Origin: Roseovarius mucosus
GTDB lineage: Bacteria; Pseudomonadota; Alphaproteobacteria; Rhodobacterales; Rhodobacteraceae
Length of the DNA: 64,000 nt
Reading direction: 5' to 3'
NCBI RefSeq assembly: GCF_002080415.1
Contig: NZ_CP020474.1
Coordinates: 2,059,501-2,123,500, forward strand
Shown here piece after piece: positions 1-64,000 of this stretch. Every line of letters begins with the position of its first letter. Positions within the stretch are counted from its first letter, which is position 1. Below the pieces are notes generated by a model, which saw only the letters and a list, made by a program, of their open reading frames with translations, was not told the origin of the DNA and made no database searches. A program made the position numbers and the translations under genes.

Positions 1-268
1 GGAGGAGGGCGGTAAAGGTTTCATCATCCGACAAACCGGTGCCATAGGTAAACGAGCAGCCATAAATTGCGACACGCGGTCCCTGCGCGGTCTGGGATCC
101 AGGGACATAACGCCAGCCATCAGCCGCAATGTTCTGAAAAATGCCACTGCGAAACGCCACACGGACCGTATGTTCGGGCGACAGCCGCCAACCCAAAACG
201 GGATCCGGGCGAAACATGAGCCGGGGCTTGCTCACGATTTTGCGTGTTTCAAGATGGGAAAATGGCAT
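1..268 (-). CDS. SGNH/GDSL hydrolase-like protein, C-terminally truncated by window edge
   Basis: The reading frame opens at ATG 268 on the minus strand and runs off the left edge with no stop, giving 89 visible residues. Residues 66-79 (VAIYGCSFTYGTGL, followed by SDDETF) resemble block I of SGNH/GDSL esterases, where a serine after GD/GC is the nucleophile and an E-T-F tail is common. Here the usual GDS is GCS. No signal peptide is visible. The rest of the catalytic domain, with the expected C-terminal D-x-x-H, is outside the window, so the substrate cannot be inferred. The call rests on one motif. Confidence 0.55.
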   Translation of the reverse strand, partial: MPFSHLETRKIVSKPRLMFRPDPVLGWRLSPEHTVRVAFRSGIFQNIAADGWRYVPGSQTAQGPRVAIYGCSFTYGTGLSDDETFTALL

Positions 269-533
269 GATGTGATTGTATCGCTGCTCGTCTTGTGTCG
301 CCACTCATAAGGTCAAATTTCAGGCTTTCCAAAGTTAATCGGCCAGATCCCCATATCCCGAACGCAGCCTTTAGCGCATTCGTTCGCAACGCTGCTGATC
401 CTTGTGACGGCTCAACTTTTACAAGTTATGTACCACAGTCCACCGCTTTTAGCTGAATTCGACGCAAAAAATCATGGAGCGCTTTATGCACTCCTGCAAT
501 ACCTCCGGAGAGAACAATATTTCATTGGTTTTG

Positions 534-610
534 TGGTGACCCCGGCAGGATTCGAACCTGCAACCTGCCCCTTAGGAGGGGGCTGCTCTATCCTGTTGAG
601 CCACGGGGCC
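534..610 (-). tRNA. tRNA-Arg (anticodon CCT)
   Basis: Read on the minus strand, the acceptor stem GGCCCCG pairs with CGGGGTC (one G-U). The D arm carries GCTC/GAGC, the anticodon stem is GCCCC/GGGGC around the loop CTCCTAA (anticodon CCT, reading AGG), and the T arm is GCAGG-TTCGAAT-CCTGC. The discriminator is A and the 3' CCA is encoded at 536-534. The flanks (269-533 and 611-757) hold no gene I can support. Confidence 0.96.
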
Positions 611-757
611 ACGCGGGGAACTGATTAGCGCGAGCGAGGGCCTTTGTCATCGTCCGATTTCCCTGTCAGCGTGTTTTGCCGTGGATTCACGCAGGCAGCT
701 TGATCCTGTCAGGGTGTTCGCGGTAACAAAGGCGTAGGACCTTGTGGACATCCCTCC

Positions 758-1783
758 GTGACCCAGCATGACAGACATCCCCTGACCCTTCGCGACGTGT
801 CCGAGGCCGCGGGCGTGTCTGAAATGACGGTAAGCCGCGTTCTGCGCAATAAGGGCGATGTTTCGGAGGGCACGCGGCAACGGGTGCTCGAAGCGGCCAA
901 GCGGTTAGGATACGTGCCCAACAAGATTGCGGGGGCTTTGGCCAGTCAGCGCGTCAATCTTGTTGCAGTTATCATTCCGTCGATGTCGAACATGGTTTTT
1001 CCCGAGGTGATGACAGGAATTAGCCGGGTTCTTGAGGAAACCGAGTTGCAACCCGTGGTCGGGCTGACAGGATATCGGCCTGAGAAAGAGGAAAAAGTCC
1101 TCTACGAAATGCTGTCCTGGCGCCCGTCTGGCGTGATCATCGCAGGGCTGGAGCATTCGGATGCAAGCCGCGCCATGTTGCGGGCAAGCGGGATTCCCGT
1201 GGTCGAGATCATGGATGTGGACGGCACACCGATTGACTCGGTCGTGGGGATTTCGCACCGGCGCGCCGGACAGCAGATGGCGCAAGCTATCATCAAGGCA
1301 GGCTATCGGCGGATCGGGTTCATGGGCACCAAGATGCCACTCGACCACCGGGCGCGCAAACGCTTTGAGGGATTTACCGAAGCTCTGGCCAAGGCTGGGA
1401 TCGAGATGGCGGATCACGAGTTTTACTCCGGCGGATCAGCGCTGCTCAAGGGGCGGGAAATGACCGCTGAGATGCTACGGCGTACACCGGATCTGGATTT
1501 CCTCTATTATTCCAACGACATGATTGGGGCGGGCGGGCTGCTCTATCTGTTAGAGCAGGGGATCGACATTCCCAATGATATGGGGCTCGCTGGCTTTAAT
1601 GGCGTCGAACTGTTGGAAGGGTTGCCGCGGGCACTTGCAACGATGGACGCCTGCCGGCTGGAGATCGGGCGGCGTGCCGCCGAGATCATCGCGGCCCGCG
1701 CGTCAAACCCCGAGGATAGTGCCCCGGTGCGCATCACGCTCGAGCCGACGCTGAGCCTTGGCGATACATTGCGGCGGCGCTGA
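758..1783 (+). CDS. LacI-family transcriptional regulator
   Basis: This is a 341-residue repressor of the usual LacI length. Residues 10-32 form the N-terminal helix-turn-helix (LTLRDVSEAAGVSEMTVSR), followed by the hinge helix (KRLGYVPNKIAGALAS). A periplasmic-binding-protein-like sugar or acid sensor domain fills about 60-335. The start is GTG 758. The gene sits 107 bases upstream of a beta-hydroxyacid dehydrogenase gene in the same direction. A near-perfect dyad at 1815-1840 in that gap is a plausible target. LacI members with acid dehydrogenases often respond to sugar acids such as gluconate, but the ligand here is unknown. Confidence 0.9.
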   Translation: MTQHDRHPLTLRDVSEAAGVSEMTVSRVLRNKGDVSEGTRQRVLEAAKRLGYVPNKIAGALASQRVNLVAVIIPSMSNMVFPEVMTGISRVLEETELQPVVGLTGYRPEKEEKVLYEMLSWRPSGVIIAGLEHSDASRAMLRASGIPVVEIMDVDGTPIDSVVGISHRRAGQQMAQAIIKAGYRRIGFMGTKMPLDHRARKRFEGFTEALAKAGIEMADHEFYSGGSALLKGREMTAEMLRRTPDLDFLYYSNDMIGAGGLLYLLEQGIDIPNDMGLAGFNGVELLEGLPRALATMDACRLEIGRRAAEIIAARASNPEDSAPVRITLEPTLSLGDTLRRR

Positions 1784-1814
1784 TCATCTTTTGCCTGAAA
1801 CTGTCGCAAATGGC

Positions 1815-1840
1815 TTTGCAATTCGGAACCGAATCGCAAA
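1815..1840. promoter_or_regulatory. 26-bp dyad, candidate LacI-type operator
   Basis: The outer arms are TTTGC (1815-1819) and GCAAA (1836-1840). The inner arms are ATTCGG (1821-1826) and CCGAAT (1829-1834), around a central AA. Eleven of thirteen half-site positions are symmetric. The two-base centre makes an RNA hairpin unlikely, so a protein-binding DNA dyad is the better reading. It lies between the LacI gene and the dehydrogenase gene, 50 bases before the latter's start. Confidence 0.5.
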
Positions 1841-1890
1841 AGGCTGCGCGGAGTCGTCCAAAGAGCGGCGCAGGGAGAGGATAAAAAGAC

Positions 1891-2838
1891 ATGAAGATCG
1901 GTTTCATCGGGCTGGGCAATGTGGGCGGCAAACTGTCGGGCAGTCTGCTGCGCAATGGCCATGATCTGACAGTGCATGACCTGAACGCGGATCTGGTCAG
2001 TGATTTTGTCGCGCGCGGGGCCAAGGCAGCCACAAGCCCGGCACAGATGATGCGCGACTGCGAGGTGGTGATCACCTGTCTGCCGTCGCCCGCGGCGTCG
2101 GATGCGGTAATGCAGCAGATGCTGCCAGAGGTCGGGCCTGGCAAGATCTGGATGGAAATGTCCACCACCGATGCCGATGAAATCCGCCGTTTGGGCGGGC
2201 TTGTGATCGCGGCAGGCGGGGCGGCGGTGGATTGTCCGGTTTCAGGTGGGTGCCACCGGGCCGATACCGGCAATATCTCGATCTTTGCGGGCTGTGACCG
2301 GGCCACGTTTGAACGGATTCTGCCGCTCTTGAAAACCTTGGGTCGGCGGCTCTTGCATACGGGCGAGATCGGTAGCGCGTCCTTGCTCAAGGTGATGACG
2401 AATTATCTGGCGACCGCCAATCTTCTGACGCTGTGTGAGGCGATGGTGACGATGAAGGGCGCGGGGCTGGACCTTGCGACCACTTATGAAGCGATCAAGA
2501 TCAGTTCCGGCACGTCCTTTGTGCATGAGACCGAAAGCCAGGTCATTCTGAACGGCAGCCGCGACATCAGCTTTACCATGGATCTGGTGAAAAAGGACAT
2601 TGGCCTGTTTCAAAAGATTGCCGATGACGCAGGCGTGCCGCTGGAAATTTCGCCGCTGATGATATCGATCTTTGATGACGGTATCCGGCGTTATGGCGCA
2701 CGTGCGCAGTCGGATGACATCATTCGGCGGCTGGAAGAGGCGACCGGCCTCGACATTCGTGCGCCCGGCTTTCCGGCCGAGATGGTCGACGACGAGCCCG
2801 AGGAGCAGGGCTATGAGGTGGTGCCGCCGGGGCGGTAG
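1891..2838 (+). CDS. NAD(P)-dependent beta-hydroxyacid dehydrogenase (3-hydroxyisobutyrate dehydrogenase family)
   Basis: This 315-residue cytosolic oxidoreductase has the family layout. An N-terminal Rossmann fold carries GLGNVG at 7-12, the substrate loop DCPVSGG lies at 114-120, and an all-alpha C-terminal domain holds the catalytic lysine K167 with N171 (KVMTN). The family oxidises 3-hydroxyisobutyrate, tartronate semialdehyde or 6-phosphogluconate-like substrates. The sequence does not decide which. The RBS-like GGGAGAGG lies about 10 bases before ATG 1891. It probably belongs to the regulon of the LacI gene upstream. The C-terminus is acidic (DDEPEEQG), which is not a family hallmark. 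Confidence 0.85.
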   Translation: MKIGFIGLGNVGGKLSGSLLRNGHDLTVHDLNADLVSDFVARGAKAATSPAQMMRDCEVVITCLPSPAASDAVMQQMLPEVGPGKIWMEMSTTDADEIRRLGGLVIAAGGAAVDCPVSGGCHRADTGNISIFAGCDRATFERILPLLKTLGRRLLHTGEIGSASLLKVMTNYLATANLLTLCEAMVTMKGAGLDLATTYEAIKISSGTSFVHETESQVILNGSRDISFTMDLVKKDIGLFQKIADDAGVPLEISPLMISIFDDGIRRYGARAQSDDIIRRLEEATGLDIRAPGFPAEMVDDEPEEQGYEVVPPGR

Positions 2839-2921
2839 TCGGTTAACCACGGTTACAGGAAAGATTTGCCAGACGGGCACGCCGGGCGTCTAATCGTTGC
2901 GAGTCAAGTGAGTGGCGTGCA

Positions 2922-3914
2922 ATGTTGATGTTTGCGAGTCTTTTGGGGATGGTCGCGGTTGGGGCGGCGGCGTTCGTCGGCCTTCAGCCTGCGACCGACG
3001 AGCCTGAGGACGAGGGCGACCAGTCGGAGAGTGACAACGAGGGGCCTCGTCTGCTTGATGGTATCTTTGGGCAGGATGCGCCCATCGGCATGGGCGAGAT
3101 TATCAACGGGACGCCCGAGGCAGAGACGCTGACCGGAACCAAGGGTGGCGATCAGCTCCACGGGCAGGGGTCGGACGATACGATTTTCGGCGGCATAGGG
3201 GATGACAGCCTGCTTGGTGGCCCCGGCAATGATCGGATTTCCGGAGATGCCGGCGATGACACCCTCCATGGTGGCGACGGGATGGATTCCCTCTTTGGCG
3301 GAGAGGGCGCAGATACTCTCTATGGCCACAATGACGCGGATGAACTCTCTGGCGGCGATGGCGATGACAGTCTGGTCGGTAGCGCCGGAAATGATCTGTT
3401 GCGCGGGGATGCGGGCCACGATGCGCTGCATGGCGATATCGGCGATGACACGTTGCAGGGGGGGCTCGGGCAGGACACGCTGTTTGGCGGTTGGGGCGAT
3501 GATGTGCTGGTCGGGCTGGTCGATGACACCGCAACGCCCACGCTTGATGACAGCGACGCGCGCGACTTTCTGAATGGCGGCTCCGGTGACGATCTTATCC
3601 TTGCTGGTCATGGTGATCTGGTGACCACCGGGGCAGGTGCCGATACGGTGCTGCTGGGGGATTGGATCGAAGAAGGTCAGGCGGTAGAAATCGTTGATTT
3701 TCAACCCGAAGAGGACCGGCTGATCGTATTCTACGATGCGCAAGCTGGCGACGAACCAAGCCTGAGCCTTGAACCGGAGCCAGAGGGAGGGACATCGCAA
3801 GCCGTGTTGCTGAACGGGGTCCGGATTGCGACGATTGGCAATGCCACGGGCCTGACCCTTGATCACATCGCGCTCTTGCCACGCGAGGCTCTGCCGATGA
3901 TCCGCGGTCTCTAG
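2922..3914 (+). CDS. RTX-type calcium-binding repeat protein with N-terminal hydrophobic segment
   Basis: This 330-residue protein has three parts. Residues 1-21 are hydrophobic (signal peptide or anchor). Residues 26-40 form a strongly acidic linker. About 75-198 and 218-245 contain GGxGxDxLxG nonapeptides that would form a calcium-bound parallel beta-roll. The last 85 residues are non-repetitive. Classical RTX exoproteins have no N-terminal signal and leave by type I secretion, so the hydrophobic N-terminus is unusual and suggests Sec export or anchoring. No type I secretion genes are nearby. It is probably surface or periplasmic. Function is unknown. Confidence 0.75.
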
Positions 3915-4069
3915 CCGCAGACAAACGGCACATCGCGATTCACGCTTTCCATTTCAGGCGTTTTCCCCTATACGCGCGTATCCTTTGGGCACGGTCCCAA
4001 GGGTGTTCCATGGACCTTGCTGGACGACATCCCGGCTTGTGCCCGACACTTTTATGCAAGGAGACCCCG

Positions 4070-4339
4070 ATGTCGATTACTGCCGCAGAAAAAGACCGCG
4101 TTATCAAGGAATTCGCAACCAAAGAAGGCGACACCGGTTCGCCCGAAGTGCAGATTGCAATCCTGACCTCGCGTATCACCACGCTGACCGAGCATTTCAA
4201 GACCCACAAGAAAGACAACCATGGTCGTCGTGGTCTCTTGATGATGGTCGCACAGCGCCGCAAGCTGCTGGATTACCTCAAGGGCAAGAATGAGGCCCGC
4301 TATCAGGACCTCATCAAGCGCCTCGGCATCCGCCGCTAA
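4070..4339 (+). CDS. rpsO: 30S ribosomal protein S15
   Basis: This is 89 residues, the exact family length, beginning [10 protein letters not shown]. It contains the S15 core with [10 protein letters not shown], the H-x-x-D-H-H-S/N-R-R-G-type segment ([10 protein letters not shown]) and a C-terminal KRLGIRR. It binds 16S rRNA near the central domain early in 30S assembly. AAGGAG at 4058-4063 precedes ATG 4070 by six bases, which rules out the longer upstream frame. It is followed by an intrinsic terminator and then pnp, the classic rpsO-pnp order. Confidence 0.98.
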
Positions 4340-4348
4340 GACAAAATA

Positions 4349-4374
4349 CCGCGCCCCCAATAGGGCGCGGTTTT
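4349..4374 (+). terminator. rpsO-pnp intergenic intrinsic terminator/attenuator
   Basis: CCGCGCCC (4349-4356) pairs with GGGCGCGG (4363-4370) around a six-base loop, and TTTT follows. It lies ten bases after the rpsO stop. Since pnp follows in the same direction, it probably works as a partial terminator. Confidence 0.85.
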
Positions 4375-4510
4375 CGTATGATCCGATTGCTGTCCCGGTT
4401 TGGCTTTGCCGAGAGAGCAGGATGAAGAACCAAAAGCCGCGGGGCAATGCGGCCCCGGATGCAAATGGGCCCGACGGGATACGCCCGGACCGGCCAACTT
4501 AGGAAACGTG

Positions 4511-6652
4511 ATGTTCAAAGAGACGAAAAAATCGATGCAGTGGGGGGAGGAAACCCTCACTCTGGAAACTGGCAAAATCGCCCGTCAGGCGGATGGGACT
4601 GTGATTGCTACGCTTGGCGAGACCTCGGTCATGGCCAATGTGACCTTTGCCAAAGAGGCAAAACCCGGTCAGGATTTCTTTCCGCTGACCGTGCATTATC
4701 AAGAGAAATACTATGCCGCAGGCAAAGTGCCCGGCGGCTTTTTCAAGCGCGAAGCGCGCCCCTCTGAGAAAGAGACGCTGACCGCACGCTTGATCGACCG
4801 TCCGATCCGCCCGCTGTTTGTGCCGGGTTTCAAACATGAAACGCTGGTAATGTGCACCGTGCTGAGCCACGATCTGGTGAATGATCCCGATATCGTGGCC
4901 TTGATCGCAACCTCTGCGGCATTGACGATTTCGGGCGCGCCCTTCATGGGTCCGATTGCAGGGTGCCGCGTGGGTTTTGTGGACGGGGAATATATCCTCA
5001 ACCCCGAAATCGACGACATGCACGATCTGCGCAACAACCCCGAGCAGCGTCTCGATCTGGTTGTCGCGGGCACTAAAGATGCCGTGATGATGGTGGAATC
5101 CGAGGCCTATGAGCTGACCGAAGAGGAAATGCTGGGCGCGGTCACCTTTGCGCATGAACAGCTCAAGCCGGTTTGCGATCTGATCATCTCGTTGGCCGAA
5201 GACTGTGCCAAAGAGCCGTTCAATTTCACCCCGCCGGATTACTCTGATCTTTATGCGGCTGTGAAAGCAGCCGGTGAAGAGCAGATGCGCGCCGCATTTG
5301 CCATTCGCGACAAGCAGGAGCGCACCCATGCGATTTCCGCTGCACGCGAGGCGATCAAGGCCAAGCTAAGCGACGAGCAGCTTGAGGATCAGAACCTTGG
5401 TTCGGCGTTCAAGAAGCTGGAATCGACGGTTCTGCGCGGTGACGTTGTCAAGAATGGCAACCGGATCGACGGGCGTCGTTTGGATGAAATCCGTCCCATC
5501 GTATGCGAAACCGGCCTCTTGCCGCGGACCCATGGCTCGTCGCTGTTCACGCGTGGCGAAACGCAGGCACTGGTTGTGACCACCCTTGGCACCGGCGATG
5601 ATGAACAGTTCATCGACGCGCTGCACGGCAATTTCAAATCCAACTTCCTGCTGCATTACAACTTCCCCCCCTATTCGGTGGGCGAAGCTGGGCGGGTCGG
5701 GGCACCGGGACGTCGTGAAATCGGTCACGGCAAACTCGCGTGGCGCGCGCTTCAGGCGGTTCTGCCGCCGGCGACAGATTTCCCCTATACCGTGCGTCTG
5801 GTGTCCGAGATCACGGAATCGAACGGTTCTTCGTCCATGGCGTCAGTCTGTGGCGGGTCGCTGTCGATGATGGATGCGGGCGTGCCGCTCAAGACATCCG
5901 TGGCCGGTGTCGCCATGGGTCTGGTTCTGGAAGAAGACGGCTCTTTTGCGATCCTGTCGGATATTCTGGGGGATGAAGATCACCTGGGCGATATGGATTT
6001 CAAGGTGGCTGGCACCGCAGACGGTATCACCTCGCTTCAGATGGATATCAAGGTCGCAGGCATTACACCTGAGATCATGAAAAAGGCGCTGGAACAGGCG
6101 AAAGCCGGGCGTTTGCACATCCTTGGTGAAATGAACAAGGCACTCTCGGGCGCGGCAGAGTTCAGCGTACACGCACCGCGTATCGAGACCATGCAGATTC
6201 CCACCGACAAGATCCGTGAAGTCATCGGGTCGGGCGGCAAGGTGATCCGCGAGATCGTCGAGGTGTCTGGCGCCAAGGTCGATATCAACGACGAAGGCAT
6301 CATTAAGATCGCATCGCCGAACGGAGAGTCGATCAAGAAAGCCTATGACATGATCTGGTCGATCGTGGCCGAGCCGGAAGAGGGCAAGGTCTATGACGGC
6401 AAGGTCGTCAAACTTGTGGATTTTGGCGCTTTCGTCAATTTCTTTGGCAAGCGGGACGGTCTGGTGCATGTCAGCCAGATCGAGAACCGGCGCCTGAACC
6501 ATCCGAGCGATGTGCTCAAGGAAGGGCAGGACGTAAAGGTCAAACTCTTGGGCTTTGACGATCGCGGTAAGGTGCGTCTGTCGATGAAAGTTGTCGATCA
6601 GGTCACTGGCGAAGAAATCGTGCCTGAGAAGGGTGAAAAAGAAGCCGAGTAA
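4511..6652 (+). CDS. pnp: Polyribonucleotide nucleotidyltransferase (PNPase)
   Basis: This 713-residue enzyme phosphorolyses RNA 3' to 5' and takes part in mRNA decay with RNase E. It has two RNase PH domains (the second with the FFRRGETQ-like [12 protein letters not shown] near residue 380), an intervening helical domain, a KH domain near 555-615 ([15 protein letters not shown]) and an S1 domain near 620-690 ([13 protein letters not shown]). The start is ATG 4511, matching the family N-terminus (MFKETKKS) and preceded by AGGAAA. Its mRNA leader is only 137 bases after the rpsO terminator, where PNPase autoregulation by RNase III is known in enterobacteria. Confidence 0.97.
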
Positions 6653-6675
6653 GAAGGCATCTCAACACGTGAAAG

Positions 6676-6711
6676 GAGGCCCCGGTGGAAACACTGGGGC
6701 CTCTCTTTTTT
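6676..6711 (+). terminator. pnp intrinsic terminator
   Basis: GAGGCCCC (6676-6683) pairs with GGGGCCTC (6696-6703). An inner GTG/CAC extends the stem around GAAA, and a T-run (TCTTTTTT) follows. It is the strongest terminator-like signal in the window and ends the rpsO-pnp unit. Confidence 0.9.
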
Positions 6712-6896
6712 CAATCTGGACAACGGCGGCGCAAAGATAAGGTTTTCCATACGGGCCTTTAACCTGATTTATTCCCCATGAATGAAGGCTTGGTTTCTGC
6801 GATATGTATCCATGTGGATAGGTATACTTGTGCTCTGGTCTCTGTTGTTTTGTAATTGGCTGTGCCATCACTCACGTTCTTGCACGCCAATGCGCG
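6712..6896 (+). other. Gene-less spacer between two similar terminators; possible small RNA
   Basis: No supported coding frame lies in these 185 bases. The stretch is bounded by the pnp terminator on the left and, on the right, by a second terminator whose stem and GAAA loop resemble the first. A terminator with no gene in front of it suggests an independent short transcript ending near 6920. I cannot identify an RNA family or a convincing promoter. Confidence 0.35.
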
Positions 6897-6920
6897 CCCC
6901 GGTGGAAACACCGGGGTTTT
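6897..6920 (+). terminator. Second intrinsic terminator with GAAA tetraloop
   Basis: CCCCGGTG (6897-6904) pairs perfectly with CACCGGGG (6909-6916) around GAAA, and TTTT follows. The T-run is on the plus strand, so it faces the convergent glutathione peroxidase gene rather than serving it. It repeats the core of the pnp terminator (CCCCGGTGGAAACAC). Confidence 0.7.
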
Positions 6921-6966
6921 GCATTTCAGGGCAATCGGCACCAGTTGCGCGTGATTTGCGGCCCAG

Positions 6967-7485
6967 TTAGTTGAGCATCGCCTCAATCTTTTCCGTGATC
7001 TGACCGGAGGTTGGGCGCGTGGTAGAGCCCCACGTGCCAGCAACACGGCCATCAGGGGCTATCAATACCTTGTTGAAGTTCCACGTTGGCGCAAAACCGG
7101 TCTCGGCCAGAACCGACGCATAGAAGGGGTGCACCGCCTCGCCGCGCACCGAGGTGATCGTCGTCATTGGGATGTCGAGGCCAAAGTTTACCTCGCAAAA
7201 TTCCTTAACCTCTGCCTCGCTCGACAGCTCTTGCCTAAAGTCATCCGACGGCACCGCAAGCACAACAAGGCCACGGTCACGGTACTGATCATAGAGGGCC
7301 TGAAGCCCGTCGTATTGAGGGGTAAAGCCACAGCGCGAGGCGGTGTTGACCACAAGAACAGGTTGCCCCGCCCACTCAGAGAGGCGAATTTCACCGCCGT
7401 CAATATTGCCAAAAGGCGCGTCTAGATCGAGCGCCATGGCTGGTACCGAAATAAGGGACGCAAGTATGATCGCGATTACACGCAT
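6967..7485 (-). CDS. Exported glutathione peroxidase-family protein
   Basis: This is 172 residues. Residues 1-18 form a signal peptide (MRVIAIILASLISVPAMA), so the enzyme is probably periplasmic. It has the thioredoxin fold with TASRCGFTPQY (peroxidatic Cys52, not selenocysteine), FCEVNF, and WNFNKVLI near 137 carrying the tetrad Trp and Asn. Bacterial cysteine GPx enzymes usually use thioredoxin-like donors to reduce hydroperoxides. ATG 7485 is chosen because AGGAGG lies seven bases upstream and it starts the signal peptide; longer in-frame starts have neither. It is divergent from msrB-msrA across 121 bases, suggesting an oxidant-repair locus. Confidence 0.88.
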   Translation of the reverse strand: MRVIAIILASLISVPAMALDLDAPFGNIDGGEIRLSEWAGQPVLVVNTASRCGFTPQYDGLQALYDQYRDRGLVVLAVPSDDFRQELSSEAEVKEFCEVNFGLDIPMTTITSVRGEAVHPFYASVLAETGFAPTWNFNKVLIAPDGRVAGTWGSTTRPTSGQITEKIEAMLN

Positions 7486-7606
7486 GGTATCCTCCTGCTT
7501 TGGTAAGAGTACGCGACACGCTCGGCTTCGGATCACCACGACAGGTATTTGATTTTCGCGGCGAAGATCCATCTGTTACCATGGATCTATCACAGGAGGC
7601 GCAGAC

Positions 7607-8056
7607 TTGACCCAATATCTCAAGACGTCGGAAAAAATCGCGGCCCTCAGCCCCGAGCAATTCCGGATAACACAAAAGAACGGAACGGAGCATCCCGGAA
7701 CCGGCAAATACCTGCACAACAAAGAGCCAGGGATTTACGTGGATGTCGTAAGCGGGGAGCCGCTTTTTGCCAGTTCGGATAAATACGAGTCCGGTTGTGG
7801 CTGGCCGAGCTTTACCAAGCCGCTGGAGCCTGCGCATGTCAAGGAGTTGCATGATTTCACCCTTGGTATGATCCGGACCGAAGTGCGCAGCGCTCATGGC
7901 GACAGCCATCTTGGTCATGTTTTTCCAGACGGTCCGCGCGACCGCGGGGGCTTGCGCTATTGCATCAACTCAGCGAGCCTGCGATTCATACATCGTGACG
8001 ACATGGAAGCAGAGGGATACGGGGCGTATCTTGATCAGGTGGAGGATGTGACATGA
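7607..8056 (+). CDS. msrB: Peptide-methionine (R)-S-oxide reductase MsrB
   Basis: This 149-residue enzyme reduces methionine-R-sulfoxide. It has GCGWPSF at 63-69 (resolving Cys64), SHLGHVF at 100-106 and [11 protein letters not shown] with catalytic Cys119. The two CxxC zinc motifs of many MsrB proteins are absent, as in the zinc-free subgroup. The start is TTG 7607. AGGAGG at 7594-7599 sits seven bases before it and no ATG or GTG fits better. No signal peptide is visible. It overlaps msrA by the four bases ATGA, so the two are translationally coupled. Confidence 0.95.
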
Positions 8057-8565
8057 GCGAACGCGCTGTTTTGGCGGGGGGTTGTTTCTGGGGCATGCAG
8101 GATCTGATCCGCAAGCTGCCCGGCGTAATCTCAACCAGCGTGGGGTATACGGGCGGGGATGTGGCGAATGCGACCTATCGCAATCACGGAACCCATGCAG
8201 AAGGAATCGAGATTTTCTTTGATCCGGCGCGCATCAGCTATCGCCGGTTGCTCGAGTTCTTCTTTCAGATCCATGATCCGACCACGATGAACCGGCAGGG
8301 CAATGATATCGGGCTCAGCTATCGGTCTGCTATCTACTATTGCAATGATGCGCAAAAGGCCGAAGCGCTGCGCACGATTGCCGATGTCGAGGCCAGCGGC
8401 ATTTGGCCCGGCAAAGTGGTGACAGAGGTGGAGCCAGTTGGCGAGTTCTGGGAGGCGGAGCCAGAGCATCAGGATTATCTCAAACGCTTCCCTCAGGGCT
8501 ATACTTGTCACTTCCCACGCGCGGATTGGGTGCTGCCCCGAAAGGCCGCAGAAACCGACGCTTAA
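8053..8565 (+). CDS. msrA: Peptide-methionine (S)-S-oxide reductase MsrA
   Basis: This 170-residue enzyme repairs methionine-S-sulfoxide and complements MsrB stereochemically. The signature GGCFWG at 9-14 holds catalytic Cys11. Other family blocks follow: GYTGG near 36, YRNHGTHAE near 46 and the H-D-P-T motif (QIHDPTT) near 77. Its ATG overlaps the msrB stop (ATGA). It is cytosolic, with no leader peptide. Confidence 0.96.
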
Positions 8566-8595
8566 CAACGGACAGAGGGTGTTGGAGCCAAGACC

Positions 8596-9516
8596 ATGCG
8601 CCCTCTGACGGGAATATCGCTCAAACTTATTTCGGTGATGCTCTTCATCACCATGTCATCGCTGATCAAGGCCACGGCGGCGCATGTGCCGCCGGGCGAA
8701 GCCGTGTTTTTTCGCTCTTTCTTTGCCATCCCAGTGATTCTCGTGTGGTTGACGCTGAGAGGGGATCTGCGCACAGGGCTCAAGGCCACTTCACCACTCA
8801 ATCATTTTTGGCGGGGCTTTGTAGGCACAGCCGCAATGGGGCTTAGTTTCGCCGCCTTGGGCATGCTGCCGCTACCCGAGGTGACGGCGCTTGGGTATGC
8901 CGCGCCGCTTTTGGTTGTGGTTTTTGCAGCGATGTTTCTCAACGAGCAGGTCGGCGTTGTCCGGATTGGCGCGGTAGCGCTTGGTCTTGGGGGGGTGCTG
9001 ATCGTTTTGGCACCACGCCTGACGGCACTGAGCGGGCCAACAGTAGAGACCGTGCAAGCGGTCGGCGCGATGCTGGCCCTGACGGGGGCAATCTGTGCGG
9101 CGCTTGCGCAGATTTATGTGCGCAAACTGGTCCAGACCGAAGAAACCAGCGCGATTGTGTTCTATTTCTCGGTCACGTCGACGGTGCTGTCCTTTCTGAC
9201 TATTCCGTTCGGCTGGGTCATGCCGACCGGACCGGAGCTTGGGCTGCTTGTTCTGGCGGGGTTGCTTGGCGGGTTGGGCCAGATCTTTCTGACCTCCTCA
9301 TATCGCTTTGCCGACGCCAGCGTAGTGGCTCCGTTCGACTATGCCTCAATCCTGTTTGCGCTTGGCATTGGCTATTTCATCTTTGACGAAGTGCCAACGC
9401 GCGCCATGCTGACAGGCGCATCACTGGTTATTCTGGCGGGAATTCTCATCATCTGGCGCGAGCGGCAATTGGGCATAAGGCGCAACAAAGCGCGCTCTGC
9501 CCGTACTCCAGAATAG
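8596..9516 (+). CDS. DMT-superfamily (EamA) transporter
   Basis: This 306-residue integral membrane protein has about ten hydrophobic helices in two EamA repeats (roughly 8-140 and 155-290). The C-terminal tail is basic and cytosolic (RERQLGIRRNKARSARTP). Such proteins export or exchange amino acids, nucleosides or other metabolites, and the substrate cannot be read from sequence. GGAG lies about nine bases before ATG 8596. It follows msrA by 30 bases and may be cotranscribed. It ends one base before the convergent oxidase gene. Confidence 0.85.
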   Translation: MRPLTGISLKLISVMLFITMSSLIKATAAHVPPGEAVFFRSFFAIPVILVWLTLRGDLRTGLKATSPLNHFWRGFVGTAAMGLSFAALGMLPLPEVTALGYAAPLLVVVFAAMFLNEQVGVVRIGAVALGLGGVLIVLAPRLTALSGPTVETVQAVGAMLALTGAICAALAQIYVRKLVQTEETSAIVFYFSVTSTVLSFLTIPFGWVMPTGPELGLLVLAGLLGGLGQIFLTSSYRFADASVVAPFDYASILFALGIGYFIFDEVPTRAMLTGASLVILAGILIIWRERQLGIRRNKARSARTPE

Positions 9517-9517
9517 A

Positions 9518-10843
9518 TCAGCCTCCGGTGAGTGTCGCCAGCGCATAAGGTGGCCACAGCATCGCGCGGCGAAAACGGCCCAAGGGCCATTTGCCCGGCG
9601 GTTTGGCCATGATTTCGGGATAGAGGGTGCGGGGGGTGCGGTTCATCGCCAGATCGGCCAGGATCGCGCCAGCATAGCTTGCCATTGCCACACCATTGCC
9701 GTGATAGCTCAGGCCGGTGAAGGCACCCGGCATATCCAGAATCGGCCCGGCGTAGGGCGTTAAATCCGGGGCCAATGAGAGCAGCCCATTCCAGCTATAT
9801 GGTGTCTCGACATGGCGCCACGCCGGAAACATCGCCTCGAAATGCCGCCGGATCGTGCGATGCATGCGGACATCGAATCCCGGCGAACTGAAAAGGCCCC
9901 CGCGCATACCAAAGAGCATGCGGTTGTCAGGCATCAGGCGAAAATAATGCAGAAAAAAACGGTCATCATAGCACATTTGCCGCGTGGTCCAGCCTTGGTC
10001 AGCCAGCTCTGCCTCGGTCAGGGGGCGGGTGACGATGACGTTGGACTGTGTGGGTATATAGCGCCCACGCATCCAACCCGGCAGATCGTCCGATGAATAC
10101 CCATTGGTGGCGACGATCAGACGGCGAGCGGTGATCTGTGCCTTTGGGGTTGTGAGAGTAAAGCTGTTGGTCTGTCGAATGCCGGTCACAGGTGAGTGGG
10201 CGTAAATCCGTGCGCCTGCCCGGCTTGCGGCACCGGCAAGACCGATTGTGTATTTAAACGGGTTGAGGGCCACGCCAAGAGGAGTCGTAAGCGCCGCGTA
10301 GAACGGGCCTTTCATCCCCATTTGGGTCAACTCAGAGCCGGGGATCAGCGTGGGTGTAACCCCATAATCGGCTTTGATCCGGACGGCGCGGTCAGCAAAG
10401 CCTGCGGCGGCTTTGACGGTGTGAGCAAGCACCGTTTCACCGTCGGAATGAACATCCGGCCTGATCCCGTGGGTGTCGATCAAGGAGCGGGTCAAGCGCA
10501 CCGCTTCAACCTCGCTCTGGCGGTATTCGCGGCGCGCGGATTCGCCGTGCATCTTGCGGAGCATGGCATCCGACGCCGCAGAGCCACCAAGGCAGCAGAA
10601 GCCGCCATTTCGCCCAGAGGCACCCCATGCGGGCGTCTGCGCCTCGAACACACGCACATCTTGCCCCGCCTCAGCAAGATGCAAAGCAGCGGAAAGCCCG
10701 GTGAACCCTGCGCCAATCACTGCAACATCGCAGGTGATCGTTCCCTCTGCGGTAGGGTAATCAGGCCGGTCTGCCGTGGTTTGCCAATAGCCACGCTCTC
10801 TTGGCCCTTCACCATAGGTATGGGCCGGAAATACCCGACTCAT
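9518..10843 (-). CDS. FAD-dependent oxidoreductase, gamma-glutamylputrescine oxidase (PuuB)-like
   Basis: This 441-residue DAO-type flavoprotein has a dinucleotide-binding motif near 40-60 (VAVIGAGFTGLSAALHLAE) and E/A-x-x-x-GASGRNGG near 74, typical of the PuuB/OrdL family. The C-terminus carries the second FAD motif (FTGLSYHGNGVAMAS). It should oxidise an amine such as gamma-glutamylputrescine or a related polyamine derivative. Its start overlaps the stop of the potI-like gene (ATGA), so it is the last gene of the potFGHI operon. This links uptake and oxidation. No puuA-like glutamyl-putrescine synthetase is present in the window, so the exact substrate is open. Confidence 0.82.
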   Translation of the reverse strand: MSRVFPAHTYGEGPRERGYWQTTADRPDYPTAEGTITCDVAVIGAGFTGLSAALHLAEAGQDVRVFEAQTPAWGASGRNGGFCCLGGSAASDAMLRKMHGESARREYRQSEVEAVRLTRSLIDTHGIRPDVHSDGETVLAHTVKAAAGFADRAVRIKADYGVTPTLIPGSELTQMGMKGPFYAALTTPLGVALNPFKYTIGLAGAASRAGARIYAHSPVTGIRQTNSFTLTTPKAQITARRLIVATNGYSSDDLPGWMRGRYIPTQSNVIVTRPLTEAELADQGWTTRQMCYDDRFFLHYFRLMPDNRMLFGMRGGLFSSPGFDVRMHRTIRRHFEAMFPAWRHVETPYSWNGLLSLAPDLTPYAGPILDMPGAFTGLSYHGNGVAMASYAGAILADLAMNRTPRTLYPEIMAKPPGKWPLGRFRRAMLWPPYALATLTGG

Positions 10844-11655
10844 GCGCGCACGGCGGCGCGTTCGTCAGCCTGCTGGCGCAGGGAGGCACGTTTGGTAATC
10901 AGCGAGGCAGAAATCACGCCGACAGCGACAATGCCAATCATGATGGTCGAGAGCGCATTGATCTCGGGCGACACCCCAAGGCGCACCGCCGACCAAATCT
11001 TGATCGGAAGGGTGGTTGCCGAAGGACCAGCAGTAAAGCTGGCGATCACGAGGTCATCAAGCGACAGGGTAAATGCCAAAAGCCAGCCCGAGATAACCGC
11101 AGGCGCGATGATCGGCAGCGTGACAAGGCGGAAGGCGTCAAAATGCGAGCAACCCAGATCAAGCGCCGCTTCTTCCAGAGAGCGATCAAAGGTCACAAGC
11201 CGCGACGAGACAACGACAGAAACGAAACACATCGAAAAGGTAGTATGCGCGAGGATGATGGTAAAAATTCCGCGATCAAGACCAATCCCGATGAATAGAA
11301 GCAGCAACGACAGGCCAGTGATCACCTCTGGCATGACCAATGGGGCATAGATCATACCGGAAAACAGTGTGCGCCCATAAAAGCGCCCAGCGCGGACCAA
11401 AACGAGGGCCGCCATAGTGCCCAAGATCGTTGCGATGGTAGAAGAGGCCACCGCCACCTTGACCGTCACCCAAGCGGCATCAAGGAAAGACTGGTTGCTG
11501 AGCAATTCACCGTACCATTTGGTCGAGAACCCGGCCCAGACCGTGACCAACTTGGACTCGTTGAAGCTATAGGTGATCAGGATGATCATCGGCAGGTAGA
11601 GAAAGGCAAAACCAAGCGTCAGCGAGGTGGCGTTGAACCATGTGAGCCGTCTCAT
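10840..11655 (-). CDS. potI: Polyamine ABC transporter permease (PotI/PotC type)
   Basis: This 271-residue inner-membrane permease has six predicted helices and the EAA loop near 165-185 (EEAALDLGCSHFDAFRLVTLP) that docks the ATPase. It forms the channel with the potH-like product. Start and stop overlap both neighbours by ATGA, giving a tightly coupled operon. The family also moves spermidine. The putrescine call comes from the PotF-like binding protein and the catabolic neighbours. Confidence 0.9.
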   Translation of the reverse strand: MRRLTWFNATSLTLGFAFLYLPMIILITYSFNESKLVTVWAGFSTKWYGELLSNQSFLDAAWVTVKVAVASSTIATILGTMAALVLVRAGRFYGRTLFSGMIYAPLVMPEVITGLSLLLLFIGIGLDRGIFTIILAHTTFSMCFVSVVVSSRLVTFDRSLEEAALDLGCSHFDAFRLVTLPIIAPAVISGWLLAFTLSLDDLVIASFTAGPSATTLPIKIWSAVRLGVSPEINALSTIMIGIVAVGVISASLITKRASLRQQADERAAVRA

Positions 11656-12542
11656 TCTTCGGCCTCCCGCTGTTTTTGCTCGTTACGTTGAAAGAGCACG
11701 ATAGGGATGATCAGGATCAGCAAAAGAACAACTGCCACGGCACTGGCCACAGGCCAGTCACGGTTATTAAAGAACTCCTCCCACAGGACCTTGCCGATCA
11801 TCAGGGTCTGCGATCCGCCCAAGAGGGAGGGAATAACGAACTCGCCAATGACTGGGATGAACACAAGAAAGCAGCCCGCGATGATACCGGTCTTCGACAG
11901 GGGCACCGTGATCAGCCAAAATGCCTTCATTCTCGAACAGCCAAGATCCTCGGCCGCTTCAAGCAGGGAACCATCCATCCGCTCGAGCGCGGAATAAATC
12001 GGAAGGATCATGAACGGCAGGTAGGTGTAGACAATGCCGATGTAAACTGCCGTGGGCGTGTTGAGGATGATCAACGGCTCAGAGATAAAGCCGAGTTTCA
12101 AGAGCACCTGATTGAGATAACCTTCGGTCGAAAGAATACCCATCCAAGAGTAAACCCGGATGAGAAAACTGGTCCAAAACGGCAGGATCACGAGCATCAT
12201 CAAGGTCGGGCGCCAGTGATCAGGTGCGTTGGCCATGCCATAGGCTATCGGATACCCAACCAACAGCGTGAGAAGAGTAGCAAAAAAGGCGATCTGGAGT
12301 GAAGAAATATACGCCTTCCAATAAAGATCATCGGTCGTCAAAAAGAGGAAATTGTCAAAATCAAGCGCGCTGAAAAACGTCTTGATGCTCTCCCAACCCT
12401 GCGAGAACTCCAAGGTTGGGGTATAGGGCGGAATGGCTGTGGCGATATCGCTCAGGCTGATCTTGAATACGATCAGGAACGGCACCAGAAACAGCGCCAG
12501 AAGCCAGATATATGGCAGGAATATCAGGGCAAAGCGGCGCAT
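11652..12542 (-). CDS. potH: Polyamine ABC transporter permease (PotH/PotB type)
   Basis: This 296-residue permease has six hydrophobic segments, a large periplasmic loop after the first helix (about 30-70) and the EAA motif near 200-220 (LEAAEDLGCSRMKAFWLITVP). It pairs with the 271-residue permease. It begins four bases after the stop of the ATPase gene. Confidence 0.9.
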   Translation of the reverse strand: MRRFALIFLPYIWLLALFLVPFLIVFKISLSDIATAIPPYTPTLEFSQGWESIKTFFSALDFDNFLFLTTDDLYWKAYISSLQIAFFATLLTLLVGYPIAYGMANAPDHWRPTLMMLVILPFWTSFLIRVYSWMGILSTEGYLNQVLLKLGFISEPLIILNTPTAVYIGIVYTYLPFMILPIYSALERMDGSLLEAAEDLGCSRMKAFWLITVPLSKTGIIAGCFLVFIPVIGEFVIPSLLGGSQTLMIGKVLWEEFFNNRDWPVASAVAVVLLLILIIPIVLFQRNEQKQREAEE

Positions 12543-12546
12543 CCCC

Positions 12547-13671
12547 CTACCCTTTCAAGAGCACGGCGGCGGTGTCGGTCCACGACAGCCAGACGGTGTC
12601 TTCCCAAGTAAAGCCACGCCGGGACAGGCGGCGCGTATTGGCGGTTTGCGCCTTGATCATCTGACCATTGGGCAGGGCCACGTGATAGGTCGAGAGATTG
12701 CCAAGATAGGCGATGTCGATGATCTTGCCCTGCACGGCATTGCGGCGGTCAGCCGGTTGTTCGGCGCTGATTGCCACTTTTTCAGGGCGAAGTGCGATAT
12801 GACAGGTCTCGCCATTGTCAAAGGCGGTCTCTGTTTCGGCATAAAGCGGCTTCATGCCTTCGGCATAGGCGATTTCATACCCTTCCCCAGATTTGCGGGC
12901 GGTGCCGGGGATGATCGTGACCTCGCCAATAAAATCGGCCACGTAAACGGAATTCGGCAACTCATAGATGCGCGCGGGTGTGTCGGCCTGAATGATACGG
13001 CCATTGTCCATCACCGCCACGCGGCTAGCTACGGTCATCGCCTCTTCTTGATCGTGAGTCACGATCACGAATGTGGTGCCAGTTTTCTCTTGGATGTCCA
13101 TCAGCTCGAACTGGGTCGCCTGACGCAGTTTCGCATCAAGAGCGCCAAGCGGTTCATCGAGCAAAAGTAGTTTGGGTGCCTTGGCAAGGCTGCGCGCAAG
13201 GGCCACGCGCTGACGCTGGCCGCCAGAAATCTGATGCGGCTTGCGCTTGGCGAATTGTTGCAGGCGCGTCAGCTTGAGCATTTCGTCAACACGGGCGGCG
13301 ATTTCGTCCTTTGGCTTGCCATCGCGCTTGAGACCAAAGGCGATGTTTTCCCAGACCGACAAATGCGGAAACAGCGCATAGGACTGAAACATCATGTTCA
13401 CAGAGCGCTTGTTTGGGGGGATCGGCGCAAGGTCTTGACCGGCTAGGATAATCTTGCCTTCGGTCGGCTTTTCAAACCCCGCTAACATGCGCATCATCGT
13501 CGTCTTGCCGCAGCCCGAAGGGCCAAGCAATGCAAAGAACTCGCGTTCGTAGATGTCGAATGTCTGGTTGTCGATCGCGGTAAAATCACCAAACCGCTTG
13601 GTCACGCCTTTGAATTGGATAAGCGGCTTTGCCTTGGGATCATTCCAAGGCTCGAAAACAACTTGTGCCAT
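12547..13671 (-). CDS. potG: Polyamine ABC transporter ATP-binding protein (PotG/PotA type)
   Basis: This 374-residue ATPase has Walker A GPSGCGKTT near 52-60, Q-loop MFQSYALFPH, signature SGGQRQRVALARS, Walker B LLLLDEPLGALD and the H-loop TH near 215. The C-terminal TOBE domain (about 290-370) is the regulatory part of this subfamily. R-S-V-N-M-M-F-Q matches the PotG/PotA subgroup. GGCAGG lies a few bases before ATG 13671. It is second in the operon, 69 bases after the binding-protein gene and behind a strong stem-loop. Confidence 0.92.
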   Translation of the reverse strand: MAQVVFEPWNDPKAKPLIQFKGVTKRFGDFTAIDNQTFDIYEREFFALLGPSGCGKTTMMRMLAGFEKPTEGKIILAGQDLAPIPPNKRSVNMMFQSYALFPHLSVWENIAFGLKRDGKPKDEIAARVDEMLKLTRLQQFAKRKPHQISGGQRQRVALARSLAKAPKLLLLDEPLGALDAKLRQATQFELMDIQEKTGTTFVIVTHDQEEAMTVASRVAVMDNGRIIQADTPARIYELPNSVYVADFIGEVTIIPGTARKSGEGYEIAYAEGMKPLYAETETAFDNGETCHIALRPEKVAISAEQPADRRNAVQGKIIDIAYLGNLSTYHVALPNGQMIKAQTANTRRLSRRGFTWEDTVWLSWTDTAAVLLKG

Positions 13672-13695
13672 ACCTGCCCCCGACTGTTTGAGAGT

Positions 13696-13724
13696 GCCCG
13701 CGCAGGGCCTAGTCCTGCGCGGGC
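13696..13724 (-). other. Stem-loop between potF-like and potG-like genes
   Basis: A perfect 11-bp stem (GCCCGCGCAGG at 13696-13706 with CCTGCGCGGGC at 13714-13724) has a seven-base loop and starts 17 bases after the binding-protein stop. There is no T-run, so it is more likely an mRNA-stabilising or processing hairpin that favours the binding protein than a full terminator. Confidence 0.7.
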
Positions 13725-13740
13725 GATGATCCTGTTCGGG

Positions 13741-14826
13741 TCAGGTGCCAGACTTGATCTTGGTCCAGAGGCGGGTCACGGTCCGCTGCACGCCAGCGTC
13801 ATAAGGCGTGGTTGTGAAGAGGTTGTTCAACGCCTCTTCCGACGGATAGATCGCCGGGTCGCCAATCACATCTTCGATCAGAAACTCTTGGCTCGCCTTG
13901 TTACCATTCGCGTAATAGACATAGTTCGACGCGGCGGCCATGTTCTGTGCGTCCATGATGAAGTTCAGGAACACATGCGCGCCTTCGGGATTGGGGGCAT
14001 CGACCGGGATCGCCATTTGGTCAAACCACATCTGCGCCCCTTCTTTGGGCGCGTTGTAGACGATCTCGACGCCATTGTCGGCCTCTGCCGCGCGGTCACG
14101 CGCCTGAAGAATATCGCCGGACCAACCAACAGCCACACAGATATCGCCATTGGCGAGCGCGTTGATATATTCTGAGCTGTTGAATTTCTGGATATGCGGA
14201 CGCACAGCCATCAGCACGTCCTCGACCTTGCCAATCACATCGGGATCATGGCTGTTGGGGTCTTCACCGATGTATTTCAGGGCCATCGGGATCATCTCGG
14301 CGGGCGCATCAAGGAAGTGCACGCCGCATTCTGCCAGCTTGGCCATGTTGTCGGGGTTCAGCACCAGTTCGAGGCTATCGAGCGGTGCATCCTCACCAAG
14401 CAATTCCTTGACCTTTCCGACATTCGCGCCGATGCCGGTGGTGCCCCACATGTAGTTGATGGAATAGGCGTTATCAGGGTCGTACTGAGCCGTGCGGCTG
14501 CTCACTACATCCCACATGTTGGCATGGTTCGGAAGCTTGGAGAGGTCCAGTTTCTGGAACGCACCAGCCTGAATCTGACGCTGCAGGAAGGTGCCAGATG
14601 GCACAACAACGTCATAGCCCGAACCACCTGCGAGCATTTTGGTTTCCAAAACCTCGTTGCTGTCGAAGACGTCATAGATCAACTTGAGGCCCGTATCTGC
14701 CTCGAACTTTGTCAGCAACTCTTCGTCGATGTAATCAGACCAGTTATACACCCTTACTTCTTGGGCCTGCGCGGCAAAAGCGCCAAGCGCGACAGCGGCT
14801 GTTGTGGTCAGTATCAGATTTCGCAT
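13741..14826 (-). CDS. potF: Putrescine-type ABC transporter substrate-binding protein (PotF-like)
   Basis: This is about 361 residues with a Sec signal peptide (MRNLILTTTAAVALGAFAAQA). The mature N-terminus VRVYNWSDYIDEE, the block YDVFDSNEVLE and VVVPSGTFL closely match PotF rather than PotD. Two adjacent ATGs (14829 and 14826) are possible. GGGAG lies six bases before 14826, which I favour. The protein delivers putrescine to the permease pair. It is divergent from the GntR gene across about 120 bases, which contain a candidate operator. Confidence 0.9.
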   Translation of the reverse strand: MRNLILTTTAAVALGAFAAQAQEVRVYNWSDYIDEELLTKFEADTGLKLIYDVFDSNEVLETKMLAGGSGYDVVVPSGTFLQRQIQAGAFQKLDLSKLPNHANMWDVVSSRTAQYDPDNAYSINYMWGTTGIGANVGKVKELLGEDAPLDSLELVLNPDNMAKLAECGVHFLDAPAEMIPMALKYIGEDPNSHDPDVIGKVEDVLMAVRPHIQKFNSSEYINALANGDICVAVGWSGDILQARDRAAEADNGVEIVYNAPKEGAQMWFDQMAIPVDAPNPEGAHVFLNFIMDAQNMAAASNYVYYANGNKASQEFLIEDVIGDPAIYPSEEALNNLFTTTPYDAGVQRTVTRLWTKIKSGT

Positions 14827-14867
14827 CATGTTCTCCCGTTGGTCGGCATGTGTCTGCCTTAGTGCGG

Positions 14868-14883
14868 ATTTGATCAAAAATTT
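14868..14883. promoter_or_regulatory. Candidate GntR operator A (ATTTGATCA-type)
   Basis: The 16-base sequence ATTTGATCAAAAATTT lies between the divergent potF-like and GntR genes. It matches 13 of 16 positions of a second site in front of the aminotransferase gene (15685-15700). The shared TTTGATCA core includes the palindrome TGATCA. Its position in both promoters bordering the GntR gene suggests one regulator. Confidence 0.45.
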
Positions 14884-14946
14884 CCGCTCATGGCAATATG
14901 GTAATGTTTTCATGCACAGGCTAAACTCGCAAGGCCGGACATTGAG

Positions 14947-15666
14947 ATGCCTGATTGGATTGCCTTGCCGATGACCACCGCCGCACAGAAATTCAGCACG
15001 ATCGACGGGGATTTAACGCGCCTTCCGGCGCATGAGTTGATCTATCGGCAATTGCGCGATCTGGTCTTGTTTGGTGATTTGGCACCGGGAGAGGCCGTAA
15101 CTATCCAAGGACTCTCGGAACGTTTGGGCGCAGGGATGACCCCCGTGCGCGAGGCCATACGCCGCCTGATTGCGGAGGGCGCGCTAGAATTTCAAGGCAA
15201 TCGCCGGGTCTCTGTGCCGCTGTTGACGGCCGATAACATCAGCGAATTGATTTATGCGCGACAATGGCTTGATCCCTATCTGACGCTGCGCGCGACCGAG
15301 CGGGCGAGCCTAGAGGATCTGGATTGGCTTGCGGGTCTGGACGACGAGCTGGATCGCGCGATTCTACGCGGTGATTTGCGCGCTTACCTAGAACTGAACT
15401 ATCGCTTCCACAAACGGCTGTATGAAATCGCACAGGCGCCTATTTTGGCTGATGTGGCCGATGGGCTCTGGCTTCGGTTTGGGCCATCGCTCCGCGTGGT
15501 TTGCGGGCGCATGGGCACGCAGAACCTGCCAGACAAGCACAAGGATATGCTCGCCGCGATGCATGCCCGCGATGCAGAGGCCGCCGCCCGCGCCATTCGC
15601 GAGGACGTGATCCAAGGAATGGAACAAGTTCGCCATTCCCTAGAGCGATCGGGCGCGCTCTACTGA
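14947..15666 (+). CDS. GntR-family (FadR/FCD-type) transcriptional regulator
   Basis: This is 239 residues. A winged helix-turn-helix spans about 25-95 (ELIYRQLRDLVLFGDLAPGE, then LSERLGAGMTPVREAIRRL), followed by an FCD ligand domain (about 100-230) rich in acidic and histidine positions that usually bind a metal and a carboxylate effector. ATG 14947 is the first start; ATG 14971 is also possible. It lies between the divergent transporter operon and the aminotransferase gene, so it probably senses putrescine or a catabolite. Confidence 0.88.
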   Translation: MPDWIALPMTTAAQKFSTIDGDLTRLPAHELIYRQLRDLVLFGDLAPGEAVTIQGLSERLGAGMTPVREAIRRLIAEGALEFQGNRRVSVPLLTADNISELIYARQWLDPYLTLRATERASLEDLDWLAGLDDELDRAILRGDLRAYLELNYRFHKRLYEIAQAPILADVADGLWLRFGPSLRVVCGRMGTQNLPDKHKDMLAAMHARDAEAAARAIREDVIQGMEQVRHSLERSGALY

Positions 15667-15684
15667 TTCGATTGACACTGGATA

Positions 15685-15700
15685 ATTTGATCATATTTTT
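15685..15700. promoter_or_regulatory. Candidate GntR operator B
   Basis: ATTTGATCATATTTTT lies in the 85-base gap before the aminotransferase start. It agrees with site A at 13 of 16 positions. See site A for reasoning. Confidence 0.42.
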
Positions 15701-15751
15701 GAAGTGAGGGTCGCGCATGCGTGGCCGAACCGATTCGGGAAAGGGAATGCC

Positions 15752-17149
15752 ATGACGATGATCACCAACCATATGCCGACCGCAGAGTTGCAGGCGCTGG
15801 ACGCCGCACACCACATGCACCCCTTTACCCATGGCAATCAACTGAGCGCCAAAGGCGCACGGATCATCACCCGAGCCAAAGGCGTGACCCTGACCGACAG
15901 CGAGGGGCATGAGATCCTCGACGGTATGGGCGGGCTTTGGTGCGTGAATATCGGCTATGGGCGCAAAGAGCTGGCAGATGTCGCAGCGCGGCAGATGATG
16001 GAATTGCCGTTCTACAACACGTTTTTCCAGACGAGCCATGTGCCCGCCATTGCGCTCTCGGCCAAGCTGGCAGAGCTGGCACCGGAGGGGTTCAACCATG
16101 TGTTCTATGCTGGGTCCGGATCTGAGGCGAATGATACCAACCTGCGCATGGTCCGTACCTATTGGGCGCAGTTGGGCGAGCCCGAGCGCAACGTGGTCAT
16201 CAGCCGCAAGAATGCCTATCACGGCTCTAGCGTGGGCAGCGGCAGTCTTGGGGGCATGTCCGGCATTCACGCACAGGGCGGCCTACCTATTCCCAACATC
16301 TACCATATCGACCAGCCGCATTGGTATGCCGAGGGCGGCGATAGCGACCCCGAGGCATTCGGTCTGGAACGCGCCCGACAGTTGGAGGCCAAGATCGAGG
16401 AATTGGGCGCGCACCGCGTCGCCGCATTCATCGCAGAGCCAGTGCAGGGCGCGGGTGGCGTGATCATTCCGCCCGACAGCTATTGGCCCGAGATTCAGCG
16501 GATTTGCGATAAATACGGCATCCTCTTGATTGCAGACGAAGTGATCTGTGGGTTTGGCCGCACCGGCAACTGGTTCGGTAGCCAGACCTATGACATCCGT
16601 CCCGATATCATGACCATCGCCAAGGGTCTGAGTTCTGGGTATGCACCGATTGGCGGCTCTCTTGTGTCGGATCGGGTGGCCAAGGTGATCAACGCCTGCG
16701 AATTCAACCACGGCTACACCTATTCGGGGCACCCAGTGTCCTGTGCCGTTGCATTAGAGAACCTGCGCATTCTCGAAGAGGAAAAGATCATCGAGCGCGT
16801 GGCGCATGACACCGGGCCGTATCTCCAAGAAAAGTGGAACTCTCTGGCAGAGCATCCGATGGTGGGCGAAACCCGGATTATCGGCATGATGGGGTCGCTG
16901 GCGCTGACCCCGCACAAAGCGAGCCGCGCCAAATTTGCGTCCGAGCCGGGCACCGCAGGCTATATCTGTCGCGAGCGGTGTTTTGCCAATAATCTGGTGA
17001 TGCGCCATGTAGGCGACCGTATGATCATATCGCCGCCACTTGTGATCTCGAAGTCCGAAATCGACACGCTGATCGAACGGGCGTGGATATCGCTCGATCA
17101 AGCGGAAAAGCAAATCCGCGATGAAGGCTTGATGAAGGCCGCCGCCTGA
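15752..17149 (+). CDS. Class III aminotransferase, putrescine/diamine-pyruvate type (SpuC-like)
   Basis: This 465-residue PLP enzyme of fold type I contains GSGSEANDTN near 121-130, the ADEV motif (Asp262, which contacts the pyridine nitrogen) and the Schiff-base lysine K291 in TIAKGLSSGYAP. Length and the N-terminal HHMHPFTHGNQL block fit the SpuC/omega-aminotransferase group, which moves the amino group of putrescine to pyruvate and gives 4-aminobutanal. ATG 15752 is chosen because AAGGGA precedes it; an upstream in-frame GTG has no such site. Together with the PotF-like system this makes a putrescine uptake and degradation locus. Confidence 0.87.
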   Translation: MTMITNHMPTAELQALDAAHHMHPFTHGNQLSAKGARIITRAKGVTLTDSEGHEILDGMGGLWCVNIGYGRKELADVAARQMMELPFYNTFFQTSHVPAIALSAKLAELAPEGFNHVFYAGSGSEANDTNLRMVRTYWAQLGEPERNVVISRKNAYHGSSVGSGSLGGMSGIHAQGGLPIPNIYHIDQPHWYAEGGDSDPEAFGLERARQLEAKIEELGAHRVAAFIAEPVQGAGGVIIPPDSYWPEIQRICDKYGILLIADEVICGFGRTGNWFGSQTYDIRPDIMTIAKGLSSGYAPIGGSLVSDRVAKVINACEFNHGYTYSGHPVSCAVALENLRILEEEKIIERVAHDTGPYLQEKWNSLAEHPMVGETRIIGMMGSLALTPHKASRAKFASEPGTAGYICRERCFANNLVMRHVGDRMIISPPLVISKSEIDTLIERAWISLDQAEKQIRDEGLMKAAA

Positions 17150-17156
17150 GGCAGAA

Positions 17157-18221
17157 TTACGATGTGGCCGGGCGCAACACGCGCCCGGTCAGCATGAGAT
17201 GCGTGGCCATTGCACCGATCCACATGCAGGTCACGGCCACCCATGCAGTCAGAGCGAATATCGCCCCACCCGACATGCCCGCACCCACCGCACAGCCACC
17301 CGCGAGCATGCTGCCAAAACCCATCAGCGCAGCCCCGATCAGATAACGCTCCATCGGGGTGTCGGGACCAAATCGCTCGATCTTCCATTCGCGGGTTAGG
17401 ATGGCCATGGTGGCGGCACCGGTAAACACCCCCGGCACAAGGCCCACACCAAAACCAAGCGGTAGGCTGGTGCTGTTGACCAATCCCATCAGCGTATCTG
17501 TGGACGGGCCCGTAAAGGTAACAGAGGAGATTTCGACCACCTCGAACGAGGTCTGGGCAATGGCATAGGTCAGCAGCCAGCCAAGACCCACCGCACAGCC
17601 AACCAAAGCGGCGGCAAGGGCGTGGCTGAAGCGCACGTCGCGCTGAAACGCTAGAAAACACCCCGCCGCCAGAACCAGTGCCGCGATCAGTGCCGCCATG
17701 CCCGGGCTCATACCGAGGAGTGACAGGATATTGCGCGCCTCACCCCCTGGCATCAGCCAAAGGCTTGCCAATGCCTCACGCGAGGGGGCCAGAACACCCC
17801 GCAGCGCCGATTGCGCCACGAGCGTCAGGACAAGGCCGGTTATAATGGCGCGCAAGTTGCCGGTAGCAGAGAGCACAAGCAAACGGCTGGCACAACCGCG
17901 CGCAAGGATCATGCCCGCCCCGAACATCAGGCCACCGATAATGGCCCCCGACATACTGCCCGTGGCTGCCAGTGGTCGCGCCTCTGAAACGTCAAGCAGG
18001 CCAAGCGCAATTGCCCCTTGCACCGAGGTGACACCAGCCGAAAACGCGATAAGCCAGATCGAGAGGCGTGGCCCGAACCTGCGTTCTGCCACCTCGATTG
18101 AGGCGGCACGCAGACAAAACCGGGAATGTTGGGCGGCGGCACCAAAGAGCACGCCGACCAGAGCGCCCGCCATGGCCAGAACCGCCCCGTCGCCAAATCT
18201 GTCTATCAAGGATTCAAGCAT
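17157..18221 (-). CDS. YeeE/YedE-family (TsuA-like) sulfur-compound transporter
   Basis: This 354-residue protein has about nine or ten hydrophobic helices. Its cysteine loops (HSRFCLR near 32-38, ARGCASR near 106-112, AGGCAVGAG near 310) are those conserved in YeeE thiosulfate transporters, where the cysteines pass thiosulfate through the membrane. It is the last gene of the leftward sox series, 101 bases after the DUF302 gene and behind a UUCG hairpin. Import of thiosulfate or a related sulfur species is inferred from family and location. Confidence 0.82.
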   Translation of the reverse strand: MLESLIDRFGDGAVLAMAGALVGVLFGAAAQHSRFCLRAASIEVAERRFGPRLSIWLIAFSAGVTSVQGAIALGLLDVSEARPLAATGSMSGAIIGGLMFGAGMILARGCASRLLVLSATGNLRAIITGLVLTLVAQSALRGVLAPSREALASLWLMPGGEARNILSLLGMSPGMAALIAALVLAAGCFLAFQRDVRFSHALAAALVGCAVGLGWLLTYAIAQTSFEVVEISSVTFTGPSTDTLMGLVNSTSLPLGFGVGLVPGVFTGAATMAILTREWKIERFGPDTPMERYLIGAALMGFGSMLAGGCAVGAGMSGGAIFALTAWVAVTCMWIGAMATHLMLTGRVLRPATS

Positions 18222-18287
18222 ATGCCGCCCTGCGATGAAAGATGTGACCAGATATTAAGTCAGGGGTCTACACGCCTTGATATGCGT

Positions 18288-18315
18288 CAATCGGGCCGCC
18301 GAAGCAGCCCGATTG
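18288..18315 (-). terminator. UUCG-tetraloop hairpin after the DUF302 gene
   Basis: On the minus strand CAATCGGGC (18315-18307) pairs with GCCCGATTG (18296-18288). The inner TGC/GCG closes on C-TTCG-G, giving a 12-bp stem with one T-G pair. It starts eight bases after the DUF302 stop. There is no T-run, so it may be a partial terminator or an mRNA 3' protector inside the sox operon. Confidence 0.55.
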
Positions 18316-18322
18316 CACTGGC

Positions 18323-18754
18323 TTATTGCAGCGCCTCTTGAACAATATCGTCCAGCATCGCCTGCACGTTTTGCATCTCGCCCTCTGGGTAGTTGCGATA
18401 GCCGATCAAGACCTCGCCGCCCTGATCGGCGACAAAGATACCATAGGGGCAGTGGGCGATGTTCATGGGGTCTGCCTCCATCACCTCGCGCGAGAGAGTG
18501 GCGGAACAGAACAGAAAGATATCCGCTGCGTCGAAGATTTTGACATCGCTGCCCACATCTGCGCCGGTGCGATTCAACATGTCACCCACGTGGCTTTGCA
18601 GGTCAATGACCAGCCCGCGACCGACAATGGCGCTTTCGACGGCAAAGGTTGCATCGTCAAAGCTGCCGTCAAAGGGATAGGTGGTGGCCTGCTCTGCTGC
18701 CGCGGCGGGCAGCGAAATCAGGGCCAGAGCACCAGCCAGAACTGTGCGTTTCAA
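18323..18754 (-). CDS. DUF302-domain periplasmic protein
   Basis: This 143-residue protein has a signal peptide (residues 1-20, ending AAAA). The DUF302 domain covers about 35-140, with CPYGIFV near 102 and IGYRNYP near 117. The domain is common beside sulfur-oxidation and heme or thiol genes, but its function is not established. It lies 37 bases after soxF in the same direction and is probably cotranscribed with it. Two cysteines (in LFCSAT and HCPYG) could be redox-active; this is inference only. Confidence 0.8.
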   Translation of the reverse strand: MKRTVLAGALALISLPAAAAEQATTYPFDGSFDDATFAVESAIVGRGLVIDLQSHVGDMLNRTGADVGSDVKIFDAADIFLFCSATLSREVMEADPMNIAHCPYGIFVADQGGEVLIGYRNYPEGEMQNVQAMLDDIVQEALQ

Positions 18755-18791
18755 TGGAAATCTCCTCTTTCAGAGTGGCGATCGCGCGTAT

Positions 18792-20060
18792 TCAGTTGAA
18801 CATGTCCGTGGTGATCCCGGCATACCAGCCGACAGATTCCTCATAGGTTGCCTTGCGGGTCACAGCATCCTCGCCAGTCTGAGAAACGAAACCGTCGACC
18901 TTGGCGATCTTTTCCGGTGTTGCCTCGTATGTAGCGCCAACCTTGACGCCATCGTCAGGCGCGATGAGCGACCAGCAGGTGTTGGTGAACTTGGCTGGAA
19001 AGACCTTGGAGCCGGTCAGCGCACCGCGCACCGCCATGGCGCAGACCTTGGCCTGAGAATTGGCGGCAAAGCCTGATTTTGGCATATCGCCCTGTTGGGC
19101 CGCATCGCCCAGAACATGCACGTCCGGGTCCGCCTTGGAGGACATATCCGCGGCATTGACAGGCGCCCAATTGCCATCGGTGACGCCCGCCATATCGGCA
19201 ATACGTCCGGCCTTTTGCGCCGGGATGACATTGCAAACGTCCACCTTTTCGACCGATCCGTCGATGTCCACGGTCATCGCCTCGGGATCGACGGTCACGT
19301 TTGTTGCGCCGAAATCCGGGCCGACCCGCTCGATCATGCCGCTGTAGTGGCGTTCCCAGCCTTCCTCGAACAGCGCCTGTTTCGAAAATGTCTCTTTTGG
19401 ATCGACCAGCAGAATCTTGGCGGTTGGGTTGGTTTGCTTGAGCACATGCGCCACCATGGAAATCCGCTCATAGGGCCCCGGAGGGCAGCGGAACGGGTCG
19501 GGCGGTGCGACCATGGCAAAGCGTCCGCCCTGCGGCATCGCCATGATCTGCGCCTTGAGAAGTTCGCTCTGCGATCCGGCCTTGTAGGCGTGAGGCATCT
19601 TGTTCTGCGCGGCAACGGACCAACCGGGCACGGCGCCCTCGACGAAATCAATGCCGGGGCTGAGGATCAGTTTGTCATAGGACAGAACCGCGCCCCCCGC
19701 GAGGCTGACGGTTTTGGCATCCCGGTCCACATCAACGGCCCAGTCATGCACGACGTTGATCCCGTATTTGGCTGCAAGTGTGCCATAGGTGTGGGAAATC
19801 TCGTCTAGCTCGGTGAAACCGGCGATATAAAGGTTGGAAAAGTAGCAGGTGAAATAACTGCGCGAGGGCTCGACCAGGGTCACATCAATCGCGCCCTTGC
19901 TGTCCTTGGCGATATAGCGCGCGGCGGTGGCCCCACCCGATCCGCCACCGATCACCACGACACGGGGCTTGCCGTGGGTATCGGCAAGGACATGCGGTGC
20001 CGAAAGGGTCGCAGCGGTTGCCGCGCCCACGGCAATAAACTTGCGTCGGTTAAAGGTCAT
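18792..20060 (-). CDS. soxF: SoxF, flavocytochrome c sulfide dehydrogenase flavoprotein subunit
   Basis: This 422-residue periplasmic flavoprotein has a Tat-type leader (NRRKFIAVGAA at 4-14), a FAD motif near 33-50 (VVVIGGGSGGATAARYIA) and TCYFSN near 72, whose cysteine holds FAD covalently in FccB. A second family cysteine is in NTCWSLI near 365. It oxidises sulfide and passes electrons to the diheme SoxE encoded 28 bases upstream. Family length and order (E then F) match Paracoccus-type sox operons. Confidence 0.93.
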   Translation of the reverse strand: MTFNRRKFIAVGAATAATLSAPHVLADTHGKPRVVVIGGGSGGATAARYIAKDSKGAIDVTLVEPSRSYFTCYFSNLYIAGFTELDEISHTYGTLAAKYGINVVHDWAVDVDRDAKTVSLAGGAVLSYDKLILSPGIDFVEGAVPGWSVAAQNKMPHAYKAGSQSELLKAQIMAMPQGGRFAMVAPPDPFRCPPGPYERISMVAHVLKQTNPTAKILLVDPKETFSKQALFEEGWERHYSGMIERVGPDFGATNVTVDPEAMTVDIDGSVEKVDVCNVIPAQKAGRIADMAGVTDGNWAPVNAADMSSKADPDVHVLGDAAQQGDMPKSGFAANSQAKVCAMAVRGALTGSKVFPAKFTNTCWSLIAPDDGVKVGATYEATPEKIAKVDGFVSQTGEDAVTRKATYEESVGWYAGITTDMFN

Positions 20061-20088
20061 TTTCAGTCCTCCCTGAATGGACCTCGGT

Positions 20089-20793
20089 TCAGTCGAGGTC
20101 CTTGAAATAGGCCGCCAATGCCGCGATCTCCTCGTTCGACAGGCGTCCGGCCATCATCTGCATCACCGGGTGGGGACGCAGTTTGTCTTTGTATGCGTGC
20201 ATGGCGACCACGAAATCCTCTTCGGGCCAGCGGGTAATGGATGGGATCCCGTCGCTCGAGCCATCGGCCTGATGACAGCTTACGCATTCGCTAGACAGGT
20301 ATTCGCCATATTCGGGGTCGCCCTGAATCGCCAGAATTGCGGGATCAACGGTGTGATCCGTGCCCCGCGCGGTTGGAGCGGCCTCTGGGATATTTGCGGG
20401 GCTTGCAGAAAAGCGGCGCAGATAGGCCATAAGATCCGCACGATCCTGCGCGTCCTTCATGCCGCGATAGCTCATGCGGGTTTTAGACACGAGCGCGCGG
20501 GGATTTTCGATATAGGCGTCGAGCGTGTCAAAGCCCCATATCAGCCCATCAACCCCAGCGCGCTGCATTGAGGCGGAATAAGCAAAGCCTTCGTGCGACG
20601 CGACACGCCGCCCGAAGAGGCCATTGAGATGGGGGCCGATCCGGTCCTCGGCCCCCTTCCCGATTTCATGACAGCCTTTGCACTGCCCATAGAGCGTCTC
20701 ACCAGCCTCTGCGTCACCTACCAATTCGGCCTGCGCTGCGCCTGCCGCGAAAACAGCGGTCAGGGCAATGAGCAAGAGGCGGCGCGCTATCAT
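20089..20793 (-). CDS. soxE: SoxE, diheme c-type cytochrome
   Basis: This 234-residue exported cytochrome has a signal peptide (1-22, ending AQA). The first heme motif is CKGCH (C38, C41, H42) and the second is CVSCH near 170. Distal methionines are likely (SMQRAG near 82, MQMMAGR near 213). It accepts electrons from the SoxF flavoprotein, as in flavocytochrome c. It lies nine bases after soxD. Confidence 0.92.
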   Translation of the reverse strand: MIARRLLLIALTAVFAAGAAQAELVGDAEAGETLYGQCKGCHEIGKGAEDRIGPHLNGLFGRRVASHEGFAYSASMQRAGVDGLIWGFDTLDAYIENPRALVSKTRMSYRGMKDAQDRADLMAYLRRFSASPANIPEAAPTARGTDHTVDPAILAIQGDPEYGEYLSSECVSCHQADGSSDGIPSITRWPEEDFVVAMHAYKDKLRPHPVMQMMAGRLSNEEIAALAAYFKDLD

Positions 20794-20802
20794 GGCCTCA
20801 GT

Positions 20803-21861
20803 CTACTTACTGAAACTTGAAAGATAAGCTGAAATTGCCGTGAGGTCCTCATCCTTTTTGAGGCCTGCAAAGCTCATTTTGGTGCCTTTCATAAAGCCAC
20901 GTGGATTGGCGAGAAACGCAGTCAGCGTTTCATCTGTCCAGATCAGGCCATCCGCCGCCATGGTTTTCAGCACGTCAGAGTATTTGAACCCTTCCACCGA
21001 CCCCGCCGCACGCCCCATAACCCCGTTTAGCATTGGGCCAACACGGTTGCTGGCACCTTCGCCAACCTGATGACAGGCGCTACATTTCTTAAAGACCTTT
21101 TCGCCGGCAGCGATAAGGGCCGGATCAATTTCATCCACCTCGGCAGCGGCCGGGGCCGACTCCTGTTCAGTGGTGGCCTCGGCCACGTCGACAGGCTCTG
21201 CTGCGCTCGCCCCTTCTGTGGCGGACTGTTCGTCTGGCGTCACATCCAGAACGGTGGCGTGCATCGTGATTTCGACACTTTCCTTGCAGTTTTCCATGCA
21301 AGGATCACCGTGCCAGATCGCATATTCGGTCTCGGCGCGGTCATCGACGATGAAGCCGCCCGCGTTGGGCAATTCCACATCCATGAAATTCTCGTGGCTC
21401 AGCTCAAAGTCATCCTCCACAAGGTTGTTGGAGTAGAGGATATAGGCAACGATGGCATAGACCTCATCCGGTGTCAGGCTCTGCGCGTTGCCAAAGGGCA
21501 TGGAGCGGTTGACGTAGTCAAACACGGTCGAGAGATAGGGCCAGTACGAGCCCACCGTCTTGAGCGGGTCGTCACGGTCCAGCGTATCGGCACCACCAGC
21601 CAGTTTGGGCCAGTTGCCAATACCTTCAGCGAAATCGCCATGGCAGACCGCGCAATGCTCGCCAAAAACCTCGTCGCCGGTCCAGACGTCGCCCGATCCT
21701 TCGGGAAGACCGCGCCCGTCTGGCATGACCTTAACATCCCAAGCCGCGATCTCTTCGGGCAGGGCGGGCCGCCCTAGGCCGTATTCACCCGCCCAGAGGG
21801 CAGTTGCCGTGGCGCTGAGAGCAAACCCTGTGACCAACGTAAACTTAAGAAACTTCGACAT
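20803..21861 (-). CDS. soxD: SoxD, diheme cytochrome c subunit of sulfane dehydrogenase
   Basis: This 352-residue periplasmic protein has a signal peptide (1-24), a first cytochrome domain with CAVCH (C70, C73, H74), an Ala/Glu/Pro-rich linker (about 215-255), and a second cytochrome domain with CSACH near 275. It takes electrons from the molybdenum subunit SoxC. ATG 21861 is chosen because GGGGAGG precedes it by seven bases. It overlaps the soxC stop by 17 bases, so SoxC and SoxD translation are coupled. SoxCD allows complete eight-electron oxidation of thiosulfate without sulfur globules. Confidence 0.95.
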   Translation of the reverse strand: MSKFLKFTLVTGFALSATATALWAGEYGLGRPALPEEIAAWDVKVMPDGRGLPEGSGDVWTGDEVFGEHCAVCHGDFAEGIGNWPKLAGGADTLDRDDPLKTVGSYWPYLSTVFDYVNRSMPFGNAQSLTPDEVYAIVAYILYSNNLVEDDFELSHENFMDVELPNAGGFIVDDRAETEYAIWHGDPCMENCKESVEITMHATVLDVTPDEQSATEGASAAEPVDVAEATTEQESAPAAAEVDEIDPALIAAGEKVFKKCSACHQVGEGASNRVGPMLNGVMGRAAGSVEGFKYSDVLKTMAADGLIWTDETLTAFLANPRGFMKGTKMSFAGLKKDEDLTAISAYLSSFSK

Positions 21862-23128
21862 TTTCTGCCTCCCCGTTGGGCCGCACCCACCATGTCTGAA
21901 TACAGTTGTTGTGATAGACCGAGTTAAGGCCGCGCACCTCGCGCAGTTGCGCCTTGGTCGGCTGGATATATCCGGTCTCGTCCATCGCACGGCTCTGGAG
22001 CAGCATTTCTTCGCCGTCCCATGTTGTGTCGAGGTAGAAACGGGTCAGCGCCTTGGCCTCGCCCGGTTTGGCGAGACGGGCGGTTTCCCAGGTCTTGCCA
22101 CCATCCTTGGACACGTCCACGCGCGTGATCGCACCATGACCGGACCAAGCAAGACCAGTGATCACGAGCGGGCCTTTGCCATGTTTGATCGGCGATTGCG
22201 GACTGGGCGAGGTGATGACCGATTTGGCATCCATCACCCAAGTCCACTTGCGGCTTGTGCCATCCTCGAGCGTGTCGGTGTATTTGCTGGTTTCTTCGCG
22301 GCTTTCGACAGCGGCGTCGGTCACTTCGATGCGACGCAACCACTTGACCCACATATTGCCTTCCCAACCGGGTACGACAAGGCGAACGGGGTATCCATGT
22401 TCTTTGCGCAGCGCCTCGCCATTGGCCTTGAACGCAACAAGGCAGTCGCCAAGCGCTTTGGCCATGGGGATCGAACGGCCATTGGAAGACGCATCCGCGC
22501 CCTCGACATAAACCCATTTATCCTTGAGATCACCCGCCGCGTCCAATCCGGCCTCTTCCAGCAAGGTGCGCAGGGAGACGCCGGTGTATTCCATGTTGTG
22601 GATCATGCCATGGGTGAACTGTGCGCCGTTCAGTTGTGCGCCCGCCCATTCCATGCCGGTGTTGGCCGCACATTCGCAGAAGTAAACGTGGTTCTCGCGT
22701 GGGAAACGCTCAAGATCCTCGTAGGTAAAGACCAGCGGCGTATCAACAAGGCCGTTGATCATCAGGCGATAGTCCTCTTTCTTGAGGTCGATTGCGCCGG
22801 AATGGTGCCGCTCGAACGCGCAGCCCTGCGGTGTGATCGTTCCGTCGAGCGCGTGAATGGGGGTAAAATTGATCGAGCTGATCGGATCGGCGGTGAGCCA
22901 CGGCACATTGCGCCGCACCACGTCCGCCTCATATTCAATGGGCAGGCCATAGGGGGTGGCATCAACCCCATCGCCAAGGCTGATAGCCCAATCCTGCACT
23001 TCGGTAATCAGTGGATCTGGGGTGGCGGCCTGTGCCGCACCCGCCGCGACGGCCCCAGCCGCCGCTGCCACGCCACCGCGCAAAAAGGCGCGCCGGGAGG
23101 TGGGTTTGCCTTTGAATGTCCCTGACAT
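21845..23128 (-). CDS. soxC: SoxC, sulfane dehydrogenase molybdenum subunit
   Basis: This 427-residue enzyme of the sulfite-oxidase fold has a Tat leader with SRRAFLRGG (RR at 12-13), needed for export of the folded molybdopterin enzyme. The cofactor-binding cysteine is probably in YFCECAANTG near 150. A C-terminal Mo-oxidase dimerisation domain is present (about 290-410). It oxidises the sulfane sulfur bound to SoxY while SoxD receives the electrons. It lies 26 bases after soxB. Confidence 0.95.
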   Translation of the reverse strand: MSGTFKGKPTSRRAFLRGGVAAAAGAVAAGAAQAATPDPLITEVQDWAISLGDGVDATPYGLPIEYEADVVRRNVPWLTADPISSINFTPIHALDGTITPQGCAFERHHSGAIDLKKEDYRLMINGLVDTPLVFTYEDLERFPRENHVYFCECAANTGMEWAGAQLNGAQFTHGMIHNMEYTGVSLRTLLEEAGLDAAGDLKDKWVYVEGADASSNGRSIPMAKALGDCLVAFKANGEALRKEHGYPVRLVVPGWEGNMWVKWLRRIEVTDAAVESREETSKYTDTLEDGTSRKWTWVMDAKSVITSPSPQSPIKHGKGPLVITGLAWSGHGAITRVDVSKDGGKTWETARLAKPGEAKALTRFYLDTTWDGEEMLLQSRAMDETGYIQPTKAQLREVRGLNSVYHNNCIQTWWVRPNGEAENVEVS

Positions 23129-23154
23129 CTCAAATGCCTCCTTTCAGCAAGTCG

Positions 23155-24852
23155 TTACGCGCCAATCACTTGGACGCTGTTATTGGGGGCGACACTGACC
23201 GTGCCGAGTTTGCGAATGTGATTTTCGACCACGTCCCAGATTTCTGGGCCTTCGGTGTTTTCATTGACCGAAGCCCAACCGGCGACGACATAGGATTTCG
23301 CCGGATCAATCGCCTCGCCGGTCTTGAGCAAGGTCATATCGCTGATCCGGCTGCCCTGCGGCTGGTTGATGTCGATCCGGTATCCCATGCCACCGATGCG
23401 CACCATATCGCCGCCCTGCTGGTAATAGGGGTCGGGGTTAAAGATGTTGTCGGCCACGTCTTCGAGAATGACCTTGATGAATTCGCCTGTCATTTCAGAG
23501 CGATAGGCTTTGCCATAGGTCATTGAGGTGACATTGAAGATATCCTCGCGGGTGATGTCCTGACCGGGGATCAGGCTTGGCCCCCAGCGAACACCGGGGG
23601 ACATGGCGATATCGGCCTCACGCTCGGACAAAAGCGCGTCACAGATCAGATCATCCCACGTGCCGTTGAAATTGCCGCGCCGGTAGAGCAGGCTGTCGGT
23701 CTTGCCAATCACCTCGGTCAATTGATCGAGATAGGGCGCGCGTTGTTCCTCGATGAGGGTGGCCACCTCTTTGTCAGGTTCGATGACATCCGAGAAGATC
23801 GGGATCAGCTTGTGGCGAAAGCCCATCATCCGGCCATCGCGCACATCAAGATCAACGCGGCTCACGAATTTGCCGTTGGAACCAGAGGCGACGATGATCG
23901 TCTCACCAACCAGAACGGGCTCTGGCAGGGCGTCATGGGTGTGGCCTGACAGGATCACGTCGATGCCGGTCACACGGCTTGCCATCTTCTTGTCCACGTC
24001 AAAACCATTGTGGCTAAGGCAAACAACGAGTTCAGCACCTTGGCCGCGCACCTCGTCCACCATGGCCTGCATATTCTCGTCGCGGATACCAAAGCTGTAT
24101 TCCGGGAACATCCAGCCGGGGTTGGCAATGGGCATATAGGGAAAGGCCTGACCGATGACGGCGATCTTGACGCCACCCCGCTCAAAGAACTTGTAGGGTG
24201 GGAAGATCTCGACCGGCTCGTCCCATTCCGCGTCAAAGATGTTCTGTCCAAGCGCAGCAAAGGGCAGGCTTTCGACGATTTCCTGAACGCGGGCGGACCC
24301 GAGTGTGAATTCCCAGTGAAAGGTCATCGCGTCAGGCTTGAGCGCGTTCATGACATTGACCATGTCTTGGCCTGCTGTGTGGTAGCAGGTGTATGACCCA
24401 TGCCATGTGTCGCCACCATCGAGTAGAATGGCATCAGGGCGGTCGGCACGAATGGCATTGATCACCGTCGCCATCCGGTCCAGCCCGCCAACCTTGCCAT
24501 AGGCCTGCGCAAGCGCGCTGAAATCGCCAGCGGACAGGGCATAATGCGAGGCGCTGCCATCGTCGATGCCATAGAGCTTGCGGAAGTCTGCGCCTGTAAC
24601 ATGCGGCACGGCCCCCTTGTTTCCACCCACGCCGATATTGATCGACGGCTCTCGGAAATAGATCGGTTTGAGTTGGGCGTGAATGTCGGTGATGTGGATC
24701 AGGCTGACATTGCCAAAGGTGTCGAATTGCAACAGTTGGTCCTGAGTGAGCGCCTGTTGAGCCGCCAGTTTCGCCCAATTGCCAAAGGAAGACGCCCCAA
24801 GAATGGCTGACGCCGCCATGCTTGTCTGAAGAAAATCACGCCGCGAGATCAT
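23155..24852 (-). CDS. soxB: SoxB, dimanganese thiosulfohydrolase
   Basis: This 565-residue enzyme belongs to the 5'-nucleotidase metallophosphatase fold. It releases sulfate from the SoxY-bound S-sulfonate. It has a Tat leader SRRDFLQTS (RR at 4-5), metal-binding DIH (56-58 in HITDIHAQL), GGDTWHGS, LSHNGFD and SGHTHDALP, and a C-terminal nucleotidase domain from about 370. ATG 24852 is favoured because it starts the Tat signal. The upstream gap of 99 bases holds an intrinsic terminator and a candidate SoxR site, so soxB may have its own promoter. Confidence 0.96.
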   Translation of the reverse strand: MISRRDFLQTSMAASAILGASSFGNWAKLAAQQALTQDQLLQFDTFGNVSLIHITDIHAQLKPIYFREPSINIGVGGNKGAVPHVTGADFRKLYGIDDGSASHYALSAGDFSALAQAYGKVGGLDRMATVINAIRADRPDAILLDGGDTWHGSYTCYHTAGQDMVNVMNALKPDAMTFHWEFTLGSARVQEIVESLPFAALGQNIFDAEWDEPVEIFPPYKFFERGGVKIAVIGQAFPYMPIANPGWMFPEYSFGIRDENMQAMVDEVRGQGAELVVCLSHNGFDVDKKMASRVTGIDVILSGHTHDALPEPVLVGETIIVASGSNGKFVSRVDLDVRDGRMMGFRHKLIPIFSDVIEPDKEVATLIEEQRAPYLDQLTEVIGKTDSLLYRRGNFNGTWDDLICDALLSEREADIAMSPGVRWGPSLIPGQDITREDIFNVTSMTYGKAYRSEMTGEFIKVILEDVADNIFNPDPYYQQGGDMVRIGGMGYRIDINQPQGSRISDMTLLKTGEAIDPAKSYVVAGWASVNENTEGPEIWDVVENHIRKLGTVSVAPNNSVQVIGA

Positions 24853-24881
24853 GGTGGACCTTTCCAACTCCCGCACCTATC

Positions 24882-24899
24882 ACATGCGGATTCTTGAAT
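24882..24899 (-). promoter_or_regulatory. Candidate SoxR operator upstream of soxB
   Basis: The minus strand reads ATTCAAGAATCCGCATGT. It agrees at 15 of 18 positions with the site at 27200-27183 (ATTCAAGAATACGAATTT) before soxX, and fits ATTC-N8-nnAT. It lies 30 bases before the soxB start and just after the soxA terminator. Confidence 0.55.
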
Positions 24900-24911
24900 G
24901 TTTTTGGATAT

Positions 24912-24943
24912 AGAAAACCCCGCCGACTGAAAGTCAGGCGGGG
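24912..24943 (-). terminator. Intrinsic terminator after soxA, inside the sox series
   Basis: On the minus strand CCCCGCC (24943-24937) pairs with GGCGGGG (24924-24918), with inner GACT/AGTC around TTC and one bulged T. TTTTCT follows. It starts eight bases after the soxA stop, so it should reduce read-through into soxB. Confidence 0.8.
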
Positions 24944-24951
24944 TATTCCGG

Positions 24952-25809
24952 TTAGTTTCGGATCGACGGGCCTTCGACCGACAGACCGTTGCCGCGCGAC
25001 GCGACATAAAGCTCGAGCGCGATGAACTCGGGGCTGCCAACAGCAAAGGTTTCGCCGCGCGTGTCGCGGATACAGCCACGGAAGCGGTTTTGAACGCCGA
25101 CCAACGCGGCATCCTTGAGGCGGTAGGCGGGGAAGGCGTTGATCTGACCCTGACTCAGGTGATCGGCCCGGATCATGTTGCCATAATTCTGCTCGTGACA
25201 ATTGGCGCAAGACAGTTCGAGCTGACCGTAACGGGTATAGTACATTTCCTTGCCCAGCTCCCAAGTCGCCTGAGCCGGCCCATCAATTGCAACGTTAACC
25301 GGCAATCCGCGCGAGACAGAGGCGAGCAGCGCGGTCATGTTGATCATCTCGGTCCCGCTGTATTTCCACTGTTCTGCGCCCATACGCTCGGTCCGGCAGC
25401 CGTTGACCTGCATTTCAAGCGTGCGCACTTCGCCAGCGGTCTCGTTCCACTTGGGATAGACGGCGCGTACGCCCTTCATGCTCTCGGCGGCATCACCATG
25501 ACAGCTTGCGCAAGATTTGCCTTCGGTGCCTTCGGCGGTTTCCCACGCGGTCATCGCATTCTCAACAAAGATCATGCCGGGATTGTCGAAATCATCGGCT
25601 TGCATGGCGCGGGTTTCCGCTTCGCGGAAATGCCACCCTGACAAAACTTCATCAACACTGTCTGCAAGATGCGCAGGGGCTGCGGTGCGGGTGATAATCT
25701 CGATTTCTTCGTTCACGATCAGCGTGTCATCCACAGCTTCGGCAAAGGCCGCCCCTGCCAAGAGCGCCGTTGCGCCGATCAGACCGGTAATCCGTCCTGT
25801 TCTTTTCAT
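24952..25809 (-). CDS. soxA: SoxA, diheme cytochrome c subunit of SoxAX
   Basis: This 285-residue periplasmic protein has a signal peptide (1-23). Two heme motifs, CASCH (C100, C103, H104) and CANCH (C201, C204, H205), are each followed by a distal cysteine (C138 in NGCRTER, C246 in RGCIRDT). In SoxAX enzymes the second of these cysteines becomes a persulfide heme ligand. With SoxX it joins thiosulfate oxidatively to the SoxY cysteine. It lies 27 bases after soxZ and before a terminator. Confidence 0.95.
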   Translation of the reverse strand: MKRTGRITGLIGATALLAGAAFAEAVDDTLIVNEEIEIITRTAAPAHLADSVDEVLSGWHFREAETRAMQADDFDNPGMIFVENAMTAWETAEGTEGKSCASCHGDAAESMKGVRAVYPKWNETAGEVRTLEMQVNGCRTERMGAEQWKYSGTEMINMTALLASVSRGLPVNVAIDGPAQATWELGKEMYYTRYGQLELSCANCHEQNYGNMIRADHLSQGQINAFPAYRLKDAALVGVQNRFRGCIRDTRGETFAVGSPEFIALELYVASRGNGLSVEGPSIRN

Positions 25810-25836
25810 TCTCGTCCCTCCCTTGACGATTGACCC

Positions 25837-26166
25837 TTACTTCAACTCGATTGGCTTGATGTCCTCGTAAACCGAGCCGTCGTCGTCGTACCAAGTGAAC
25901 TTGAATTCACCGGCTTCGGGCACGATGGCCGCGAATTCGATGTAAGGGTTGGTCGAGATTGCGGGTTCCATCGTCACGTCGACGATGCTCTGTCCGTTGA
26001 ACTCGCAGGTGAACCGATTGATGATAGAGCGCGGAATGATATTGCCTTCTTTATCCTTGCGCTGACCGGATTCCATCGGGTGGCTGATCAAGGTCTTGAT
26101 CGCAATCGCTTCGCCAGCGGCTGCGGATTTCGGGACCTTGACGCGGGGTGTGACGTCTTGTGCCAT
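25837..26166 (-). CDS. soxZ: SoxZ, sulfur carrier subunit
   Basis: This 109-residue immunoglobulin-like protein matches the family length. It contains RVKVPKSAAAGE near the N-terminus, ISHPMESGQRKD near 29-40 and a C-terminal FTWYDDDGSVYE. It has no signal peptide, as expected: the SoxYZ heterodimer is exported on the Tat signal of SoxY. It lies directly between soxY and soxA. Confidence 0.96.
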   Translation of the reverse strand: MAQDVTPRVKVPKSAAAGEAIAIKTLISHPMESGQRKDKEGNIIPRSIINRFTCEFNGQSIVDVTMEPAISTNPYIEFAAIVPEAGEFKFTWYDDDGSVYEDIKPIELK

Positions 26167-26188
26167 TCTGGTTTCTCCTACCTATGCC

Positions 26189-26605
26189 TCAGCCGCCGCA
26201 GCCGCCGATTGTAACCTTGACGTTGCTCGATGCCTTGGCAAAAGAGCCGTCGCTCATCTTGGCAATCGCCACCACGTCCTGCGTGCCTGCAAGACGAATG
26301 CGCGTGGATGCGGTTTGCGATGCGGCCAAGGGGCCAAATTTGAAGGTCGCAACACCGGGGGTCGGGTTGCCCATAGCCAGCACAAGGATTTCAACGGCAC
26401 CTGGGGCCGCAACCTCGATCGGCACGGTATTGCCATTCTCGGCGATTTCGGGGGCGGTCAAGGTGATCCCGCTATCGGCAATAGCGGCGCCTCCGGTGAA
26501 TTCGGCGATGCGATCCTCGCCTGCTGCGGTGGCGCGCATGGGCAAGCCAAAGGCGACAAAGGCGCCTGCCCCCATGATCATCACGTTGCGTCGTGTCAGT
26601 GTCAT
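26189..26605 (-). CDS. soxY: SoxY, thiosulfate-binding carrier subunit
   Basis: This 138-residue protein has a Tat leader (TRRNVMIMGAG, RR at 5-6) and the diagnostic C-terminal GGCGG at 134-138. Cys136 sits on this flexible arm, carries the sulfur intermediates and visits SoxAX, SoxB and SoxCD in turn. It is encoded directly before soxZ. Confidence 0.97.
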   Translation of the reverse strand: MTLTRRNVMIMGAGAFVAFGLPMRATAAGEDRIAEFTGGAAIADSGITLTAPEIAENGNTVPIEVAAPGAVEILVLAMGNPTPGVATFKFGPLAASQTASTRIRLAGTQDVVAIAKMSDGSFAKASSNVKVTIGGCGG

Positions 26606-26645
26606 GTTTTCAAACTCCTGATCTTGGTCACGCTGTCTGGCGCGA

Positions 26646-27116
26646 TTACTCTTTGAGGGTCACCAGATAAGCGACCACATCTTCAACTTGCTGTGCGGTG
26701 AGGAGGGGGCCGAATGTGCTGTCAGCCGCTTCGCCGGTAAAGGCGTTGCCCGGTCGCGTATACCCGTCCGTCCGATAGAAAGACGGCATCAGCGAGTCAG
26801 GGAACATCATCTTGGCGTTGGCCACGATGCCACGCAGTTCGGCTTCGCTCCACCGGGAACCTGTACCATCCAGCATCGGCCCGATTTCACCATGAAACGG
26901 AACGTCACTCATCTCGGTGATCTGATGACAGGCAACGCAATTGCCCAACGCTCGGTTGGCCAACACCTCACGGCCCGCCACCGGATCACCAACCGTGCCG
27001 CTTAATGAGTCTGTTATGGCCCCATCGGTAAACTTGACATCCGTCGGCGCAACTTCGGCCGCTGACGCGCTCATTGTCGCGCATATCAGCGACACCGTGA
27101 GAATTGATCGTTTCAT
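26646..27116 (-). CDS. soxX: SoxX, monoheme cytochrome c subunit of SoxAX
   Basis: This 156-residue exported cytochrome has a signal peptide (1-19) and one heme motif CVACH (C60, C63, H64). The distal methionine is probably in the SLMPSFYR segment near 113. It accepts electrons from SoxA. It opens the XYZA part of the operon, behind a 107-base gap with two candidate SoxR sites, so its own promoter is likely. Confidence 0.95.
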   Translation of the reverse strand: MKRSILTVSLICATMSASAAEVAPTDVKFTDGAITDSLSGTVGDPVAGREVLANRALGNCVACHQITEMSDVPFHGEIGPMLDGTGSRWSEAELRGIVANAKMMFPDSLMPSFYRTDGYTRPGNAFTGEAADSTFGPLLTAQQVEDVVAYLVTLKE

Positions 27117-27132
27117 GCGTCCTCCCTAACAC

Positions 27133-27148
27133 ATTCAGATTTTTGTAT
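27133..27148. promoter_or_regulatory. Candidate SoxR operator proximal to soxX
   Basis: ATTC (27133-27136), eight bases, then GTAT (27145-27148) fits ATTC-N8-nnAT. It begins 17 bases upstream of the soxX start codon. The second half is degenerate compared with the neighbouring site. Confidence 0.42.
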
Positions 27149-27182
27149 ATCATAGAACACAATCACGCGCTCACACAACAAT

Positions 27183-27202
27183 AAATTCGTATTCTTGAAT
27201 TT
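27183..27202. promoter_or_regulatory. Candidate SoxR operator, perfect ATTC-N8-GAAT dyad
   Basis: AAATTC (27183-27188) and GAATTT (27197-27202) form a perfect six-base inverted repeat around eight bases. The core is exactly ATTC-N8-GAAT, the form I recall for the SqrR operator. It lies in the soxW-soxX gap, where SoxR binding has been reported in Paracoccus-type systems. Confidence 0.65.
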
Positions 27203-27223
27203 AATGTGTTCCCGCGCGTGTTC

Positions 27224-27802
27224 TCACTGCGATTTCTCAGCCTCCCGTTCGGCGATGCGGCGCGCGTGATAGCGCTGGAAATCTTCCTCAGTATCAAGCG
27301 CATAGCGCTTTTCTTGCACCCAAGTGAGCAGATCCAACGTGGTGCCCGGACCAAAGGCGCCGGGCATCATTGCCACCGCCGCCTGTGCCGCTGTCTGATC
27401 CTCTGCCACCTCTTCGGGCAGGAACAGAATCGACGGCGTAAAGAGCAGGCCCCATTTGCGCGCCGCCTGTTTCTCGCTCAGCGACTCGCCATCGAAATCG
27501 ATCACTTCCAGATCACCATGCAGATTGAGCTGCACGACAAAGAAGTTCTCGCGAATGAAATCGGCAATCTCGGGGCGGGGAAACACCTCTTCGTGCATCT
27601 TGGTGCAGTAAATGCAGCCGCGCTGCTCGATCATCACCATCAGCCTTTTGCCCTCGGCGTTGGCATCCTCCAAATCCTCGCGCAGGTCCTTGAAGGTGTC
27701 ACGCATCCAGTCGGTCTTGTGCAGGCCATCATCGCCCAATTCCGCCGCAGCGACCGGCAGAGAAAACAGGACGGCGGCCAGCAGGGTCAGAACTCGTTTC
27801 AT
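27224..27802 (-). CDS. soxW: SoxW, periplasmic thioredoxin-like protein
   Basis: This is 192 residues with a signal peptide (1-20). The thioredoxin fold has the active site GCIYCTKMH (C63, C66) in a DsbD-gamma/SoxW-type context. It is reduced by the membrane protein SoxV, encoded 15 bases upstream, and in turn probably keeps the SoxY cysteine reduced. The C-terminus is basic and charged. Confidence 0.92.
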   Translation of the reverse strand: MKRVLTLLAAVLFSLPVAAAELGDDGLHKTDWMRDTFKDLREDLEDANAEGKRLMVMIEQRGCIYCTKMHEEVFPRPEIADFIRENFFVVQLNLHGDLEVIDFDGESLSEKQAARKWGLLFTPSILFLPEEVAEDQTAAQAAVAMMPGAFGPGTTLDLLTWVQEKRYALDTEEDFQRYHARRIAEREAEKSQ

Positions 27803-27817
27803 CTTGGTCCTCCTCGA

Positions 27818-28555
27818 TTAGATGTTTTGGAAGGCTGGGAATGTCTCCAGCATCCATTGGGCGATGTAATTGACGCTGTCGGTGGCAATGAGCGCGGCGA
27901 AGATGATCAGTAGCAGCCCCATCGCCTTTTCGACCTTGGGCAGGTGGCGGCGGAATTTCGAAGCAAAGCGCAGAAACGGCCCGATAAAAAGCGAGGCCAC
28001 CATGAAGGGCGTGGTCATGGCCAGACCAAACACCAAGAGCAGCACCAGCCCTTTCATCGCCGTGGCCTCGGTGCTTGCAGTGAAAACCACGGCTGTCAGC
28101 ACACCGCCCACACATGGCGTCCAACCTGCGGCAAAGGCAAAGCCAACCACATAGGCGCCAAGCACCGACATGTTCCGGGTATCGCCCGCATCCATCTGAA
28201 ACACCCGGTTAAGAAAGCCGATGCGCAGCACACCCAAAAAATGCAGCCCGAGGATCAGCACGACGAGCGCAGCAAAGAGGCGAAACTCGGTCTGAAAGCC
28301 GCGGAACGCCTGGCTGAGGCCAAAGGCGGCTGCCCCTAGCAAAACAAAGACAGTGATGATTCCCGCCGAGAACATTACCGATGCGGCAAAGGCACGGCGG
28401 CGCACGCCCGGGGCAAGACGGCCCTCGGCGCTGATCTCTGACATCGACGCTCCGGCCATGTAGCTGAGGTAAAATGGGACGATGGGCAGCACACAGGGCG
28501 AGAAAAAGACGATCAATCCCCCGACAAAGGCGCTGAGCAGAGAGACATCGAACAT
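27818..28555 (-). CDS. soxV: SoxV, CcdA/DsbD-type membrane electron carrier
   Basis: This 245-residue protein has six hydrophobic helices. The paired cysteines in SPCVLPIVP (near 20) and GWTPCVGG (near 134) are the redox pair of CcdA proteins. It moves reducing power from cytosolic thioredoxin to periplasmic SoxW. It is the first gene of the leftward sox series and is divergent from soxS, with a strong dyad between them. Confidence 0.93.
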   Translation of the reverse strand: MFDVSLLSAFVGGLIVFFSPCVLPIVPFYLSYMAGASMSEISAEGRLAPGVRRRAFAASVMFSAGIITVFVLLGAAAFGLSQAFRGFQTEFRLFAALVVLILGLHFLGVLRIGFLNRVFQMDAGDTRNMSVLGAYVVGFAFAAGWTPCVGGVLTAVVFTASTEATAMKGLVLLLVFGLAMTTPFMVASLFIGPFLRFASKFRRHLPKVEKAMGLLLIIFAALIATDSVNYIAQWMLETFPAFQNI

Positions 28556-28582
28556 GGGGAATCCTTAGACGGGTTGATCCGC

Positions 28583-28608
28583 AAACATATTCAAACTATC
28601 ATATGTTT
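28583..28608. promoter_or_regulatory. Candidate SoxR operator between soxV and soxS
   Basis: Perfect eight-base arms AAACATAT (28583-28590) and ATATGTTT (28601-28608) flank ten bases. The site contains ATTC-N8-ATAT starting at 28589. It is the only strong dyad in the 79-base divergent gap, so it can serve both soxV and soxS promoters. Confidence 0.6.
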
Positions 28609-28634
28609 TAGTCTGTCCGTCAATCGGAACACCG

Positions 28635-29003
28635 ATGCGTATGCTTGCTACCTTTCTCGTCAGCCTTTTTCTGACATTCGGCCTGATGGGTCCGCTCTTG
28701 GCGGCAGAACTGCTCATGGTCGAGCGGCATGGCTGCCATTGGTGCGAGCGGTGGAATGCCGAGATTGGCCCGGCCTATCCCAAAACCATCGAGGGCACAC
28801 GCGCGCCCTTGCGTCGGGTGCAGATCAACGCGCTGCCCGAAGATATCGCCTTTTCCAGTCGCCCCATTTTTACCCCAACTTTTGTTCTGGTCGAGGACGG
28901 TCAGGAACTGGGCCGGATCGAGGGCTATGCGGGCGATGAATTCTTTTGGTTTCTGCTGACGCAGCTTTTGGATGCGCATCCCGACGCAACCAAAGCGCCG
29001 TGA
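28635..29003 (+). CDS. soxS: SoxS, periplasmic thioredoxin-like protein
   Basis: This 122-residue protein has a signal peptide (1-24, ending LLAA) and the active site GCHWCERW (C34, C37). The cis-proline is in FTPTFVLV. SoxS reactivates oxidised SoxYZ in Paracoccus. ATG 28635 is used; ATG 28641 is possible. It is followed after five bases by soxR. Confidence 0.9.
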   Translation: MRMLATFLVSLFLTFGLMGPLLAAELLMVERHGCHWCERWNAEIGPAYPKTIEGTRAPLRRVQINALPEDIAFSSRPIFTPTFVLVEDGQELGRIEGYAGDEFFWFLLTQLLDAHPDATKAP

Positions 29004-29008
29004 TTCCG

Positions 29009-29350
29009 ATGCTACGCCGCGCTCCTCCTCCGCAACTGGATGTGTCGAACGAAAGCGTCGATGCGATGCTCGATCTGGCGCATACGGCGGCAGAGTTTCT
29101 CAAGGCAATCAGCCATGAGGGGCGGTTGATGATCCTGTGTCATCTCGCAACCGGTGAAAAGACAGTAACCGAACTTGAAGATCTGCTCTCGGCGCGACAG
29201 GCGGCCGTGTCACAACAGCTCTCACGCTTGCGCTTGGAAGGGCTGGTTACACCACGACGTGAAGGCAAAGCCATCTATTACCGTTTGACAGACCGGCGCG
29301 CGATACAGATGCTCGAAACTGTCTACGATCTGTTTTGCAAGCAGCCGTGA
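29009..29350 (+). CDS. soxR: SoxR, ArsR-family repressor of the sox genes (SqrR/BigR-like persulfide sensor)
   Basis: This is 113 residues. A winged helix-turn-helix covers about 25-105, with recognition region LSARQAAVSQQLSRLRLEG near 60-78. Two cysteines, C44 (MILCHL) and C110 (DLFCKQP), are separated by 66 residues. I recall the same spacing for C41/C107 of the persulfide sensor SqrR, where a tetrasulfide bridge relieves repression. ATG 29009, five bases after the soxS stop, is preferred over an upstream start inside soxS. Five matching DNA sites in the region are its likely targets. It is cytosolic. Confidence 0.9.
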   Translation: MLRRAPPPQLDVSNESVDAMLDLAHTAAEFLKAISHEGRLMILCHLATGEKTVTELEDLLSARQAAVSQQLSRLRLEGLVTPRREGKAIYYRLTDRRAIQMLETVYDLFCKQP

Positions 29351-29392
29351 TTCACGCGCCGCGGCCTTGCCAGCGTCAAACGGAGGAGCATC

Positions 29393-30439
29393 ATGCCCGG
29401 TGGCATTTCTGAATCCCTGATGATCCTGATATTCGGCTTTGCGGGCGGCATGATACTTGGGCTTGCGGCGCGCATCGGACGTTTCTGCACCTTGGGCGCG
29501 ATTGAGGATCTGCTCTATCAGCAGAGCGATACGCGTCTGCGCATGTGGGGGCTGGCGATTGGGGTGGCGGGGATCACGGCCTTTGGGCTGGCCGGTCTGG
29601 GCCTCTTTGATATTTCAGCCAATGCCTATTGGATCACGCCTTGGTCGCCGCTGGCCAGTGTTTTGGGTGGGCTGCTCTTTGGCTATGGTATGTCGCTGGC
29701 TGGGAACTGCGGCTTTGGTGCGCTCGCACGATTTGGCGGGGGTGATCTGCGGGCCTTTGTGATCGTGCTCGTGATGGGCATTTCAGCCTATGTGATGATG
29801 TCAGGCCCCTTTGCCCGGCTACGGATCATGGCGACAGAGGCGACAAGCCCTGCGTTGGAAAACCAGTCCTATGCGCAGATTCTGGGCGCGCTCACTGGGC
29901 TCCCGATGATCTGGGTCGGATTGGCGATTTCAGCGCTGATATGCCTAGCGGCGCTTGCCTCGCGCGACTTTTTACAGAACCGTCGGGCGCTCTTTTGGGG
30001 GGCGATGGTTGGGATTGCGGTCACATCGGGCTGGTTTGGCACCTCTTGGGTGGGCACGCATGGATTCATGCCGCAGCCGGTGCAAACGCATACATTCTCT
30101 GCGCCCCTCGGCGAGACTATCATCTTTCTGATGACCGCCAGCGGTGGTGGCCTCAGCTTTGGCGTGGCGTCGGTCTTTGGCGTGCTGGCCGGCGCGTTTT
30201 GCGGCAGCCTGATCAAAGGCCATTTCCGGTGGGAAGCCTGTGAGGACCCGAGGGAACTGCGGCGGCAGATGCTGGGCGCGGTCTGCATGGGCTTTGGCGC
30301 AGTGCTGGCCTTTGGTTGCACGGTCGGGCAGGGGATTTCCGCCTTTTCGGTGCTGTCCTTTAGCGCGCCGATCACCTTTGCCGCGATATTTGTGGGTGCG
30401 GCGATTGGCTTGCGCCAGCTCATCACCGGCTTTGCCTGA
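29393..30439 (+). CDS. soxT: SoxT-like YeeE/YedE-family membrane transporter
   Basis: This 348-residue protein has about nine or ten helices and cysteine loops GRFCTLG near 28, AGNCGFG near 103 and FGCTVGQG near 304, equivalent to those of YeeE. GGAGGAG lies three bases before ATG 29393. The order soxS-soxR-soxT matches the sox regulatory block known from Pseudaminobacter. Its cargo is presumably thiosulfate or another reduced sulfur compound. A signalling role has been proposed for related SoxT proteins. The 196 bases after it contain no gene. Confidence 0.8.
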   Translation: MPGGISESLMILIFGFAGGMILGLAARIGRFCTLGAIEDLLYQQSDTRLRMWGLAIGVAGITAFGLAGLGLFDISANAYWITPWSPLASVLGGLLFGYGMSLAGNCGFGALARFGGGDLRAFVIVLVMGISAYVMMSGPFARLRIMATEATSPALENQSYAQILGALTGLPMIWVGLAISALICLAALASRDFLQNRRALFWGAMVGIAVTSGWFGTSWVGTHGFMPQPVQTHTFSAPLGETIIFLMTASGGGLSFGVASVFGVLAGAFCGSLIKGHFRWEACEDPRELRRQMLGAVCMGFGAVLAFGCTVGQGISAFSVLSFSAPITFAAIFVGAAIGLRQLITGFA

Positions 30440-30635
30440 TCGCCCCCACGGAATAGGGCACACGAGAGTGAAAGGCGTGGCTGGTGCCAAATACCCCACA
30501 GGACGGATCGAGGCATACAGCCCCGCAAGATGCGCCTAGGCCAGAGATTGTGGCATAAGCATGATCACCGCCGCTAGACCGTCATTGGTTAGCATGATCC
30601 GAGCATAGCGCCCCCTGCCCTGCCTTGGCGTTGGC

Positions 30636-31520
30636 TTAGAGACGGTTAACAGGGAGCTTCAACATCGGGTTGCCCGCGCTATCACGGGGCAATTCGCCCG
30701 CGCGCATGTTGACCTGCAAAGACGGCAATATCAGCCGGGGCATGGCAAGCTGTGCGTCGCGCTCTGTGCGGAACTTCACAAAGTCTTCACGGGTCTTGCC
30801 GCCGCCTACATGGATGTTATGCGCCCTTTCCGCCCCGACGGTGGTTTCCCACTGAATATCGCGGCCGTTTGGGCCGTAATCGTGGCACATGAAAAGACGC
30901 ATGTCGTCGGGCAGGCGCAGAACCCTTTGGATGCTGTCATAGAGCTCACCCGCATCACCGCCGGGGAAATCCGCCCGCGCAGACCCACCATCAGGCATGA
31001 AGAGCGTGTCGCCAACAAAGGCGGCATCGCCCATCACATGCACCATGCAGGCGGGCGTGTGGCCGGGCGTGTGGATCGCAAGGCAGTTCATTTGGCCTAC
31101 CTTATAGGTGTCACCATCTTTGAACAAAGCATCGAACTGGCTACCATCACGCTGAAACTCGGTGCCTTCGTTGAATATTTTGCCAAAAGTGTCCTGAACC
31201 ACCAGAATCTTTTCACCAATTCCAATCTTGCCGCCCAGCTTCTGCTGAATATACGGCGCTGCCGAGAGATGATCGGCGTGGACATGGGTCTCGATGATCC
31301 ATTCAAGCGTCAGGCCGTGATCCATAACATGGGCAATCATTGCATCGGCATGGGCATAGGTGATCCGCCCTGCTGCCATGTCGATATCCATCACGCTATC
31401 AATCACGGCACAGGCGCGCGATTCGGGGTCCTTAACCACATAGCTGATCGTATTCGTGGCCTCGTCAAAGAATGCTTTGACCTCTGGCTTGACGCCCATG
31501 TTCACGGGATAGTCGGTCAT
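30636..31520 (-). CDS. MBL-fold hydrolase, persulfide dioxygenase-like (Blh type)
   Basis: This 294-residue metallo-beta-lactamase-fold protein has THVHADH (H79, H81, D83, H84), HTPGHTPA near 148 with a further metal histidine, and a late HDYGPNG near 214. These are the ETHE1/Blh ligands for a mononuclear iron that oxidises glutathione persulfide to sulfite. It is cytosolic. ATG 31520 overlaps the preceding YeeE gene by ATGA and has AAGGAT upstream. The YeeE-pair plus dioxygenase arrangement matches the BigR-controlled sulfide-detoxification operon of rhizobia and Xylella. Confidence 0.82.
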   Translation of the reverse strand: MTDYPVNMGVKPEVKAFFDEATNTISYVVKDPESRACAVIDSVMDIDMAAGRITYAHADAMIAHVMDHGLTLEWIIETHVHADHLSAAPYIQQKLGGKIGIGEKILVVQDTFGKIFNEGTEFQRDGSQFDALFKDGDTYKVGQMNCLAIHTPGHTPACMVHVMGDAAFVGDTLFMPDGGSARADFPGGDAGELYDSIQRVLRLPDDMRLFMCHDYGPNGRDIQWETTVGAERAHNIHVGGGKTREDFVKFRTERDAQLAMPRLILPSLQVNMRAGELPRDSAGNPMLKLPVNRL

Positions 31521-31951
31521 GCCGTTATCCTTTTGTCTGACTGTTTCGTTTGAATCATATTCGCCACCCAAATCCCGGACAAGAGCGCGGCTACAAAGGC
31601 CAGCACCTCGTATTTGCCAGAGCCAAGCGCCGGAATAGCCGCGCCGGGGCAAAACCCGGCGATGCCCCAACCAAGGCCAAAGACCGCTGACCCCCCAATC
31701 AGACGGGTATCAATGACCGTCTTGGTGGGCAGCTTGAACTTTGGCTCGAGGATCGGCTTGGGGCGTCCGAGCACCACGCGGTAACCGACAAAGGTGGTAA
31801 GCAGCGCACCACCCATCACAAAGATCAAGCTTGGGTCCCATGTCCCGGCGATGTCAAAGAAGTTGAGCACCTTAGCCGGATTGATCATACCAGAGATGGC
31901 AATTCCCACGCCAAAAACAAGACCGACAAACAAGGCTGACAGAATGCGCAT
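31517..31951 (-). CDS. Half-size YeeE/YedE membrane protein (PmpB-like)
   Basis: This 144-residue protein has four hydrophobic helices and the cysteine motif GFCPGAA near 100. It corresponds to one half of a full-length YeeE transporter and probably forms a dimer with the product of the gene three bases upstream. The family is linked to sulfur-compound transport across the inner membrane. Confidence 0.8.
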   Translation of the reverse strand: MRILSALFVGLVFGVGIAISGMINPAKVLNFFDIAGTWDPSLIFVMGGALLTTFVGYRVVLGRPKPILEPKFKLPTKTVIDTRLIGGSAVFGLGWGIAGFCPGAAIPALGSGKYEVLAFVAALLSGIWVANMIQTKQSDKRITA

Positions 31952-31954
31952 GGC

Positions 31955-32395
31955 TCAGGCTCCAATCACGTGACGCAGGACATAGACAGTCGCAAAGGCC
32001 ACGACCATAAAGGTCAGCGTGGCTACGAATGACCGAGGCGAAAGCCGCGCAAGGCCGCAAACCCCATGACCCGAGGTGCAGCCAGACCCAAAGGTCACGC
32101 CGATGCCCACGATGAAGCCCCCAATCAAGATCATCGGCAGACTAATCGGCACCTCGACTGCGGGCATCTGCCCGGTCAGCCCCAGCACCAAAAGCGGTCC
32201 GGCGATCATGCCTACAACCATCGCCGCGCGCCAGATTTTATCGCCCGGCACCCCGCCGGTAATCAATCTCGACAGAATGCCAGTGGCCCCCATGATCCGA
32301 CCTTGAAAAAACATCAGCAACACTGCTGACAAGCCGATCAACACACCGCCCGCAAATGACATCAGCGGGGTAAATTCAGTTTCGGTGCCTGTCAT
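31955..32395 (-). CDS. Half-size YeeE/YedE membrane protein (PmpA-like)
   Basis: This 146-residue protein has four hydrophobic helices and GSGCTSGHGVCG near 105-116. It is the complementary half of a split YeeE transporter. ATG 32395 is preferred over an upstream start because AGAGG precedes it closely. It is the first gene of the three-gene operon ending with the dioxygenase, and its promoter contains a SoxR/BigR-type dyad. Confidence 0.8.
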   Translation of the reverse strand: MTGTETEFTPLMSFAGGVLIGLSAVLLMFFQGRIMGATGILSRLITGGVPGDKIWRAAMVVGMIAGPLLVLGLTGQMPAVEVPISLPMILIGGFIVGIGVTFGSGCTSGHGVCGLARLSPRSFVATLTFMVVAFATVYVLRHVIGA

Positions 32396-32445
32396 CTCTT
32401 TTCCTCTCTGGTCACGGCAAAACACCCGTCAGGGTGCCTGTGACG

Positions 32446-32471
32446 ATTATATAAGATTTTTTGAATATAAT
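32446..32471. promoter_or_regulatory. Candidate SoxR/BigR operator before the split YeeE-dioxygenase operon
   Basis: Seven-base arms ATTATAT (32446-32452) and ATATAAT (32465-32471) flank twelve AT-rich bases. The minus strand contains ATTC-N8-TTAT and shares ATATTCAAAnnATCnTAT with the soxV-soxS site. It lies 51 bases before the start codon at 32395. Confidence 0.58.
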
Positions 32472-32536
32472 AAAGGAAGTCACGGTTTCGCAGCCCCCAA
32501 AGGAGCTGGTCACGAAAATTTCACCTTACTCCGCGC

Positions 32537-34027
32537 TCAGCCTTTGTCTCGTGCCTTGTCAAGCGTGCCGCGTGCAATCGCCACGACCGCGATCAGGGTC
32601 AAAGTCCAGAAGAACCAAGTAATCGGCCCACGCAACAACACATCTGGCGAACCGCCTGACATCAGCATCGCTTTGCGGAAATTATCCTCGAGAAGCGGGC
32701 CAAGAATGAAGGCGATCAAGAACGGAGCGGCGGGTATGTGGTACCGGGACAAGACAAAGCCAACCCAACCCATCACAAACATGACGCCGACATCGAAGAT
32801 GTTGTTGTTAACCGCAAAGACCCCGTAGATGCAAAGCACAAGGACGATGGGCATCAGGATACGCTTGGGGATGTCGGCCACGGGTTTGAACCCACGAATT
32901 GCCAAACCTCCGACGATCAAAAGCAAGCCTGAGGAAAAGATGAGGCCGATGAAAAGGCCATAGATGATATCCACGTTCATCACGAACATCATGGGCCCCG
33001 GCTGCAAGCCATGCACCATAAAGGCACCGATGATGATGGCGGTGATGACATCGCCGGGCACACCCAAGGCCAGAAGCGGAATCAGCGTGGCACCCGCGAC
33101 ACCATTGTTGCCCGCCTCAGAGGCGGCGACACCCTCTATTTCGCCTTTTCCAAAATTGGCCTTGTTGGGGGATTTGCGGCGCGCCTCTGAATAGCTGAGA
33201 AAGGCCGCAGGGGCCGCGCCGATACCGGGGATCGCGCCGAGAAACACACCGATAAAACTGCCCCGCACGATAGAGCGGAAACACCGCCGATACTCGGCGA
33301 ATGTAACCCATTTACTGCCCAGTGTCTGCACCTTGCCCATATGGCCAGTGGGGTGCCAAACCATGTTGATGACTTCTGGAATGGCAAAGAGACCGATCAG
33401 CACGGCGATAAAGTTCAGACCGCCCATGAGGTTGGGATCGCCGAAAGTAAAGCGATTGGTGCCATAAACGAGGTCAAGCCCAATGGTGGCCAAAAGCAGG
33501 CCCAAGAGCGCAGAGAGCGCGCCACGCAAGAGGCTCTCGCCCGACACACCTGCGATAATTGTGAGCGAGAAGAGGATGAGTGCAAAGAACTCTGGCGGAC
33601 CAAAGCTGAGCGCAAAAGACGCAAGCCAACCCGCAAAAAGGATCAAGGCCAGGTTCGAGATCACGTCTGCCGTGCAGGAGGCCCAAAGCGCCATGCCCAG
33701 CGCGCGCCCCGCTTCGCCACGTGCCGCCATCGGATGCCCGTCGAGCACCGTGGCCGAAGATGCAGGCGTACCGGGTGTCTTGATCAGGATGGCAGGGATT
33801 GAACCGCCAAAGATACCGCCCTTGTAAACACCCAAAAGCAAAAGGATGCCATTGATAGGCTGCATCGGAAAGGTAAAGGGCAAGGTGAGCGCCACCGCCA
33901 TCGTCGCAGAAATCCCCGGAATTGCCCCACCGATGACCCCGATAACGATCCCGATCGCCAAGGACACAAGCGCGTCTACATTTCCGACCAATGCGAGGCC
34001 GGCCATTAAATTGTCGATCACGCTCAT
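32537..34027 (-). CDS. tctA: Tripartite tricarboxylate transporter large permease (TctA family)
   Basis: This 496-residue permease has about twelve helices. The duplicated glycine-proline motif is seen as GAIPGISATMAVALTLPFT near the N-terminus and GAIPGIGAAPAAFLSYSEA near 255. It uses an ion gradient to import carboxylates delivered by a periplasmic binding protein. Its ATG overlaps the TctB-like stop. The substrate is not readable from sequence. The neighbouring SDH-like and fumarase-like genes suggest a di- or tricarboxylic acid. Confidence 0.92.
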   Translation of the reverse strand: MSVIDNLMAGLALVGNVDALVSLAIGIVIGVIGGAIPGISATMAVALTLPFTFPMQPINGILLLLGVYKGGIFGGSIPAILIKTPGTPASSATVLDGHPMAARGEAGRALGMALWASCTADVISNLALILFAGWLASFALSFGPPEFFALILFSLTIIAGVSGESLLRGALSALLGLLLATIGLDLVYGTNRFTFGDPNLMGGLNFIAVLIGLFAIPEVINMVWHPTGHMGKVQTLGSKWVTFAEYRRCFRSIVRGSFIGVFLGAIPGIGAAPAAFLSYSEARRKSPNKANFGKGEIEGVAASEAGNNGVAGATLIPLLALGVPGDVITAIIIGAFMVHGLQPGPMMFVMNVDIIYGLFIGLIFSSGLLLIVGGLAIRGFKPVADIPKRILMPIVLVLCIYGVFAVNNNIFDVGVMFVMGWVGFVLSRYHIPAAPFLIAFILGPLLEDNFRKAMLMSGGSPDVLLRGPITWFFWTLTLIAVVAIARGTLDKARDKG

Positions 34028-34515
34028 GGCAGCCTCACAAATTCACCCTGCGGGATCGCGACACCGGCGACATGGGCGAAGAACCCATAGAGCAGAAGTG
34101 GCACCGCCACAGCGCAAATCAACGCCGTTTTTGGATGCCGTGTCTTCACCAAAAAGGCGAGCGATGCAAAGGCCAGCATCGACGCCCAGACCATACCGAT
34201 GCGCGGCAAAAGCCAGAAGGTGACAGCCATCAAAACTGCCATGCCCACCAACCGCATCAGCCCAGCGCGCGGGTCTTCGATCGGGTCATTGGCCGGCGTG
34301 CCGTCAACATCTTCCTTGCGGCCAGCAAAGAGCATGCCCAGCCCAACCAGTCCTGTCAGACCGGCGATGGCGTAGGGCCAAAACCGGGGCGACAGCACGA
34401 TGTTGCGAATATTGCTCGGGGCAGAGATCCAATAGGGAATTGCATAGAGGATCAGAAAAACACAGGCCACACAGGCACCGATGCCCAGTTGCACCTGAAT
34501 TGCGCGTTTGTTCAC
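34024..34515 (-). CDS. tctB: Tripartite tricarboxylate transporter small permease (TctB family)
   Basis: This 163-residue protein has four hydrophobic helices, the family topology, with a charged loop (GRKEDVDGTPANDPIEDPR) in the middle. It works with the TctA-like permease, with which it overlaps by four bases. It follows the binding-protein gene by 76 bases containing a stem-loop. Confidence 0.85.
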   Translation of the reverse strand: MNKRAIQVQLGIGACVACVFLILYAIPYWISAPSNIRNIVLSPRFWPYAIAGLTGLVGLGMLFAGRKEDVDGTPANDPIEDPRAGLMRLVGMAVLMAVTFWLLPRIGMVWASMLAFASLAFLVKTRHPKTALICAVAVPLLLYGFFAHVAGVAIPQGEFVRLP

Positions 34516-34550
34516 CCTGATCCTCCCCGATCAGTTTGCTAGCACTGAAA

Positions 34551-34574
34551 GGCCGGGCATCTCTGCGCCCGACC
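34551..34574 (-). other. Stem-loop after the TctC-like gene
   Basis: On the minus strand GGTCGGGC (34574-34567) pairs with GCCCGGCC (34558-34551), with one T-G pair and an eight-base loop, beginning 17 bases after the stop. There is no T-run. The position matches the hairpins after the PotF-like and DctP-like genes. Confidence 0.6.
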
Positions 34575-34591
34575 TATGGGTGCGCTATGCT

Positions 34592-35569
34592 TTAGCCCTC
34601 GATCCGCATGCCGAGCTTGTCGACCAGCGCACGAAAAGTTTCATACTGCGCCTGAATGAAAGCGTTGGCTTCTTCGGGACTCATGACATTGATGACCGAA
34701 CCCATCGCGCTCATCTGGTCCACGAATTTCGCGTCTCCGGCTGCTGCGGCCATCCATTCACCCCATTTTGCCGCAACCTCGTCTGGCAAGTCATCCGGCC
34801 CAGCGATACCGGTCCACCCCACAAGCTGTGTCAGATCAGGCTTGCCCAAATCGACGGCTGTCGGTGCGTCAAAACCCGGGACCGGTTCCGCCGTCGTTAC
34901 GAGGATCGGCTTCAACTGCCCATTGGCCACAAAATTGGCAAGCGCCGATGTGTTGGTGCAGATAAAGGTTACAGTGCCGTTGAGAACAGCCGTGGCCGCC
35001 TCACCACCGCCGCCTTGGGGAATGTGAATCGCCTTATCCAGCGGGTTCTCGACACCGAATTCATCCAGCACCATCACCGCCGCGAGATGCAGCATCGAAC
35101 CCACGCCAGAAGAGCTATAGCTGGTGCCCTCGGATTCCGTCAGAGCGATGAGATCCTCAATGGTTTCGATGCCGGAATCAGGGCGCACGGCACAGGCGAC
35201 GGGGTTGATTTCATACACCGTCACAAAGCGGAAATCATCGAGCGTGTAGGGCAGCGTGGCCTTCATCGCCGGATTGACCGTGTGCGAGCCGACGCGGGCA
35301 AAAAGCATGGTATAGCCATCCGCCTTGGCGTTTTGCACCGCAACCGATCCGGTGGCACCCCCTGCCCCCGTGATATTCGACATGACCAGCGGCTTGCCGA
35401 CCACGGTGCCCAAGGGCTCTGCGATGGTGCGGGCCGAAATATCGGTCGCGCCGCCTGCGCCATAGGGAATGACCATGTTGATGGGGCGTTCGGGATATTC
35501 GGCCAACGCGGCAGTCGCCGTCAGCCCAAGCCCCATAGCGCACACCGCGCCCAACTGTCTCAGCTTCAT
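34592..35569 (-). CDS. tctC: Tripartite tricarboxylate transporter substrate-binding protein (TctC/Bug family)
   Basis: This 325-residue periplasmic protein has a signal peptide ending ALA (about 1-22). The mature start EYPERPINMVIPYGAGGATD is the hallmark Bug N-terminus that contacts the ligand carboxylate. ATG 35569 is chosen because AGGAGG repeats lie about seven bases upstream and the signal peptide begins there. It captures a carboxylate for the permease encoded downstream. It is divergent from a LysR gene. Confidence 0.9.
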   Translation of the reverse strand: MKLRQLGAVCAMGLGLTATAALAEYPERPINMVIPYGAGGATDISARTIAEPLGTVVGKPLVMSNITGAGGATGSVAVQNAKADGYTMLFARVGSHTVNPAMKATLPYTLDDFRFVTVYEINPVACAVRPDSGIETIEDLIALTESEGTSYSSSGVGSMLHLAAVMVLDEFGVENPLDKAIHIPQGGGGEAATAVLNGTVTFICTNTSALANFVANGQLKPILVTTAEPVPGFDAPTAVDLGKPDLTQLVGWTGIAGPDDLPDEVAAKWGEWMAAAAGDAKFVDQMSAMGSVINVMSPEEANAFIQAQYETFRALVDKLGMRIEG

Positions 35570-35655
35570 GTTTTCCTCCTCCTCCTCTGTGGTGTCGGCG
35601 GCAGGCTTGTTCGCAGATTGCAACGCCGTCGTCTTTAGGTGTAACTTTAAGACAC

Positions 35656-35668
35656 GCTTAATATAAGC
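35656..35668. promoter_or_regulatory. Small dyad in tctC-lysR gap, possible LysR operator
   Basis: GCTTA (35656-35660), ATA, TAAGC (35664-35668) form a perfect dyad in the 148-base divergent gap. LysR regulators often bind short interrupted dyads here to control the divergent operon. The motif is short, so the call is weak. Confidence 0.3.
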
Positions 35669-35717
35669 AATATTCCGTTACAGGATGCGTTAACTAAACT
35701 TACGAAAGAGGCGGGAC

Positions 35718-36626
35718 ATGTCAATCCGGCGCTTGCGCACCCTGATTGCGGTGGATGACCACAAGACCTTTAGCGCTGCTGCCGAAGCGGTTTTTGTGAC
35801 CCACGCCGCAGTCAGCCAACAAATGCGCAGCCTCGAGGAAGAATGGGGGGTTGTGCTTTTTGACCGCTCACGCCGGTCGCCGGAACTGACCCCGACGGGG
35901 CGTGCATTGGTGGCGCGGGCGCGCGATATCGTGCGTGCCTACGATGCCATCGTGCCGTCGGTCTTGGGCGACGAAGGGTTTCGTGGCGAAATCTCGTTGG
36001 GGGCCGTTCCTATGACCCTGACGGGCCTGACCCCGCTGTCAGTGCGCTTGCTCAAGGAAAGCTATCCAGACCTGCATGTGCGTATCGTACCCGGGATGAC
36101 CACCTCGCTCATCGCAGAGGTTGAACGCGGCGCGCTTGATGCGGCGGTGCTGTCACGGCAGGGCCCGTTACCCCCGGAAATCGACCATGCCGACATTGCG
36201 CAAGAGCCAATGGAACTGCTCGCCCCACAAGAGGCCGAGGGCGACGATGTGCGAGAACTTTTGCTCCGGTATCCGTTTATCCGGTTCAGCCGCGACGCTG
36301 TTGTCGGTGGGCTGATCGACGGTTGGCTGCGCGAGCACGGGATTCCCGTGTCGGTCACGATGGAATTACAGGGACTCGAAGCGATTTCGAGCATGGTGCT
36401 TGCGGGTCTTGGCGTTTCTATCGTTCCTGCGCGATGTGTGCGGGGGGTGCAACCGCTACCGCTGCGCCGCGTGCCACTGCCTGAGGGCGCGCCCGTGCGC
36501 CAACTGACACTGGCCTATCGGCGCGACAATCCACGTATCCGCATCATTCAGGAAATCCACAAAGCCCTGTTGGGTGCGGTCGAGATCGGCATTTTCACCC
36601 CCTCCACAGGCGGACCAACGGGATGA
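35718..36626 (+). CDS. LysR-family transcriptional regulator
   Basis: This is 302 residues. The helix-turn-helix is at 1-60 (RRLRTLIAVDDHKTFSAAAE, then VTHAAVSQQMRSLEEEW), followed by a substrate-binding effector domain (about 90-295). GAGG lies a few bases before ATG 35718. It overlaps the TauE/SafE gene by ATGA, so the two are coupled, and it is divergent from the tctC-tctB-tctA operon, its likely target. Confidence 0.9.
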   Translation: MSIRRLRTLIAVDDHKTFSAAAEAVFVTHAAVSQQMRSLEEEWGVVLFDRSRRSPELTPTGRALVARARDIVRAYDAIVPSVLGDEGFRGEISLGAVPMTLTGLTPLSVRLLKESYPDLHVRIVPGMTTSLIAEVERGALDAAVLSRQGPLPPEIDHADIAQEPMELLAPQEAEGDDVRELLLRYPFIRFSRDAVVGGLIDGWLREHGIPVSVTMELQGLEAISSMVLAGLGVSIVPARCVRGVQPLPLRRVPLPEGAPVRQLTLAYRRDNPRIRIIQEIHKALLGAVEIGIFTPSTGGPTG

Positions 36627-37366
36627 ACGCCGACGCCCTGCCCTATGTCATTGCGGGCGCAATGGCAGGCGGCTTCATCAACGGTCTTGCCGGGTTTGGC
36701 ACAGCCCTTTTTGCGCTTGGCTTCTTTCTAGCCGTTCTGCCGCCCCTTCAAGCGGTGGCCATGTTGGTCGTGTTATCCGTGGTCACGGGCCTCCAAGGGC
36801 TTTGGGTCGTGCGCGCGGCCATCGGACAGAACAAGCGGCGGCTGGCGCGTTTTCTCATACCAGGATTGGCGGGCATCCCGATTGGTGTGACGATCCTCAG
36901 CGTGATTGACGCCAGCACGCTCAAGACCGTCGTGGCGGCGATGCTGCTGCTTTACGGTGGGTATTTCACTCTGCGTGCAAACCTTCCAACGTTCGAACGC
37001 GCCACGCCATTCTGGGATATGCTGGTGGGGTTCTTGGGCGGCATTCTAGGCGGTGCGGCCTCGCTCTCGGGGGCGCTGCCGATGATGTGGTGTACGCTGC
37101 GCCCTTGGCCACGGCATGAGACACGCGCCGTTCTTCAACCGTTCAACGTGGGTGTTCTCGCGGTAGCGACAGGGACGCTGGCACTCAAAGGTGCCTACAC
37201 GCGCGAGACCTTGATCTATCTTGCGATTGCAATCCCGGCGGCGCTTTTGGCGGCGCAGATTGGGATAAGCGTGTTCAAACGACTAAGCGACACGGCCTTT
37301 CGGCGATTGCTGATCGTCATGACCTTTGTTTCGGGCGTGGTTTTGCTTTTGCGCGAGCTGATCTAA
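36623..37366 (+). CDS. TauE/SafE-family membrane exporter
   Basis: This 247-residue protein has about seven or eight helices and two TauE/SafE half-repeats. The N-terminal block GGFINGLAGFGTALFALGF is a family motif. Some members export sulfite or sulfonates (TauE, SafE, CuyZ), others move organic acids. It is translationally coupled to the LysR regulator. It meets the convergent fumarase-like gene with a four-base overlap. The direct link to an acid-catabolism regulator makes a product exporter plausible. Confidence 0.85.
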   Translation: MNADALPYVIAGAMAGGFINGLAGFGTALFALGFFLAVLPPLQAVAMLVVLSVVTGLQGLWVVRAAIGQNKRRLARFLIPGLAGIPIGVTILSVIDASTLKTVVAAMLLLYGGYFTLRANLPTFERATPFWDMLVGFLGGILGGAASLSGALPMMWCTLRPWPRHETRAVLQPFNVGVLAVATGTLALKGAYTRETLIYLAIAIPAALLAAQIGISVFKRLSDTAFRRLLIVMTFVSGVVLLLRELI

Positions 37367-38034
37367 CCAATCACCTCGTCAGAGCGATCATCCGTCTCGC
37401 CATAGCGCTTGAGCGTCGCGGGGCGCGTGCCTTCGTAGACCCGTTCGAGGTTTTTGGCGATCTTGGCGTTCTCGCGTTCAAAAAGGCAGTTACCGTCCAA
37501 ATCAGACGCCACAATGAACGGCCCCATCTTGTTGCAGCGAATGACCCACATCGCCTGCGCCAATCCCAATTCATCCTGCCAGTGCACGGCCTCGACCTTT
37601 TCGATGCCACGACCTAGCAGCGCCCCGGTGCCATAGCCCACGGTTGAAAGGTAAATCGCACCATTGGGTACGAAATAGGATTTGTAATCCTTCGACGACA
37701 TGCCGCCTTTGCCGATGATCAGCTTGGCCCCTGTCTTGGCCATCCATTCCGGCAACCATTTGGCAAAGCGGAAAGAGGCGGTAGCCGTCACCGCCCCCAT
37801 GTTGAACGATCCATCGGGACGAATGGCGGCGGCAGGAGAGCAGTGGAAATTCGCTGCACTCTGGCTGGGCAGTTCCAGCGGAATATTCGCCTTTTGCTCC
37901 AATGCGCGCATGTAGACGCCTTCACGGGCCGTATAGAGCAACCCATCAAGATAAACGATATCGCCGAGGCGCAGCTCGGCCAGCGCCTCGGGCGTTGGGG
38001 TGGTGCTCAGGTGGATTTCGCGGGGCTTGGTCAT
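37363..38034 (-). CDS. Class I fumarase/tartrate dehydratase-like beta subunit
   Basis: This 223-residue protein corresponds to the C-terminal domain of class I fumarases. It has LGDIVYLDGLLYTARE near 25-40, the catalytic-type segment AAAIRPDGSFNMGAVTATAS, and IGKGGMSSKDY near 125-135. ATG 38034 overlaps the alpha-subunit stop. The alpha/beta pair would hydrate a trans-enedioate or dehydrate a hydroxy acid. Fumarase, L-tartrate dehydratase and mesaconase share this architecture, and I cannot tell them apart here. Confidence 0.87.
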   Translation of the reverse strand: MTKPREIHLSTTPTPEALAELRLGDIVYLDGLLYTAREGVYMRALEQKANIPLELPSQSAANFHCSPAAAIRPDGSFNMGAVTATASFRFAKWLPEWMAKTGAKLIIGKGGMSSKDYKSYFVPNGAIYLSTVGYGTGALLGRGIEKVEAVHWQDELGLAQAMWVIRCNKMGPFIVASDLDGNCLFERENAKIAKNLERVYEGTRPATLKRYGETDDRSDEVIG

Positions 38035-38990
38035 TCTGCCGCCTCCTGTGCACTGCCCGGCCAATCCACGGTTTCGCGGCGCTGATAGGGGGTAAACCAT
38101 TCGGGATCGGTGCGGTAGTGGACCCGCCCATCAGGATAGAGGCGCGCGACGGCCCGACGGGACGAGAGGCAAAAGGCATGCACCGACATCTGCATGCCTC
38201 CGGTATGGCAATAGCCCACCTCGATGTTGCAATTGATCACCATGTTCTTGCCGACAAACCCCATCGCGCCCATGCCGATGGAGTTGCCCAAATCCTTGAA
38301 CTCGCGCTCTAACGCGGCGATCTTCGGGTCCGGATTCTCACTGCCCACGACGCGCAGGCAGGCGGCGCGCTTGCCCAACACCATGCAGGTATCCTTGGAC
38401 CCACCCAGCCCGATGCCGATGATCGCAGGCTGACAGGCCAGCCCCCGTTTGCCAAAGGCAACAAGACTGTCGAGGTAAAACCGCTTGATCCCCTCGATCC
38501 CGTCAGACGGAAAGAGCATGCGGTAATCCGTGCCAAAGAGACCGCCTTTGTGCACCGTTATAAGATCAATCCAGTCGCAATCCGGCTCGTACGCATACTC
38601 GATCTCAGGCGCGCCGATGCCAACATTATTGTTGTGATCCGTGCGCCAGAGGGGATGCACGCGATTGGGGCGCAGGGGCACGTCATAGGTGGCCTTGGCT
38701 GTCGCGCGGCGCAACGCGGATTCGAGCGCGACCGGCCCCCCCTCAATCCGGGCCTCGTTGCCCATCTTCACATACCAACGCGGACACCCCGTATCGCCGC
38801 ACATCGCGCGGCGGTCCTCTTTGGCGGCTTTGTAATTCTCAAGCATCGCTTGAAGGACGAAAGACGACAGATCACCATCCTCGGTCTCGGCTGCTGCTTG
38901 AAGGCCGGTCAAGTAATCGTCTGGAATTTCGATCGCAGCCTTGTCCATCAGGCGCTCGGCGGTGTTCTGGATCAGGTCGATTGGGATCAT
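38031..38990 (-). CDS. Class I fumarase/tartrate dehydratase-like alpha subunit (iron-sulfur)
   Basis: This 319-residue protein corresponds to the N-terminal domain of class I fumarases. Candidate [4Fe-4S] ligands are in MCGDTGCP (C64, C69), GLACQPAIIGIGLGG near 185 and EVGYCHTGG near 262. The first motif has an extra cysteine relative to the common C-Q-D-T-G form. Start and stop overlap both neighbours by four bases, tying it to the SDH-like flavoprotein upstream and the beta subunit downstream. Confidence 0.87.
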   Translation of the reverse strand: MIPIDLIQNTAERLMDKAAIEIPDDYLTGLQAAAETEDGDLSSFVLQAMLENYKAAKEDRRAMCGDTGCPRWYVKMGNEARIEGGPVALESALRRATAKATYDVPLRPNRVHPLWRTDHNNNVGIGAPEIEYAYEPDCDWIDLITVHKGGLFGTDYRMLFPSDGIEGIKRFYLDSLVAFGKRGLACQPAIIGIGLGGSKDTCMVLGKRAACLRVVGSENPDPKIAALEREFKDLGNSIGMGAMGFVGKNMVINCNIEVGYCHTGGMQMSVHAFCLSSRRAVARLYPDGRVHYRTDPEWFTPYQRRETVDWPGSAQEAAE

Positions 38991-40741
38991 TGCGCGGCCA
39001 CCAATGTTTCGGGTTCGGTCTCGGGCAGGATTGTTTCGCCGGGGCGAATGATCGTGAATTGCACCGCATCACGGCGGACCGTCAGATCGCTGCCCTTCTG
39101 GGTGATCACGGTGAAATAGGACGCATCAAGATCACCCTCGTCCGGGAAATCCTCTCGGTAATGCGCGCCGCGCGAGTTTTCGCGCGCAAGGCCCGCCAGC
39201 GTAATCGCCTCGGACACGTCACAGAGTGAGCGCAGGTTTAGCCAATCGTGCCATGTAAGATTGAAGGCAAGATTATCGCCTGCAACGCCCACAGTAATCA
39301 GCGCATCGGAAATCTCGGCAACACGGGTCAAGCCACGCTCCATGCCCGCCGCTGTGCGCATCACGCCAACGTCTTCCCACATCGCCTCTTGCAGCGCGTG
39401 ACGCAGGGGATGAACCGGCGCGGGCTGACAGCTGAGGGGGTGCAAGGCGCGGTCAACCTCGGCCTGCAGCGCGTTGGGGCAGGGATCGCGTAGCGCGCCC
39501 ATGGTGCGAATATCCGCGCCCATCACATCACCCGCGACACCGCCATAAACGGTGGAATTGGCCACGCCATTGCCCCCCAAACGGTTCGAGCCATGCGCGC
39601 CGCCGGCATCCTCGCCCGCCACATAGAGCCCTTCCATCGCGGTGCGGGTATCGGGATCGACCACCACGCCGCCCATGAAGTAATGCGCGGTTGGCACGAC
39701 CTCGACCAAACCACCTGCCAGATCAAAGCCGCTGTCAGCGCAGCGTTTGACCATACCGGGGAATTTGGCGCGCACGTTGTCGGGGCCAAGATGCGCCATA
39801 GAAATAAAGACGCCACCATTCGCAGACGTATTGTTCTTGCGCATTTCGGCATAGATGGCGCGGCTAACGACATCGCGGGTCGCGCGCTCGCCCTTGGGGT
39901 CATAGTCGAACATAAAGCGGTTTTCGGCACCGTTCAGAAGCTGACCGCCCGCGCCGCGCAACCCCTCTTCCAGCACGGTGCCGGTCATCCGCGTGTGATC
40001 CCCCGCCAAGAGGCCGGTGGGATGAAACTGCACCATCTCCATATCGCGCAGTTCCAATCCTGCACGCAGCGCCATGGCGAGACCATCCATCGTCTTGTCG
40101 CCAGAAGGGGTGTTGTACTTGTACATCGTCGGCCCGCCACCCGTGGCCATAAGGACCGTCTTGGCGCGTACCAGACGAAAGCCGCCCGTGCGCATGTCGA
40201 TAAAGAGCACACCCGCCAAGGCGCTACCGTCGCGCGTAGGGATAAGACCAATGGCGCGATGTTCCTGCAGCTTTTCCACGGGGCGCGCCAGAACCTGCTC
40301 CATCAACCGGCTGATGATCTCGATGCCGGTCAGGTCGCCCTTGTGGACCGTGCGGTCGGCGGTTTGCCCGGCAAAGGCCTTTTGATGCAGCGTGCCATCC
40401 GCGTTGCGGTCAAAGAAGCAGCCGATTTCATTTTCGAGCTCGTGGATGCGCACCACCGCCTGTTCGCAAAGTTTCCAGGCCATATCCTGATTGGGCAGCC
40501 ATTTACCGCCCTTTACGGTGTCCATGAAATGCCGCTCGACGCTGTCGCCGCCACCCAGCGCCACGTTATAGCCACCCTGCACCATGCGCGTGCAGCCACA
40601 TTTGCCAATGAGGCCCTTGACGGCAATGGTGATCCGCGTGCCTGCAGGCGCCGATTGCTGCGCATGCAGCGCCGCAAAAAGCCCCGCACCGCCGGTGCCG
40701 ATGATCAGAATATCGGTATCATGTCGGTCGATTTGGGTCAT
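38987..40741 (-). CDS. Succinate dehydrogenase/fumarate reductase-like flavoprotein subunit
   Basis: This 584-residue protein has FAD motif GTGGAGL at 15-21, QFHPTG (H240), VLEEGLRGAGG near 256, the catalytic-arginine region ATRDVVSR (R289), AHYFMGG (H353) and GSNRLGGNG (R387). Two positions differ from canonical SdhA/FrdA as I recall them. The covalent-FAD histidine of S-H-T-x-x-A-Q-G-G is Cys50 here, and the substrate threonine before the conserved glutamate is Glu258. So FAD may be non-covalent or cysteine-linked, and the substrate may not be succinate. ATG 40741 is supported by GAGGG upstream and a one-base overlap with the previous gene. Confidence 0.88.
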   Translation of the reverse strand: MTQIDRHDTDILIIGTGGAGLFAALHAQQSAPAGTRITIAVKGLIGKCGCTRMVQGGYNVALGGGDSVERHFMDTVKGGKWLPNQDMAWKLCEQAVVRIHELENEIGCFFDRNADGTLHQKAFAGQTADRTVHKGDLTGIEIISRLMEQVLARPVEKLQEHRAIGLIPTRDGSALAGVLFIDMRTGGFRLVRAKTVLMATGGGPTMYKYNTPSGDKTMDGLAMALRAGLELRDMEMVQFHPTGLLAGDHTRMTGTVLEEGLRGAGGQLLNGAENRFMFDYDPKGERATRDVVSRAIYAEMRKNNTSANGGVFISMAHLGPDNVRAKFPGMVKRCADSGFDLAGGLVEVVPTAHYFMGGVVVDPDTRTAMEGLYVAGEDAGGAHGSNRLGGNGVANSTVYGGVAGDVMGADIRTMGALRDPCPNALQAEVDRALHPLSCQPAPVHPLRHALQEAMWEDVGVMRTAAGMERGLTRVAEISDALITVGVAGDNLAFNLTWHDWLNLRSLCDVSEAITLAGLARENSRGAHYREDFPDEGDLDASYFTVITQKGSDLTVRRDAVQFTIIRPGETILPETEPETLVAAQ

Positions 40742-41082
40742 CAGATCGCCCTCAGGAAAAACGTGCCAGACAGAAAGAGCGCCGCGCCAACCGCCCCCGC
40801 GGCCAGCGTTTTCTGGCGGTCGGACCATGGCAGGAATTCGAGCGCCATCAGGCGCAAGCCGCCGAACATATGGACGGCAAGCAGAAAGACGAGACCGAAT
40901 TCGGCGATCTTGACCAAGGGATTTTCGGCAAAGGCGAGAAAGCCATCAAGTCGCGCAGGGGCGATAATAGCCTGTGACAAAAGCCAGAAATGCGCAGGCA
41001 GAAAGAGCGCAAGCGCCAGACCAGAGATGCGGTGCAGCACAAAGGCAAACCAGAGCGGGTGCGAGCGGGGCGGTTGCTTCAT
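40741..41082 (-). CDS. SdhD-like membrane anchor subunit
   Basis: This 113-residue protein has three hydrophobic helices. HRISGLALA near 17 and FLLAVHMFGGLR near 70 resemble heme b and quinone-site motifs of SDH anchors. It anchors the flavoprotein and iron-sulfur subunits to the inner membrane and passes electrons to quinone. It overlaps both neighbours. ATG 41082 is preferred because it couples to the previous stop. Confidence 0.75.
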   Translation of the reverse strand: MKQPPRSHPLWFAFVLHRISGLALALFLPAHFWLLSQAIIAPARLDGFLAFAENPLVKIAEFGLVFLLAVHMFGGLRLMALEFLPWSDRQKTLAAGAVGAALFLSGTFFLRAI

Positions 41083-41411
41083 GGCAGCGTCACCGCAACT
41101 ACCGCGCTCAGGCCAAGGGCAAGAAGGGCCGCACAGATGCCCCATGTCAGCATCCCAAGCGCGATGCCGCGCAGGCGCAGCCATTCGTGCGCAATGACAC
41201 GCACACCAATCGCGGCATGGACGGAGACCGCAATGACAAAGGTGCCGTAAAACAGGAACCACAGGAGGCTCCCTTGGGTGCGGCCCAGAATTTCGGCCGT
41301 ACTGAGGCCGCCCTGAATGGCATAGATCATCACGGCGATATGGCCCAGAACCAAGGGGGCCATCACCAAAGCGCTCAGGCGTTGCGCCATGTAGAGCCGC
41401 AGATCAAGCAT
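41079..41411 (-). CDS. SdhC-like membrane anchor subunit
   Basis: This 110-residue protein has three hydrophobic helices. Histidines in VLGHIAVMIYA (H24) and VSVHAAIGVRVIAHEW are candidate heme b ligands, and QRLSAL near 10 resembles the quinone-site R-x-S motif. It sits between the iron-sulfur and second anchor genes, with eight- and four-base overlaps. Confidence 0.75.
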   Translation of the reverse strand: MLDLRLYMAQRLSALVMAPLVLGHIAVMIYAIQGGLSTAEILGRTQGSLLWFLFYGTFVIAVSVHAAIGVRVIAHEWLRLRGIALGMLTWGICAALLALGLSAVVAVTLP

Positions 41412-42138
41412 CGCGCTTGCCCCGCAAGGCCGCCTTGACCGTTTCCCGCTTTAACCCCGCAATCGCGCGCATCGGGTTCAGCCCGTTGGGGCAATACTGC
41501 GCGCAACTGCCCATCGAGTGGCAGTTATGACAGCCGCCCTTGCCCGAGACCGCCGCCAGAATACTGGGCCGGTCTGCATCACGGCTGTCGTTGAGAAGGG
41601 TCCAGGCACGCTGCAAGGCCGCTGGCCCAAGGTAATCGGCATTGCCCGCCACCGTATCACAGGCGGCGTAGCAGATGCCGCAGTTGATACATTCGATGCC
41701 AAGATTGGCCTCTGTCCGGTCGGGGGCGTCAGGCTTGATCGGGTCAAACTCTTCCAGCCGGTCGCGCGTCGGGTGATGCCGCGCCTCTGCGGCCACCCAT
41801 TTGTCAAAGAACGGGTCCATGTCTGTCGCCAAATCCTTGATCACCGGCAGGTTGCGCAACGGCGCAATATCCAGCTGCCCGCCGCTGGCAACGCGGCTGA
41901 CATGGGTGCGGCAGGTCCAACGCGGCACTCCGTTGACCATCATGGCACAAGATCCGCACATTCCAACGCGGCAAGCAAAACGATAACTGAGCGTTGGGTC
42001 GGCCTCTTGCTGAATCCAACTCACCACATCAAGCACAGTCTGATTCTCCCGCGCCGGGACCTCAAAGTGCTCTTTTCTGGTGTCGTTTGCCGTGCCGCGC
42101 TGAACGGTGACGTGCAACATCTCGGGCGTTCGGGTCAC
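41404..42138 (-). CDS. Succinate dehydrogenase/fumarate reductase-like iron-sulfur subunit
   Basis: This is 244 residues. The plant-ferredoxin domain has C56, C61, C64 and C76 for [2Fe-2S]. The C-terminal domain has C150-x2-C153-x2-C156-x3-C160 and C203-x2-C206-x5-C212-x3-C216 for the [4Fe-4S] and [3Fe-4S] clusters. All ligands are present, so electron transfer to quinone is expected. The start is GTG 42138, with AGAGG six to ten bases upstream. It is the first gene of the sdhBCDA-fumarase-like operon and is divergent from the ATP-grasp cluster across 263 bases. Confidence 0.88.
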   Translation of the reverse strand: MTRTPEMLHVTVQRGTANDTRKEHFEVPARENQTVLDVVSWIQQEADPTLSYRFACRVGMCGSCAMMVNGVPRWTCRTHVSRVASGGQLDIAPLRNLPVIKDLATDMDPFFDKWVAAEARHHPTRDRLEEFDPIKPDAPDRTEANLGIECINCGICYAACDTVAGNADYLGPAALQRAWTLLNDSRDADRPSILAAVSGKGGCHNCHSMGSCAQYCPNGLNPMRAIAGLKRETVKAALRGKRDA

Positions 42139-42401
42139 GGTAACCTCTGGCTGATCTTTGGGGCTATGGGCTCTTTTATAATTATGAGTTTTACTAACAA
42201 AAAGGAATAAAATCTAATGTTTGTCGTAACAATGACTTACACACATGATCTCAGGTAATCCTCTGGGCGCGGCGACAACTCTTTGCCAAAGCTTAAAATT
42301 TGTGCATGATTGAGGGATAAGCGGGCATGAAACCGCATTGGGACCCGTCTGTCGCAACAATTTCGATTGCACAGGCCCCCTGACAGGGAAAGCATGATCC
42401 T
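42139..42401. promoter_or_regulatory. Divergent intergenic region, AT-rich centre
   Basis: These 263 bases separate the SDH-like operon from the ATP-grasp operon and must hold both promoters. The part at about 42170-42230 is strikingly AT-rich (for example TTTTATAATTATGAGTTTTAC). I see no clear dyad and no coding frame. Confidence 0.5.
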
Positions 42402-43817
42402 ATGGATATGTTCGATGAAATGCAGGGGCAGAATGGGCAGATTCGTGGCCCCTATGCCAAGTTTGATGCCTGGCTGAGCGAGGAAGATGCCGCTCGCCTG
42501 CGTGCCAAAAGTCGTGAGGCGGAGGATCTTTTTCGCCTTACGGGGATTACGTTCAACGTCTATGGGCGGTCAGAGGCCGAAGAGCGTCTGATCCCCTTCG
42601 ACATCATTCCACGCATCATTTCGGGACGGGAATGGCAGCGGCTGGAGCGCGGCATCGAGCAGCGGGTGCGCGCGATCAACGCCTTTTTGCATGACATCTA
42701 CCACCGACAGGAAATCCTCCGGGCCGGGCGTTTGCCGCAAGAGATGATCTCGAACAACGTGGCGTTTCTTCCCCAAATGATCGGGATGATGCCGCCGGGG
42801 GGTGTCTATACCCATATCACCGGCATCGACCTTGTGCGCACCGGACCGGATGAGTTCTTTGTGCTTGAGGACAATGCGCGCACGCCGTCGGGTGTGAGCT
42901 ATATGCTGGAAAACCGCGAAACCATGTTGCGGATGTTTCCAGAGCTGTTTTCTCGCAATCAGGTGCGCCCGGTATCGGATTATCCGCGCAACCTGCGGCG
43001 CTCGCTTGCGGCCTCGGCGCCGGCGGCCTGTGAGGGCACACCGACGGTGGCGGTTCTGACCCCCGGAATTTTTAACTCGGCCTATTACGAACATGCCTTT
43101 CTGGCCGACAAAATGGGCGTCGAACTGGTCGAGGGGCATGACTTGCGGATCGTCGACGGGCGCGTCGCCATGCGCACAACACGCGGATATCAACCGATTG
43201 ATGTGCTTTACCGCCGGGTGGATGACGACTTCCTCGACCCTCTCAACTTCAATCCCGAGAGCGCGCTTGGCGTGCCGGGGATCATGGATGTCTACCGCGC
43301 GGGCGGGATCACCATCGCAAATGCCCCCGGCACCGGCATCTCCGATGACAAAGCAATCTATAGCTACATGCCCGAGATCGTAGAATTCTATACAGGCGAG
43401 CGCCCCATCTTGCAGAACGTGCCAACATGGCGCTGCAACGAAAAAGAGAGCCTTGATTACGTTCTGGCGCATTTGTCAGAACTGGTGGTCAAAGAGGTGC
43501 ATGGATCGGGCGGCTATGGCATGCTGATCGGCCCCGCAGCGAGCAAGAAGGAGTTAAAAGAGTTTGAGCGCAAGCTGCGGGCGAGACCGGGCAATTACAT
43601 CGCGCAACCTACGCTCAGCCTCTCGACCGTGCCGGTCTTTACCAAATCCGGGTTGGCCCCGAGGCATGTGGATTTGCGGCCCTTTGTGCTGATGTCGCCC
43701 GAGGGGATAAACGTGACTCCCGGTGGGCTGACGCGGGTTGCGATGAAAAAGGGCTCGCTGGTTGTGAATTCGTCCCAAGGTGGCGGCACCAAGGACACTT
43801 GGGTGTTGGAGGACTGA
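42402..43817 (+). CDS. Circularly permuted type 2 ATP-grasp protein
   Basis: This 471-residue protein has the DUF404/DUF407 architecture of permuted ATP-grasp ligases. Landmarks include VYG near 48, VLEDNARTPSGVSYMLENR near 150, the nucleotide-binding segment VKEVHGSGGYGMLIGP near 364 and DLRPFVLMS near 427. Such enzymes are predicted to make peptide or amide bonds from ATP. It begins a cluster with alpha-E, transglutaminase-like and Anbu genes, separated by 3-15 bases. The substrate is unknown. Confidence 0.9.
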   Translation: MDMFDEMQGQNGQIRGPYAKFDAWLSEEDAARLRAKSREAEDLFRLTGITFNVYGRSEAEERLIPFDIIPRIISGREWQRLERGIEQRVRAINAFLHDIYHRQEILRAGRLPQEMISNNVAFLPQMIGMMPPGGVYTHITGIDLVRTGPDEFFVLEDNARTPSGVSYMLENRETMLRMFPELFSRNQVRPVSDYPRNLRRSLAASAPAACEGTPTVAVLTPGIFNSAYYEHAFLADKMGVELVEGHDLRIVDGRVAMRTTRGYQPIDVLYRRVDDDFLDPLNFNPESALGVPGIMDVYRAGGITIANAPGTGISDDKAIYSYMPEIVEFYTGERPILQNVPTWRCNEKESLDYVLAHLSELVVKEVHGSGGYGMLIGPAASKKELKEFERKLRARPGNYIAQPTLSLSTVPVFTKSGLAPRHVDLRPFVLMSPEGINVTPGGLTRVAMKKGSLVVNSSQGGGTKDTWVLED

Positions 43818-43820
43818 GCC

Positions 43821-44762
43821 ATGTTGGGGAAAACAGCCGGAGGGCTCTTTTGGATGGCGCGTCTGCTGGAGCGCGCCGAGAATACATCACGGATGATCGA
43901 GACCGGCCAACGCATCGCGCTGACGCGCGCGGGCAGCGGGGCTGACGATTGGCTGTCAGTTTTGCAAGCTGCGGCAGTGGCCTATGGCTATCAACAGAAA
44001 CACACCGAAGTATTGCCAGAATTGGCAATCGACTGGATGTTGCGCGATCCCGACAATCCCTCTTCTGTGATGGCGGTGGTCACGCAGGCGCGGCACAATG
44101 CACGGCTCGTACGTACGGCGCTGACATATGAAGCATGGGAGGCGGTCAATTCCTTTTGGATGCTGCTCAAAGAGGCGCTTGCCCGCAAAGTGGCAACCCG
44201 CGATCTACCCAAAGTTCTATCGCTGATCCGCGAACGCAACGCGCTGGTGCGTGGGGCCATCCTTGGGACCATGCTGCGCAATGAAATCTATGATTTCATT
44301 CGGATCGGCACCTTCATTGAACGCGCTGACAATACCGCGCGCATTCTCGACGTGAAATACTATGTGCTGCTGCCCTCAGCGGCGGCGGTCGGTTCGCGGC
44401 TCGACAATGTGCAATGGGACACGATCCTGCGCTCGGTCAGTGGTGAAGGTGGCTATCGCCTGACCATCGGCCCGGATGTGACGCCAATGGGCATCGCGCA
44501 GTTTCTGATTCTTGACAAACGTATGCCACGCAGCCTGAATTTCTGTTGTGGCAAGCTGCGCGATAACCTCAACTATCTGGCAACGGATTACGACCTGCGC
44601 CTGTCATGCCACCACCAGGCCGACACACTCTGCCGACGGTTCATGAGCCATGATGTCGCCGCGATCTTTGATTACGGCTTGCATGAATATGTGCAGGAGG
44701 TGCTTGGCCATCTGGGCAGGCTGAGCAAACAAATCGAAATCGACTACAGGTTTTACGGATAG
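43821..44762 (+). CDS. Alpha-E domain protein (DUF403)
   Basis: This 313-residue, largely helical protein has conserved AGGLFWMARLLERAENTSRMIE near the N-terminus and IRIGTFIERADNTARILDVKYY near 155-176, the repeated E-R-A-E/D-N motif of the family. It nearly always occurs with a permuted ATP-grasp gene and is thought to be its partner. Three bases separate it from the ATP-grasp stop. Its biochemical role is not established. Confidence 0.9.
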   Translation: MLGKTAGGLFWMARLLERAENTSRMIETGQRIALTRAGSGADDWLSVLQAAAVAYGYQQKHTEVLPELAIDWMLRDPDNPSSVMAVVTQARHNARLVRTALTYEAWEAVNSFWMLLKEALARKVATRDLPKVLSLIRERNALVRGAILGTMLRNEIYDFIRIGTFIERADNTARILDVKYYVLLPSAAAVGSRLDNVQWDTILRSVSGEGGYRLTIGPDVTPMGIAQFLILDKRMPRSLNFCCGKLRDNLNYLATDYDLRLSCHHQADTLCRRFMSHDVAAIFDYGLHEYVQEVLGHLGRLSKQIEIDYRFYG

Positions 44763-44765
44763 CCC

Positions 44766-45566
44766 ATGCACCTCGCCATCAAACACCTCACCCACTATTC
44801 ATATTCCGCGCCAGTCCCATATGGCGTGCAACAGGTGCGGCTCTATCCCAAACCAACGCGCGGACAGCGGCTGGTGAATTGGTCCGTTACCGTAGAGGGC
44901 GCCACGCAGCAGGCGGAATTCATTGATCACCACCGCAATCACGTGGTGATGTTCACTTTTGAGTCCGATGTGACCGAGTTGACCATCCGCTCCGAGGGCG
45001 TGGTAGAGATGACAGACACCGCCGGAATTGTCGGCCCACATGAGGGCATGGCACCTCTGTGGCTATTCCAGCGCCCCACTGAACACACCCGCGCCGGCAA
45101 AGGATGTCGGGAAATTCTGCGTCATATCGAGGGTGAGGGAGACTTGGCGCGACTGCATGATCTGTCCACACGGGTGCATTCGGCGATAGCCTATGAAACC
45201 GGTAAATCCGAGATTGCCTGGACGGCAGAGGATGCGCTTGCCGCAGGGCACGGCGTCTGTCAGGACCACGCGCATGTGTTCATCGCCTGCGCGCGTGCAA
45301 TGGGTCTTCCGGCGCGGTATGTTTCAGGGTATCTGCGGATGGACGGTCAAGACGAACAGAGCGCGACCCATGCTTGGGCAGAGGCCCATGTAGAGGGTCT
45401 TGGATGGGTCGGGTTTGACGTATCCAACGCCATCTCGCCCGATACACGCTATGTGCGGGTGGCGACTGGGCTAGACTATACCGAGGCCGCGCCGATATCC
45501 GGGCATCGTTACGGGGCGGCGACCGAGAATATGGATGTGACGCTGCAGGTGACGCAGCAACAGTGA
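44766..45566 (+). CDS. Transglutaminase-like cysteine protease family protein
   Basis: This 266-residue protein has an N-terminal beta domain (about 1-80, with LTHYSYSAPVPYG) and a transglutaminase core whose triad is C165 (GHGVCQDHA), H202 (THAWAEA) and D218 (FDVSNA). The triad is complete, so it should be an active peptidase or amidase. It is encoded three bases after the alpha-E gene. In the ATP-grasp system it could cleave or transfer a peptide tag. Confidence 0.9.
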   Translation: MHLAIKHLTHYSYSAPVPYGVQQVRLYPKPTRGQRLVNWSVTVEGATQQAEFIDHHRNHVVMFTFESDVTELTIRSEGVVEMTDTAGIVGPHEGMAPLWLFQRPTEHTRAGKGCREILRHIEGEGDLARLHDLSTRVHSAIAYETGKSEIAWTAEDALAAGHGVCQDHAHVFIACARAMGLPARYVSGYLRMDGQDEQSATHAWAEAHVEGLGWVGFDVSNAISPDTRYVRVATGLDYTEAAPISGHRYGAATENMDVTLQVTQQQ

Positions 45567-45581
45567 CAGAGGGTTTAAGAC

Positions 45582-46313
45582 GTGACCTATTGCGTGGGCC
45601 TGTGCCTTGATCGTGGCATCGTCTTTATGTCCGACACGCGCACCAATGCCGGGCTTGATAATATCTCGACCTTCCGCAAGTTGCACACGTGGCAATTGCC
45701 CGGTGAACGCGCGATGGTGCTGTTGACAGCTGGTAATCTGGCCACCACCCAAGCGGTTGTCAGCCTGCTGGAAGAACGCACCAAGGCGCATGACGAGCGT
45801 GATCCAACCATCCTGTCGGTCCCGTCGATGTTCCAGGCCGCGCGTCTTGTTGCGGGCACCCTGCGCGATGTGATCGAAACCCACGCCAGCACCGGACAGC
45901 GCGCTGACAGTACCTTTAACGCGACGATGATCCTTGGCGGTCAGATCAAGGGCGGGCCGCCACGCCTGTTTTTGATATACCCCGAGGGCAATTTTATCGA
46001 AGCCAGCCGCGAGACGCCGTTCTTCCAGATCGGTGAAACCAAATATGGCCGCCCAATTCTGGTGCGCGCATATGAGCCAAGCATGCGCTTTGCCGATGCA
46101 ATGAAGCTGTTGCTCGTGAGCTTTGACTCGACCATCAAGGCCAATCTATCCGTTGGCTTGCCGCTCGACATGTGCATTTACGAGGCCGATAGCATGCGGC
46201 TGCCGTCGATCCATCGGATCGAGGCAGACGATCCTTATTTTCGCACGATCTCTGATGGCTGGGGCGACGCCCTCAAACTCGCGTTCGAGAGCCTGCCAAA
46301 CCCCGAGATTTGA
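45582..46313 (+). CDS. Anbu-type proteasome-related peptidase
   Basis: This 243-residue protein has the Ntn-hydrolase fold related to HslV and proteasome beta subunits. The second residue is Thr2 (M-T-Y-C), the expected nucleophile after removal of the start methionine. GIVFMSDTRTNAG and LTAGNLATTQAVV match proteasomal strands. GTG 45582 has GAGGG nine bases upstream. Anbu is found with ATP-grasp, alpha-E and transglutaminase genes in many proteobacteria, as here. It forms open helical or ring-like assemblies and its substrates are unknown. Confidence 0.9.
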   Translation: MTYCVGLCLDRGIVFMSDTRTNAGLDNISTFRKLHTWQLPGERAMVLLTAGNLATTQAVVSLLEERTKAHDERDPTILSVPSMFQAARLVAGTLRDVIETHASTGQRADSTFNATMILGGQIKGGPPRLFLIYPEGNFIEASRETPFFQIGETKYGRPILVRAYEPSMRFADAMKLLLVSFDSTIKANLSVGLPLDMCIYEADSMRLPSIHRIEADDPYFRTISDGWGDALKLAFESLPNPEI

Positions 46314-46318
46314 AGGGC

Positions 46319-46338
46319 GGCCGGGGTCAAGCCCGGCC
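46319..46338. terminator. Hairpin between convergent Anbu and oxoprolinase genes
   Basis: GGCCGGG (46319-46325) pairs with CCCGGCC (46332-46338) around six bases. It covers the 13-base gap and the oxoprolinase stop. There is no T-run on either strand, so termination is only suggested by position. Confidence 0.4.
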
Positions 46339-49300
46339 AAACCCCCCCGCAGTCGGTGTGATGACGGTCACGGCTTCGCCTGCCTCAAGCACCGTCTGGT
46401 CACAGGCGTTCAGCACCTCGATCTTGCCCGAAAGACGGCGGACTTCGGTCCGACCGGCCTCGCCCGCGCCGCCGCCCGAGCCGCCTTGCGGTGCGCGGTT
46501 ACGGTGCGACGACAGGATCGCGCAATCCATCCGGGTGAGAAACCGCAATGTACGGCTTGTGCCATCCCCGGCATTGACAGCCCCTTTGCCGCCAGACCCC
46601 GGACGCAGGGCAAAATTCTCTAGCAACACGGGGAAGCGCAATTCGAGAATTTCCGGATCGGTCAGGCGCGAATTGGTCATATGCACATGCACGCCCGAAG
46701 TGCCGGGAAACTTCCGCCCGTCGTTGAATTGCCCGGCAGGAGAGCCGGAACAGATGGTTTCATAATACTGGAATTCGTCATTGCCGAAGGTCAGATTGTT
46801 CATCGTGCCCTGACTATTGGCCATCGCCCCCATCGCGCCAAACAGCGCGTTGGTCACATGCTGCGATGTTTCGACATTGCCCGCAACCACCGCCGCCGGA
46901 TAGCGTGGTGAAAGCATAGAGCCTTCGGGTACGATGATCCGAATGGGGCGCAGGCAGCCTGCATTCATGGGAATTGGGGCCTCGACCATGACCCGGAACA
47001 CATAAAGGACGGCGGCGCGCGTCACCGGCTCTGGCGCGTTGAAGTTGTTTTTTCGGACCTCCGAGGTGCCGGTGAAATCCACCGTCGCTTCGCGTGCGGC
47101 GCGGTCTACCGTGATCTTGACCCGGATCACCTGACCGGTGTCGGTTTCATACTCATACGCGCCATCCGACAACTTCTCCAGCACCCGCGCCACCGCCTCG
47201 GCGGCGTTGTCCTGAACGTGGCCCATATAGGCCTGCACCACATCGAGACCAAAATTGCTCACCATCTTGCGCAGCTCGTTGATGCCGCGCGCATTGGCGG
47301 CGATCTGCGCCTTGAGGTCGGCCAGATTCATGTCGATGTTGCGGCAGGGGTAGGGGTGGTCACTGAGGATTGAGCGCAAAGCATCCTCGCGGAATTGTCC
47401 CCGGTCTACCAGTCGAAGATTGTCGATCAACACACCCTCTTCATCCACGGTGGTCGCAAGCGGTGTCATCGAACCGGGAGCGGTGCCGCCGACATCGGCA
47501 TGATGACCGCGCGACGCGACCCAGAAGAGGATGCCTTGCCCAGCCTCATCAAAAACCGGCGTGACAACGGTAATGTCGGGCAAATGCGTGCCACCGTTAT
47601 AGGGCGCGTTGAGCGCGAAGACATCGCCGGGGTGAATGTCGCCTTCATTGAGGCGAATAATCGTCTCGACGCTGCGATCCATAGAACCAAGGTGCACCGG
47701 CATATGCGGGGCATTGGCGACCAAGGCACCCGTGGCGTCAAAGACCGCGCAGGAAAAATCCAATCGCTCTTTGATGTTGACCGATTGCGCGGTGTTTTGC
47801 AGGGTCACGCCCATCTGTTCCGCGATCGACATGAACAGGTTGTTAAACACCTCAAGAAGGATCGGATCCGCCTCGGTCGTGCCAATCGCCATGTCACGGG
47901 CCATCCGCTCGTGGCGGGATAAGAGCACATGGTCATGTGCCGTAATCTCTGCGCACCAGCCGGGCTCGACCACGATGGTCTGGTTCTCTTCGATGATCAG
48001 GGCAGGCCCGGTGATGGTATTGCCGGGTGTCAGGCCCGCGCGGCGGAACACGCTCGCAGGGGTCCAGTCACCATTACAAAATAGCCGTGTGCGCGTGTCG
48101 GTCTGCGCCTCGGCCACGTTGCGGGCGGCCTCGCTCTCGGGGGTGTCAGGAAGGACGGTATCTGTGGCCTCAACCTCGGCGCTGTCGATGATCACGCGCT
48201 TGTCGGGCGTGGTGAAGCCGAATTGCGCCAGATGCGCCGTCTCGAATTCCGCACGCGCCTGTGCGGGGGTATCATAGGCCACCGGCAGAGCAGTATCGGT
48301 GCCGTCATAGCGCAGATAGAGGCGGGGACGAGTGTCTGCCCCGGTCACGCCCTGAGCCTGCATTTCCTGCATGACCTGCGCAGTCAGATCGTCCAGCACA
48401 CGTGTGATGACGTTGTCGCTGCCGTCCTCCAATGGCTCCACCACCATTTGTTGCCGCGACGCGCTAACGCGGGCCAGACCGATGCCATAGGCTGACAGAA
48501 GGCCAGAAAGCGGGTGGATCAGAACCTTTTCCATGCCCAAGGCATCGGCCACAAGGCAGGCATGTTGCCCACCTGCGCCACCAAAGGAATTAAGCAGGTA
48601 GCGTGTCACGTCATAGCCGCGCTGTACCGAGATTTTCTTGACCGCGTTGGCCATATTTTCCACCGCGATACGCACAAATCCTTCGGCCACCTCTTCGGGT
48701 GATTTGCCGTCGCCTGCCTCTGTTGCGATCTGTGCAAAGCGGGCTGAAACCGTATCACGATCCAGCGGTTGATCCTGACCGGGGCCAAAGATGGGCGGAA
48801 AGAAATCTGGGTTGAGTTTACCCAGCATGACATTGGCATCAGTCACCGTGAGCGGCCCGCCGTTGCGATAGCAGGCAGGGCCGGGATAGGCGCCGGCGCT
48901 GTCGGGGCCAACACGAAACCGCCCCGGTTCGGCATGCAGGATAGAACCGCCACCTGCCGCCACCGTATGCACCCGCATCATGGGCGCACGAATGCGCACG
49001 CCCGCCACCTCGGTATCAAAGGCGCGCTCGTATTCGCCCGCAAAATGTGCGACGTCGGTCGAGGTGCCGCCCATATCAAAGCCGATCACCTTGTCAAAGC
49101 CAGCAATTGCAGCCGTCTGTGCCATGCCAACGACACCACCTGCTGGCCCTGAAAGGATTGCGTCCTTGCCCTGAAACCGCTCTGCGGCGGTCAAGCCCCC
49201 CGAGGACATCATGAATTGTAGCGTGGGGCCGGGTTCGCCCGGCGGGGTCGCACCAAGCGCGGAGGCCACCCGCGCCACATAGCGGCGCAGAATGGGCGAG

Positions 49301-49941
49301 AGATAAGCATCAACCACGGTCGTATCGCCGCGCCCCACCAGCTTGATCAACGGCGACACTTCGTGACTGACCGAGACCTGTGTAAATCCTGCATCGCGCA
49401 CTGCTTCGGCAAGGGCCAGTTCGTGCGCGGGGTTTTTCCAGGAATGCATAAGAACAATGGCGGCGGCATCTATCCCTGCGGCGCGCGCCTCGGCCAGATC
49501 CTTGGCAATGACCGTCAGATCAAGGGGGGCTTCTACTGTTCCATCGGCGCGCAAGCGCTCAGGTACTTCGATCACGCGAGAGTAGAGCTGTTCGGGGAGC
49601 AAGATTTCCTTGGCGAAAATATCTGGTCGCGCCTGATAGGCGATGCGCAAAGCGTCGCGAAACCCGCTTGTGATCAAGAGAACTGTGGCATCCCCTTTGC
49701 GTTCCAAAAGCGCGTTGGTTGCCACGGTCGTCCCCATACGCACGGTGCCGATGCGGTCTGCATCAATGGCACCGCCCAAGAGACGCCGGATGCCTTCAAT
49801 GGCGGCATCCTCATAAGCCTCGGGGCTTTCGGACAAAAGCTTGAGCGGTTCAATGCTGCCCTCGGGGTTGCGTCCGATCACATCGGTAAAGGTGCCACCA
49901 CGATCAATCCAGAAATCCCATACTTTGGTCATCTTGTTCAT
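46327..49941 (-). CDS. 5-oxoprolinase / hydantoinase A-B fusion protein
   Basis: This is 1204 residues, the length of full OPLAH-type enzymes. It is made of an HyuA-like ATP-binding half (about 1-690: DRGGTFTDV near 13, [13 protein letters not shown] near 290, [16 protein letters not shown] near 460) fused to an HyuB-like half (about 695-1195). It hydrolyses 5-oxoproline (pyroglutamate) to glutamate with ATP, or a related cyclic amide. It is cytosolic. ATG 49941 or ATG 49932 is possible; the GGGG before 49941 is better spaced for 49932. It is divergent from a TRAP transporter, suggesting uptake of its substrate. Confidence 0.9.
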
Positions 49942-49963
49942 CCCCGCTATGCTTCATTTACAT

Positions 49964-49975
49964 TTTGTTGACAAA
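49964..49975. promoter_or_regulatory. Dyad TTTGTTGACAAA, candidate operator
   Basis: The perfect five-base arms TTTGT/ACAAA lie in the 107-base divergent gap between the oxoprolinase and TRAP genes. MarR- and GntR-type regulators bind such dyads, and a MarR-like gene ends the TRAP operon. It includes TTGACA, so it may overlap a -35 element. Confidence 0.4.
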
Positions 49976-50048
49976 TTATAAATGATCCGTCAAGCTTTCC
50001 TTGAACCGGGGATACAACCGGTCACTTCGCTCAATCAGGGAGACGACC

Positions 50049-51023
50049 ATGAAACACTTCACCACCCTCGCCCTCTCAGGAGCCTTTGCCCTCAGCTTCG
50101 GTACCGCACAGGCGCAAACGGCTTGGGATATGCCCACGCCTTATGGCGACTCTGTCTTTCACACACAGAATATCGTGCAGTTTGCCGAGGATGTCGCGGC
50201 GGCGACGAATGGCGAGCTAACCATCACCGTGCATTCAGCAGGTTCGCTCTATGCGCATCCTGAAATTCGCGATTCCGTTCGCCGCGGACTGGCCCCCATT
50301 GGGGAAATCCTCATGTCGCAGCTGGCAAATGAGGATGCGGTCTTTGGTGTCGACTCAGTCCCATTCCTTGCGGCAAGCTATGACGATGCCAAGAAACTTT
50401 GGGATGCCTCACGCGATGAGGTTACCGCACGTTTGGCAGAGCAGGGGCTGACCCTGCTCTTTGCTGTGCCATGGCCGGGTCAGAGCCTCTATCTGACAGA
50501 GGAAGTGACCGCGCTTGACCAGATGAAAGGTGTCAGTTTCCGCGCCTACAACACTGCAACCGAACGTCTGGCGCAATTGATGGGCGCTGTTCCAACGACG
50601 GTCGAGGCCGGGGATATTCCGACCGCTTTCTCGACATCGCGCGTCGCGGCAATGATTACCTCTCCCTCGACGGGTGTCTCGTCGCAGGCGTGGGATTTTG
50701 TGAGCCACTATATCGACACGCAGGCGTGGCTGCCCAAGAACATGGTGTTTGTGAATACAAGCGCCTTCGAGGCCCTGAGCGAAGCGCAACAACAGGCGCT
50801 GTTCGAGGCCTCTGTCACGGCAGAGGCGCGCGGCTGGCAAATGTCGATGGCAGAAACCGAGGAAAAGATCGCGATCCTCAAAGAGAATGGCATGCAGGTT
50901 TCTACCCCTTCTGAGGATTTGGCCAACGGCCTGCGCGAGATTGGCGAGACGATGGCCAACGAATGGAAAGCCAGCGCCGGTGACGTAGGCGTGGCGATCC
51001 TGTCCGCCTACACGGCACGCTGA
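50049..51023 (+). CDS. TRAP transporter solute-binding protein (DctP family)
   Basis: This 324-residue periplasmic protein has a signal peptide (1-22, ending TAQAQ). The DctP fold includes the C-terminal TRAP motifs (RAYNTATERLAQLMGAVP near 178 with the carboxylate-binding arginine). GGGAG lies seven bases before ATG 50049. Its divergence from 5-oxoprolinase makes pyroglutamate or another cyclic amide acid a plausible ligand; this is inference. Confidence 0.9.
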   Translation: MKHFTTLALSGAFALSFGTAQAQTAWDMPTPYGDSVFHTQNIVQFAEDVAAATNGELTITVHSAGSLYAHPEIRDSVRRGLAPIGEILMSQLANEDAVFGVDSVPFLAASYDDAKKLWDASRDEVTARLAEQGLTLLFAVPWPGQSLYLTEEVTALDQMKGVSFRAYNTATERLAQLMGAVPTTVEAGDIPTAFSTSRVAAMITSPSTGVSSQAWDFVSHYIDTQAWLPKNMVFVNTSAFEALSEAQQQALFEASVTAEARGWQMSMAETEEKIAILKENGMQVSTPSEDLANGLREIGETMANEWKASAGDVGVAILSAYTAR

Positions 51024-51030
51024 CCCCTTC

Positions 51031-51052
51031 GGCGCGGGGGCAAACCCGCGCC
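51031..51052 (+). other. Stem-loop after the DctP-like gene
   Basis: GGCGCGGG (51031-51038) pairs perfectly with CCCGCGCC (51045-51052) around six bases, starting eight bases after the stop. No T-run follows. It probably protects or limits the binding-protein mRNA relative to the permease genes. Confidence 0.65.
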
Positions 51053-51081
51053 ACATTTCTCTGACATAAGGGAGACTGCGG

Positions 51082-51642
51082 ATGCTGCGCGGGCTGCTTG
51101 ATCGTCTTTATGCAGCGGGGTTTGTTTTGGCCGCCCTCGCGCTTGTTACAATTGCCGGGCTGGTTCTGGTGCAAGTGCTGGGGCGGGTAATCGACAAAAC
51201 CTTGCTCGCCATTGGCCAAGAACCGGTGGGTATCGCCATTACATCCTTATCAGAATTGGGCGGGTTCTTGTTCGTTGGTGCAGTTTTTCTGGCACTTGCG
51301 GGTACGCTTCGGTCGGGTGGCCATGTGCGAGTGACGCTGCTGATCCATTCAGTGCCGCCGTCGGCTGCGCGGATGCTCTCTGGCGTCGCTCTTTTTCTGG
51401 CACTCGGCCTATGCAGCTTTGCGCTCTACAGCGCGGGGGTGCAGGCATGGGATTCATGGGCCTTCAACGCAGTCTCTTTCGGCATGGCGAAGTTCCCCCT
51501 CTGGGTGCCACAAACAGTGATGGTGGTGGGGCTTGGGCTATTTTGGGTGGCCTTGCTCGACGAGCTTGTCACGCTCTTGCGCGGGTCTGTTCCTTCATTT
51601 CAGCAGGCCGAGGATGGCAAAGGGGTTCAGGATGGGCATTGA
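51082..51642 (+). CDS. TRAP transporter small permease (DctQ family)
   Basis: This 186-residue protein has four hydrophobic helices and the family motif GGFLFVGAVFLALAGTLRSGGHVRV near 55-79, where the R-x-G-G-H region is conserved. GGGAG precedes ATG 51082. It pairs with the large permease, whose gene overlaps it by 11 bases. Confidence 0.9.
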   Translation: MLRGLLDRLYAAGFVLAALALVTIAGLVLVQVLGRVIDKTLLAIGQEPVGIAITSLSELGGFLFVGAVFLALAGTLRSGGHVRVTLLIHSVPPSAARMLSGVALFLALGLCSFALYSAGVQAWDSWAFNAVSFGMAKFPLWVPQTVMVVGLGLFWVALLDELVTLLRGSVPSFQQAEDGKGVQDGH

Positions 51643-52936
51643 AATCCTCTCTCTTCTCTTGATTGTCGTCCTTTTTGGGGTGTTGGCGCTTGGCCTGTGG
51701 GTTGGGTTTGGCCTGATCGCAGTCGGGCTGGTGGCAATGATGCTGGCCAGCACCGCACCGGCCGAGCTTGTATTTGGCACCAAAGTTTGGGGTGCGCTGA
51801 ACATCTGGGATCTTACGGCGCTGCCGATGTTCATTTGGATGGGTGAGATCCTGTTCCGCTCGCGCCTGTCGTCTGACATGTTTTCAGGCCTTGCCCCCCT
51901 GACTGGACGACTGCCGGGGCGTCTGCTCCATGCCAATATATTTGGCTGCGCGCTCTTTGCCGCAGTCTCTGGGTCGTCCGCTGCGACGACGGCAACCGTT
52001 GGGCGGATGTCTGTACCAGAACTCACGAAGCGCGGTTATGACGACCGGATGATCATCGGCACACTGGCCGGATCGGGCACATTTGGGTTTCTCATTCCGC
52101 CTTCTATCATCCTGATCGTCTATGGCGCTGCAACAGAACAAAGCATCGCGCGGCTGTTTCTGGCGGGGATCGGTCCGGGGATTCTGCTTGCTGTGCTTTT
52201 TTCCGGTTACACAATGATCTGGGCGCTGATGAACCGAGAGCGCATGCCCGAGCGGGAACCGGCAACATCATGGGGTGAAAAACTCCGGGCTCTCACGCTC
52301 TTGGGGCCGACGATCCTGTTGATCGTCGCGGTAATCGGGTCGATCTATGCTGGATTGGCATCGCCGACAGAGGCCGCTGTCGTGGGCGTGTTAGGTGCGC
52401 TGATCCTGTCGGCCATTGGTGGTTCGCTGGATTGGCAGAGCACGTGGGAGGCACTGCGCGGTGCGACGATCACCACCTGCATGATTGCCTTTATTCTGGC
52501 AGGCGCGGCCTTTTTGACTGTTGCCATGGGTTATACCGGCATTCCGCGCGCCCTGGCGGCGTGGATCGGAGAGCAGGGGTATTCGCCCAATCTGTTGCTC
52601 GCGGCACTTGTGGTGTTTTTTGTCATTCTCGGCATGTTCCTGGACGGAATATCCATCGTTGTGCTGACCACCTCAGTGATCCTGCCTATGGTGCTTGCCG
52701 CCGGCATTGATCCGATCTGGTTCGGAATCTTCCTTGTCCTCGTTGTAGAGATGAGCCAGATCACACCCCCTGTGGGGTTCAACCTGTTTGTGCTGCAATC
52801 CATCACCGGGCGCAGTATTTTCGAGATTGCGCGCTATGCCTTTCCGTTTTTCCTGCTCTTGGTGCTGGCCACCGCCATTCTGACGCTATTTCCGGAGATT
52901 GCCCTATGGATACCCCAAACAATGCTGGCGCGTTAG
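51632..52936 (+). CDS. TRAP transporter large permease (DctM family)
   Basis: This 434-residue permease has about twelve helices. It contains AAVSGSSAATTATVGRMS near 108 and GTFGFLIPPSI near 145, typical of DctM, plus MSQITPPVGFNLFV near 372. ATG 51632 matches the family N-terminus; longer starts lie inside dctQ. It uses a sodium or proton gradient to import the solute delivered by the DctP-like protein. Confidence 0.92.
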   Translation: MGIEILSLLLIVVLFGVLALGLWVGFGLIAVGLVAMMLASTAPAELVFGTKVWGALNIWDLTALPMFIWMGEILFRSRLSSDMFSGLAPLTGRLPGRLLHANIFGCALFAAVSGSSAATTATVGRMSVPELTKRGYDDRMIIGTLAGSGTFGFLIPPSIILIVYGAATEQSIARLFLAGIGPGILLAVLFSGYTMIWALMNRERMPEREPATSWGEKLRALTLLGPTILLIVAVIGSIYAGLASPTEAAVVGVLGALILSAIGGSLDWQSTWEALRGATITTCMIAFILAGAAFLTVAMGYTGIPRALAAWIGEQGYSPNLLLAALVVFFVILGMFLDGISIVVLTTSVILPMVLAAGIDPIWFGIFLVLVVEMSQITPPVGFNLFVLQSITGRSIFEIARYAFPFFLLLVLATAILTLFPEIALWIPQTMLAR

Positions 52937-53433
52937 GGCCTGTTGTCTCATCGGCACATCTGGCCAATTCGGGATTACCGGAACTGTCAGAGATGGAGTT
53001 TGCCCTGACCATGGCGAACCACGCATTTCAGCGCTGGATGGTGCGCTGCATGACAGCGGCAGGGATGCCGGGACTGACCCCGCTAGAGGTTTTGATCGTG
53101 CATCTGGTGCATCACCGGGAGCGCGCCAAAAGCCTTGCCGATATCTGCCTCGTGCTGAATATCGAGGATACGCATCTGGTCAATTACGCTGTGAAAAAGC
53201 TGGAAAAGCAGGGGCTTGTGCGCTCTGGCCGCAGCGGCAAGGAAAAGACGATCACCATCACCGAGGCAGGGCAAGACTATTGCGCGCAATATGGACGGGT
53301 GCGCGAGGCGCTGCTTGTTCGTTCCGTGCAACAGATGGGGGTTGACCCGGCAGAGGTGTCGCGGCTTGCAGCGCTGCTTAGGGCGCTGTCGGGTGGGTAT
53401 GACCAAGCGGCACGTGGGGCGGCAGCGATTTGA
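52906..53433 (+). CDS. MarR-type winged-helix regulator
   Basis: This is 175 residues. A winged helix-turn-helix spans about 55-130 (LADICLVLNIEDTHLVNYAVKKLEKQGLV) with flanking helices. The start ATG 52906 lies 31 bases inside the large-permease gene, so it is cotranscribed with the TRAP genes. It probably controls the TRAP/oxoprolinase locus in response to the imported compound. The dyad at 49964-49975 is a candidate target. Confidence 0.8.
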   Translation: MDTPNNAGALGPVVSSAHLANSGLPELSEMEFALTMANHAFQRWMVRCMTAAGMPGLTPLEVLIVHLVHHRERAKSLADICLVLNIEDTHLVNYAVKKLEKQGLVRSGRSGKEKTITITEAGQDYCAQYGRVREALLVRSVQQMGVDPAEVSRLAALLRALSGGYDQAARGAAAI

Positions 53434-54380
53434 TTGCGCTTCTGCATGGTTTGGCGCGTCACGGGCGCTTGATGCTTGTTCTAGGGTTGGTCGTGGGCAT
53501 CTTGGCACCCAGATTAGCCAAGGAATTGGCGCCCTTCATCTTTCCGATGATTGTTTTCCTTTTGTTTCTCAGCACCCTTCGGGTTGACGTTCTGCGCGCC
53601 TTTCCTGCTTGGGCCGATGTTCCCGGCTATCTGGGAATTACGCTGATGATGCAGGTCGCTTTGCCGATTGGTGCCATCGGGCTATTGGCGGTGATGGGTG
53701 CGCTGACTTCTATCCTTGGGATCGGGATGGTGTTGGTGCTGGCCGCCGCCCCGCTGACGGGCAGCCCTGGCCTTACCCTGATGGTGGGGGGCGATCCGGC
53801 ACCGGCCTTGCGACAGTTGATCATTGGCACGATGCTTTTGCCGCTCACCGTCTTGCCGGTGTTTTGGGTGATGCCGGTGTTCGGTAGCCCTGCAGTGGTG
53901 GCCATTGCAGCGGCAAAGCTGCTTGGTGTGATTGCTGTTGCGGGCGGGCTTGGCCTGATTTTGCGCCGGTGCTTTAGTTTTTTCCAATCATTCCAAGGGG
54001 AAAGAGCGGTTGAAGGCCTGATAACCGTGGTAATGGCCGTGGTTGTCGTTGGGTTGATGTCCGCAGTAGGCCCAGCATTGCTGACAGCAAGCCCTGAGCT
54101 TTGGCGCACATTGGCAGTTGTTTTTGGTCTGAATTTCGGGGCGCAGATCACCATTTTCTTGGGGGTGACCCGGTTTGGCCGCGCAGAGGCCGCACCAGCA
54201 CTTGCCGTTATTGGAGGGAACCGCAATTTAGCGCTCTTTCTGGGCGCGCTGCCTGCGAATACGGCCTCTGACTTGTTGCTTTTCATCGGCTGCTATCAGG
54301 TGCCGATGTACGTTACCCCATTGGTTATGGCTCCATTGATGCGGCTTTTGAAAAGGCGCATGTCGGATATGCCCTCTTAG
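53430..54380 (+). CDS. Polytopic membrane protein resembling bile-acid:sodium symporter (BASS/SBF) family
   Basis: This 316-residue protein has nine or ten hydrophobic helices. The segment AAAPLTGSPGLTLMVGGDPA near 104-123 and GGNRNLALFLGALP near 268 recall the discontinuous helices of BASS-type transporters, but similarity is weak by eye. The start is TTG 53430 within a TTGA overlap with the MarR stop, which fits translational coupling. The first ATG would be well inside the first helices. The substrate is unknown. Confidence 0.65.
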   Translation: MIALLHGLARHGRLMLVLGLVVGILAPRLAKELAPFIFPMIVFLLFLSTLRVDVLRAFPAWADVPGYLGITLMMQVALPIGAIGLLAVMGALTSILGIGMVLVLAAAPLTGSPGLTLMVGGDPAPALRQLIIGTMLLPLTVLPVFWVMPVFGSPAVVAIAAAKLLGVIAVAGGLGLILRRCFSFFQSFQGERAVEGLITVVMAVVVVGLMSAVGPALLTASPELWRTLAVVFGLNFGAQITIFLGVTRFGRAEAAPALAVIGGNRNLALFLGALPANTASDLLLFIGCYQVPMYVTPLVMAPLMRLLKRRMSDMPS

Positions 54381-54611
54381 ATGTCTGATTTAATACAACT
54401 CTAGCGTGATTAGACCTTTGGGCTCTTTCAATTGCGCCTTTAACTTGGGCCTATGGTCTGGTATCTTTCAACGGTCGACCAAAGTGCCGTTTTGTTGGTA
54501 AATCTTCCATTCCCTTGATGAAAACAGATTTCGGGCCGCAAGACGGTCCTGAAAAAAGGACGCTGCATGCTGGTATCGTTTCATCATATGGTTGTGTTCT
54601 TCTTTATCTGA
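54381..54611. other. Gene-less spacer
   Basis: These 231 bases separate the membrane-protein gene and the receiver-like gene. I see no convincing terminator, RNA gene or coding frame. The AT content is higher than in flanking genes, consistent with a promoter for the next gene. Confidence 0.5.
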
Positions 54612-55409
54612 GTGAACCCACCGACTGAGAGTACATTGATAAAAAAGGATATCAAACCGCGTTTCGACGCGACGCCAGACTTCGGAGCTGCGAAGGGCAA
54701 TGATCCTTTGCGGACCAATACGCGTGCCAAACCGGGGTTTGCGATCACAACGATCTTGCTGAGTCTCGGTGTTGCGACTGTGGTGTTTGCAACGACGGTT
54801 TTCATCCTCCCGTCGCTTTGGTGGGCTGTTCTTGCGGCCTATGCAACGCAGGTCAGTTTTATTCTGGTGATGTTTGGCGCGTATTACATGCGCAACGCCG
54901 CGCAAGAACCGCAGAGCCCCTATGATGCAGAGCGGTGGGACGGGATCAACGATAGGCTCATTGATACAGAACCGCCCGTTTGGCTGTCATATCAGCCGAA
55001 AATGGAGGGTTTGAACCGTGTGCGGCGGGTCGCGGTAAGCGCGGCAAGCGATCGAAATAGCCGCAAATGTTGTGAATGGCTGGCAGAGTATGATTGCGAG
55101 GTGCATTTGTGTTCCGACCATGACACATTGATTGGAGACTTGATTGCAAGGCCGGAGCGGTGGTCCTTGCTTGTGCTCGATGTCGACCACATTGGCGGGT
55201 CAGACGCTGTTCCAAGAGAGTTGGAGTATATCCGCAGCGGTCTTGCACAGGTGCCCGTGATCCTGATGAGCAGCCGGGCCGCGAAGGCAAGGTTGGATGT
55301 GTTGGTGCCTCGCAAGCAAAATATGGTGTTGGCTAAGCCTTTCTTTCGCAAGTGTTTGTTTTCGGCAGTTGAAAGGCTGAACCCATCCACGGCACAGGAT
55401 GGGCATTGA
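54612..55409 (+). CDS. Membrane-anchored protein with degenerate response-receiver domain
   Basis: This is about 265 residues. Two hydrophobic helices lie at about 43-62 and 66-92, then a linker, then a receiver-like domain at about 136-256. In it, D190 (LLVLDVD) matches the phosphoacceptor, S220 (VILMSS) the conserved Ser/Thr and K242-P243 (LAKPFF) the conserved lysine. The acidic pair expected after the first strand is missing (VAVSAASD), so magnesium-dependent phosphorylation is doubtful. There is no output domain. The start is uncertain: GTG 54612 or TTG 54636. No kinase gene is nearby. Function unknown. Confidence 0.65.
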   Translation: MNPPTESTLIKKDIKPRFDATPDFGAAKGNDPLRTNTRAKPGFAITTILLSLGVATVVFATTVFILPSLWWAVLAAYATQVSFILVMFGAYYMRNAAQEPQSPYDAERWDGINDRLIDTEPPVWLSYQPKMEGLNRVRRVAVSAASDRNSRKCCEWLAEYDCEVHLCSDHDTLIGDLIARPERWSLLVLDVDHIGGSDAVPRELEYIRSGLAQVPVILMSSRAAKARLDVLVPRKQNMVLAKPFFRKCLFSAVERLNPSTAQDGH

Positions 55410-55465
55410 GGCAAGGCCCGCGTCCTGCTAAGGGAATGAGAAGATTATCCCTTCAGGAGGTTTTC

Positions 55466-55960
55466 ATGGCCGAACATGAAAATGGCACCGCACAAGCCGG
55501 GCCACAAATGAAAATGAACATCCTATCGCAATTCATCCGCGATATGTCCTTTGAGAATGTGCTTGCACAGCGGGGCACTGGGGGTGAGGTGCAGCCGGAT
55601 GTGCAGGTGTCGGTCAATCTCGATGCCAAGAAGCGCAGCGTGGAGCATCAATATGAAGTGGTGGTCAAACTGACCATCAACTCGCGCAACAAGGCCGCAA
55701 ATGAAGTTTTGTTCGTTCTGGAGCTGGAATATGTGGGCGTTTTCCACATCGAAGGCGTGCCGGAAGAGCAGCTGCATCCGTTCCTGTTGATCGAATGTCC
55801 GCGGATGGTTTTCCCGTTCATCCGGCGTATCGTCAGCGACATTACGCATGATGGTGGCTTCCCGCCGTTGAACCTTGAAAACATTGATTTCGTTCAGCTT
55901 TATCGCAACGAAATTGCGCGCCGTCAGGCGCAAGTGTCTGCGCCCAAGGCTGACGCCTAA
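55466..55960 (+). CDS. secB: Protein-export chaperone SecB
   Basis: This is 164 residues, the usual alphaproteobacterial length. It has the conserved core [14 protein letters not shown] near 19-32, [23 protein letters not shown] near 93-106, and [15 protein letters not shown] near 112-126 with [13 protein letters not shown]. It forms tetramers that hold unfolded preproteins for SecA. GGAGG lies six bases before ATG 55466. It is convergent with dnaQ, with the stops overlapping. Confidence 0.97.
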
Positions 55961-56652
55961 GAAAATTTCCGCCAGAGTGCGGCGTCGCCCATCTTGGCCA
56001 CAAAGGCCTGATGGGCGTCATTCTCTGTGGCTGTCAGACGAGAGGCGAGCGGCGTCGGTCTGGGCTGTGGCCGCCAGTGAGCTGTGTCGGTCGAGCCACC
56101 AGATTTTGCGGTTGGCCCCGTGGCCAACACGAAATCGGGTTGGCGACCACCGATCAATTCCAGATAAACCTCTGCCAAAATCTCGGAGTCAAGCAGGGCA
56201 CCATGCAGGGTGCGGGCGGAATTATCTATTTGAAATCTGCGACATAGCGCATCAAGCGAGGCCGGAGAGCCGGGAAATTTCTTGCGTGCGATGGCGAGGG
56301 TATCAACCGCCTGATCCCATGGCAGTTGTGGCAGTTTGAGCCAGCCGAGTTCGGCGTTGAGGAATTTCATATCAAACGCCGCGTTGTGGATGACAAGCCG
56401 CGCATCCTGCACGAAATCAAGAAATTCCTGAGCAATTTCAGCGAATAAGGGCTTGTCGCGCAGGAAATCATCGCCAAGGCCATGAACCGCAAAGGCGGCC
56501 TCGGGCATGGCGCGCTGCGGGTTGATGTATTTGTGAAAGGTTCGGCCTGTGGGCATGTGGTTGTAGAGCTCTACAGCGCCAATCTCGACGATGCGGTCGC
56601 CGGATTCTGGTTCAAAACCAGTGGTTTCCGTGTCGAGAACGATTTCACGCAT
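55957..56652 (-). CDS. dnaQ: DNA polymerase III epsilon subunit (3'-5' proofreading exonuclease)
   Basis: This 231-residue DEDDh exonuclease has Exo I LDTETTG (D7, E9), Exo [12 protein letters not shown] near 94-103 and Exo [15 protein letters not shown] with the catalytic H and D near 155-160. The C-terminal tail (about 180-231) would contact the polymerase alpha subunit. It overlaps coaE by eight bases. The order maf-aroE-coaE-dnaQ-secB matches the region beside oriC in Caulobacter. Confidence 0.95.
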
Positions 56653-57265
56653 GGTCTGCCCTTTGTCTTATGTCGCGAAGGATAGATTGGACCTGTTGGC
56701 GGGCGGATTCAAGGGTTTCGGTCTCGATCACATAATCGGCGCGGGCGCGTTTTTCGGCATCAGGTATCTGTTTTTCAAGAATATTCTCAAACTGCTCTGG
56801 GGTCATGGTACCACGCTCCAGGACGCGGGCGCGCTGCACTTCGGGGGGGGCGCTGACCACCACGGTGTAATCCATGCCACGATCCGCGCCGGTTTCAAAA
56901 AGCAGGGGAATATCGAGGACGAGGACGGGCGCGGGATTTGTAAGCTCTGTAAGGTTCTTACGGTGATTATGTACAAAATCCGCACGGTCGCGCGCGACCA
57001 GCGGATGCACGATGGATTCGATCTGAGCGAGGGCAGAGGGATCGCGGGACATGATCGCCTTGAGCCGGGCGCGGGAGATGGCCCCGTCCTCGATCGCCTC
57101 GGGGAAAGTGGCCGCCATGGGTGCCACGGCGGCACCACCGGGGGCGTAGAGCCGATGCACAGCGGCGTCGGCATCCCAGACAGGACACCCCTCTTCGTTA
57201 AAGAGGCGGGCAGTGGTTGATTTGCCCATTCCGATGGAACCGGTCAGGCCAATCAGAATGGTCAT
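56645..57265 (-). CDS. coaE: Dephospho-CoA kinase
   Basis: This 206-residue P-loop kinase performs the last step of coenzyme A synthesis. Walker [10 protein letters not shown] lies at 9-17, followed by [10 protein letters not shown] near 32-41 and DIPLLFETG near 113, the family's substrate and lid blocks. Its ATG overlaps the aroE stop by four bases. It is cytosolic. Confidence 0.96.
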
Positions 57266-58110
57266 CGCAAGACTGCGGCGCGGGCGGCGCTATCCACATT
57301 GGGGCGGACGCCAAACCAACGCTCGAATGCGGGAACCGCCTGATGCAGAAGCATGCCCAAACCGTCAACGGTGACGCAGCCCATTTTTTCGGCCTCGATC
57401 AGGAACTGGGTCTTGAGGGGTGCGTAGACGAGATCTGTGACCAACGCGCCGCGCCGCAAGCCATCAAGCGGCACGCGCAGGGGCGGCTTGCCCAACATAC
57501 CAAGGGACGTGGTGTTGACGACGGTCGTCGCCTCTTCCATCATATTGCCGGCCTGTACCCAATCGACCACGGTCAGACGCTTGCCAAATTCGGATTGCAA
57601 CGCTTCGGCGCGGATGCGGGTGCGGTTGGAAATGAAGATTTCCGGCACGCCAACATCGAGAAGTGACGCCACCACCGCACGCGCAGCACCGCCGGCACCG
57701 AGGACAGCAGCGGGGCCCAACTCTGGCTGCCACGTGGGGGCGTTTTGGCGGAGGTTCTGAATGAACCCATAGCCGTCGGTGTTATCGGCGTGAAGTTTGC
57801 CATCTTTGCGGAAGATGAGCGTATTGGCTGCGCCAATCAGAGTGGCGCGATCTGTTACAAGATCGGCCAAGGCCAATGCGCGTTCCTTGTGCGGGACGGT
57901 GATATTGACGCCAACGAAGCCCATTTTTGGCAATGTTTGTAACACATCAGCCAGATTATCAGCGCTGACATCCATCGGAATATAATGGCCTGCAATACCG
58001 TTGGTCTTGAGCCAGTGCCCATGCAATTGCGGCGATTTCGAATGCGCGATAGGCGATCCAATGACGCCCGCCAGTGGGATTCTGGCAAGGGGCTGTTTGT
58101 CATCGCTCAT
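57262..58110 (-). CDS. aroE: Shikimate dehydrogenase (NADP+)
   Basis: This 282-residue enzyme reduces 3-dehydroshikimate in aromatic amino-acid synthesis. GVIGSPIAHSKSPQLH near 15-30 binds shikimate, VPHKERA near 72 carries the catalytic lysine, NTDGYGF near 110 holds the catalytic aspartate, and LGAGGAARAVV near 138 is the NADP motif. It overlaps maf and coaE by four bases each. Confidence 0.96.
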   Translation of the reverse strand: MSDDKQPLARIPLAGVIGSPIAHSKSPQLHGHWLKTNGIAGHYIPMDVSADNLADVLQTLPKMGFVGVNITVPHKERALALADLVTDRATLIGAANTLIFRKDGKLHADNTDGYGFIQNLRQNAPTWQPELGPAAVLGAGGAARAVVASLLDVGVPEIFISNRTRIRAEALQSEFGKRLTVVDWVQAGNMMEEATTVVNTTSLGMLGKPPLRVPLDGLRRGALVTDLVYAPLKTQFLIEAEKMGCVTVDGLGMLLHQAVPAFERWFGVRPNVDSAARAAVLR

Positions 58111-58706
58111 TGTTGCAGGTCTCCTCGGAGGGTGAGAAAGGACAAAAGATCGAGCAGCGGCAAGCCGAGCACCGTAAAATAATCACCATCCACGCGAGAG
58201 AACAAGCGCACGCCTTCTGCTTCGAGCTTGTAAGCCCCAACGCTCACGGAAATGTCAGGCCAGTTTCGGGCAAGATACCCCTCGAGCCAGTCGTCAGAAA
58301 AGGGGCGGACCGTCATGCGCGCCATACCGATATGACGCCAGAGCGGACGACCCCCCTGACAGATCACCACCGCTGAGAGAAGATCATGGCGTTTGCCACG
58401 CATGGCGGAGAGCTGTGCGCGGGCCTGATCCATGGTTTCTGGCTTGGATAGAAGCGCTCCTTCAAGATCGAGCACTTGATCGCAGCCAATGACAAGCGCT
58501 GCGGGATGGCGGGCGCTGATCTTGGTGGCCTTGAGCTCTGCCAATGCATCGGCGATGTCGCGCGGCTTGGCGTCTTCGGCCAGAAGGGCGGCGCGCACGC
58601 TTTCTTCGTCGACGCGGGGTGTGACCGCCTCAAAGGTAAGACCGGCGTTTCGCAAGAGGCTCTGGCGGATAGAAGAGCCGGAGGCGAGAATGATGGGGGC
58701 GTTCAT
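58107..58706 (-). CDS. maf: Maf-family nucleoside triphosphate pyrophosphatase
   Basis: This 199-residue protein has the N-terminal ILASGSSIRQSLLRNAG (the usual S-x-S-P-R-R motif appears as SGSSIRQ), TPRVDEE near 34, CDQVLDLEGALLSKP near 74-88 and a late GDYFTVLGLPLLDLL. Maf enzymes hydrolyse non-canonical or modified nucleotides and can affect septum formation. It is the first gene of the leftward block. A perfect DnaA box begins at its start codon (58706-58714). Confidence 0.92.
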   Translation of the reverse strand: MNAPIILASGSSIRQSLLRNAGLTFEAVTPRVDEESVRAALLAEDAKPRDIADALAELKATKISARHPAALVIGCDQVLDLEGALLSKPETMDQARAQLSAMRGKRHDLLSAVVICQGGRPLWRHIGMARMTVRPFSDDWLEGYLARNWPDISVSVGAYKLEAEGVRLFSRVDGDYFTVLGLPLLDLLSFLTLRGDLQQ

Positions 58707-59125
58707 GTGGATAACCTGCGGAACAACATGCAGGACTGTTTAGGAATAATCCCGGGAGAAATCCATCCCATGCAGCAGTGCGGGGACAACTCTGAATTTC
58801 AGGAAGGATCTGAGGTGAGTCATCCTCTGTGGGAAAGAACAACTTTGGTGTGAGGACAATGTTTGATTGGCCGAGTTATCCCAAGGACACGGCGATACCA
58901 CAACTTGGGGGAGTTTAGTGTAACCTATTGCGGTTATGAGATGTTTTGACGGTCTCATCGTGAAAACAACAGAGGCTTGAAAAACCGTCAACAGTGTTGT
59001 CCCCATGGGGATGATCCTGTGGGTAGCGATTTAATCCACAGGTTCGGCGTGCCCTACTTCACACAACATCCTTTCTTATCTCTTTCTAAATATTTAAGAA
59101 GAACAGGGTTGGATCGGAGAATTGC
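58706..59125. other. Candidate chromosomal replication origin (oriC)
   Basis: This gap of about 419 bases lies between maf (leftward) and hemJ (rightward) and has no supported gene. It contains one perfect DnaA box (TGTGGATAA, 58706-58714), one 8/9 match (TAATCCACA, 59032-59040) and several 7/9 matches (58876-58884, 58997-59005, 59006-59014, 59018-59026). An AT-rich tract at about 59070-59100 could be the unwinding element. Flanking genes on both sides read away from it. In Caulobacter, oriC lies between the same gene blocks (maf-aroE-coaE-dnaQ and rho-mnmE-mnmG). hemE and the RP001-type gene that flank it there are absent here. Confidence 0.55.
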
Positions 59126-59575
59126 ATGAGTGACGTCTTGAGTGTGGCTTATCCTTGGATCAAGGCGCTGCATATTATGTCTGTGATCGCCTGGATGGCG
59201 GGGTTGTTCTATCTGCCGCGGCTGTTTGTCTATCACACGGAACAGTCCGAGCCGGGGGATAGCCGGGACAGTGTTTTTCAAGTCATGGAATACAAGCTTT
59301 TGCGGTATATCATGCAGCCGTCGATGATCGCGACCTGGGGTTTTGGCCTGTTGCTGGTGATGACACCGGGTATTGTCGATTGGGGATCTGTTTGGCCCTA
59401 TGCAAAATTGGCGGGCGTCGTCGTCATGACGTGGTTTCACATGTGGCTGAGCGCGCGGCGCAAGGAATTTGCCCGAGGGGCCAATACGCGCACCGGCAGA
59501 CAGCATCGGATTATGAATGAGGTGCCGACACTGGCGATGGTGGTGATCGTGCTTGCTGTCGTGGTCAAGTTCTGA
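59126..59575 (+). CDS. hemJ: Protoporphyrinogen IX oxidase HemJ
   Basis: This 149-residue protein has four hydrophobic helices. The HemJ signature is present: LHIMSVIAWMAGLFYLPRLFVYH near 15-37 with conserved histidines, and KLAGVVVMTWFHMWLSARRKEF near 92-113. HemJ oxidises protoporphyrinogen to protoporphyrin in heme synthesis in bacteria that lack HemG or HemY. It lies 123 bases before rho. Confidence 0.92.
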   Translation: MSDVLSVAYPWIKALHIMSVIAWMAGLFYLPRLFVYHTEQSEPGDSRDSVFQVMEYKLLRYIMQPSMIATWGFGLLLVMTPGIVDWGSVWPYAKLAGVVVMTWFHMWLSARRKEFARGANTRTGRQHRIMNEVPTLAMVVIVLAVVVKF

Positions 59576-59698
59576 GCCGGATTGACGCGGCGGGCCCTCT
59601 TGCTTATGTAAGCGCTGGGCCGCTGTTCTGGTGGCTGTCAAATTCCCGTATCTGACCATAGGCCGCATCCGAAATCGGGTGTCACCAGAGGATTTCCC

Positions 59699-60970
59699 AT
59701 GTCCGAAGACCGTTTGAACCTGTCCGACCTCAAAGCGCTGAGCGCCAAGGAGTTGTTGACGATCGCCGAAGAGCTGGAAATCGAGAATGCCTCGACCATG
59801 CGCAAGGGCGAGATGATGTTCTCAATCCTCAAAGAGCGGGCCGAGGAGGATTGGACGGTTTACGGCGACGGTGTGCTCGAAGTTCTGCAGGACGGGTTTG
59901 GGTTCCTGCGGTCACCGGAGGCCAATTATCTGCCCGGTCCGGACGATATTTATGTCTCGCCTGACATGATCCGACAGTATTCGTTGCGCACTGGCGATAC
60001 GATCGAAGGGCAGATGAAGCAGCCTGATGAGACGGAGCGGTATTTTGCGCTAACCTCGGTTACACAGATCAACTTTGAGGACCCTGAGCGGGCGCGGCAC
60101 AAGATTGCGTTTGATAACCTGACGCCGCTCTATCCTGATGAGCGGTTCAAGATGGAAATCGAAGATCCGACCATCAAGGATCGGTCGGCGCGGATCATCG
60201 ATCTTGTTGCGCCCATCGGGAAGGGGCAGCGGTCTTTGATCGTGGCGCCGCCGCGCACGGGTAAAACGGTGCTGTTGCAGAATATCGCGCATAGTATCGA
60301 GAAAAATCATCCGGAATGCTATCTGATCGTTCTCTTGATCGATGAGCGGCCGGAAGAGGTGACGGATATGCAGCGCTCGGTCAAAGGCGAGGTTGTGAGT
60401 TCGACCTTTGACGAGCCTGCGACGCGGCATGTGGCGGTGTCGGAGATGGTGATCGAGAAGGCGAAACGCCTGGTAGAGCATAAGCGGGATGTTGTGATCC
60501 TGCTTGATTCGATCACGCGCTTGGGGCGGGCCTATAACACGGTGGTGCCGTCCTCGGGGAAGGTGCTGACCGGGGGTGTGGATGCCAACGCGTTGCAGCG
60601 GCCCAAGCGGTTCTTTGGGGCGGCGCGGAATATCGAAGAGGGTGGATCGCTGACGATTATCGCGACGGCCTTGATTGATACCGGCAGCCGGATGGACGAG
60701 GTCATCTTTGAAGAATTCAAGGGCACCGGGAACTCTGAGATCGTGTTGGATCGCAAGGTTGCGGATAAGCGGGTGTTCCCGGCGATTGATATTCTCAAGT
60801 CTGGGACGCGGAAAGAGGATCTGCTGATCGACAAGGGCGATTTGCAGAAGACATTTGTTCTGCGGCGGATCCTGAATCCGATGGGCACGACCGATGCGGT
60901 CGAGTTTCTGTTGTCCAAGCTCAAGCAGACCAAGACGAATTCCGAGTTCTTTGACTCGATGAACACCTGA
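59699..60970 (+). CDS. rho: Transcription termination factor Rho
   Basis: This 423-residue hexameric RNA helicase has an N-terminal helical domain ([20 protein letters not shown]), a cold-shock-like RNA-binding domain ([22 protein letters not shown] near 63-84), Walker [10 protein letters not shown] near 182, Walker [11 protein letters not shown] near 263 and the Q- and R-loops. AGAGGA lies seven bases before ATG 59699. It releases RNA at C-rich sites, which may compensate for the few T-run terminators in this window. Confidence 0.98.
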
Positions 60971-60996
60971 GGCGGAGCGAAAGCGGAGGTGTCCGG

Positions 60997-62283
60997 ATGG
61001 ACACGGTTTATGCCTTGGCGACAGCACAGGGGAAGGCGGGTGTTGCGGTTGTCCGGGTTAGCGGGCCGCGCGCCTTTGACGCCTGTCTGCGCATCTGTGG
61101 TGACGTGCCGGAGCCGCGCAACTCTGTCTTGAGGGTGTTGCGGGATGGGCAGGGCGCGCAGTTGGATCAAGCGCTGGTGCTGACGTTTGCTGAAAAGCAG
61201 AGTTTTACCGGCGAAGAGACAGTGGAATTTCATCTTCATGGTAGCGTGGCCGTTGTAGCGGCAGTGCTGGACGTGCTTGGGGGAATTGACGGCCTTCGGT
61301 TGGCGGAACCCGGCGAGTTTACCCGCCGGGCCTTGGAAAATGGCCGACTTGATCTGGCGCGGGTTGAGGGGCTGGCTGATCTTATCGATGCGGAGACTGA
61401 AGCACAGCGCAAGCAGGCGCTGCGGGTGTTTTCTGGTGCATTGGGCGGGAAATGCGAGGCGTGGCGGGGTCTTTTGCTGCGGGCGGTGGCGCTTTTGGAG
61501 GCCACGATTGATTTTGCCGATGAGGAAGTGCCGGTAGACGTTTCGTTTGAGGTGACGGCGCTGGTGAGAGAAGTAACCGAGGCTCTCGAGCGGGAGATCG
61601 CTGGCAGCTGGGTTGGCGAGCGGATCCGTAGTGGATTCGAAGTTGCGATCATCGGGGCACCGAATGTGGGAAAATCCACTCTTCTCAACAGTTTGGCAGG
61701 TCGGGAGGCGGCGATTACTTCGGAATATGCCGGGACGACGCGGGATGTGATTGAGGTGCGCATGGATCTGGCCGGGTTGCCGGTGACATTGCTCGATACG
61801 GCGGGACTGCGTGAGACGGTAGATGCCGTGGAGTCCATTGGGATCGCGCGGGCGCGGGCGCGGGCGGATGCCGCTGACTTGCGGGTGTTTCTTGTTGAGG
61901 CTGGGGAGAAGCCGGAGATGGACCCCCGTGAGGATGATATCATCCTTTGGGCTAAGGCAGATTTGTTGGGACGTGTTGAGAACGCCATTTCTGGCAAAAC
62001 GGGTGCTGGTGTGTCGGAGTTGGTAGCGCGGATTGGGCAGGTGTTAAGTAAACGTGTCGCTGGTGCGGGGATTGCAACGAGGGCGCGGCATCGGCAAGCC
62101 ATGGAGCGCGGATTGGGTGCGCTACAAGCTGCTTTGGAGCTCCTTTCGTATGGGGAGGCATCGGCGGAGGTTGCGGCGGAGGAGCTACGTGTGGCTATCC
62201 GAGCGCTTGATTCTCTGGTAGGACGTATTGATGTCGAGATGGTGCTCGATGAAATTTTCGCCAGCTTCTGCTTGGGTAAATGA
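60997..62283 (+). CDS. mnmE: tRNA modification GTPase MnmE
   Basis: This 428-residue protein has an N-terminal folate-binding domain ([25 protein letters not shown] start), a helical domain and an inserted G domain with P-loop GAPNVGKST near 220, DTAGLRET near 267 and a late switch region. The C-terminal motif is FCLGK (usual form FCIGK), whose cysteine is needed for activity. With MnmG it adds the C5 group to wobble uridine 34. It ends three bases before the mnmG start. Confidence 0.97.
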
Positions 62284-62286
62284 GAG

Positions 62287-64000
62287 GTGTTTCACGTGAA
62301 ACATTTTGACGTCATTGTTATTGGTGGTGGGCATGCTGGCGCGGAGGCCTCGCATGCGGCCGCGCGCATGGGTGTGAGAACCGCACTGGTGACGTTGAAC
62401 CGGGCTGGTATCGGGGTGATGTCTTGCAATCCAGCGATTGGGGGGCTTGGCAAGGGCCACCTCGTGCGTGAGATTGATGCGCTGGATGGGGTCATGGGCC
62501 GAGTTGCGGACCGTGCGGGCATTCAGTTTCGGTTGTTGAACCGGCGCAAAGGGCCCGCAGTGCAGGGGCCGCGGGCACAGGCCGATCGCAAGATTTACCG
62601 CGAAGAGATGCTGCGAGAGCTTGAGTCTTGCTCAACCTTGGAAATTGTTGAGGGCGAGGCCGCCGATTTTGTGATGCAGGGCGAGCGCGTCGCCGGCGTG
62701 CGTTTGGCGGATGGAAGCGAGATTTCCGCATCCGCAGTGGTGCTAACAACCGGGACCTTTTTGCGTGGTGTGATTCACATTGGGGATGAGTCCTATCCGG
62801 GGGGCCGTATGGGAGACCGCCCCGCAGTGATGTTGGCAGAGCGTATGGATGGGTTTGGGCTGCCGATGGGCCGGCTAAAGACTGGCACGCCGCCCCGGTT
62901 AGATGGGAAGACGATTGACTGGTCGCGACTGGAGGAGCAACCGGGGGATGATGACCCGGTGCTGTTTTCGTTTCTGTCCAAGCGCCCAACGGCCCGTCAG
63001 GTGTGCTGTGGGATCACGCATACGAACGCACAGACCCATGATATAATTAGGGAAAACCTGGATCGTTCGGCGATGTATGGCGGCCATATAGATGGGATTG
63101 GGCCCCGCTATTGCCCGTCGATCGAGGATAAGATCGTACGATTTTCTGACAAAACCTCGCATCAGGTGTTCTTGGAGCCAGAAAGCTTGTCGGATCACGT
63201 GATCTATCCCAACGGGATTTCGACTTCGCTACCGGCGGTCGTTCAGGAGGCCTATGTGCGGTCCATTGTTGGGCTGGAGCATGTCGAGATACTTCAGCCT
63301 GGTTATGCGATTGAATATGACTATGTCGACCCTCGCGCGCTTGACAGTCGTCTTGCTGTCAAGGCTGTTCCGGGCCTGTTTTTGGCGGGACAAATCAATG
63401 GGACAACTGGATATGAGGAGGCCGCAGCGCAAGGCCTGGTTGCAGGGCTGAATGCTGCGCTAGAGGCGAAAGGACGCGAGCCGGTTCAGTTTAGCCGCAC
63501 CGATAGTTATATCGGCGTGATGATTGATGATCTGACCACACGGGGTGTGAGTGAGCCCTATCGCATGTTCACCTCGCGCGCAGAGTTCCGTCTTTCGTTG
63601 CGTGCGGATAATGCGGATCAGCGCCTTACGCCTCTGGGTCTTGATCTTGGCTGTGTTGGAGATGACCGCCGGGCGGTTTTTGGCGACAAGATGGAGCGTC
63701 TGGTGCAAGGAAGACAGCGCTTGGAGGCGACAACTTTTACGCCGCGCCAATTGTCTGAGAGCGGTTTCAAGGTGAACCAGGATGGTGCACGGCGCAGTGC
63801 ATTTCAGATCCTATCCTTTCCCGATGTTGATTTTTCGGATCTTCTGCGGCTGGATCAGGGGTATTCGGAGATTGATCCGGAGTGCCAGCAGCAGCTTGCG
63901 CGTGACGCTCTTTACGCCAGCTATATTGAACGGCAGGCGCGTGATGTGGCGATGATGAAGCGTGATGAGGCGCATGTTATTCCAGAGAATTTTTCTTATC
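62287..64000 (+). CDS. mnmG: tRNA uridine-5-carboxymethylaminomethyl modification enzyme MnmG (3' end beyond window)
   Basis: The frame stays open from GTG 62287 to the right edge, giving 571 complete codons of about 625. The N-terminus [18 protein letters not shown] has the same spacing to the FAD motif as E. coli MnmG, which supports GTG 62287 over GTG 62296. [22 protein letters not shown] near 47-68, GTFLRG near 160 and [10 protein letters not shown] near 277 are family blocks. It partners with MnmE. The first codons are made of a parS palindrome, which fixes the peptide F-H-V-K-H. Confidence 0.96.
62288..62303. promoter_or_regulatory. parS centromere-like site (ParB binding)
   Basis: TGTTTCACGTGAAACA is a perfect 16-base palindrome identical to the consensus bacterial parS. 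It overlaps the mnmG start codon and the next five codons. ParB would load here and spread, linking origin segregation to the parAB genes, which usually lie a few kilobases further right after mnmG and rsmG. Confidence 0.93.

Follow-up and report, generated by a model that had tools for sequence, protein, structure and literature searches.

Short dyads recur in the promoter gaps of the sox locus of Roseovarius mucosus, close to a gene for a presumed persulfide sensor, raising the question of whether these dyads form one operator code and which protein reads it. In the window, i.e. the whole 64-kb stretch of DNA analysed here, soxB (23155..24852), soxX, the first gene of soxXYZA (26646..27116), and soxV, coding for a CcdA/DsbD_TM-type protein (27818..28555), lie on the minus strand. 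On the plus strand are a soxS-like gene (28635..29003), which adjoins soxR, is conserved in relatives and matches no Pfam family above the threshold applied, then soxR (29009..29350) and soxT (29393..30439), coding for a YeeE-like (Sulf_transp, PF04143) membrane protein. The product of soxR, a neighbour of soxS, soxT and soxV, is an ArsR-family repressor of the persulfide-sensor type (HTH_5, 41.6 bits) with Cys43 and Cys109 in a 112-residue frame. Three further minus-strand genes code for a yeeA-type half transporter (Sulf_transp, PF04143; 31955..32425, with a possible ATG start at 32395), a yeeB-type half transporter (DUF6691, PF20398; 31517..31951) and a persulfide dioxygenase-type protein (PDO; 30636..31520) with a metallo-beta-lactamase fold. 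The PDO protein, whose activity is putative, matches PF00753 (61.9 bits) and is akin to the dioxygenase portion of Blh, matching the Blh model NF040641 over positions 139-423 with 371 bits, below the full-length cut-off of 625.

Five sites of one SqrR-type motif

Five predicted operators, each placed in a promoter gap, fit the pattern ATTC-N8-nnAT, in agreement with the original prediction: one upstream of soxB (ACATTCAAGAATCCGCATGT; 24882..24901, minus strand, pattern at 24884), two upstream of soxX, the proximal one (ACATTCAGATTTTTGTATAT; 27131..27150, plus strand, pattern at 27133) and a second (AAATTCGTATTCTTGAATTT; 27183..27202, plus strand, pattern at 27185 on both strands), one in the divergent gap between soxV and soxS (ATATTCAAACTATCATATGT; 28587..28606, plus strand, pattern at 28589), and one upstream of yeeA-yeeB-PDO (ATATTCAAAAAATCTTATAT; 32449..32468, minus strand, pattern at 32451). 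Common to all five is the 20-bp dyad A[ACT]ATTC-N8-GAAT[AGT]T. Its core, ATTC-N8-GAAT, is the recognition sequence of SqrR of Rhodobacter capsulatus, as the prediction also has it for Rhodobacter and as given in a passage of PMC9774250. It is exact at 27183, which is indeed a perfect dyad, and the other four sites combine one full half with a weaker half. A direct count also bore out the claimed identity of 15 of 18 bases between the soxB and 27183 sites. The 28587 site shares bases with promoter-like second hexamers on either strand, and the end of the 32449 site overlaps a TATAAT.

The two soxX sites lie exactly 52 bp apart (27131 vs 27183), as in 12/12 loci with a pair of non-overlapping soxX sites; these loci bear the titles Roseovarius, Litoreibacter, Roseobacter or Sulfitobacter. 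The spacing does not appear as a general trait, there being no second peak in the average over 65 loci.

None of the loose patterns ATTC-N8-nnAT, ATTC-N8-GAAT and ATTCAAN8AT is specific enough by itself; the first gives 26 hits (24 places) in the window, and the second occurs at 44 places in the 4.38-Mb genome. The 20-bp matrix is specific, as indicated by leave-one-out scores and by two de novo rankings. Each site, when omitted from the matrix, still scores 13.9 to 25.3, and no other place in the window exceeds 11.8 (at 42201). A first de novo matrix was learned from 194 promoter regions (loci L007-L080, including six distant loci titled Roseovarius), and a second from 176 sox promoter regions of 62 loci with no Roseovarius title and no dioxygenase operon. 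The core of both is the SqrR-type ATTC-N8-GAAT, and with both, exactly the five sites occupy the top ranks in the window, the second with scores of 25.4 to 15.4 and the next place at 8.7. The sixth-ranking place, rejected as a candidate, is 42201 with the matrix built from the window's own sites and 54633 with the de novo matrices (9.3 or 8.7). Many relatives keep the motif at their soxX, soxB and soxV/S promoters. All five sites are real and represent one motif, of the SqrR type.

Matches elsewhere in the genome and a site at soxG/soxH

The stricter pattern AHATN8TTGAATDT has only four exact matches in 4.38 Mb, all in the sox locus and including the soxB site. The fifth, soxX-proximal site belongs to the one-mismatch class, together with 65 other places. 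AHATTCN10ATDT is found at 41 distinct places in the genome, five of them in the sox locus. Three pattern scans, rather than an exhaustive matrix scan, yielded 125 candidate places that were then scored with the matrix. Eleven of these score at least 16: six are at sulfur genes (the five sites and one at soxG/soxH) and five are elsewhere. Many equally good matches in unrelated coding regions would have spoken against the original prediction, and this is seen to a slight extent, two of the five non-sulfur places (3385060 and 2439722) falling inside mechanically called reading frames. The other three (501495, 4027487 and 564545) are in gaps, and the genes next to them, from the same mechanical reading frames, have no evident sulfur link. 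The motif clusters at sulfur genes in this genome.

The top-scoring of the 125 places adjoins a soxG/soxH-like gene pair outside the window. This site is kept in all 20 scoreable SoxR-bearing genomes, R. mucosus included, in a count that required a gene identity of at least 55% and masked one genome (G150). The count leaves out eight weaker soxG matches (L214-L221, 37-41% identity), upstream of which no score exceeds 3.8; a sox-less genome (G163) scored -13.0.

Two presumed ArsR sensors and the sites that accompany them

The genome codes for a second SqrR/BigR-like ArsR protein, 69% identical to SoxR, from a gene near clpP/clpX. This paralog has the same cysteine pair and an identical presumed recognition helix segment. 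Both sensor cysteines are present in 104/104 sox-linked proteins and in 15/15 proteins of the paralog group. The closest solved structures to both proteins are entries labelled 'ArsR family', which we take to be SqrR of Rhodobacter capsulatus. SoxR and the paralog belong to the known SqrR/BigR/SoxR type, and both score below the 155-bit cut-off of the BigR model NF040642 (95.5 and 94.7 bits, respectively). We found no site in the paralog's own promoter that would suggest autoregulation (score -6.8), and a match about 3 kb from the paralog was set aside, as it lies inside an ABC-transporter gene.

We compared the distribution of the sites with that of the two sensors across sampled Roseovarius genomes: sites at sox promoters accompany SoxR, and the site at the dioxygenase operon accompanies the paralog. 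In genomes having SoxR only, the soxV/S site scores at least 14.5 in 11 of 13 scoreable cases and the soxB site at least 13.2 in 12 of 12. Using a cut that was not fixed beforehand, the PDO-operon site is present in 9/9 genomes with SoxR and the paralog (7/9 at a cut of 10, two genomes at 7.3 and 7.5 being included since their alignment shows the element), in 4/4 paralog-only genomes, which have no soxR and no soxB match, and in 0/5 genomes with SoxR but no second copy, a link between paralog and site that is confounded by ancestry, the SoxR-only operons being more distant (yeeB identity 51-68% vs 71-100%). The paralog group (65-100% identity) was separated from a 'distant second copy' (61-64%) post hoc, from an ArsR tree built on few columns, with weak deep forks and many forks unresolved, rooted at the midpoint for display and used only to group second copies. 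When every second copy is counted, the site is present in 10 of 13 genomes with both; when only close paralogs (at least 80%) are, it is present in 7/7 genomes with both and 2/2 paralog-only ones.

This scoring covers the 23 of 25 genomes with yeeB of at least 51% identity that could be used, leaving out one with a score of -5.4 at a contig end (G173) and one with no upstream sequence (G166), as well as four with a weak or fragmentary yeeB match (G150, G151, G152 and G164). Among the SoxR-only genomes, G177 provides a doubtful orthologue, its PDO match being only 39%. The PDO site stands out as a well conserved block when 14 chosen promoters are aligned, and is a minority feature at the family level, with 6/30 loci, the window's own included, reaching a score of 12 within 300 bp of yeeA. 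In one locus (L128), a gene for a paralog-type ArsR protein, 74% identical to the paralog and 62% to SoxR, is divergent from yeeAB-PDO.

Probable readers of the shared code

The sequence comparisons moderately favour one operator code with two sensors, in which SoxR serves the sox genes and yeeAB-PDO is served by the paralog, perhaps together with SoxR. The sites would be operators of persulfide-sensing repressors of the SqrR/BigR/SoxR type. By analogy with these, a reduced repressor dimer would sit on the dyad across promoter elements and block transcription, and sulfane sulfur would bridge the cysteine pair, releasing the dimer and allowing expression. SoxR would be the main reader at soxV/soxS, at the two soxX sites, whose 52 bp correspond to about five helical turns, at soxB, and at the sixth site at soxG/soxH. 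At the yeeA-yeeB-PDO site the paralog is more likely to be the main reader, with cross-binding by both probable. Two sensors on one code would couple thiosulfate oxidation to persulfide removal. More tentatively, and with slightly less than even confidence, the targets may have been kept apart by evolution despite the shared code, with SoxR controlling energy-yielding thiosulfate oxidation and the paralog persulfide detoxification. If so, loss of sox and soxR would leave the detoxification branch intact, and half-site degeneracy, flanks, dimer pairing or signal affinity would have to provide the insulation.

It is also conceivable, if somewhat doubtful, that all sites are bound by both proteins, which would repress together as homodimers or heterodimers, an account that overlaps the two-sensor reading rather than excluding it. 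The identical presumed recognition helix agrees with it, as do passages of PMC12423496 that report binding of Hyphomicrobium SoxR and sHdrR to an identical set of four probes and propose co-repression, but the different distribution of sox and PDO sites suggests at least a preferred partner at each. That SoxR alone reads all five sites, the paralog having other duties, is unlikely. One matrix does fit all five, and soxR is near the PDO operon here and in several relatives, but the target sites do not all co-occur with soxR: the PDO site is kept in the four scored genomes with neither soxR nor a soxB match and was not found in the five SoxR-only ones. The four SoxR-less genomes contain 25 exact AYATTCN10ATAT places, the PDO promoter being among them in each; 11 of the 25 were scored, and the two non-PDO ones above 12 are both inside ORFs. 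Of the single SoxR regulon originally predicted, we retain a single SqrR-type motif, conserved at sox promoters and clustered at sulfur genes; SoxR as sole reader is not supported, given this distribution and a paralog with the same presumed helix. Finally, mimicry of the motif by AT-rich promoter sequence (-10 box plus spacer) with no repressor code is highly improbable: the gaps are AT-richer than the window and some sites overlap promoter-like hexamers, but when each of the four gaps was shuffled by mononucleotide 3000 times, no more than 0.17% of the shuffles attained the best observed score, a fifth-best score of 16 was not obtained with any of 200 column-permuted matrices, and the upstream regions of 21 second-copy genes, R. 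mucosus included, score at most 9.0.

The two-sensor reading has counterparts in known systems. SoxR of Hyphomicrobium denitrificans is described in passages of PMC10451225 as an ArsR-type repressor that has two conserved cysteines and acts on sox intergenic regions, and R. mucosus SoxR resembles it and those of Paracoccus and Pseudaminobacter in all three respects, the targets being predicted here; its soxSRT context is as in Pseudaminobacter, going by a title in the reference list of PMC10451225. Differences from known SoxR are the Rhodobacterales 20-bp consensus, the predicted soxG/H site and the second sensor with the same helix segment; a text search for the strings 'ATTC', 'palindrom' and 'inverted repeat' gave no match in the main text of the Hyphomicrobium SoxR papers PMC10451225 and PMC12423496. 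For SqrR, the targets named are sqr and a rhodanese gene, and no word beginning with 'sox' appears in that paper (PMC9995734). BigR of Xylella/Agrobacterium and Acinetobacter is presented in parts of PMC7315123 and PMC5823870 as an ArsR repressor that senses persulfide or sulfide and controls a yeeE-yedE-PDO or dioxygenase operon, whereas here the paralog gene is not beside the PDO operon and both proteins fall under the BigR cut-off. Passages of PMC12423496 describe Hyphomicrobium SoxR and sHdrR as two related sulfane-sulfur-responsive repressors on common target DNA, although sHdrR serves the sHdr pathway and the second target here is a transporter-dioxygenase operon.

These results provide a testable consensus for the operators of Rhodobacterales SoxR-type repressors and predict soxG/soxH as a further target. 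They also pose the question of how near-identical sensors divide a regulon, in an order that carries weight in the marine sulfur cycle.

Candidate operators of the sox/PDO locus

The window (C1:2059501-2123500 in a genome of 4.38 Mb) comes from a Roseovarius-type alphaproteobacterium, the closest named SoxR being that of Roseovarius sp. 217 (94% identity). It carries soxSRT, soxVW, soxXYZA and soxB onward, adjoined by a yeeA-yeeB-persulfide dioxygenase (PDO) operon. The original prediction placed five ATTC-N8-nnAT sites before soxB, soxX (two), soxV/soxS and yeeA, and all five are indeed present at the positions and in the gaps claimed. The pattern is too loose alone (24 places in the window), and ATTC-N8-GAAT occurs at 44 places genome-wide. 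Widened to 20 bp and handled as a dyad, the model built from the five sites is sharp: leaving out each in turn gave scores of 18.0, 13.9, 20.6, 17.3 and 25.3, against 11.8 for the top non-site place in the 64 kb.

In a stronger test, a palindromic motif was sought de novo by expectation-maximisation in relatives, in regions holding their soxV/S, soxX or soxB promoters, leaving out the genome's own sequence and PDO operons. A first set of 194 regions, taken once the six nearest loci had been set aside (SoxR identity at most 80% in the rest), yielded AAATTCACATATGTGAATTT, and its matrix ranked the five sites as the top five of the window (25.6, 21.5, 16.9, 16.7 and 16.3; sixth place 9.3). When all loci titled Roseovarius were removed (176 regions, 62 loci), the motif was unchanged and the five sites again came first (25.4 to 15.4; next 8.7). 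The matrix thus picked out the PDO site although no PDO promoter was in its training set. When the gaps were shuffled by mononucleotide 3000 times, at most 0.17% of the trials equalled the top score of the real sequence, and a fifth-best score of 16 was reached by none of 200 matrices with permuted columns.

Across 80 loci, the window matrix reached a score of at least 12 in 55 of 72 soxX, 45 of 66 soxB and 44 of 74 soxV/S regions, with 30 matches in 1.48 Mb outside these sox regions. Five of the latter are operator-like dyads directly upstream of soxC (L016:3784, L028:4440, L048:3889, L072:3901 and L080:4432, by locus and position).

Genome-wide matches and a soxG/soxH-like pair

AHATN8TTGAATDT has four exact matches genome-wide, all within the sox/PDO locus, and the fifth site departs from it by a single mismatch, as 65 further places do; because the pattern was derived from the five sites, its count measures rarity and is not an independent discovery. 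Three pattern scans, rather than an exhaustive matrix scan, gave 125 distinct candidate places, 11 of which score at least 16. These are the five sites, a place before a soxG/soxH-like pair and five unrelated places, two of them inside open reading frames. The refuting outcome, numerous comparable matches in unrelated coding sequence, is therefore seen only to a slight degree.

The candidate operator directly before this pair (C1:2277726-2277745; L146:2527-2546 in its own locus) has the highest score of the 125 places, 26.0. The two genes behind it are of metallo-beta-lactamase fold and look exported by eye, the second being related to SoxH models below their cut-offs. We read them as probable soxG and soxH, names used in Paracoccus. 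Both genes occur in Sulfitobacter clusters (PMC11034169). The soxG-like gene lies about 189 kb from soxR in this genome, whereas 15 others of the genus have it about 11 to 16 kb from soxR on the same contig. All 20 scoreable SoxR-bearing genomes, this one among them, retain its site; the single sox-less genome having the gene, whose start there is uncertain, lacks it.

SoxR, its paralog and the PDO site

A SqrR/BigR-like paralog of SoxR (69% identity) is encoded at C1:2778519-2778851 (L085:9508-9846, about C1:2778507-2778845), near genes that we named clpP and clpX by eye; no site was found in its own promoter. The segment QAAVSQQLSRLRLEGLV, presumably the recognition helix, is identical in the two proteins; no other form is as frequent, either among the sox-linked proteins (65 of 104) or in the paralog group (8 of 15). 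Both cysteines are conserved throughout (104/104 and 15/15). Among solved structures, one ArsR protein, presumably Rhodobacter SqrR, is the best match for SoxR and paralog alike. The SqrR site is given as ATTC-N8-GAAT (PMC9774250). One member of the family has an ArsR gene of the paralog type (L128:753-1036) divergent from its yeeA-yeeB-PDO operon.

We searched 40 genomes of the genus, taken from a larger group, for yeeB, soxG, soxR and soxB; yeeB was found at an identity of at least 51% in 25, of which 23 were scoreable for the PDO site. The site accompanies SoxR plus paralog in 9/9 (two only at 7.3 and 7.5, hence 7/9 at a cut of 10), SoxR plus a more distant second copy in 1/4, and is absent from the one genome with neither protein. 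The boundary between paralog and distant copy was set post hoc; with every second copy counted the site is found in 10/13 genomes with both, and with close paralogs only in 7/7 with both and 2/2 with the paralog only.

That a single SoxR would run both thiosulfate oxidation and persulfide detoxification, as originally proposed, fits the sox promoters, since their sites accompany SoxR in scoreable SoxR-only genomes (soxV/S 11/13, soxB 12/12), but agrees less well with the PDO site, which is present in 4/4 genomes having the paralog without a soxR or soxB match and in 0/5 with SoxR alone. This distribution favours the paralog as the protein that would normally act at the PDO operon, but falls short of proof: the genomes are related to one another, SoxR-only genomes have more distant PDO operons, a minority of loci carry the PDO site at family level (6/30), and the helix common to both proteins makes cross-binding likely. 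The soxB site is absent in all six genomes with a distant second copy. An alignment of 14 PDO promoters (four sox-less), picked because the operon was close or the site could be seen, shows the operator by eye as one of the best conserved stretches. Many of the aligned promoters also share a second conserved block, like GATTTTCGTGAC (window about 32508-32525), on the upstream side of the operator.

Proposed mechanism and relation to known systems

By analogy with Hyphomicrobium SoxR, the homologue that serves as our model (PMC10451225), reduced repressor dimers would block the promoters, and a sulfur bridge joining the cysteines would free them. At soxV/S, the site covers part of a promoter-like second hexamer on each strand. 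A distance of 52 bp separates the two soxX sites in the window, as in 12/12 loci with two non-overlapping sites, a spacing consistent with two dimers on one helix face. A Pseudaminobacter study reportedly, by its title, concerns cooperative SoxR binding.

Control of sox promoters by SoxR (PMC10451225), of yeeE-yedE-PDO operons by BigR (PMC7315123), and by a pair of related sensors with common targets (PMC12423496) is already described, and a survey in the last of these papers proposes control of sqr, sox, pdo and transporter genes by regulators of this family. Among the titles and abstract openings covered, none describes a sox/PDO regulator link for Roseovarius-type bacteria. The five sites are a well-supported new example of described regulation, and their interest centres on the possible division of one operator code between two sensors.
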